The notes below the pieces were generated by a model. That model saw nothing but the letters and a program-made list of their open reading frames with translations. It searched no databases and was not told where the DNA came from. Made by a program: the position numbers and the translations under genes. Source: a virus. From it: a stretch of DNA of 22,903 bases. Below are positions 1-22,903 of the stretch, one piece after another (positions within the stretch are counted from its first letter, which is position 1; each line of letters begins with the position of its first letter). The stretch spans positions 1 through 22,903 of the IMG/VR virus record IMGVR_UViG_3300007363_000115; one strand, written 5' to 3'.

Positions 1-297
1 CGCGTGGTGCGGGATACATTCTCGGATGACGGCGCGGACGGAATTCAGTGCTTCGATCGAAGCGCTGTAGCAGCTAACGTTGACATTGACTATGCGGTCG
101 ACAAGGTAGAAGTCCGCGTTGTGGCTGGCGGCTCTGGCCTTGACTCTGGGCAAGACGCGAAGTTAACAGCGATATCCACGAAGGTTGCACAACTTACTTT
201 CAGCAAGGCAGGACAGGTCGACTCCAACACCAAGTCAATGAACGACGCGGACGTTGCCGGCACAGGTCAAGCTGGCGATCTTTGGAGAGGCGCATGA
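1..297 (+). CDS. C-terminal part of a phage protein of unknown function (5' end outside the window)
   Basis: The reading frame is open from the first base and ends at a TGA at 295-297, so about 98 residues of the C-terminal end are visible. The GTG codons at 4 and 7 have no ribosome binding site before them, so I treat the gene as cut by the window edge. The visible end contains a segment running from LTFSKAGQVDSN to a closing GDLWRGA. Similar short endings (LTF, then VDANxKS, then GTG and a final W) recur at the C-termini of phage structural proteins, as far as I recall, but they do not define a function. The stop overlaps the ATG of the next gene (ATGA), which suggests translational coupling. 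Being upstream of the prohead protease it probably belongs to the head module. It could be a surface or head-fibre type protein; I cannot decide. Confidence 0.6.
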   Translation, partial: RVVRDTFSDDGADGIQCFDRSAVAANVDIDYAVDKVEVRVVAGGSGLDSGQDAKLTAISTKVAQLTFSKAGQVDSNTKSMNDADVAGTGQAGDLWRGA

Positions 298-722
298 GCG
301 CTTCTTTTTCTAAAACAGCATTTTCTGCCTCTGGTTTTAGCCAGAGCGCATTTGCTTTTGATCTTTCGAGCGTTCAGCCACGGCCGAGTTCGGGCGGAGG
401 AATTCAAAGGTCGCGAGCGCAACCAATACCGCTTCCGACCAAACCTTCTCGCGAATATGTTGCGCCATTTTCTGTTGAAATTTTCGCGCTTTCAGATTAC
501 AGCTCAGCGCAATTTGTTCAAGAACGACTTGAGCGAGCTCGCTTGTCGTTGGAGCGCATTGACGTTCCGAGAATTGAGTTGCCTGTTTATCATGCTGAAG
601 ATGCAATTCGGCTGTCGGATTTTACCAAGCATTGGCACGTTTCAGACGTCTCCATTCGCAATCGGAATGCCATGATTCTTCTCGCTGCGATTGCCTTGTC
701 CGAGATTGAGGAGGATGATTAG
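294..722 (+). CDS. Small phage head-module protein of unknown function
   Basis: A 142-residue protein. I chose the ATG at 294 because GGAGAGG at 284-290 lies just before it and it overlaps the upstream stop; a TTG at 282 in the same frame falls inside this Shine-Dalgarno sequence. The N-terminus has a short repeated pattern, roughly F-S-x-x-A/G-F-S, in the first 25 residues (SKTAFSASGFSQSAFAFD). This kind of AFS micro-repeat is familiar from small phage proteins near head genes, but no function is known to me. The middle is rich in Pro, Ser and Arg and the C-terminal half looks helical and ends acidic (EIEEDD). No membrane segment or catalytic motif is visible. It may be a minor virion component; that is inference from position only. 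Confidence 0.65.
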   Translation: MSASFSKTAFSASGFSQSAFAFDLSSVQPRPSSGGGIQRSRAQPIPLPTKPSREYVAPFSVEIFALSDYSSAQFVQERLERARLSLERIDVPRIELPVYHAEDAIRLSDFTKHWHVSDVSIRNRNAMILLAAIALSEIEEDD

Positions 723-724
723 GC

Positions 725-913
725 ATGACGACGCCAAATAATTCGATTTTTGACAAGCTTGATTCGGCGCTGGAAAAGCTTGAGATGGCGATTGACAGGC
801 TTATTTTTGAACGCAGACAACGCGAACATCGCGCTTCAAAGAATCCTTCTGCATTGTTGAGACCAACTTACAGCAAGCCTTATGGACCGAAATTCACCAA
901 ACAAGGAGACTGA
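725..913 (+). CDS. Small helical protein of unknown function
   Basis: A 62-residue protein preceded by a strong Shine-Dalgarno sequence (GAGGAGGAT at 708-716) and starting two bases after the previous stop. Residues 8-35 form a predicted amphipathic helix with regular Leu and Ile spacing (FDKLDSALEKLEMAIDRLIF). The rest is basic and Pro/Tyr-rich, ending YSKPYGPKFTKQGD. Its stop lies four bases before the prohead protease start, and the protease binding site sits inside its last codons. A small helical protein just before the protease could be an assembly partner or a minor head protein, but nothing in the sequence shows this. I do not recognise the family. Confidence 0.6.
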   Translation: MTTPNNSIFDKLDSALEKLEMAIDRLIFERRQREHRASKNPSALLRPTYSKPYGPKFTKQGD

Positions 914-916
914 ATA

Positions 917-1564
917 ATGAAACCAATTTCTCAAATGGGATGCCCGTTCGAAGTCAAGGAGCTTTCCGAAACCGGCAGCTTCGAAGGCATCGCGTCGATG
1001 TATAACAATGTCGATCTTGGAGGCGACATTGTTGTTCAAGGCGCTTTCAAGGAGTTCAACAAAACCAAGGACGGCTCCATTCGCATTCTTGCCAATCACG
1101 ACACGCGCCAGCCTATCGGCAAAGGAAAAGTCGAGGACACGCCTGTCGGCTTGCTCATCAAAGGCCAACTGGAGCTTGCTGTCGGAAAGGCGCGAGAAAT
1201 TCACGCGCTGATGAAGTCCGGCATCATCGAAGGCCTCTCTATCGGTTACGACATCCTACCCAATGGCGAAGAGATTCGCGAAGATGGCATTCGATTGTTG
1301 AAGGGATTGAAGTTGTGGGAGGTGAGCACAACCGCATTCCCGATGAATCAAATGGCGCAGGTCTCAACAGTGAAAGAGATCGAGCGCGTGAAAAGTGTAA
1401 GAGAACTGGAAGACCTGTTGCGAGATGCCGCAGGTCTTTCGCGGACGCAAGCGAAGCTGCACGCTGGCGCGATCTGGAAGACCTTGACTCAGCGAGACGC
1501 TGACGACACGGTTGGAGAAGCAACGCAGCAAACGCTCGATATCCTCAAGCGTTTCCAATCTTAA
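917..1564 (+). CDS. HK97-type prohead protease (peptidase U35 family)
   Basis: This 215-residue protein should be the serine protease that removes the N-terminal scaffolding domain of the capsid protein inside the prohead and then degrades itself. The family signature is clear: FEGIASMYNNVDLGGDIVVQGAF near the N-terminus, the catalytic His in ANHD (His61) and the catalytic Ser in GLSIGY (Ser108), followed by a strand containing LKLWEVSTTAFPMN. Residues from about 155 to the end are charged and helical, as in relatives where this tail helps packing into the prohead. The ATG at 917 follows AAGGAG at 903-908. The gene lies directly before the major capsid gene, which is the usual order in HK97-like phages. 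Confidence 0.95.
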   Translation: MKPISQMGCPFEVKELSETGSFEGIASMYNNVDLGGDIVVQGAFKEFNKTKDGSIRILANHDTRQPIGKGKVEDTPVGLLIKGQLELAVGKAREIHALMKSGIIEGLSIGYDILPNGEEIREDGIRLLKGLKLWEVSTTAFPMNQMAQVSTVKEIERVKSVRELEDLLRDAAGLSRTQAKLHAGAIWKTLTQRDADDTVGEATQQTLDILKRFQS

Positions 1565-1587
1565 TCGTCAACACAGGAGAAGCAAAC

Positions 1588-2832
1588 ATGCAATTCAATG
1601 CCAAAGAAATGTCCGAGCTGAACATCGCTCTGGAGAAGGCGTTCGCCGCCATGCAGGAGAACCTGAAGAAAGTCCAGGACACCGCCGACAATGCGCTCGA
1701 AGAAGTGCGCAAAGAAGGCACCTTGCATGGCAAGACCAATGATGCGCTGGCCGAGCTGGGCAAGAAAGGCGAAGTTCTGGCTGGCGACTTCAAAGGCTTG
1801 CGCGACCGTCTGGTCGAAGCTGAACAGAAACTCGCTGCACGCGGCCCGCAAGGTGATCCCGAGAAGGTGAAGTCCGTCGTCGAGATCATCACCGAATCCG
1901 TCGAATACAAGGCGGCACAAAAGCAAGGTCGGATGGATCCGGTGGAGGTCAAGTCGTTCCACAGCAAGGCCGCGATCCTGAACGCCACAGGCCAGAACCA
2001 ACCGCTGGTTCCCTCCCAACGGCTGGAAGGCGTGATCTCGCCCGCAGAGCAGCGCTTGTTCATCCGCGATCTGATCCCGCAAGCGGTCACGACCAGCAAC
2101 CTGATCGAGTTCGCGCGCGAGACGGCGTTCACCAACTCCGCGGCTCCCCAAGGAAGCGGCAGCTCGCCTGCCGAGACCGAGGGTCAACCGAAAGCCGAAT
2201 CCGCGCTTTCCTTCGACCTGGCAAACTCTCCGGTGATCACGCTGGCGCACTGGGTTCCGGCTTCGCGGCAAGTGCTGTCAGACGCGTCGATGCTGCAAGG
2301 TCACATCAGCGGTCGCCTGCTCTACGGCCTGAAGCTGGTCGAGGAGCAAAATCTGTTGACCGCAAACGGCACTGCAGGCCAGCTCACCGGCCTGAACAGC
2401 TCCGCCGCAGCCTACAACCGCGGCTCCACCGGCGACACCATCCTGGACACGCTCCTCAAAGCGATGCTCCAGGTTTCGCTCTCGAACTATGAGGCGAGCG
2501 CGTATGTCCTTCACCCGACCGACTGGTTCAGCGCAATGCTGCTGAAGGACACGCAAGGTCGTTACCTGTTCAGCGACCCTCAGTCGATGGTGCAACCGCG
2601 TGTCTGGTCCAAGCCGGTCGTGGCTTCGCAAACCCAAACGCAGGGCAAGTTCCTGTGTGGTGCGTTCAACCTTGGCGCACAAATCTGGGATCGCGAAGAC
2701 GCAACGGTGCGTATCAGCGAGAACGTCAACGACCACTTCATTCGCAACATGGTCGCGATCCTCGCCGAAGAGCGTCTGGCGCTGACGATCTATCGCGCCT
2801 CCGCCTTCGTTTACGGCAACACGGCTGGCTGA
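1588..2832 (+). CDS. Major capsid protein, HK97 gp5-like
   Basis: A 414-residue capsid subunit. Residues 1 to about 100 are strongly charged and helical with heptad-like spacing, matching the HK97 delta domain that acts as an internal scaffold and is removed by the protease encoded just upstream. No separate scaffold gene lies next to it, which fits. The mature part has the HK97 fold pattern: RLFIRDLIPQAVTTSN, then WVPASRQVLSDA, then a GLNS and LHPTDWFSAM region, and a C-terminal segment ending LAEERLALTIYRASAFVYGNT. The start follows AGGAGA at 1575-1580. Codon use is cleaner and more GC-ending than in neighbouring genes, as expected for the most abundant virion protein. A terminator hairpin follows. 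Confidence 0.95.
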   Translation: MQFNAKEMSELNIALEKAFAAMQENLKKVQDTADNALEEVRKEGTLHGKTNDALAELGKKGEVLAGDFKGLRDRLVEAEQKLAARGPQGDPEKVKSVVEIITESVEYKAAQKQGRMDPVEVKSFHSKAAILNATGQNQPLVPSQRLEGVISPAEQRLFIRDLIPQAVTTSNLIEFARETAFTNSAAPQGSGSSPAETEGQPKAESALSFDLANSPVITLAHWVPASRQVLSDASMLQGHISGRLLYGLKLVEEQNLLTANGTAGQLTGLNSSAAAYNRGSTGDTILDTLLKAMLQVSLSNYEASAYVLHPTDWFSAMLLKDTQGRYLFSDPQSMVQPRVWSKPVVASQTQTQGKFLCGAFNLGAQIWDREDATVRISENVNDHFIRNMVAILAEERLALTIYRASAFVYGNTAG

Positions 2833-2858
2833 GCGTCGTTTATTTTTTGCGATGCTTT

Positions 2859-2887
2859 GAGAGGGCGCTTCGGCGTCCTCTCATTTT
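2859..2887 (+). terminator. UUCG-capped hairpin terminator after the capsid gene
   Basis: A 10-base-pair stem (2859-2868 with 2873-2882, one G-U pair) closes the very stable tetraloop C(UUCG)G at 2869-2872. It is followed by ATTTT at 2883-2887. This has the form of a rho-independent terminator with a short T-tract. It lies 27 bases after the capsid stop and only three bases before the next start codon, so it would reduce transcription of the sugar cassette relative to the capsid. The T-tract is short, so partial read-through is likely; some read-through seems needed because no obvious promoter follows. Confidence 0.8.
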
Positions 2888-2890
2888 GCG

Positions 2891-3769
2891 ATGACTGATA
2901 AAGTTCAACTTCGCGTAGTAAAGGCAATTCAATGCTCTGTTTGGACAGAGCCAAATCGAATTGCCGGAGATGTCGTTTGGGTTTCAAGAGACGGCGCAGA
3001 ACAGCTTGTGAAGTTAGGCTTGTGCGAGTATTTTGGCAATGCATTTGAGTCGGCAGAATCAGGCCCATTGCGAAAGTCGCTCGGTTGGCCTCTTGATCGA
3101 TTTTCTTGGGTCTCGAAAGATTGGGATGGAGAAACTGTTGCATGCATCGCCAGCGGCCCATCGACAACAGAGGAAGACTTGCACAGGGTAAAGAGCCACG
3201 GCATAAAAGCCATTGTCGTGAATGATATGTATTTGGTCGCTCCTTGGGCAGACGTTGTGTATTTTGCAGACTGCAGGTGGTGGGAGTGGCATCATAACGG
3301 CGTTGCAAAAAAATGGGATTGGATGGAATTTACCGCCGAAGAACAGCGCGCTGCATTTGGCGCGTTCGCAGGACAAAAGTGCACCATCGCTAATACAGGC
3401 ATGCTTGTGGGCGACCCAGAAGTATTCATGTTAAAGAATGGCGGGCATCTTGGGCTTTCAGAAAGCAAAGACGCGCTGTTCACCGGAAGCAATTCTGGGT
3501 ATCAAGCAATTAACTTGGCTTGCCTTGCTGGAGCCAAAAAAATTCTGTTGTTGGGATACGATCTTGGCTTCCACAAAAACAGATCTCATTCGCACAACGG
3601 CCATCCGATTAAAAATACATCAGCAGCTCATTATTCTGGCTGGGCTTCTAACTTTTTCTCGCTGGTTGAGCCTTTGGAAAGGTTAGGAATTGAAGTCATC
3701 AATTGCTCAAGGCAAACAACGCTGAAGGCATTCAGGAGAGAGGCGCTTGAAAGCATACTGCCTGATTAG
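2891..3769 (+). CDS. MptE/DUF115-like protein with an added N-terminal domain
   Basis: A 292-residue protein. From about residue 80 it shows the pattern of DUF115 proteins related to MptE (6-hydroxymethylpterin diphosphokinase) and to motility-accessory factor proteins: ASGPS at 87-91, VNDMYLVAPWADVVYFAD with Asp127, TGSNSGYQAINLA at 198-210 and LLGYDL at 220-225. In bacteria such proteins are tied to sugar transfer, including flagellin glycosylation. Residues 1-50 look like a separate small domain (a GDVVWVS segment, then AEQLVKLGLCEY) of a kind I have seen in short proteins encoded near phage capsid genes. A His-rich loop (RSHSHNGHP, 231-239) follows the LLGYDL strand. No clear Shine-Dalgarno sequence precedes the ATG, which sits just behind the terminator hairpin. 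The substrate is unknown. It heads an overlapping cassette of sugar genes. Confidence 0.75.
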   Translation: MTDKVQLRVVKAIQCSVWTEPNRIAGDVVWVSRDGAEQLVKLGLCEYFGNAFESAESGPLRKSLGWPLDRFSWVSKDWDGETVACIASGPSTTEEDLHRVKSHGIKAIVVNDMYLVAPWADVVYFADCRWWEWHHNGVAKKWDWMEFTAEEQRAAFGAFAGQKCTIANTGMLVGDPEVFMLKNGGHLGLSESKDALFTGSNSGYQAINLACLAGAKKILLLGYDLGFHKNRSHSHNGHPIKNTSAAHYSGWASNFFSLVEPLERLGIEVINCSRQTTLKAFRREALESILPD

Positions 3770-4556
3770 AAGCAATCCTTGGTATCGCAGAGAGGCATTT
3801 CTTTCTGGGTTGCGCAAGGCAGGCCATGTGGCGATGAATGGAAGGCCTGATCGTTTCGACGAGCAAACTTTGCTGCTGATCTGGAACCGATATGGGGAAG
3901 ATCACGCGCTCGCTACGCGAGTCGAAGCTGCAGGCGGCAGGGTGCTTGTTGCCGAGAACGGATACCTCGGGATCGGCGGCAGCTCTCCGAAGTTCGATGT
4001 TCATCCGAATGGCCCACAACCACACCACTACTATGCGCTGGCCGAAGGTTGGCACAACGGCGGAGGTCGCTGGCGTGTCGGTCCTTGGGATAGATTCAAA
4101 GCGCTTTGTGTAAACCCGAAGCCTTATCGCAACACTGGAGATTACATCCTCGTTTGTCCAAATCGCTCGTTTGGCGTTCAAGGCAGAATGATGCCGATCG
4201 ATTGGACTGAAGACACAGTCGCGCGATTGAAATTGAATCCGATGGGGTTGCCTGTAAGGGTTCGCGCTCATCCTGGAAATTTCGCACCGAAGGTTCCTCT
4301 CGCAGAAGATCTTGCAGGCGCAGCCGCTGTTGTGATATGGTCTTCTGGCGCTGGAGTGCATGCGCTCGTTTCTGGGATTCCTGTCGTTGCGCTGGCTCCA
4401 TTTTGGATTTGCAGGACGGCAGCATTCACCTCGATAGACGGCGGTTCAGAAATGCCGCCAGATCGAACGCAAGCTCTTCATTACATGGCATGGGCGCAAT
4501 GGCGCGTTGACGAAATAGAAAGCGGGGAAGCGTTTGTTAGTCTGCTACGATCGTAA
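3747..4556 (+). CDS. Glycosyltransferase-like protein, first of a related pair
   Basis: A 269-residue protein started by TTG at 3747. The start is supported by AGGAGAGAGG at 3734-3743 and overlaps the previous gene by 23 bases. The C-terminal half has a nucleotide-sugar-binding pattern like that of GT-B enzymes and capsule polysaccharide (KpsC/KpsS-like) transferases: RAHPG at 173-177, then VVIWSSGAG ending at 203, then HALVSGIPVVAL. The N-terminal half lacks a clear catalytic motif; it contains LLLIWNRYG and VAENGYLGIGG, which are typical of phage and environmental proteins of this type. It shares its C-terminal plan, including a closing QW-E-G-F pattern, with the next gene. The sugar donor and acceptor cannot be read from the sequence. 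Activity is inferred from fold-level resemblance only. Confidence 0.65.
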   Translation: MKAYCLIRSNPWYRREAFLSGLRKAGHVAMNGRPDRFDEQTLLLIWNRYGEDHALATRVEAAGGRVLVAENGYLGIGGSSPKFDVHPNGPQPHHYYALAEGWHNGGGRWRVGPWDRFKALCVNPKPYRNTGDYILVCPNRSFGVQGRMMPIDWTEDTVARLKLNPMGLPVRVRAHPGNFAPKVPLAEDLAGAAAVVIWSSGAGVHALVSGIPVVALAPFWICRTAAFTSIDGGSEMPPDRTQALHYMAWAQWRVDEIESGEAFVSLLRS

Positions 4557-5289
4557 CAAGGCAAAGTCCAGAAGGATCGCGTCTGCATTCGCGATCGGCT
4601 GCGGCGGGCAGCTTGTCGAAGCTAGCGGACTCGACGTCCGCGGCAAGGACATTGCGTTTTACGGCCTGTCCTCTGGAACGATTCCGCTTTACACTTCTCG
4701 GGAGAAGGCGAAGTCGTTCAGGTATATAGACAATGCATATTTTGACGGACAAAGAGGAACGCACTTCAGGGTGACGCTTGGCGCTTTGCAATGCTCTCTG
4801 TTGCAGCAACCGAATTTCCAAAGGTTGAAGTCCAGCGGCATAGAAATTCAACCTTGGAAGAAGACAGGCAAGAACGTTCTCCTTGTCGTTCAAAGTGACG
4901 AATATATGAGATTGGTCGCAAAACAGCAAAGTGAAATTTGGACAACGAGCGTGATGAAGTTGATTCGCAAGAACACAGACAGAAGCTTGGTCATTATGCC
5001 TTGGGTTAGGGATAAAATCCGCGCCGCAACAATTTTCGCTGAAGCGTTGAATGACGCTTGGGCTGTTGTTGTGCATTCATCCTCTGCTGGTTGCGAAGCG
5101 CTGCGCCGCGGCATTCCAGTTTTCGCATTGGAGGGCTGCGCAGCCTCTCCTCTTGCGCTGAATGATCTGCGGCTTTTGGAGTCTCCATTCTATCCGGAGA
5201 ACAGGGAGGATTGGGCCGCTGGATTGGTGAATTGCCAGTGGACGCTTGAGGAATTTAAAGAGGGAAAATTTCTGCATGGGAATGGGTGA
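4534..5289 (+). CDS. Glycosyltransferase-like protein, second of a related pair
   Basis: A 251-residue protein that again starts with TTG, at 4534, with GGGGAAG at 4524-4530 before it and a 23-base overlap with the previous gene. Residues 64-84 contain a YIDNAYFDGQRG and FRVTLGAL pattern. The C-terminal half has AWAVVVHSSSAG ending at 186, CEALRRGIPVFAL and a closing CQWTLEEFKEGKFL. The SSSAG-x-EAL-x-x-GIPV pattern matches the donor-binding end of GT-B and capsule-type transferases. The closing segment corresponds to AQWRVDEIESGEAF of the previous protein, so the two look like diverged duplicates. Substrate unknown. The low similarity of the N-terminal halves suggests different acceptors, which is inference. 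Confidence 0.65.
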   Translation: MLVCYDRNKAKSRRIASAFAIGCGGQLVEASGLDVRGKDIAFYGLSSGTIPLYTSREKAKSFRYIDNAYFDGQRGTHFRVTLGALQCSLLQQPNFQRLKSSGIEIQPWKKTGKNVLLVVQSDEYMRLVAKQQSEIWTTSVMKLIRKNTDRSLVIMPWVRDKIRAATIFAEALNDAWAVVVHSSSAGCEALRRGIPVFALEGCAASPLALNDLRLLESPFYPENREDWAAGLVNCQWTLEEFKEGKFLHGNG

Positions 5290-6037
5290 CGAATTGATGG
5301 CGGCAGGGGATGCCGAGGCGTTGTTCCGCAAGGCCGGAAAGCGCGTCAAGATCCTCGACAAGAATGGCCGTCCGCGCTGGCATGCGCTTTGGGAAGGCAA
5401 TCCCGCAATCGCTATGCCGGAGGAAACCGGCGATTTTGCTTCAATCGTGAATGGGTCGAGTTGTCGCCCTTACCACGTGCGCCACACGGACAGGCAGTGG
5501 TTTTACAACTTTTCTTATCGGCCAAATTCAGCGACAATTCAGTTCACTGATGAGGAGCTTGCGTTCGGAGCGAAAGTTACAGGCAAGATTGTGATTGAGC
5601 CAAACATCAAGCAGAACGCTTCGCCCAACAAGCAGTGGGGGCAGGAGCGCTGGCGCAAATTGGCCTCGTTGCTGGCCAAGGATGGCCACAGGCTGGCTCA
5701 GCTTGGCGAGTCCGGAGCTCGGCCCATCCCCGAGGTCGAATTTGTGGCCTCGCCAAGCTTCCGCCACGCCGCGGCTGCGTTAAAGTTCGCCAAAGGCGCG
5801 TTCCTGCCAGAAGGCGGATTGCATCATGCCGCGGCTGCGGTTGGATTGCCAGCCGTTGTCATTTTTGGCGGATTTACCCCGATCGAATTGACTGGCTATT
5901 CGCTGCACAAAAACATTGGCGTTTCTGGCAAAGATGCTTGTGGGCTGCGCGTGCCTTGCGACCATTGCGCCAAAATCATGAGCTCGATTACGCCAGAATT
6001 CGTATTCGAACAGGGAAGGAGATTTTTGAATGACTAA
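5276..6037 (+). CDS. Short GT9 (heptosyltransferase-like) glycosyltransferase
   Basis: A 253-residue protein with the ending typical of glycosyltransferase family 9: GAFLPEGGLHHAAAAVGLPAVVIFGG (residues 175-199), then a Cys-rich end, CGLRVPCDHC and ITPE. In family members this region binds the nucleotide sugar (ADP-heptose in lipopolysaccharide synthesis). It is shorter than typical bacterial GT9 enzymes of about 340 residues, with a reduced N-terminal domain that begins MGMGDELMAAGDAEALF. I chose the ATG at 5276, with AGAGGGA at 5259-5265 before it; a TTG at 5246 would overlap the previous gene further and has no good binding site. The gene overlaps its neighbours by 14 and 8 bases. It could act on a phage-encoded or host sugar; the donor is not shown. 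Confidence 0.8.
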   Translation: MGMGDELMAAGDAEALFRKAGKRVKILDKNGRPRWHALWEGNPAIAMPEETGDFASIVNGSSCRPYHVRHTDRQWFYNFSYRPNSATIQFTDEELAFGAKVTGKIVIEPNIKQNASPNKQWGQERWRKLASLLAKDGHRLAQLGESGARPIPEVEFVASPSFRHAAAALKFAKGAFLPEGGLHHAAAAVGLPAVVIFGGFTPIELTGYSLHKNIGVSGKDACGLRVPCDHCAKIMSSITPEFVFEQGRRFLND

Positions 6038-6746
6038 GGACGTTGGCGTTCTGGTGGATGGGGTTTGGTTGCCTTCGACAGAGTTGCATCTCGCGGACAT
6101 GATGCGCGGCAAGCGCAGGCAAGTCATCGACGGCAAAGCCACATATCAGAAGCACAAGCTCGATGCATGCTTGGAGTTGTTGCCGAAGAATCGTCGTCGC
6201 GGCGTGCTGGACATCGGAGCGCATGTCGGGCTGTGGTCGATGTGGCTGGTGAACGAGTTCGATTTTCTGCACGCAGTCGAGCCTGTTCCTGAGCATCGCG
6301 AGCTCTTCGAAAGAAACCTTGCCGGCAAGCACTATGCGTTGTATCCGGTTGCGCTTGGGGAAGCTGAAGGCGTTGTTGACATCGAGATACCGCTGGAAAC
6401 GACAGGCAACGCTCACATCGCAATCGGCAAGCGCCACCCTGGCACTCGGCATGTTCCGAATCCTGACGCGCAGCGCGTCGTCAAAGGCATCAAGATGCTC
6501 CGGCTGGACGCGTTCGATCTGCACGACATTGATTTTGTGAAGATCGATGTCGAGGGATTCGAACGTGCAGTTGTTGCTGGCGGCGAAACATTTTTCAAGT
6601 TGAATCGACCGCTGGTGATTGTCGAGCAGAAAGGCAACGACAGCGCTTACGGCGACGCGCCAAATGCAGCCGTTGCGCTGTTGGAATCTTGGGGTGCGAG
6701 AACGCGCCGTGTGATGGCCGGTGATTTCATCTTGAGTTGGGATTGA
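6030..6746 (+). CDS. FkbM-family SAM-dependent methyltransferase
   Basis: A 238-residue protein with a class I methyltransferase fold of the FkbM type. The SAM-binding motif VLDIGAHVG is at 59-67, the acidic ribose-binding residue is Glu84 in AVEP, and the family signature FVKIDVEGFE is at 169-178. FkbM proteins usually methylate hydroxyl groups of sugars or polyketides. Here the likely target is a glycan built by the four preceding gene products, which is inferred from context. The ATG at 6030 follows AAGGAG at 6016-6021 and overlaps the preceding gene by eight bases. It is the last gene of the cassette; the head-tail connector gene starts four bases after its stop, so the cassette is joined smoothly to the structural operon. 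Confidence 0.9.
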   Translation: MTKDVGVLVDGVWLPSTELHLADMMRGKRRQVIDGKATYQKHKLDACLELLPKNRRRGVLDIGAHVGLWSMWLVNEFDFLHAVEPVPEHRELFERNLAGKHYALYPVALGEAEGVVDIEIPLETTGNAHIAIGKRHPGTRHVPNPDAQRVVKGIKMLRLDAFDLHDIDFVKIDVEGFERAVVAGGETFFKLNRPLVIVEQKGNDSAYGDAPNAAVALLESWGARTRRVMAGDFILSWD

Positions 6747-6750
6747 CGCC

Positions 6751-7380
6751 ATGAAGCCAAACATCGTCGTCGTTGATGCGCCAGCGTTCGAGCCTGTTTC
6801 TCTTGCGGACGCGCGGTCTTGGGTCGGGGTAGAGGCGGACGACACAGAGCACACCATAAAGCTCTCCATGCTGATTGCCGCGGCAAGGATGCACGCGGAA
6901 AACCTCACTCGCAGGGCATTCATTCAACGCACGTTGCGAGCGGAGTTTGACGGTTGGCCTTGCGGCCGACCCATTCAGCTTCCATTCCCTCCGATGGCCA
7001 GCGTTCAAAGCGTGAAGTATCGCGACACCAGCGGCGACCTTCAAACGCTTGATCCGGCTCTTTATGAGGTGCACGGCGGAGATCTCTCGCTTGTGGTTGC
7101 TCCGGTTGGCGGTGCTGTTTGGCCTTCGGCTTGCTCGGCACCGAACGCCATCCAAGTGACCTATATCGCAGGTTATGACGCTGCAGAGGCATCTCCTCTG
7201 GATGAGGCAGCAGCTCAAGCAAACATCCCTGACGCATTGAAGCTCTGGATGCAGACTCGTGTTGCCACGCTTTTTGAGCAGCGGGAGCAGTTTGCAATCG
7301 GGATATCGATCGCAACTTTGCCGCACGACTACGTTGACGGCTTGCTGGATCCGCTTATCGCGGCTGAGAGGCTTTTTTGA
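6751..7380 (+). CDS. Head-tail connector protein, gp6/phiE125 gp8 type
   Basis: A 209-residue adaptor protein expected to form a ring under the portal at the head vertex. The helical start (SLADARSWVGVEADDTEHTIKLSMLIAAARMHAENLTRRAF) is the usual opening of this family, followed by the LPFPPMASVQSVKYRDTSG strand region and TYIAGYD. The C-terminal helix (DALKLWMQTRVATLFEQRE) is also typical. The extended version with the beta domain corresponds to the phiE125 gp8 subgroup. The Shine-Dalgarno sequence is weak. The gene lies right after the sugar cassette; in most related phages it comes closely after the capsid gene, which makes the cassette look like an insertion. Confidence 0.9.
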   Translation: MKPNIVVVDAPAFEPVSLADARSWVGVEADDTEHTIKLSMLIAAARMHAENLTRRAFIQRTLRAEFDGWPCGRPIQLPFPPMASVQSVKYRDTSGDLQTLDPALYEVHGGDLSLVVAPVGGAVWPSACSAPNAIQVTYIAGYDAAEASPLDEAAAQANIPDALKLWMQTRVATLFEQREQFAIGISIATLPHDYVDGLLDPLIAAERLF

Positions 7381-7715
7381 TGCGCTCTGGAACGCTTCGC
7401 CATCGCATCGTGGTCGAGCACAAGTTGCCGTCCAGCCCGCCGCAATCAGCCAGTGGCGAGCCTGATTTCTCTTGGGCGACATTCCTTTCTGCGATGGCGA
7501 GTGTGAGTCCAGTTTCTGGCCGAGAGCCGTTCTTGGCGCAAGCTCATTTGTCTGAGGTGTCGCACAAGATCGATTTTCGCCATCAAGCCGGAATCACGCA
7601 CGACATGCGCGTTCGATTCGGCTCGAGAATTTTCGACATCAAGGCCATCCTGAATTACGGCGAAAAGAATCGCTACATCAAGTTGCTTTGCACGGAGGGG
7701 TTAACCAATGGCTAA
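7380..7715 (+). CDS. Head closure protein (SPP1 gp16 / PF05521 type)
   Basis: A 111-residue protein. The ATG at 7380 shares one base with the preceding stop (TGATG). It starts MRSGTLRHRIVVEHK, contains WATFLSAMASVSPVSGREPF and ends with VRFGSRIFDIKAILNYGEKNRYIKLLC; this order of strands is characteristic of small phage head closure and head-tail joining proteins. They form a ring below the connector and help gate the DNA channel. The last 30 bases hold the binding site and start of the next gene. Position between a connector and an HK97 gp10-like gene supports the call. Confidence 0.9.
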   Translation: MRSGTLRHRIVVEHKLPSSPPQSASGEPDFSWATFLSAMASVSPVSGREPFLAQAHLSEVSHKIDFRHQAGITHDMRVRFGSRIFDIKAILNYGEKNRYIKLLCTEGLTNG

Positions 7716-8229
7716 CTCCACAAAGATAGAGGTGCAAGGCTTGCGCGAATTGCAAGTCGCGCTGAAAGCGCTTCCGCAGAAGATGACTCAGCGCGTGCTG
7801 AATGCAGCGTTGATGAAGGGCGCGAGAGACATCGCGAACGAAGCGAAAAAGCGTGCGCCTGTATTGAACCCGATGGATTCGACCGCGCTCAAAGGCAGGC
7901 GCAGGGCAGGAACGCTGCGCAGGAACATACGCGCGAGAGTGATCCGCGCTTACGAACACACGGCGTCTGTCATGGTTGGCGTGCGGCAACTCAGCAGCAA
8001 GGCCATCCTGGCTTTCAAAAAAGCGACTGGAAAAAATGGGGCTGCAAATCCGGACGATCCATTTTACTGGCGGTTCTTGGAGTTCGGAACCAGCAAGATG
8101 CGAGCCAGACCTTTTCTCCGGCCTGCTTTTGAAACCAAAAAGTTTGCCGCGGCAAACGTTATAAAGGACGCCATCAAAGCCAGACTTGAAGTCGAAGCAA
8201 AGAAGTTGAACACGAGGGTCGTGCGATGA
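7708..8229 (+). CDS. HK97 gp10-like head-tail joining protein
   Basis: A 173-residue protein. The start, EVQGLRELQVALKALP, and the C-terminal signature FYWRFLEFGTSKMRARPFLRPAFE identify the HK97 gp10 family, whose members act in head-tail joining or tail completion. The middle is very basic (KGRRRAGTLRRNIRARVIR), which is common in these proteins. The ATG at 7708 follows GGAGGGG at 7694-7700 and overlaps the head closure gene by eight bases. The gene is in the order expected for lambda/HK97-like tail modules. Confidence 0.92.
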   Translation: MANSTKIEVQGLRELQVALKALPQKMTQRVLNAALMKGARDIANEAKKRAPVLNPMDSTALKGRRRAGTLRRNIRARVIRAYEHTASVMVGVRQLSSKAILAFKKATGKNGAANPDDPFYWRFLEFGTSKMRARPFLRPAFETKKFAAANVIKDAIKARLEVEAKKLNTRVVR

Positions 8230-8594
8230 CTTTCGAAGCCGATCTCAAGGCGCATCTCGCGGCTGAGAGCTCGTTGGTTGCCGCGGTCGGCAGCAGGATA
8301 ACGCCAGTTCTTCAAGAAGGAATTTATCCTGCCGTCACTTATGAGCGTGTGATCGGCACGCCGCAAACAAACCTTGCTGGCGGAGACGGCGGAATGGTTA
8401 ATGTCAGGGTGCAAATTGATGTTTGGTCTCGGTCTTACGATCAAGCGCGAGCGCTCTCTGAGTTGATAAGGAGCAGGATGCAGGCCACGGCAAGCACATT
8501 CCGCTCTGTCTGTTTGTCGGATCAGGATTTTTATGAAAGCGAATCGAAGGTCCATCGTTCATCGTTGGATTTTTCTTGTTGGTATCATTCTTAA
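8226..8594 (+). CDS. Tail completion protein, DUF3168 family
   Basis: A 122-residue protein with the DUF3168 pattern: an N-terminal helix (DLKAHLAAESSLVAAVGSRI), then YPAVTYERV, then VNVRVQIDVWSRSYDQARALSELIRSRM and a C-terminal segment with DFYESESKVHRSSLDFSCWY. Members sit at the end of the tail tube and join it to the head. The start overlaps the preceding stop (ATGA), which suggests translational coupling. Neighbours on both sides, gp10-like and tail tube, are those normally found with this family. Confidence 0.9.
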   Translation: MTFEADLKAHLAAESSLVAAVGSRITPVLQEGIYPAVTYERVIGTPQTNLAGGDGGMVNVRVQIDVWSRSYDQARALSELIRSRMQATASTFRSVCLSDQDFYESESKVHRSSLDFSCWYHS

Positions 8595-8610
8595 TTGAAG
8601 GAGAGCCGCT

Positions 8611-9027
8611 ATGGTTAAAGCTGTAGAAGCACAAGGCACCAAGATCGAGATCTCGCAAGTCGTCAGTCCGCTGGCGTATTCTGAAGTTCCGAATGTCACG
8701 GACTTCAACGGCCCTGGCGGACAAGCGAGCGTGATCGACGTTTCCAATCTTCAGTCGACCGCGCGTGAAAAGAAAATGGGTCTGGCTGACGAAGGCCAGT
8801 TCACATTTACGCTCAACTGGGATCCCGACGATGCAGCGCATCAGTTGCTCAGGTCTCAGCGCGCGTCGCGTCTCGCCAGCGAATTTCGCGTCACGCTTGC
8901 CGACACCACGCCTTCGATTGCGACATTCACAGGTTACGTTCTCGGCGTCGTGATCTCGGGTGGAGTCGACAACGTGCTGAAGGCTGCGGTGACGGTCGAG
9001 ATCGACGGCTCTGTCAGCTGGGCGTAA
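8611..9027 (+). CDS. Major tail tube protein
   Basis: A 138-residue protein expected to stack into the tail tube. It is a mostly beta-strand protein with TKIEISQVVSPLAYSEVPNVTDFNGPGG, then DVSNLQSTAREKKMGLADEGQFTFTLNW, then FRVTLADTTPSIATFTGYVLGVVISGGVDN and VTVEIDGSVSWA. This matches the gpV-like tail tube family, in its compact single-domain form without an Ig-like C-terminal domain. The ATG follows AAGGAG at 8598-8603, a strong signal as expected for an abundant virion protein. It sits directly before the tail chaperone genes. Confidence 0.9.
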   Translation: MVKAVEAQGTKIEISQVVSPLAYSEVPNVTDFNGPGGQASVIDVSNLQSTAREKKMGLADEGQFTFTLNWDPDDAAHQLLRSQRASRLASEFRVTLADTTPSIATFTGYVLGVVISGGVDNVLKAAVTVEIDGSVSWA

Positions 9028-9030
9028 CGC

Positions 9031-9366
9031 ATGAACGCACTCACTCGTGATGCTTTGCTGAACGCTCCGCCGAAGTCGACGACAGTCGAGCTCCCAGACA
9101 TCGGCGGCAGCGTTCGTATTCGCCAGATGACGGCAGGGGAGTGGATGCAGTTCATTTCGCGTCCATTCGAGGAGCGTGAGACCACAGGCGCTTGGCTTGT
9201 TTCGATTTGCGCAATCGACGATGAAGGCAAACAGCTTTTCTCTGCCGATGACGTTTCGAAAATTCAGGCCATGAGCTTCAGAACTGTCGAAGCAATTGCT
9301 TCTGCAATTCTCGAGATGAATCGCCTGACCAAGCAATCTCAGGAGGACATCGCAAAAAAATCGTAA
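9031..9366 (+). CDS. Tail assembly chaperone (gpG equivalent)
   Basis: A 111-residue protein occupying the position of lambda gpG between the tail tube and tape measure genes. It contains VELPDIGGSVRIRQMTAGEWMQF, a helix-rich middle, and FSADDVSKIQAMSFRTVEAIASAILEMNRL, a layout typical of tail chaperones. It would bind the tape measure and recruit tube subunits without entering the virion. Its last codons contain the A AAA AAA slip site, one codon before the TAA, so a share of ribosomes should continue into the following frame as a 218-residue fusion. No strong Shine-Dalgarno sequence is visible before the ATG. Confidence 0.85.
   Translation: MNALTRDALLNAPPKSTTVELPDIGGSVRIRQMTAGEWMQFISRPFEERETTGAWLVSICAIDDEGKQLFSADDVSKIQAMSFRTVEAIASAILEMNRLTKQSQEDIAKKS
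9354..9360 (+). promoter_or_regulatory. Programmed -1 ribosomal frameshift slip site
   Basis: The heptamer A AAA AAA is in the correct phase for tandem slippage, with AAA codons at 9355-9357 and 9358-9360 of the chaperone gene. Slipping back one base gives ATC at 9360 and a frame that stays open through 9381, where the next gene starts, up to 9686. The zero frame ends at TAA 9364-9366. The -1 fusion of tail chaperones (lambda G and GT) is a conserved feature of siphoviruses. I did not identify a clear downstream pseudoknot by eye. Confidence 0.85.
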
Positions 9367-9380
9367 CCCAACCGGAGATA

Positions 9381-9686
9381 ATGTTTTCGCTAAAGCTGGC
9401 TCTGCGGTTGGGCATGACGCTTGATGAGTTGAGGCAACGGATGACTGCTCAGGAATTTATGCTTTGGGCTGCATACGATCGGGTTCAGCCGATAGGCGAT
9501 GAACGCGCAGACGCTTCTGTCGCTCAACTCACCGCATTGATGGCCAACATCAATCGGGACACCAAGAAGAAGCCTGATCCATTCACCATCAGCGACTTTT
9601 TGTTGTTCAAGCCTCCTTCGATGGAATCTGAGGACGTCCTCCTCTCACGCAAAGCTCGCGCAGCTCTTTTGAACACAGGAAGATAA
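9381..9686 (+). CDS. Tail assembly protein T-like (DUF4035), expressed as frameshift fusion
   Basis: A 101-residue open frame in the -1 frame relative to the previous gene. It contains LALRLGMTLDELRQRMTAQEFMLWAAYDRVQPIGDERAD and later NINRDTKKKPDPFTISDFLLFKP, which match the GT-type chaperone extension (DUF4035). The frame is open upstream to 9360, so the main product should be the fusion covering 9031-9360 plus 9360-9686. Independent initiation at the ATG 9381 is possible because GGAG lies at 9374-9377, but the spacing of three bases is short. The T part of lambda GT binds tail tube subunits. Confidence 0.85.
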   Translation: MFSLKLALRLGMTLDELRQRMTAQEFMLWAAYDRVQPIGDERADASVAQLTALMANINRDTKKKPDPFTISDFLLFKPPSMESEDVLLSRKARAALLNTGR

Positions 9687-9689
9687 GTC

Positions 9690-11765
9690 ATGGCTGGCCT
9701 TGGCGATCTTGTAATCAAACTTCATGCTGACATTGCGCAGTTCACGTCAGACATGGGGCGTGCTGCGCATGTTTCTGAGCGCGAATGGGCGAAGGTTCAA
9801 AGGAGCGCGGCAAGCGCCGCAACAGCAATTGGCGTTGCTGTTGGAATCGCTTCTGCCGCGACGGCAAAGCTCACCAAGGATCTGCTCGACACAGCAGACT
9901 CCCTCGCCAAGTCTTCGCAAAAGCTAGGAATTTCTGTTGAATCGCTGGATGCGCTTCAGCATTATGCGAATTTGTCTGGCGTCAATGTTGAGCAACTTAG
10001 CGCAGGCCTGCGGTTCCTTTCCAAGAACGCTGTGGACACAGCCGCAAACACAGGGGATGCACGGCTGGCATTCCAAGCGCTCGGAATATCCGTTGTTGAT
10101 GCGCATGGCAAACTCAAGCCGACCGAAATGCTGCTCGAAGAGGTTGCCGAAAAGTTTGCTGGCATGGAGGATGGCGCTGGCAAGACAGCGATAGCGATGC
10201 GCATATTCGGAAAGTCTGGCGCAGAGCTGATCCCATTGCTCAATGGCGGCGCAGAGGGGTTCAAGCGCAATCGGGAGGAAGCCGAGAAATACGGCTTGAT
10301 CACGACAGATCTTGCAAAAAAATCAGAGCGCTTCAATGATTCGTTGACGTTGTTGGCGCGCCAAGCGCGAGGATTGGCGCTGGACATTTTTCCTGCGGTC
10401 GTCGATAAGCTCAACAAGTTGGTCGATGAATTCAACGAAGGCATTCGCGTCGCTGGCGGGTTCTGGCAAGCGCTTGCGAGATTCGGAACAACGAATCCAT
10501 TCAAGACCCCGCAGGAAAACATTGACGAGCTCACCGGCCGCATCGAGCGCGCTCGTCAAGCCATCGAGAAAATCAACACCGCAACTCCTGGCAAGCGACA
10601 AGGAGCTGTTGCTGCATATCAAAAACAGATCGAAGCTGATGAGCAACGCCGCAAGTTCGAGATTTACAGGCGCAATCAAGAGCTGAGTGACTCCGGTTAT
10701 GTCGGCGACACAGGCATGCCGACGGACTCAATCAATCCGAAGAAAAAAGCTCCTGGCCTTCCAGACGAAGCCGCGATAAAGAAAGCCCAAGAGGAGGCGA
10801 AGAAGGCTGCTGACGCCATCGCGAAGTATTCGACCGAGGCTTATGTTCAGGCGGCAGAGGAGGCGATGAAAGCCTCTGATGATTTGATCTACACATGGGA
10901 TGCGCAAGGCAATCGCGTGACCATGACGATGAAGGAGTGGGAAGAAAGCCTCAAGAAAGTTGAGGAAGCTGAGAGAATAATCGCCAAAGTTTTGAATCAA
11001 GAATACGTCACCGCGGCGGAAGAGGCACAGCAAGCCGCTGACGATCTAGTTTACATGTGGGATGAGCACGGCAACAGAATTACCAAGACAAAAAAGGAAC
11101 TGGACGACGCAGAGAAAAAGGCAACAGACGCCGCGCGTGAATACGGCTTCGTTTTCAATTCTGCGCTTGAAGATGCAGTGGTGAATGGCAAGAGCTTGCG
11201 CGATGTCATGGGCGGATTGGCTCAAGACTTGGCTCGCCTCGCATTCAGAAAGTTGGTGACAGAACCTCTTGCCGAAGCAGTTTCGAATATGTTCAAGCTG
11301 CAGAACGCAGCAGGCAGCGGCGGAGGCGGAGGCGGATTGTTTGGAGGCTTGCTTGGAAGCGTTGTTCAGTGGGGCGTCGGCGCGTTGTTCGGAGCGCCTG
11401 CGATTGGCGACGTCAATGCTGGCGGACTTGATGGAGCGCTTGGCGACGCAGGGCCGAACAGCATGGCTTCGATTCTGGGCATGGCCGATGGAGGGCAATT
11501 CACCGTCGGAGGCGTCGGCGGGATAGATTCTCAGAACGTTCTGTTCAAAGCAACTCCAGGCGAGCTGGTTACGGTTTCGACTCCAGGGCAAAGCTCTGGC
11601 GGTGGAACCTACTACATCGATGCTCGTGGCGCAGACACGGCAGGATTGGCTCGCCTTGAAGACATGATTCGCAGGATCAACGGCTCCATCGAACAGCGCG
11701 CTGTGGCAGCGGTTGTTGACACACGCAGACGCGGTGGACCTCTTGCGCAAGCGATGGGAGCTTGA
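9690..11765 (+). CDS. Tail tape measure protein
   Basis: A 691-residue protein that should set tail length and be released for DNA passage. The opening GDLVIKLHADIAQFTSDMGRA is the usual start of this family, followed by a small-residue hydrophobic helix (AATAIGVAVGIASAATA), then LGISVESLDALQHYANLSG and a MRIFGKSGAELIPLLNGG region, both typical. A central helical part holds a 54-residue repeat in two copies (10836-11120). The C-terminal part has a Gly-rich stretch, a hydrophobic segment (GLLGSVVQWGVGALFG) and the ending KATPGELVTVSTPGQ seen in many tape measures. It is short, so the tail should be short for a siphovirus. The ATG follows AGGA at 9677-9680. Confidence 0.93.
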   Translation: MAGLGDLVIKLHADIAQFTSDMGRAAHVSEREWAKVQRSAASAATAIGVAVGIASAATAKLTKDLLDTADSLAKSSQKLGISVESLDALQHYANLSGVNVEQLSAGLRFLSKNAVDTAANTGDARLAFQALGISVVDAHGKLKPTEMLLEEVAEKFAGMEDGAGKTAIAMRIFGKSGAELIPLLNGGAEGFKRNREEAEKYGLITTDLAKKSERFNDSLTLLARQARGLALDIFPAVVDKLNKLVDEFNEGIRVAGGFWQALARFGTTNPFKTPQENIDELTGRIERARQAIEKINTATPGKRQGAVAAYQKQIEADEQRRKFEIYRRNQELSDSGYVGDTGMPTDSINPKKKAPGLPDEAAIKKAQEEAKKAADAIAKYSTEAYVQAAEEAMKASDDLIYTWDAQGNRVTMTMKEWEESLKKVEEAERIIAKVLNQEYVTAAEEAQQAADDLVYMWDEHGNRITKTKKELDDAEKKATDAAREYGFVFNSALEDAVVNGKSLRDVMGGLAQDLARLAFRKLVTEPLAEAVSNMFKLQNAAGSGGGGGGLFGGLLGSVVQWGVGALFGAPAIGDVNAGGLDGALGDAGPNSMASILGMADGGQFTVGGVGGIDSQNVLFKATPGELVTVSTPGQSSGGGTYYIDARGADTAGLARLEDMIRRINGSIEQRAVAAVVDTRRRGGPLAQAMGA
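10836..11120 (+). repeat. Diverged direct repeat within the tape measure gene
   Basis: Two copies of a segment of about 41 codons start at 10836 and 10998, a period of 162 bases or 54 codons. Conserved residues are YV-x-AAEEA, then DDL-x-Y-x-WD, then GNR-x-T and KE. The DNA copies have diverged well beyond a recent duplication. In tape measure proteins such length repeats change tail length in steps. Confidence 0.85.
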
Positions 11766-11768
11766 TCG

Positions 11769-12392
11769 ATGGATTATCCAATTTCACTTCCAACCGATGG
11801 CGCTGATATCAGCGGGGTGACTTTCGGCGCAAAGTCTTCTGTTGGCAATGCGCGCTCTCCGTTCTCTTTTTCTGAACAGATATACGTCAATCAAGGCCAG
11901 ATGATGATGGCGTCGGTTGAGTTGCCAACGATGGATCGTTCTGAGGCGGAGCCGTGGATTGCATTCCTGCTTTCGCTCAACGGCATGGAAGGCACATTCT
12001 TAATGGGAGATCCTGCCAATCCAGAGCCGCGCGGAACTTGGGGCGGCGGCGCTCCAAAATTGTTCGGCGCTCATTCTGCTCGCGCGCGAACGCTAGAGGT
12101 CTACGGCGTTGAAGGGTTGACGTGGAAGGCCGGAGACTGGATTCAATTCGGTTCTGGCGCGACAGCAAGGCTGCACAAAGTGCTTGTGAACGGCACGCAA
12201 GCGCCTGCCTCGCCTCAAGGCAGCGGAACGGTCGAGATATGGCCTGCACTGCGGCAGGATTATTCTGCGGACGAACCTTTGATTCTCAGCAATGCGGTTG
12301 GTCGTTGGAGACTTTCGAGCAACGAGCAGAACTGGAGCATCGGCTTGGCGCGGTTCTATGGATTGCGATTCGATTGCGTTGAGGCTATCTGA
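11769..12392 (+). CDS. Distal/minor tail protein between tape measure and hub genes
   Basis: A 207-residue mostly beta-strand protein. The N-terminal half has FSFSEQIYVNQGQMMMASVELPTM and FLLSLNGMEGTFLMGDP. The C-terminal half carries GVEGLTWKAGDWIQFGSG, ATARLHKVLVN, VEIWPALRQDY and a closing RWRLSSNEQNWSIGLARFYGLRF. This arrangement is common in minor tail proteins encoded right after tape measure genes in lambda-like tails. They probably form the ring joining the tube to the tip, comparable in place to lambda gpM or to Dit proteins. The call rests on position plus recall of this pattern; no named family is certain. GGGAG at 11756-11760 is the likely binding site. Confidence 0.75.
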   Translation: MDYPISLPTDGADISGVTFGAKSSVGNARSPFSFSEQIYVNQGQMMMASVELPTMDRSEAEPWIAFLLSLNGMEGTFLMGDPANPEPRGTWGGGAPKLFGAHSARARTLEVYGVEGLTWKAGDWIQFGSGATARLHKVLVNGTQAPASPQGSGTVEIWPALRQDYSADEPLILSNAVGRWRLSSNEQNWSIGLARFYGLRFDCVEAI

Positions 12393-13051
12393 TGACGCAA
12401 CGCGGATTCTCTGCCGAAAATCTTGCCGCCATTCAGGCAGGGAAAGTTTTTCCTGCGCTGTTTGTCGAAGGGCTGTTCTATGTTGCAGACGATTCTCCAA
12501 GCGATTATTGGTTGCGTCTTTGGACTGGCGTAGGACCAATCGAGTGGGGCGGAAGGATCTGGACTGGCGGCGGCAACCTGCTCGGATTCTCGAAGCTGGA
12601 CGAGAGCGCAGAGACTCGTGCGATAGGGTTCACCGTTTTGCTCTCTGGAATGCCAAGTGATCTAGTTTCTCTTGCGCTGCAGTCTACGAGGATCGGCTAT
12701 CCTGTCAAGATATACCTCGGTCTTTTCGATTCTGCAGAGGGCGCGCTTGTTGCAGACCCTCATCAAGTTCGCGCAGGTCGATTTGATTTGAGCGTGATAG
12801 AAGACTCTGGCGAGACCTGCACCATCTCTGCGCAATACGAGGATAGGTTGGTTGATTTGGAGCGCACCCGTGATCGGCGATACACGCAAGAGGATCAAGC
12901 GTTCGAGTGGCCTGGAGATCTCGGATTCGAGTTCGTTCCAATTTTGCAAGACGCGCAATTGATATGGGGCGGTCCAGGCGCTGGATCGTCTCGGGTTGCT
13001 AATCCCGGGAATTCTTCTGACGTTGGAGAGGATTCTGCATATGGAGACTAG
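12392..13051 (+). CDS. Tail hub protein with DUF2163-like features
   Basis: A 219-residue protein whose ATG shares one base with the upstream stop (TGATG). It contains WTGVGPIEWGGRIWTGGGNLLGFS, ETRAIGFTVLLSGMPSDLVSLAL, a YPVKIYLGLFD strand, and the end RDRRYTQEDQAFEWPGDLGFEFVPILQD. This last segment is a common signature of phage tail proteins of the DUF2163 and lambda gpL-like type, which form the hub at the tail tip. The neighbours, a DUF6950 protein and a J-like protein, are usual companions. The C-terminal 30 residues are Gly/Ser-rich and probably flexible. Confidence 0.78.
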   Translation: MTQRGFSAENLAAIQAGKVFPALFVEGLFYVADDSPSDYWLRLWTGVGPIEWGGRIWTGGGNLLGFSKLDESAETRAIGFTVLLSGMPSDLVSLALQSTRIGYPVKIYLGLFDSAEGALVADPHQVRAGRFDLSVIEDSGETCTISAQYEDRLVDLERTRDRRYTQEDQAFEWPGDLGFEFVPILQDAQLIWGGPGAGSSRVANPGNSSDVGEDSAYGD

Positions 13052-13490
13052 CTTGCTTAGAGTCGATGGTTGGGAAGCTAGGTTGTTTAAATTCGTTGAC
13101 GCTTCTCGCGCTCGCCCGTTTGTTTGGGGCGAGAATGATTGCTTTTCATTTGCATGCGGATCGATTCAAGCGTTGACTGGGGTTGATCGTTGGAGTGAAT
13201 GGAAAGGCCGGTATTCGAGTCCAGAAGAGGCTTGGCGTTTGATTTCTCGTTACGCAGACGTCCGCTCTCCGGATCGAAAAGCGACATTCATAGCAGGCGC
13301 AGAGAAGTTTTTCCAATGCATTTCTAGCTCTGTGAAATTCGCGCGTAGAGGCGACGTTGTGGCTTATCCGGAGGATCCAAAGTGGCCTGCGCTTGGAATA
13401 TCGCTCGGAGAGCAATCAGCTTTGTTGACGACCAGCGGCATTCGTTTTTTGCGAACCGTTGATTGTCAGATCTGCTGGAGGGTCGGCTGA
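13041..13490 (+). CDS. NlpC/P60-like tail protein, DUF6950 family
   Basis: A 149-residue protein. I use the ATG at 13041 because GGAGAGG at 13025-13031 precedes it; the frame is open back to 12996 but an earlier start lacks support. The pattern ARPFVWGENDCFSFACGSIQALTG places a Cys in the position of the NlpC/P60 nucleophile, followed by a GDVVAYP strand as in DUF6950 proteins. In lambda-like tails a protein at this place (gpK in lambda) is a peptidoglycan-cleaving enzyme in the tip. The usual His is less clear here: the corresponding strand reads WPALGISLGEQSALL, without an obvious His. Activity is therefore uncertain and the protein may be structural only. Confidence 0.75.
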   Translation: METSLLRVDGWEARLFKFVDASRARPFVWGENDCFSFACGSIQALTGVDRWSEWKGRYSSPEEAWRLISRYADVRSPDRKATFIAGAEKFFQCISSSVKFARRGDVVAYPEDPKWPALGISLGEQSALLTTSGIRFLRTVDCQICWRVG

Positions 13491-16400
13491 TGCCTCCAGT
13501 CGCTGCAGCACTTGCCGCTATAACGCTTGAGCAGATAATCACGTATTTCGTGGTTTCGCTCATCACATCTGTTGTGATGGGCGCGATCACAAAATCGCTT
13601 GCAAAAAAACCTTCTGGCGGAGCTTCGTTCCAAGCTGAAGGTAGATTGATTACCGTTCGGCAAGCAATCAATTCCCATCAATTTATAATCGGTCGATGCA
13701 GGCATGGCGGCGCAATAACGTTTTTCGAGGTTTCCTCTGATAATGATTACCTGCACTTGGTGATCACGCTGGCAGGGCACACGCTCGAATCAATTGACGA
13801 CATATATTTCAACGACGATCTGGTTGTTTTCTCTGGCGGCGCAGCAGTCGGAAAATACGCAGGCTATGCAAACATGGAGACGAGCTTAGGGGATGAGGGT
13901 GCAGCGCAGCCGTTCCCGAGCCTTGTTGCGGAGTCTTCTGGAAAGTGGACTGACGCGCATCTCCAGCGCGGCAGAGCAAAGATCCATTTGCGTCTGAAGC
14001 ACAACGTTGATCTTTATCCGACAGGCGTTCCGAACATCACTGTCGTGAGCAAAGGCAATGCCGAGATATTGGATCCGAGAGAGTCTCCTGCTTACACCGG
14101 ATGGAGCAACAATCCAGCGCTGGTTCTTGCGTATTATCTCGCAAACATAAATTCCGGCTTGGCGCTAGACTATGACACAGAGATAAATGAAGCTGCGCTG
14201 ATTGCCGCAGCAAATGTCTGTGATGAGCGGGTTTTGCGCGACACTGGAGACGAAGCCACATTCACAATCAGCGACGGCAAGCTGGCTCTCGCCAGCGGCG
14301 AGAAGCTGTTGCTGACTGGCGATGGAGTCAGGGTCGATTCGTCAGGTGCGCTTCCGACTGGACTTTCTGCAGGCGTGACTTATTACGCAATCGCGTCACC
14401 GAGCAATTTGTTTGCCTTGGCAGCGACGGCGCAAGACGCTCAAAAAGGCATTGCAATAACCATAAGCGACGGCGGCAGCGGAACGCACACACTTACTTAT
14501 TACGACGAGCCGCGCTACAGGGTTGATGGAACTTATTCAACCAACGAGAAGCCGTCTGCGATTATTCAGCGTTTGCTTGGAGCGATGGCCGGAAGCTTGG
14601 TCAACGTTGACGGGCAGTGGATGATATATGCTGGCGCTTACGACGTGCCGACCGTTTCGCTGAACGAAGATGATTTCGCAGGGCCGATTCGAATTCAAAC
14701 GAATGTGTCGAAGAGAGACAACGCTAATCGCGTCAAAGGGCTGTTCACCGATCCGTCCAGCGCATGGCAACCAGTGGACTTTCCTCCGGTTGTCTCTGCG
14801 ACTTACTTGGCTGAGGACGGCGGCGAGGAGATATGGCGAGACGTTGATTTGACGCCATTCGTGATGAGTGGGTATCAGGCGCAACGCCTCGCGAAGATCG
14901 AGTTGTTGCGCACACGGCAAGGCTTGACCGTCACAGGCAAGCTCCGTCTTTCGGCTTTGCGGCTGGTGCCGTCGAGGACAGTTTATCTTTCCAACGAAAA
15001 ATTTGGATGGGTGAATAAGCCGTTCCAAGTCATCGGGCTCGGATTCACCGCCGACGAAGATGGAGCGATGCTGGTAGAAGCTTCGCTGCGAGAGACTGCC
15101 GCGGAGATTTATGATTGGAGCACTGCAGAAGAAAATTACGTTTCGATAGCGCCGAACACCAACTTGCCGTCTTTGTTTGGCGGGTTGACTGTGAGCGGAT
15201 TGCAATCGCAGACTGGCGGTGCTTGGCTCTTGACGCACGAAGATGGAACTCAAACTCCGAGGATCAGGCTGAATTGGACCGCTGTGCAAAGCTCGTTTGC
15301 TTCTTATTACGAGGTGCAGTATGCCAAGTCAAGTCAAAGTCCGATGGAGTGGGCTGATGCGCCGGACGTTCTGGCCGCTGCGAATCCGGTTTCGTTTTTG
15401 TCTGTGGTTGTTGCCGGAGAGTCTTATGACGTGCGCGTGCGCGCGGTTACGATGTTCGAGAATGCTGGAGAATGGACTTATCTCGATGGAATAACAGTCG
15501 TTGGGAAAGAGGCTGTTCCTAGCAACGTTTCTGACATGACTTCGGCGTTTGAAGCGAATGGCGTTGTTCTTTCTTGGCCTGCAGTCGCAGACAAGGACAT
15601 TGATTACTATGAGTTGCGAGAAGGCTCGGTTTGGGAGACTTCATTGCTGGTCGCTAGAGTCAAAGCGACTTGGTATCGGCTGGCGGCTTTCTCTGAAGAA
15701 AAAACATTCTTGCTGAAGGCAGTTGATACATCAGGCAACGAGTCTTCCGCAAACGAGAGCGTCACCGTGTCTCCGGTCGCTCCTGGCGCAGTCAGCAGCC
15801 TTGCCGCGGCAATTGTTGGACGGAATATGGCGCTCTCTTGGAGCGCACCGAGCAGTGGAAGCTACAACACAGAGCGTTACGAAATTCGTTTTGGGCAAGA
15901 ATGGGAAGGATCTCCAGACGGCAGTGAATTTGTCAGCTTCTCTGATTTGACTCAATTCGTTCGCGCGATAGATTGGAGCGAATCTAGGACTTGGTGGGTT
16001 GCGCCTGTTGATGCCAGCGGCGCGACTGGAACGCCAACCTCTGTTGAGCTTGTCGTCACAGCTCCGAATGCGCCTGTTGTTTCTGCCCAATCGATAGACA
16101 ATAATGTGCTGCTGAGCTGGACCAGCGGCGAAGCTTCACTTCCGATTTCGCATTATGAAGTAAGGGTCGGAGAGACGTTTGAGTCTGCAGAAATAACCGG
16201 AATTGTGGACGCGCAGTTTTCTGTATTTTTTGAGTCTGTTGCAGGCGTGTTTCGGTATTGGGTTGTTGGTGTAGACACCGCAGGCAATTACGGAACTCCT
16301 GGAAGCGTATCGGTGACCGTGAGCGCTCCTCCCGATTATGTGCTCTATAGTGACTTCGACTCGGCGCTTGACGGCACTCTCAATAATGGCGTCACCAAGG

Positions 16401-17071
16401 CGGATGGGACGTTGTTGTTCAATGTAAATGCAACAGAAACTTATCAGGACCACTTCATCAACAACAGTTGGTCGACACCGCAGGACCAAATCAACGCTGG
16501 GTATCCGATATTCATACAACCAAATGAGTTGACTGGGTCCTACATCGAGACAATTGACTACGGGACAACGATACCCGCAACGCTCATCACGATAACATTG
16601 GGCAAGACCGACGTTGACACCCAGATGAACATCACGCCAATCATCCGGTGGAAAGCCGAGGCATCGCCAACTGGGGACGAGTGGAACGAGCGGGTGGGTT
16701 CGTGGCAAACATACGCTACCGCTTTCCGATACGTGCAAATAGAATTGGATTTCAGTGGCGCATCTTCACCGGCCGACCTGACCGAGCTCGTGCAGATAGA
16801 CACTTTGAACATACGTCTGGACACCAAGAAGCTTTATGACTCAGGGGTTGTCACCGCGAACAGCGGGGACTCGGGCGGGACGACCGTTACATTCAATAAA
16901 GCGTTTATTGATATTGAGAGCATTACGTTGACCCCTGAGAGCACGGACGCTGTGTTTGCTGTCTTGTCTTTCACAGATGCGCCAAATCCGACTGACTTTC
17001 AAGTGTTGGTATTTAACACAGCAGGATCCCGAGTGACGCGGGATGTCCGCTGGGCAGCAGACGGTTTCTAG
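13490..17071 (+). CDS. J-like tail tip (host specificity) protein with fibronectin III repeats
   Basis: An 1193-residue protein. The ATG at 13490 shares one base with the upstream stop and has GGAGGG at 13479-13484. A hydrophobic helix (residues 10-36) opens the protein, a feature known from tip proteins of this subgroup that lack a separate gpI. Residues 50-570 hold the conserved hub region (RQAINSHQFIIGRCRHGGAITF, YLHLVITLAGH, ILDPRESPAYTGWSNNPALVL, PRYRVDGTYSTNEKPSAIIQRLLGAMAG). A small beta domain (about 257-338) is inserted in it. About four fibronectin III-like domains follow at 585-945 (for example VLSWPAVADKDIDYYELREG). The last 250 residues differ in base composition and probably contact the receptor. 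This should be the main tail tip protein. Confidence 0.92.
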   Translation: MPPVAAALAAITLEQIITYFVVSLITSVVMGAITKSLAKKPSGGASFQAEGRLITVRQAINSHQFIIGRCRHGGAITFFEVSSDNDYLHLVITLAGHTLESIDDIYFNDDLVVFSGGAAVGKYAGYANMETSLGDEGAAQPFPSLVAESSGKWTDAHLQRGRAKIHLRLKHNVDLYPTGVPNITVVSKGNAEILDPRESPAYTGWSNNPALVLAYYLANINSGLALDYDTEINEAALIAAANVCDERVLRDTGDEATFTISDGKLALASGEKLLLTGDGVRVDSSGALPTGLSAGVTYYAIASPSNLFALAATAQDAQKGIAITISDGGSGTHTLTYYDEPRYRVDGTYSTNEKPSAIIQRLLGAMAGSLVNVDGQWMIYAGAYDVPTVSLNEDDFAGPIRIQTNVSKRDNANRVKGLFTDPSSAWQPVDFPPVVSATYLAEDGGEEIWRDVDLTPFVMSGYQAQRLAKIELLRTRQGLTVTGKLRLSALRLVPSRTVYLSNEKFGWVNKPFQVIGLGFTADEDGAMLVEASLRETAAEIYDWSTAEENYVSIAPNTNLPSLFGGLTVSGLQSQTGGAWLLTHEDGTQTPRIRLNWTAVQSSFASYYEVQYAKSSQSPMEWADAPDVLAAANPVSFLSVVVAGESYDVRVRAVTMFENAGEWTYLDGITVVGKEAVPSNVSDMTSAFEANGVVLSWPAVADKDIDYYELREGSVWETSLLVARVKATWYRLAAFSEEKTFLLKAVDTSGNESSANESVTVSPVAPGAVSSLAAAIVGRNMALSWSAPSSGSYNTERYEIRFGQEWEGSPDGSEFVSFSDLTQFVRAIDWSESRTWWVAPVDASGATGTPTSVELVVTAPNAPVVSAQSIDNNVLLSWTSGEASLPISHYEVRVGETFESAEITGIVDAQFSVFFESVAGVFRYWVVGVDTAGNYGTPGSVSVTVSAPPDYVLYSDFDSALDGTLNNGVTKADGTLLFNVNATETYQDHFINNSWSTPQDQINAGYPIFIQPNELTGSYIETIDYGTTIPATLITITLGKTDVDTQMNITPIIRWKAEASPTGDEWNERVGSWQTYATAFRYVQIELDFSGASSPADLTELVQIDTLNIRLDTKKLYDSGVVTANSGDSGGTTVTFNKAFIDIESITLTPESTDAVFAVLSFTDAPNPTDFQVLVFNTAGSRVTRDVRWAADGF

Positions 17072-17080
17072 GAGAAAATT

Positions 17081-17998
17081 ATGGATTGGAGTTTACCTAC
17101 ACTCACCAGCGCATACGCTGACTTCCTGACCTATATCAAAGGACGGGACACAGACCTTGCAAAAGGTTTGGACCCTGCTGCTGTTACGGTCACAAACCCC
17201 GAGACCGGCTTCATACGCTGGAACAGCGCGAGCAATAAGTGGGAGATCTTCGGTGGAGTCTCGTGGGCTAATCTATCCAGCGCATACGACATAAACGTAA
17301 CCACGCTTGGAGGCTCGGCGGCGGCGCTCTACGCGAAGCTGGCCTCCCCCGCGTTCTCCGGCACTCCCACTGCACCGACGCCTGCGGCAGCGGACAATAC
17401 GACGAAGATCGCAACGACTGCCTATGTGCAGACAGAGCTGGCAAGCTATGCGCCCCTTGCGTCACCGGCTCTCACAGGCAATCCAACTGCCCCGACCCAG
17501 ACGGCGGGCAATAACAGCACCCGCCTCGCGACCACGGCGTTTGTCACAACAGCGGTCGGTGCGGCAATCGCATCTGGCACCAAGATGTTGTTCCAACAAA
17601 CATCAGCGCCCACCGGATGGACAAAAGACACGACCCACAATAACAAAGCATTGCGGGTCGTCAGTGGAACAGCGTCGTCTGGCGGCTCTGTTGCGTTCAC
17701 GACGGCGTTCGCGTCGCAGTCGGTTGCCGGCACCGTTGGCAACACGACGCTGACCACTTCTCAAATTCCGTCACACGCCCACAATCAGGTGGACACGCTA
17801 ACAGGTGAACCCTTTTCAACAGGCGGCGGTTGCAATACGGATTATATAGCGGCTGGATACACAAGGAACGACGGCAATGGCGTACCAAGAGCAACGCAGA
17901 CCGAAGGAGCTGGCGGTTCGCACAACCACAGTTTCACCGGAACGGCAATCAACCTTGCTGTTCAGTATGTTGACGTAATTATTGCTACAAAGGACTAA
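17081..17998 (+). CDS. Tail fibre protein with collar-like C-terminal domain
   Basis: A 305-residue fibre protein preceded by AGGAGAAAA at 17070-17078. The N-terminus has NPETGFIRWNSASNKWEIFGGVSW and a DINVTTLGGSAAALYAKLA segment. Two 39-residue repeats of the phage fibre type follow (PTAPTPAAADNTTKIATTAYV and its partner, 17345-17578). The C-terminus has MLFQQTSAPTGWTKDTTHNNKALRVV, then TTSQIPSHAHNQ and SHNHSFTGTAINLAVQYVDVIIATKD. This is the tail-collar-like tip found in many fibres, in which the paired His motifs commonly bind metal in the trimer. It probably binds the cell surface. Its own chaperone is not obvious among the following genes. Confidence 0.92.
   Translation: MDWSLPTLTSAYADFLTYIKGRDTDLAKGLDPAAVTVTNPETGFIRWNSASNKWEIFGGVSWANLSSAYDINVTTLGGSAAALYAKLASPAFSGTPTAPTPAAADNTTKIATTAYVQTELASYAPLASPALTGNPTAPTQTAGNNSTRLATTAFVTTAVGAAIASGTKMLFQQTSAPTGWTKDTTHNNKALRVVSGTASSGGSVAFTTAFASQSVAGTVGNTTLTTSQIPSHAHNQVDTLTGEPFSTGGGCNTDYIAAGYTRNDGNGVPRATQTEGAGGSHNHSFTGTAINLAVQYVDVIIATKD
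17345..17578 (+). repeat. Two-copy tail fibre repeat
   Basis: Two copies with a period of 117 bases (39 codons), starting at 17345 and 17462. The protein pattern is SPAxxGxPTAPTxxAxxNxTxxATTAxV. This repeat is widely shared between phage fibres and is a common site of recombination that swaps fibre tips. Confidence 0.88.
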
Positions 17999-18000
17999 CC

Positions 18001-18309
18001 ATGACAGAAAAAACTATTGACGAGCAGTTGGTGTCGCGCATAACAGTTATAGCTGAGGATTCCGCTGTGTATGTGGATGGGGTTGCAGTTTTGGGAGTGT
18101 CTAACTTGACTCTACCTGCTGATTTTCACGCGCTCCAGTGGTTTGGCACTTACGGAGAGGAAGAACGGATCGGCAAAGATGGCCGCATTGTTAATACACA
18201 AATTACTGAACAACCGGCGTACCTCAGAAACGCCCTAGAAAAAAGAGAACTGCGCGTAGCTGAACTGAGGGCTATAGACAATCCGGAAGAAGCAGTTACG
18301 CCCCTCTGA
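18001..18309 (+). CDS. Small tail-fibre-associated protein of unknown function
   Basis: A 102-residue protein starting two bases after the fibre stop, with AGGA just before the start. The segment ITVIAEDSAVYVDGVAVLGVSNLTLPADFHALQWFGTYGE, followed by a Lys/Asp-containing strand, resembles small proteins encoded directly after tail fibres in many phages (an xxVDG segment, then HAxQW). The C-terminal third is a charged helix (LRNALEKRELRVAELRAI). Its function is unknown; it may be a fibre assembly or virion accessory protein, judged only from position. Its stop overlaps the cupin gene start. Confidence 0.65.
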   Translation: MTEKTIDEQLVSRITVIAEDSAVYVDGVAVLGVSNLTLPADFHALQWFGTYGEEERIGKDGRIVNTQITEQPAYLRNALEKRELRVAELRAIDNPEEAVTPL

Positions 18310-18590
18310 TGAAAACGATTGCACCCAAACATATTTTTTCCTACGACGGGGTTATGCACCACGTTTTTCACGCGTCCGCCGGGGAGGGTTTGTCCCGGCA
18401 CGAACACCCTTTCGCGCACGCTACTATTTGCCACGCAGGGGCGTGTGTCATCAGGAAAGAGTCGGTAGAGCGAAGAATAACCCCGTCTGATGGTGCGTTT
18501 GATTTGCCCGCTAATAAGTGGCATGAAATAGAAGCCGTTGCTGACGGCACGGTGTTTGAAAATATTTTCTCTAAAGAAAAGGTAAAGTAA
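18309..18590 (+). CDS. Small single-domain cupin-like protein
   Basis: A 93-residue protein that reads as a minimal cupin barrel. The first motif is represented by GLSRHEHPFAHATICHAGACVI, with His residues spaced as metal ligands. The second is represented by GAFDLPANKWHEIEAVADGTVFENIF, which supplies a further His and the usual Pro. Such a set could bind one metal ion. The start shares one base with the previous stop (TGATG) and the stop shares one base with the next start (TAATG), so it is tightly coupled to fibre-region genes. Cupins include sugar isomerases, dioxygenases and binding proteins; the substrate here is not shown. It may be a host-interaction gene carried as an accessory. Confidence 0.75.
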   Translation: MKTIAPKHIFSYDGVMHHVFHASAGEGLSRHEHPFAHATICHAGACVIRKESVERRITPSDGAFDLPANKWHEIEAVADGTVFENIFSKEKVK

Positions 18591-18907
18591 TGGCCTCAAA
18601 ACCCGTAGCCGACGATGGTTTGGTTTGTCCCTTGCACCAAAAACCTACAGAGAAGGTTTGTCACAAGTGCCCGCTCTGGATTCTTGTGCGCGGAAAGGAT
18701 CCGCAGAGCGAGAAGGAAGTTGACCACTGGGCCTGTTCGTTGGCTTGGCTGCCGATGTTGATAATTGAGAACAGTCAGCAACAACGGGCAACGGGAAATG
18801 CGATTGAGAGTTTCCGCAATGAGATGGTCAAGGCCAACAACCAAACTCTTGCGATAGCGGCAGCGCAGGCGGGGTTGATCCCGACCATACCCCTGCAAAA
18901 AGGATAG
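18590..18907 (+). CDS. Cys/His-cluster phage protein of unknown function
   Basis: A 105-residue protein. The first half has CPLHQKPTEKVCHKCPLWILVRGKDPQSEKEVDHWACSLAWLPMLIIENSQQQRA. Cys and His residues in CPLH, CHKC and HWAC are spaced as a possible zinc site. The following SFRNEMVKANN segment belongs to a pattern I recall from unannotated phage proteins encoded between tail fibre and lysis genes. The C-terminal half is helical and ends in a Pro-containing tail. No enzymatic motif is visible. It could be a small regulatory or scaffold protein; this is not supported beyond the metal-site pattern. Confidence 0.7.
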   Translation: MASKPVADDGLVCPLHQKPTEKVCHKCPLWILVRGKDPQSEKEVDHWACSLAWLPMLIIENSQQQRATGNAIESFRNEMVKANNQTLAIAAAQAGLIPTIPLQKG

Positions 18908-18910
18908 ACG

Positions 18911-19378
18911 ATGTTTGCATACGTGAAGAACGGTGGTGTGGTGATGTTCATGGGGCGCTTGCCATTCAATTACGGTGGTGTCACCGGAGTTCCCAATCTC
19001 GACGCGGACGCGCAACGAGCTCTCGGCTTCTACCCTGTTATTGATGAGACTCCCGCATACGACAAAGCCACCCACCGCCCCGCCCACGTTCCTGCGAGCG
19101 TCAGGCTGGGAGACACTGCCGTGTATATTTCCCGTGAAATCGAGCTAAAACCGCCCCCTGATCCACTCCCAGCTCAAGAACAGGCACGGGTAGATAGGAC
19201 CGAGATGTTGAAGCAGGCGGTCGAGGCGTCGCCCCTTGTCGATGCGATCAAGACATCGACACCGGCGCAGATAATTGCCTATGCGAACTCGCAGGTAACC
19301 GACCTGCCTTCAGCCCGCGACTATCTCGGGAAGCTTTCGGTTGCTATTGCTTACCTTTTTATTAAGTCAACTGAGTGA
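18911..19378 (+). CDS. Phage accessory protein of unknown function downstream of the fibre
   Basis: A 155-residue protein preceded by AAGGA at 18899-18903. The first 90 residues have a beta-rich pattern with LDADAQRALGFYPVIDETPAYDKATHRP and a YISREIEL strand. This resembles phage proteins near tail fibres that read LGWYPV, then PAYDxxTxK, and end in a charged helix. The C-terminal half is helical (DRTEMLKQAVEASPLVDAIK and a PAQIIAYANSQVTDLPSARDYLGKL segment) and may be a coiled or oligomer-forming part. No function is known to me. It ends just before the first lysis gene. Confidence 0.65.
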   Translation: MFAYVKNGGVVMFMGRLPFNYGGVTGVPNLDADAQRALGFYPVIDETPAYDKATHRPAHVPASVRLGDTAVYISREIELKPPPDPLPAQEQARVDRTEMLKQAVEASPLVDAIKTSTPAQIIAYANSQVTDLPSARDYLGKLSVAIAYLFIKSTE

Positions 19379-19397
19379 ACAACGAAAGGAGCGTGCC

Positions 19398-19865
19398 GTG
19401 GTTCAACAACAAGAAGAAAACGAGTGCAGTATCGACAGGACCCGCCTGCGCGAGATCATCAAGGAGCACCGCCTTCTAATGAAGACGATCCCAGAGCTCG
19501 AGAAGACGTTAGAACAGGTCGGCCTGTCAGCGCTCAAGTCCGTTGAGCTGGGCACGAAGGCGTTGGAAGTGGCTTCGGGTGTTGATGGGGACATGAAGGG
19601 TTGGATCAGGGTTGCCCGAGTCGCCCTGTTCCTTTGCGCCGCAGCAATCGGCATTCTCAGTTGGATAGCCAATGAGAAGCTCGAGACCTTGCACGATGTT
19701 CAGAAAGACATTGTCTCGCTGCAAATATCGTCGGCCAAAAATGACGCTGAAAGAAACCGTCTGTTAACCGCAATAGAGACAGCGGCAAATGAAAGAAGCA
19801 GGATCCTGAACAACATGGAAAGAATATTCAACGAGCGGGAGCATGAGAAGAGGAGAGAACGATGA
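19398..19865 (+). CDS. Membrane protein with coiled coils, lysis region
   Basis: A 155-residue protein. I chose the GTG at 19398 because AAGGAG at 19386-19391 is well placed; the frame is open back to a TTG at 19341, but that overlaps the previous gene and lacks a binding site. A charged helix (RLREIIKEHRLLMKTIPELEKTLEQVG) is followed by one membrane segment (RVALFLCAAAIGILSWIA) and a long charged helix to the end (LQISSAKNDAERNRLLTAIE and beyond). The topology resembles a single-span holin-associated or spanin-like protein, but no known motif is visible. Its stop overlaps the endolysin start (ATGA), tying it to lysis. Confidence 0.65.
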   Translation: MVQQQEENECSIDRTRLREIIKEHRLLMKTIPELEKTLEQVGLSALKSVELGTKALEVASGVDGDMKGWIRVARVALFLCAAAIGILSWIANEKLETLHDVQKDIVSLQISSAKNDAERNRLLTAIETAANERSRILNNMERIFNEREHEKRRER

Positions 19866-20410
19866 TTGATCTTCAGAAAAAGATTTCCAGGAATTTTCGG
19901 TGGGCGGAGGTCGTCGCATCGGAGACGGCAACAAGGAACGGGATCGACAACATCCCGCCCGAAACCCTGTTCCCCGAGATAACGAGACACGCCGAAACAA
20001 TGGAGCTTGTCCGTGAGATGCTAAACCAAAAGTTTGCTGAGCGGAACAACGTCATGCGCGAAGACGTGAATGTGCCTATAACGATTAGTTCCTGGTATCG
20101 CTCCCCAGCCCTCGAGCGGGTGATCTGCGGACAGTCGTATGAGAGGTGGGCGATTAGCGCGGGAGGCGGGGTCAATGAGCAGAGTTGGAAAACCTACCTC
20201 GCTGCAAAATCCCATCCGAAGGGAACAGCAACCGACTTCAACGCTCGCATGTTCGGCCCTCCGCGTGAGGTGTTTGAGGCGATCAGGGAGAGTGACATCC
20301 AGTTCGATGAGCTAATCATCGAGTTCGACAGCTGGGTGCACATGTCCTCGGCCGTCAACCCGAGGATGTCCGCGTTCGGAATAAACAATTCAGGGAGGTA
20401 TCAGGTATGA
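19862..20410 (+). CDS. Endolysin-type M15 peptidase
   Basis: A 182-residue zinc peptidase of the M15 family, which cuts the peptide part of peptidoglycan. The motif SHPKGTATDF gives zinc ligands His118 and Asp125, and FDSWVHMS gives the third ligand His160, with Glu154 as the likely catalytic residue. An ISSWYRSPALE segment at 75-85 is the usual motif upstream. The N-terminus (LQKKISRNFRWAEVVASETATRNGI) is like those of phage M15 endolysins with helical starts. No signal peptide is present, so export depends on a holin. The start follows AGGAGAG at 19851-19857. Confidence 0.93.
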   Translation: MIDLQKKISRNFRWAEVVASETATRNGIDNIPPETLFPEITRHAETMELVREMLNQKFAERNNVMREDVNVPITISSWYRSPALERVICGQSYERWAISAGGGVNEQSWKTYLAAKSHPKGTATDFNARMFGPPREVFEAIRESDIQFDELIIEFDSWVHMSSAVNPRMSAFGINNSGRYQV

Positions 20411-20823
20411 CACCAATCCCGCCTCTTGCCCCTCCGATCATCGCGTGGAGCGGGTTTTTCCCGAGCCTCCGATTCCCCAACGAGCAAGAGGTGTTCGGTT
20501 TGATGACCGTTGTCTTCGTCATTCTGATTCTCGTTGCGTTGACGAAGCCGGCCATCTTCATGTTCCTGCGCGACAAAGGAACCGAGTTCCCTTCGTTGCA
20601 ACGGCAGGGGCAATACGTTGCTCTCATAACCATGACTTGGGGTTTTATGTTCCAGGTCTCAAAAGACAGGTTGAGCACCGAATACGCTACTTTTTACGCT
20701 CTCATCTTCGTCGGGTCTCAAGCGGTCAGTATTTTCCAAAAAATCAACGCGGCAAAAAATCAACAGAACTCGCCGCCCGCTCCGACCCCTCCTCAAACAC
20801 CCACAAACTCAGCGGGAGGGTAG
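20407..20823 (+). CDS. Probable holin with two to three membrane segments
   Basis: A 138-residue membrane protein starting on the endolysin stop (ATGA), with GGGAGGT at 20393-20399. Hydrophobic segments lie at VFGLMTVVFVILILVALTKP, YVALITMTWGFMFQV and ATFYALIFVGSQAVSIF, separated by short charged loops (FLRDKGTEFPSLQRQGQ and SKDRLSTE). The C-terminal tail is hydrophilic and Pro-rich (PPAPTPPQTPT). Small size, several membrane spans and position right after the endolysin fit a holin. It has no family signature that I recognise, so the function is inferred from context. Confidence 0.65.
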   Translation: MTPIPPLAPPIIAWSGFFPSLRFPNEQEVFGLMTVVFVILILVALTKPAIFMFLRDKGTEFPSLQRQGQYVALITMTWGFMFQVSKDRLSTEYATFYALIFVGSQAVSIFQKINAAKNQQNSPPAPTPPQTPTNSAGG

Positions 20824-20826
20824 ATC

Positions 20827-21087
20827 ATGGATGATGCCGTTCTCAAAGTTCTGTTGGCCGTTGGAGGCGGTGCGTTCGCCATCTGCATGGCGGTCATTGG
20901 TTGGTTTGTCAAAAAGCTTTTCTTCGAGATCGGTATCAGCAGACAGAACGAGAGGGAGTTATACGAGAAGAGCTCCGAGACCCGCGTTGCGTTGGCGGGC
21001 GAGGAAGCAAAACGAGTCGCCGTTCTGGCCGAGATGTATAAGGATCAGCGCGATGAAGCAAGGAGAAAACAAAATGCCCATTCCTAA
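20827..21087 (+). CDS. Single-span membrane protein, possible holin or antiholin
   Basis: An 86-residue protein with one N-terminal membrane segment (VLLAVGGGAFAICMAVIGWFVKKLFF) followed by a long charged helix (SRQNERELYEKSSETRVALAGEEAKRVAVLAEMYKDQRDEARRK). The start has GGGAGGG at 20814-20820 with good spacing. The layout is similar to small phage membrane proteins of the lysis module that modulate holins. It overlaps the next gene, which also encodes a single-span coiled-coil protein. The pair may act together. No specific function can be read from sequence. Confidence 0.6.
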   Translation: MDDAVLKVLLAVGGGAFAICMAVIGWFVKKLFFEIGISRQNERELYEKSSETRVALAGEEAKRVAVLAEMYKDQRDEARRKQNAHS

Positions 21088-21385
21088 GGAATTGCTCGAA
21101 CAGAAAGTCCCATTGTCCCTCGCCGCGGGTTTTGTCGGAATGTTCCTGTGGGCGTGGTTTGAGTTTGTTCACGCGGAGGACTTTACAAGGTATCAGCGTG
21201 GGGTCGAGGTGCGAATCCTGACCCAACAGAAACAAACGCTAGAGACCGAGGTCATGAAACTCGAGGTCAAGCAACAGGCAATGCCCAGATCCTTCACCCC
21301 TGTTGATTCCGCAATGTTGAAGAAGCAGCGGGAGACGTTGAATGAAGTCAACGGCGAACTGAAACTCCTGCGGGAGAAAAAATGA
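21074..21385 (+). CDS. Single-span membrane protein with coiled coil
   Basis: A 103-residue protein. The ATG at 21074 is chosen because AAGGAG at 21060-21065 precedes it, although the same frame is open much further upstream across the previous gene. One membrane segment (VPLSLAAGFVGMFLWAWFEFV) is followed by a long helical region with Gln, Lys and Glu repeats (RILTQQKQTLETEVMKLEVKQQAM and LKKQRETLNEVNGELKLLREKK). This is an i-spanin-like layout, although the true Rz-like gene lies further on. Its function is unknown. The stop overlaps the next start (ATGA). Confidence 0.6.
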   Translation: MPIPKELLEQKVPLSLAAGFVGMFLWAWFEFVHAEDFTRYQRGVEVRILTQQKQTLETEVMKLEVKQQAMPRSFTPVDSAMLKKQRETLNEVNGELKLLREKK

Positions 21386-22053
21386 TACGGGTTTTTATTG
21401 GCTACGATCCGCGGGAAGCGGAGGCGTTCTGGGTGTTGTCGCACAGCATACAGAGGTTGACGTCCGTCCCTGTATCAATCACGCCGCTTGCACTCCCGCA
21501 ACTGTCGTCCGTCTTGACGCGGGAGCGGCACCCGTTGCAGTCGACCGATTTTTCCTTCTCGAGATTTTTGGTTCCGTGGTTGAGCGACTTCGCGGGCTGG
21601 TCCCTGTTTATCGACTGCGATATGTTGGCCCTGCGGGACTTCAAGGAATTGTGGCGACTTCGGGACGAGAAGAAAGCCGTGATGGTGGTCAAACACAACC
21701 ACGTTCCGAAGGAGACCACGAAGTTCTTGGGCGAGCCGCAGACGATGTATGCGAAAAAGAATTGGTCGAGTGTCATGCTGTTCAACAACGCCAAGTGCTT
21801 CAATCTTAGTCCTTGGGTGATTGACACCGCTGACGGCCTGACGCTGCATCAGTTCAAATGGCTCGAGGATGAAGAGCTGATAGGCGAGCTGCCTTCGGAG
21901 TGGAATCACCTCGTTGGATACGACGCCCCGAGAAAAGACGTGGCTCTCGTTCACTATACGCTCGGTGGCCCGTATTTCAAGGAGCACCGAGGATGTGAGT
22001 ACTCGGAAGAGTGGTTTGCGGAGAAAAAATTGCTGACCGGAGATGCGTCATGA
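21382..22053 (+). CDS. GT8-like glycosyltransferase in the lysis module
   Basis: A 223-residue protein with a GT-A fold pattern. It begins IRVFIGYDPREAEAFWVLSHSI, has the SFSRFLVPWLSDFAGWSLFIDCDM region with the metal-binding motif DCD at 78-80, then AVMVVKHNHVP, KNWSSVMLFN and a closing ALVHYTLGGPYF, all typical of phage and environmental GT8-like enzymes. Such enzymes move a sugar from a nucleotide donor. The gene is wedged between a membrane protein and Rz with ATGA overlaps at both ends and uses GGGAG at 21372-21376. It is not related in sequence to the cassette at 2891-6746. Sugar and acceptor are unknown; modification of virion protein, lipopolysaccharide or teichoic-like polymers are all possible. 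Confidence 0.85.
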   Translation: MIRVFIGYDPREAEAFWVLSHSIQRLTSVPVSITPLALPQLSSVLTRERHPLQSTDFSFSRFLVPWLSDFAGWSLFIDCDMLALRDFKELWRLRDEKKAVMVVKHNHVPKETTKFLGEPQTMYAKKNWSSVMLFNNAKCFNLSPWVIDTADGLTLHQFKWLEDEELIGELPSEWNHLVGYDAPRKDVALVHYTLGGPYFKEHRGCEYSEEWFAEKKLLTGDAS

Positions 22054-22436
22054 AAAAAATTGCTGGGAGTATTGAGCTTGCGGTGGTCATTGCATTGGGA
22101 GCACTGATCGCCTTTGGTCTCGTATCGTATAAGATCTACCACGCTGGGTACGCAGCCGCGGAACGTGAGTGCAAGGACGCGGCAGAGAAACAGCGGGCGG
22201 CAGAGGCGAAAAAAGGTGCAGCGGCTTCGGACAAAAAGGAGAAACAAGATGCAAAAGCAAAAGTGGTTTACCGGACCATCACAAAAACGGTGGACAAGTA
22301 TATTGACCGTCCTGTTTATCGCAATGTCTGCTTCGACGTTGACGGCCTGCGGGACGCAAATGCCGCCCTCAGCGGCGCGCTCACCCCTGCCGGCAAACCT
22401 GACAAGCGCGTGCCCAAGCCTGACGCCCCTCGCTGA
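22050..22436 (+). CDS. Rz: Rz-like inner-membrane spanin
   Basis: A 128-residue protein with one N-terminal membrane segment (IELAVVIALGALIAFGLVSYKIY), a charged Ala/Lys-rich periplasmic helix and a C-terminal signature VVYRTITKTVDKYIDRPVYRNVCFDVDGLRDANAALSG that is typical of Rz-like spanins. It would fuse inner and outer membranes together with its nested partner at the last step of lysis. The ATG at 22050 overlaps the glycosyltransferase stop (ATGA) and has GGAG at 22039-22042. The frame is open further upstream to 22011, but that start would lie within the glycosyltransferase gene and has no support. Confidence 0.88.
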   Translation: MKKIAGSIELAVVIALGALIAFGLVSYKIYHAGYAAAERECKDAAEKQRAAEAKKGAAASDKKEKQDAKAKVVYRTITKTVDKYIDRPVYRNVCFDVDGLRDANAALSGALTPAGKPDKRVPKPDAPR

Positions 22437-22536
22437 TGGAACTGGCGCGACCGTTCTTCGTAAGGTCGTTGAGATCTCTGAGGCGTATTACGAATGCGCC
22501 AGAAAGCACTCAGCGCTGGTCGATGCGGTGAAGTGA
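22249..22536 (+). CDS. Rz1: Rz1-like outer-membrane lipoprotein spanin, nested in Rz
   Basis: A 95-residue protein in a different frame inside the Rz-like gene, extending 100 bases beyond it. The ATG at 22249 has AAGGAG at 22236-22241 with a seven-base gap. A signal peptide with hydrophobic core (TSILTVLFIAMSAST) ends at the lipobox LTAC with Cys34, so the mature lipoprotein has 62 residues. It is Pro-containing near the start (PPSAARSPLP) as usual for Rz1, and ends with a helix containing YYECARKHSALVDAVK. The stop lies in the left arm of the hairpin at 22527-22554. Confidence 0.88.
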   Translation: MQKQKWFTGPSQKRWTSILTVLFIAMSASTLTACGTQMPPSAARSPLPANLTSACPSLTPLADGTGATVLRKVVEISEAYYECARKHSALVDAVK

Positions 22537-22554
22537 TTGCGGAATCACTTCACC
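22527..22554. terminator. Shared hairpin between converging genes
   Basis: A 12-base-pair perfect stem (22527-22538 with 22543-22554) encloses the loop GCGG. It lies at the meeting point of the plus-strand lysis genes and the minus-strand gene, and both stop codons (22534-22536 and 22545-22547) are inside its arms. There is no T-tract on either side, so it may act as a weak or factor-assisted terminator or a 3' RNA stabiliser for both transcripts. Confidence 0.6.
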
Positions 22555-22784
22555 ACATTCAGCGGCGTGGCGTTCTGCTTGCGAAGCAGAGATTCTGGCG
22601 GCTTTCCGGTCAACCAAACGACTTGATCTGCTGATTCGATGAAGTCAATCACGCAGGTGGGCTTGTATCGCCAATACCATATGCGGCCTGCGTAGTCTGC
22701 GTGAACGCGCGCAACGCCTTCGTCTGCGGAGTTGCTCCAAGCGGTGTATTCCCAACCAAAAAGCCAATGCAAGATCTTATACAT
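22545..22784 (-). CDS. Small phage protein of unknown function on the opposite strand
   Basis: A 79-residue protein read on the minus strand. I chose the ATG at 22784-22782 because AAGGAGGTG precedes it closely (22796-22788); a GTG two codons earlier is part of this binding site. The sequence MYKILHWLFGWEYTAWSNSADEGVARVH followed by YWRYKPTCVIDFI and VVWLTGKPPE fits a family of small phage proteins (WLFGWxY, then ARVH, then YWRY, then VxWLT) of unknown role. The aromatic content is high. It lies downstream of a second minus-strand gene, 15 bases away, and meets the lysis genes tail to tail. Its orientation suggests a different expression time from the late genes. Confidence 0.75.
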   Translation of the reverse strand: MYKILHWLFGWEYTAWSNSADEGVARVHADYAGRIWYWRYKPTCVIDFIESADQVVWLTGKPPESLLRKQNATPLNVVK

Positions 22785-22799
22785 TTGCACCTCCTTCGG

Positions 22800-22903
22800 T
22801 CATTGCTTTCTGACTAAGCCAGTTCGGTATTCGTCACCGCGCGGATCTGTGATGTAAAACTCTCCATTCACAACCCGCACGGTGACGTCGACGCCTGTTG
22901 CGT
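22800..22903 (-). CDS. C-terminal fragment of a minus-strand gene cut by the window edge
   Basis: The minus strand is open from the window end to a TGA at 22802-22800, giving 33 residues that end VRVVNGEFYITDPRGDEYRTGLVRKQ. The Val/Asn-Gly/Tyr pattern suggests a short beta structure. The gene ends four bases before the Shine-Dalgarno sequence of the next minus-strand gene, which supports a shared transcript. Too little is visible to assign a function. Confidence 0.5.
   Translation of the reverse strand, partial: ATGVDVTVRVVNGEFYITDPRGDEYRTGLVRKQ

Follow-up and report, generated by a model that had tools for sequence, protein, structure and literature searches.

A conserved set of putative glycosyltransferase and methyltransferase genes in the head module of an environmental phage, with a candidate role in virion glycosylation

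Gene cassette and its surroundings

A cassette of sugar-enzyme genes located between the capsid and head-tail connector genes of virus record IMGVR_UViG_3300007363_000115 is a real, widespread and discrete accessory unit of phages. Conserved active-site residues are found in six enzyme families that recur together, mostly in the head-tail modules of diverged tailed phages. This late cassette probably draws on sugars of the host pool to equip a virion protein with a short, methylated glycan. The following features were assigned in the window, which is the whole 22,903-nt stretch analysed:

917..1564, + strand: HK97-type prohead protease, context (TIGR01543, 7e-28; Pfam S78, 2.9e-22)
1588..2832, + strand: HK97-fold major capsid protein, left slot boundary (PF05065, 3.9e-43; phrog_10, 8e-68)
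2858..2883, + strand: terminator-like RNA hairpin at the capsid/cassette junction (11 bp stem, UUCG loop, short U-tract)
2891..3769, + strand: putative DUF115/MptE-like, GT42-sialyltransferase-like transferase (phrog_4603; CstI/CstII weakly; P1 PmgO homology)
3747..4556, + strand: GTa, predicted KpsC/WbbB-fold GT-B transferase with RxHP motif (AF2 model, Foldseek, motif conservation)
4534..5289, + strand: GTb, predicted GTa paralogue of the same fold, HP motif lost (AF2 model, Foldseek, hhalign against GTa)
5276..6037, + strand: short GT9 (heptosyltransferase-like) enzyme (Pfam GT9; profile to 1PSW; start from homologues)
6030..6746, + strand: FkbM-family SAM-dependent methyltransferase (Pfam, TIGR01444, 2PY6 profile, motif)
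6751..7380, + strand: head-tail connector, right slot boundary (TIGR02215, 1.6e-19; phrog_442, 1.6e-24)
21382..22053, + strand: GT8-like GT-A glycosyltransferase (DxD), putative sixth member, beside lysis genes (phrog_28018; CcrColossus gp129 homology)

The initial annotation had placed a five-gene sugar cassette between capsid and connector, and this was confirmed: the ORFs 2891-3769, 3747-4556, 4534-5289, 5246-6037 and 6030-6746 are all present on the + strand, overlap one another, and are flanked by an HK97-type capsid gene on the left and a head-tail connector gene on the right. A sixth member, the GT8-like gene at 21382-22053, had been overlooked. Judged by its homologues, this gene belongs to the set: in many relatives a GT8 gene forms the end of the cassette, and in the window it is displaced to the neighbourhood of the lysis genes. 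The most likely start of the GT9 gene is ATG 5276, in place of TTG 5246, because the resulting MGMGDELM matches MGIGD in relatives.

The junction region 2833-2892 has a folding energy of -30 kcal/mol (z -6.2), and comparable hairpins, many with T-tracts, lie 3' of the capsid gene in most of the other cassette loci examined. Consensus scans of the window for promoters and terminators gave results at or below chance, and the hairpin is therefore supported by its folding and its recurrence; since the terminator scan did not list 2858..2883, terminator function is attributed to it provisionally. Scans of the window for tRNA and Rfam elements found none, so that nothing in it points to a cargo island at an integration site, and PADLOC returned nothing convincing, the only match being a weak one of mad2 to the methyltransferase.

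Recurrence of the cassette

Related loci were collected by searches with GTa or GT9, and 118 non-redundant loci with at least three cassette families each were counted; as GTa and GT9 served as queries, locus frequencies and conservation are biased towards these two families. Alignment queries were needed, single-protein scans of IMG/VR having given no relative for P0001 and one for P0002; the aligned DUF115 proteins varied too much to yield a pattern for scanning. The gene order, proposed at the outset as a check, proved to be conserved in these loci: the DUF115 gene came first in every countable pair, GTa preceded GTb by 75:2, and the genes lay on a single strand in 116 of the 118. Where neighbours were visible, most loci were situated within head-tail modules. 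The cassette proteins are about 30-40% identical between loci. Divergence is correlated within the cassette, with Spearman coefficients of 0.32-0.46 in most gene pairs and 0.14 in the pair GTa-FkbM, and is uncorrelated with that of the protease or head-closure genes. Some relatives carry subsets of the genes, or other methyltransferases, in place of the full set. Five GTa matches were also obtained in bacterial genome assemblies, all of them accompanied by other cassette families.

The slot between capsid and connector was expected to be unoccupied as a rule, and of the 38 related head modules used as controls 35 had it empty. Because the same order recurs in 118 loci and the slot is usually empty in controls, the cassette is more than a chance assembly.

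Named phages were found among the relatives. In Caulobacter jumbo phages five families form a contiguous block between tail and lysis genes, arranged as DUF115-GTa-GTb-GT8-(other methyltransferase)-GT9, and an FkbM homologue lies elsewhere in the genome; the GT8-like protein of the window is homologous to CcrColossus gp129 (1e-30). The Pseudomonas phages D3, PAJU2 and Psp6 carry a DUF115 gene, a remote GT9-like gene and a methyltransferase gene in the head-tail module, in Psp6 between capsid and connector. Phage DSL-LC06 (29.8 kb) has several cassette families, and its other annotated genes are mostly structural. The cassette DUF115 protein is homologous to PmgO of E. coli phage P1 (hhalign, 3e-35) and to P7 HdmB. 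P1 PmgP shows a distant relationship, and PmgQ is assigned to a PHROG glycosyltransferase family; both also look like sugar enzymes.

Enzyme families

GTa and GTb gave no family above cut-off in Pfam, PHROG and TIGR profile searches, and PF05159 had no match in the window; the two proteins are homologous to each other (hhalign E 1e-45). The initial annotation had described both as glycosyltransferase-like and had named their predicted fold as the point on which this view could fail. The AF2 models are confident (pLDDT 92.3 for GTa, 95.2 for GTb) and are GT-B folds. Foldseek matched GTa to 6mgd (6.6e-7) and other Kdo transferases, and GTb to 8fux (3.5e-6), in both cases with probability 1.00 and with moderate TM-scores of about 0.5-0.56 at best. 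The sole convincing structural neighbours were KpsC (GT107), WbbB (GT99) and KrkA (GT140), and KpsC was also reached, weakly, by GTa in independent sequence-profile searches.

The (K/R)xHP motif binds CMP (PMC12887879), and QxxxD is the catalytic nucleophile motif of retaining Kdo transferases (PMC12887879, PMC10148158). In GTa the RxHP residues R173, H175 and P176 are each conserved in 41/41 sequences; in GTb the H and P are absent. On hand alignment of the strand-loop motif, the QxxxD nucleophile was absent from GTa, with N/Q/S139 and G143 (40/41) at the equivalent positions, and from GTb, with an aromatic residue. The assignment of GTa to the true retaining Kdo transferases was given up for this reason. 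As GTa keeps RxHP and lacks QxxxD, GTa and GTb are, on their models, two new glycosyltransferase families on a known Kdo-transferase fold without the known nucleophile. The loss of QxxxD in both, and of HP in GTb, makes a Kdo donor uncertain, above all for GTb.

The DUF115 protein matched phrog_4603 with 1.1e-42 (the PHROG label, alpha-2,3-sialyltransferase, is an annotation and a functional name only) and scored 23.1 bits against PF01973 (DUF115/MptE-like), thus missing the Pfam gathering score of 34.6. MptE had been offered as a functional parallel, and this was not borne out: in the profile search of solved structures the closest sensible matches were the GT42 sialyltransferases CstI and CstII, at weak scores (E 0.02-0.1) similar to those of unrelated ferritin matches. 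The protein is therefore read as a probable transferase rather than a pterin kinase. Its first approximately 70 residues form an extra N-terminal segment; a candidate role of this segment as a widespread head domain was weakly supported, by three matches, and was rejected.

The GT9 protein scored 27.5 bits against PF01075 (gathering score 22) and its profile matched heptosyltransferase structure 1PSW with 5e-8. Its EGG-x-HH motif is conserved at E179 (40/41), G180 (41/41), H183 (38/41) and H184 (41/41), and an invariant C-x5-C-x2-C is located near the C-terminus. It missed the cut-offs of the WaaC and WaaF (LPS heptosyltransferase I/II) equivalogs (21.3 vs 185.3 and 13.2 vs 134.6 bits, respectively). 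The FkbM protein exceeded the cut-offs of PF05050 (54.7 bits; 22.7) and TIGR01444 (63.4 bits; 37.7), its profile matched structure 2PY6 with 9e-7, and in its SAM-binding DxGxHxG motif D61, G63, H65 and G67 are invariant (31/31). The GT8-like protein matched phrog_28018 (8.5e-48) and scored 22 bits against PF01501, just under the gathering score of 24.3; D78 and D80 of its DCD (DxD metal) motif are both conserved in 40/40.

Proposed pathway and alternatives

The earlier view of a gene set that builds and methylates a glycan is supported by families, folds and conserved order. In the pathway that we propose, the cassette would be expressed late in infection, and the transferases would draw activated sugars from the host pool in the cytoplasm: the DUF115 protein, GTa and GTb a CMP-ulosonic acid (for example, CMP-Kdo or a CMP-nonulosonate), GT9 ADP-heptose and GT8 an NDP-hexose. 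A short chain would be assembled on a virion surface protein, FkbM would O-methylate the glycan, and the finished coat may protect the particle or alter what it sticks to. The sugars named here and the acceptor are inferred; from phage to phage, the acceptor might be the capsid, a tail fibre, a collagen-like protein or a head decoration protein.

A capsid or other virion protein is a plausible acceptor because the cassette sits among late structural genes in several lineages that are unrelated to one another and because collagen-like ORFs lie directly upstream in 16 loci. These ORFs were always in that position and occurred in 0 of 38 control loci, counts that ignore shared ancestry; the association is small, and the window has no collagen-like gene. 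Profile searches recognised no genes for sugar-nucleotide synthesis, flippase, polymerase or ligase in the cassette; since synthesis, flippase and ligase genes are missing from those recognised, both the acceptor and the donor probably reside in the cytoplasm. A narrower version, in which phages of Gram-negative hosts divert the LPS inner-core precursors CMP-Kdo and ADP-heptose through non-canonical KpsC-fold transferases into a methylated, LPS-core-like virion coat, which collagen-like head proteins would carry in some lineages and of which P1 pmgO/pmgP/pmgQ would be a reduced form, is put forward tentatively and regarded as rather unlikely.

A role of the cassette in altering a host surface glycan such as the LPS inner core, late in infection or in lysogens, is likewise doubtful; it would serve to block superinfection or to keep released virions from sticking to debris. 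The Kdo and heptose chemistry of the inner core resembles the enzyme families of the cassette, KpsC/WbbB-type and heptosyltransferase-type folds serve LPS or capsule in bacteria, and LPS-modifying transferases are encoded by temperate phages (for an example, see PMC5537653). The cassette, however, lies inside a late head-tail operon and not at a prophage end, the Caulobacter genes lie between tail and lysis genes, late expression would leave little time for a surface change, and the flippase, polymerase and ligase genes are again lacking from those recognised. A loose accumulation of moron (cargo) genes that are unrelated and share no pathway is very unlikely: insertions are tolerated in the slot, and subsets or other methyltransferases occur in some relatives, but order is conserved across the 118 loci at the low protein identity given above, nearly always on one strand, and divergence is correlated within the cassette and not with the protease or head-closure genes. 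Phage glycosyltransferases often target DNA (PMC12619734), yet glycosylation of phage DNA bases as a hypermodification against restriction is scarcely credible here, given the location in a virion assembly module, the mostly structural annotated genes of DSL-LC06, window families without a match to DNA glucosyltransferases, and related phage genomes whose annotations show neither a base hydroxylase nor modified-nucleotide genes next to the cassette.

If glycosylation of the virion is correct, particle glycosylation, established for few phages so far, would become a common trait through a module of at least six enzymes that many environmental phages carry in their head-tail operons, and it would bear on how phages persist, adsorb and are recognised by the immune system. 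This reading would also offer a candidate role for long-unassigned "morphogenetic" genes (P1 pmgO/pmgP/pmgQ and D3 orf7/12/13).

Comparison with known systems

GTa and GTb share the fold, and GTa the CMP-binding motif, of the retaining beta-Kdo transferases KpsC, WbbB and KrkA, but differ from them in the missing nucleophile and, for GTb, the missing HP. GT42 enzymes (CstI/CstII) and the DUF115/Maf flagellin nonulosonate transferases have a GxGPS-type N-terminal motif, a G-x-D and conserved histidines in common with the DUF115 protein, whose matches are weak and which has no flagellar context. The phage GT9 protein resembles WaaC/WaaF in its family score, its EGG-x-HH motif and its solved-structure profile match, whereas it falls short of the solved enzymes by about 70-95 residues, carries the three-cysteine motif and is encoded in a phage late operon.

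The "head morphogenesis" genes pmgO-pmgP-ppp-pmgQ of P1 and hdmB-hdmC-ppp-hdmD of P7 share the DUF115 homologue (PmgO, HdmB) and lie in a tail-gene neighbourhood with C1 operators; none of GTa, GTb, GT9 and FkbM is annotated among them. P1 pmgO, pmgP and pmgQ were scored nonessential (PMC10695390). Glycoproteins were detected in phage XacN1 (PMC5852040), and mycobacteriophage glycosyltransferases decorate virion proteins (Freeman et al. 2023, as cited in PMC12619734 and PMC11256854). The mycobacteriophage system differs in its mycobacterial hosts and, by the account of Maravista, a relative of the glycosylated phages, in PMC11256854, in that the transferase genes are located close to the genome's 3' end and not in the capsid-connector slot. 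The cassette of the window shares with that system the encoding of glycosyltransferases by the phage itself.

Gene content of the window

The entire 22,903-base IMG/VR virus record was treated as a fragment. Its + strand carries, in order, genes for a prohead protease, an HK97 capsid protein, five overlapping sugar and methyl enzymes, head-tail connector, head closure, neck, tail terminator, major tail protein, tape measure, tail tip and fibre proteins, endolysin, a GT8-like transferase and an Rz-type spanin. The five cassette genes of the initial annotation, and their order, were borne out. The cassette comprises:

2891-3769, + strand, DUF115/MptE-like protein (DUF115)
3747-4556, + strand, transferase without named family (GTa)
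4534-5289, + strand, transferase related to GTa (GTb)
from 5276, + strand, GT9 enzyme
6030-6746, + strand, FkbM methyltransferase
21382-22053, + strand, GT8-like transferase

The start of the GT9 gene appears better placed at the ATG at 5276, because its relatives start with MGIGD. The first ~70 residues of DUF115 (2891-3100) resemble a small separate protein located between capsid and cassette in two other loci (L063, L141), which weakly suggests a gene fusion. The GT8-like protein is homologous (1e-30) to CcrColossus gp129, the fourth gene of the Caulobacter jumbo phage cassette; judged from sequence, the cassette is thus bigger than five genes. In the jumbo phages the order is DUF115-GTa-GTb-GT8-methyltransferase-GT9, flanked by tail and lysis genes. 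The methyltransferase at that position is of a different class (Methyltransf_23), and an FkbM homologue is present away from the cassette, so that all six window families occur in this distant phage group (genomes of 280-327 kb).

A strong terminator-like hairpin (2858-2883; z -6.2 for 2833-2892) lies just after the capsid stop codon, and comparable post-capsid hairpins, many with T-tracts, were present in most of the approximately 20 cassette-bearing loci examined. If transcription reads through the hairpin, late control would extend to the cassette, with expression below capsid level.

Conservation of the cassette

Alignment-based scans of IMG/VR recovered 202 GTa and 210 GT9 relatives. HMMs were built for the cassette genes and their structural neighbours, and every fetched locus was mapped with them. 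After removal of redundancy, at least three cassette families were found in 118 loci, on a single strand in 116. Gene order was conserved across these loci: DUF115 came first in all countable pairs with every other member (each pair countable in 21 to 69 loci), and GTa preceded GTb 75:2 and GT8 56:0, counts that are not independent trials, as the loci were gathered by GTa and GT9 searches and share ancestry. The cassette lay between capsid and connector, connector and head closure, or head closure and neck, and beside the tape measure gene, among other positions; in 44 loci, too short or too diverged, no structural neighbour was recognised. An additional SAM methyltransferase family (~190 aa; e.g. 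L048:2937-3506), absent from the window, was present in 43 cassette loci and within the cassette in 41.

Divergence was correlated among most cassette genes (Spearman 0.32-0.46; GTa-FkbM just 0.14) and with connector (0.40) and GP10 (0.26), and was uncorrelated with protease and head-closure genes.

Control loci were picked by prohead protease alone (n=38 with 6 kb or more of downstream sequence). The cassette was present in 2/38, and DUF115 with a D3-type pair in 1/38. None of the cassette families was found in 35/38, in keeping with the earlier statement that this slot is usually empty; one of the 35, L180, has a D3-type pair.

Predicted folds and active sites

Structure models of GTa and GTb, neither of which falls into a named family, were built from 41-sequence alignments (mean pLDDT 92.3 and 95.2, respectively). 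Both have a predicted glycosyltransferase fold, as initially proposed, with KpsC, WbbB and KrkA as best PDB matches. At E <= 0.001 the PDB matches of GTb were confined to these three; for GTa, three low-TM matches to other proteins also passed. A sequence-only profile search with GTa gave KpsC as the sole match (E 0.5). Invariant in the 41 GTa sequences are E70-N71-Y73, R140 and R173-x-H175-P176; RxHP is the CMP-binding motif common to sialyltransferases and Kdo transferases (PMC12887879). KpsC, WbbB and KrkA are all Kdo transferases using CMP-beta-Kdo, and the likeness of GTa and GTb to them is one of fold. The QxxxD nucleophile of the retaining Kdo transferases is replaced in GTa by Gly143, according to a hand alignment guided by the order of strands and loops and by the DQ dipeptide present in the Caulobacter proteins, and HP is lost in GTb. 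The two are therefore regarded as fold relatives rather than members of GT99, GT107 or GT140; their mechanism may be inverting, or their donor a different one.

GT9 exceeds the Pfam cut-off, with heptosyltransferases as the nearest solved group. Close to its C-terminus (5939-5968) is a C-x5-C-x2-C pattern, possibly a metal site, whose cysteines are present in 41/41 aligned phage sequences. The methyltransferase is, by its sequence, clearly FkbM. The DUF115 profile matches GT42 sialyltransferases weakly, an unrelated ferritin scoring equally; the alignment shows strong conservation of the DUF115 G-x-S, GxD and histidine positions.

Relatives in named phages

Phage P1 carries three genes annotated "putative morphogenetic":

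L258:5944-8502, pmgO, pmgP and pmgQ

PmgO is clearly a homologue of cassette DUF115 (hhalign 3e-35), PmgP is a distant DUF115 homologue, and PmgQ matches a PHROG glycosyltransferase family; the products thus look like sugar enzymes. The protein phosphatase gene ppp sits among them. The P7 counterparts are annotated as head morphogenesis, and their depositors had already recorded similarity to D3 orf7. A CRISPRi screen rated the three P1 genes nonessential (PMC10695390), so that virions of deletion phages could be examined. In D3, PAJU2 and Psp6 the head-tail module contains DUF115, a protein remotely similar to GT9 (hhalign probability 78%) and a methyltransferase.

The circular 29.8 kb genome of DSL-LC06 has ~8 sugar/methyl enzyme genes, the remainder being mostly structural or hypothetical. 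Pelagibacter phage Mosig (L008:9949-15783) encodes two FkbM-like methyltransferases, two GTb-like proteins, a putative sulfotransferase and a GT8 relative, the closest found in named phages (54.5% identity); this cluster adjoins nucleotide-metabolism genes, not structural genes.

Proposed function and acceptor

The initial annotation had proposed that a glycan is built and methylated, possibly on a virion protein or the host surface. This is supported in part; we infer the sugars and the acceptor. The enzyme motifs are conserved, the genes lie among late structural genes in lineages that are unrelated, and no sugar-nucleotide synthesis or export genes were recognised with the cassette. Together this argues for a short glycan that would be made in the cytoplasm, with donors supplied by the host and an acceptor that is itself cytoplasmic; a virion protein undergoing assembly would be the simplest such acceptor.

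In 16 loci the gene immediately upstream of the cassette encodes a collagen-like protein, and no such gene lies elsewhere in those loci:

L016:5857-6834, collagen-like protein
L039:7384-8340, collagen-like protein
L020:5825-6841, collagen-like protein
13 other loci, collagen-like protein

These proteins contain 8 to 87 consecutive GXY triplets, one with a weak CBM_5_12 match. No such gene occurred in the 38 prohead-protease control loci (Fisher p = 0.004 for 13/74 vs 0/38; p = 0.013 for 16/118 vs 0/38). Collagen-like proteins are glycosylated elsewhere, as in BclA and mimivirus fibrils, which makes them candidate acceptors in their loci. The window has no collagen-like gene; candidate acceptors for its phage are the capsid, a tail fibre or another protein.

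The observation of the cassette is confirmed and extended; full-text searches of open-access papers gave no account of it. Virion glycosylation is known from mycobacteriophages (Freeman et al. 2023, as cited in PMC12619734 and PMC11256854), and glycoproteins were detected in phage XacN1 (PMC5852040). The cassette is widespread and readily testable, and would represent a version of an already known type of system.
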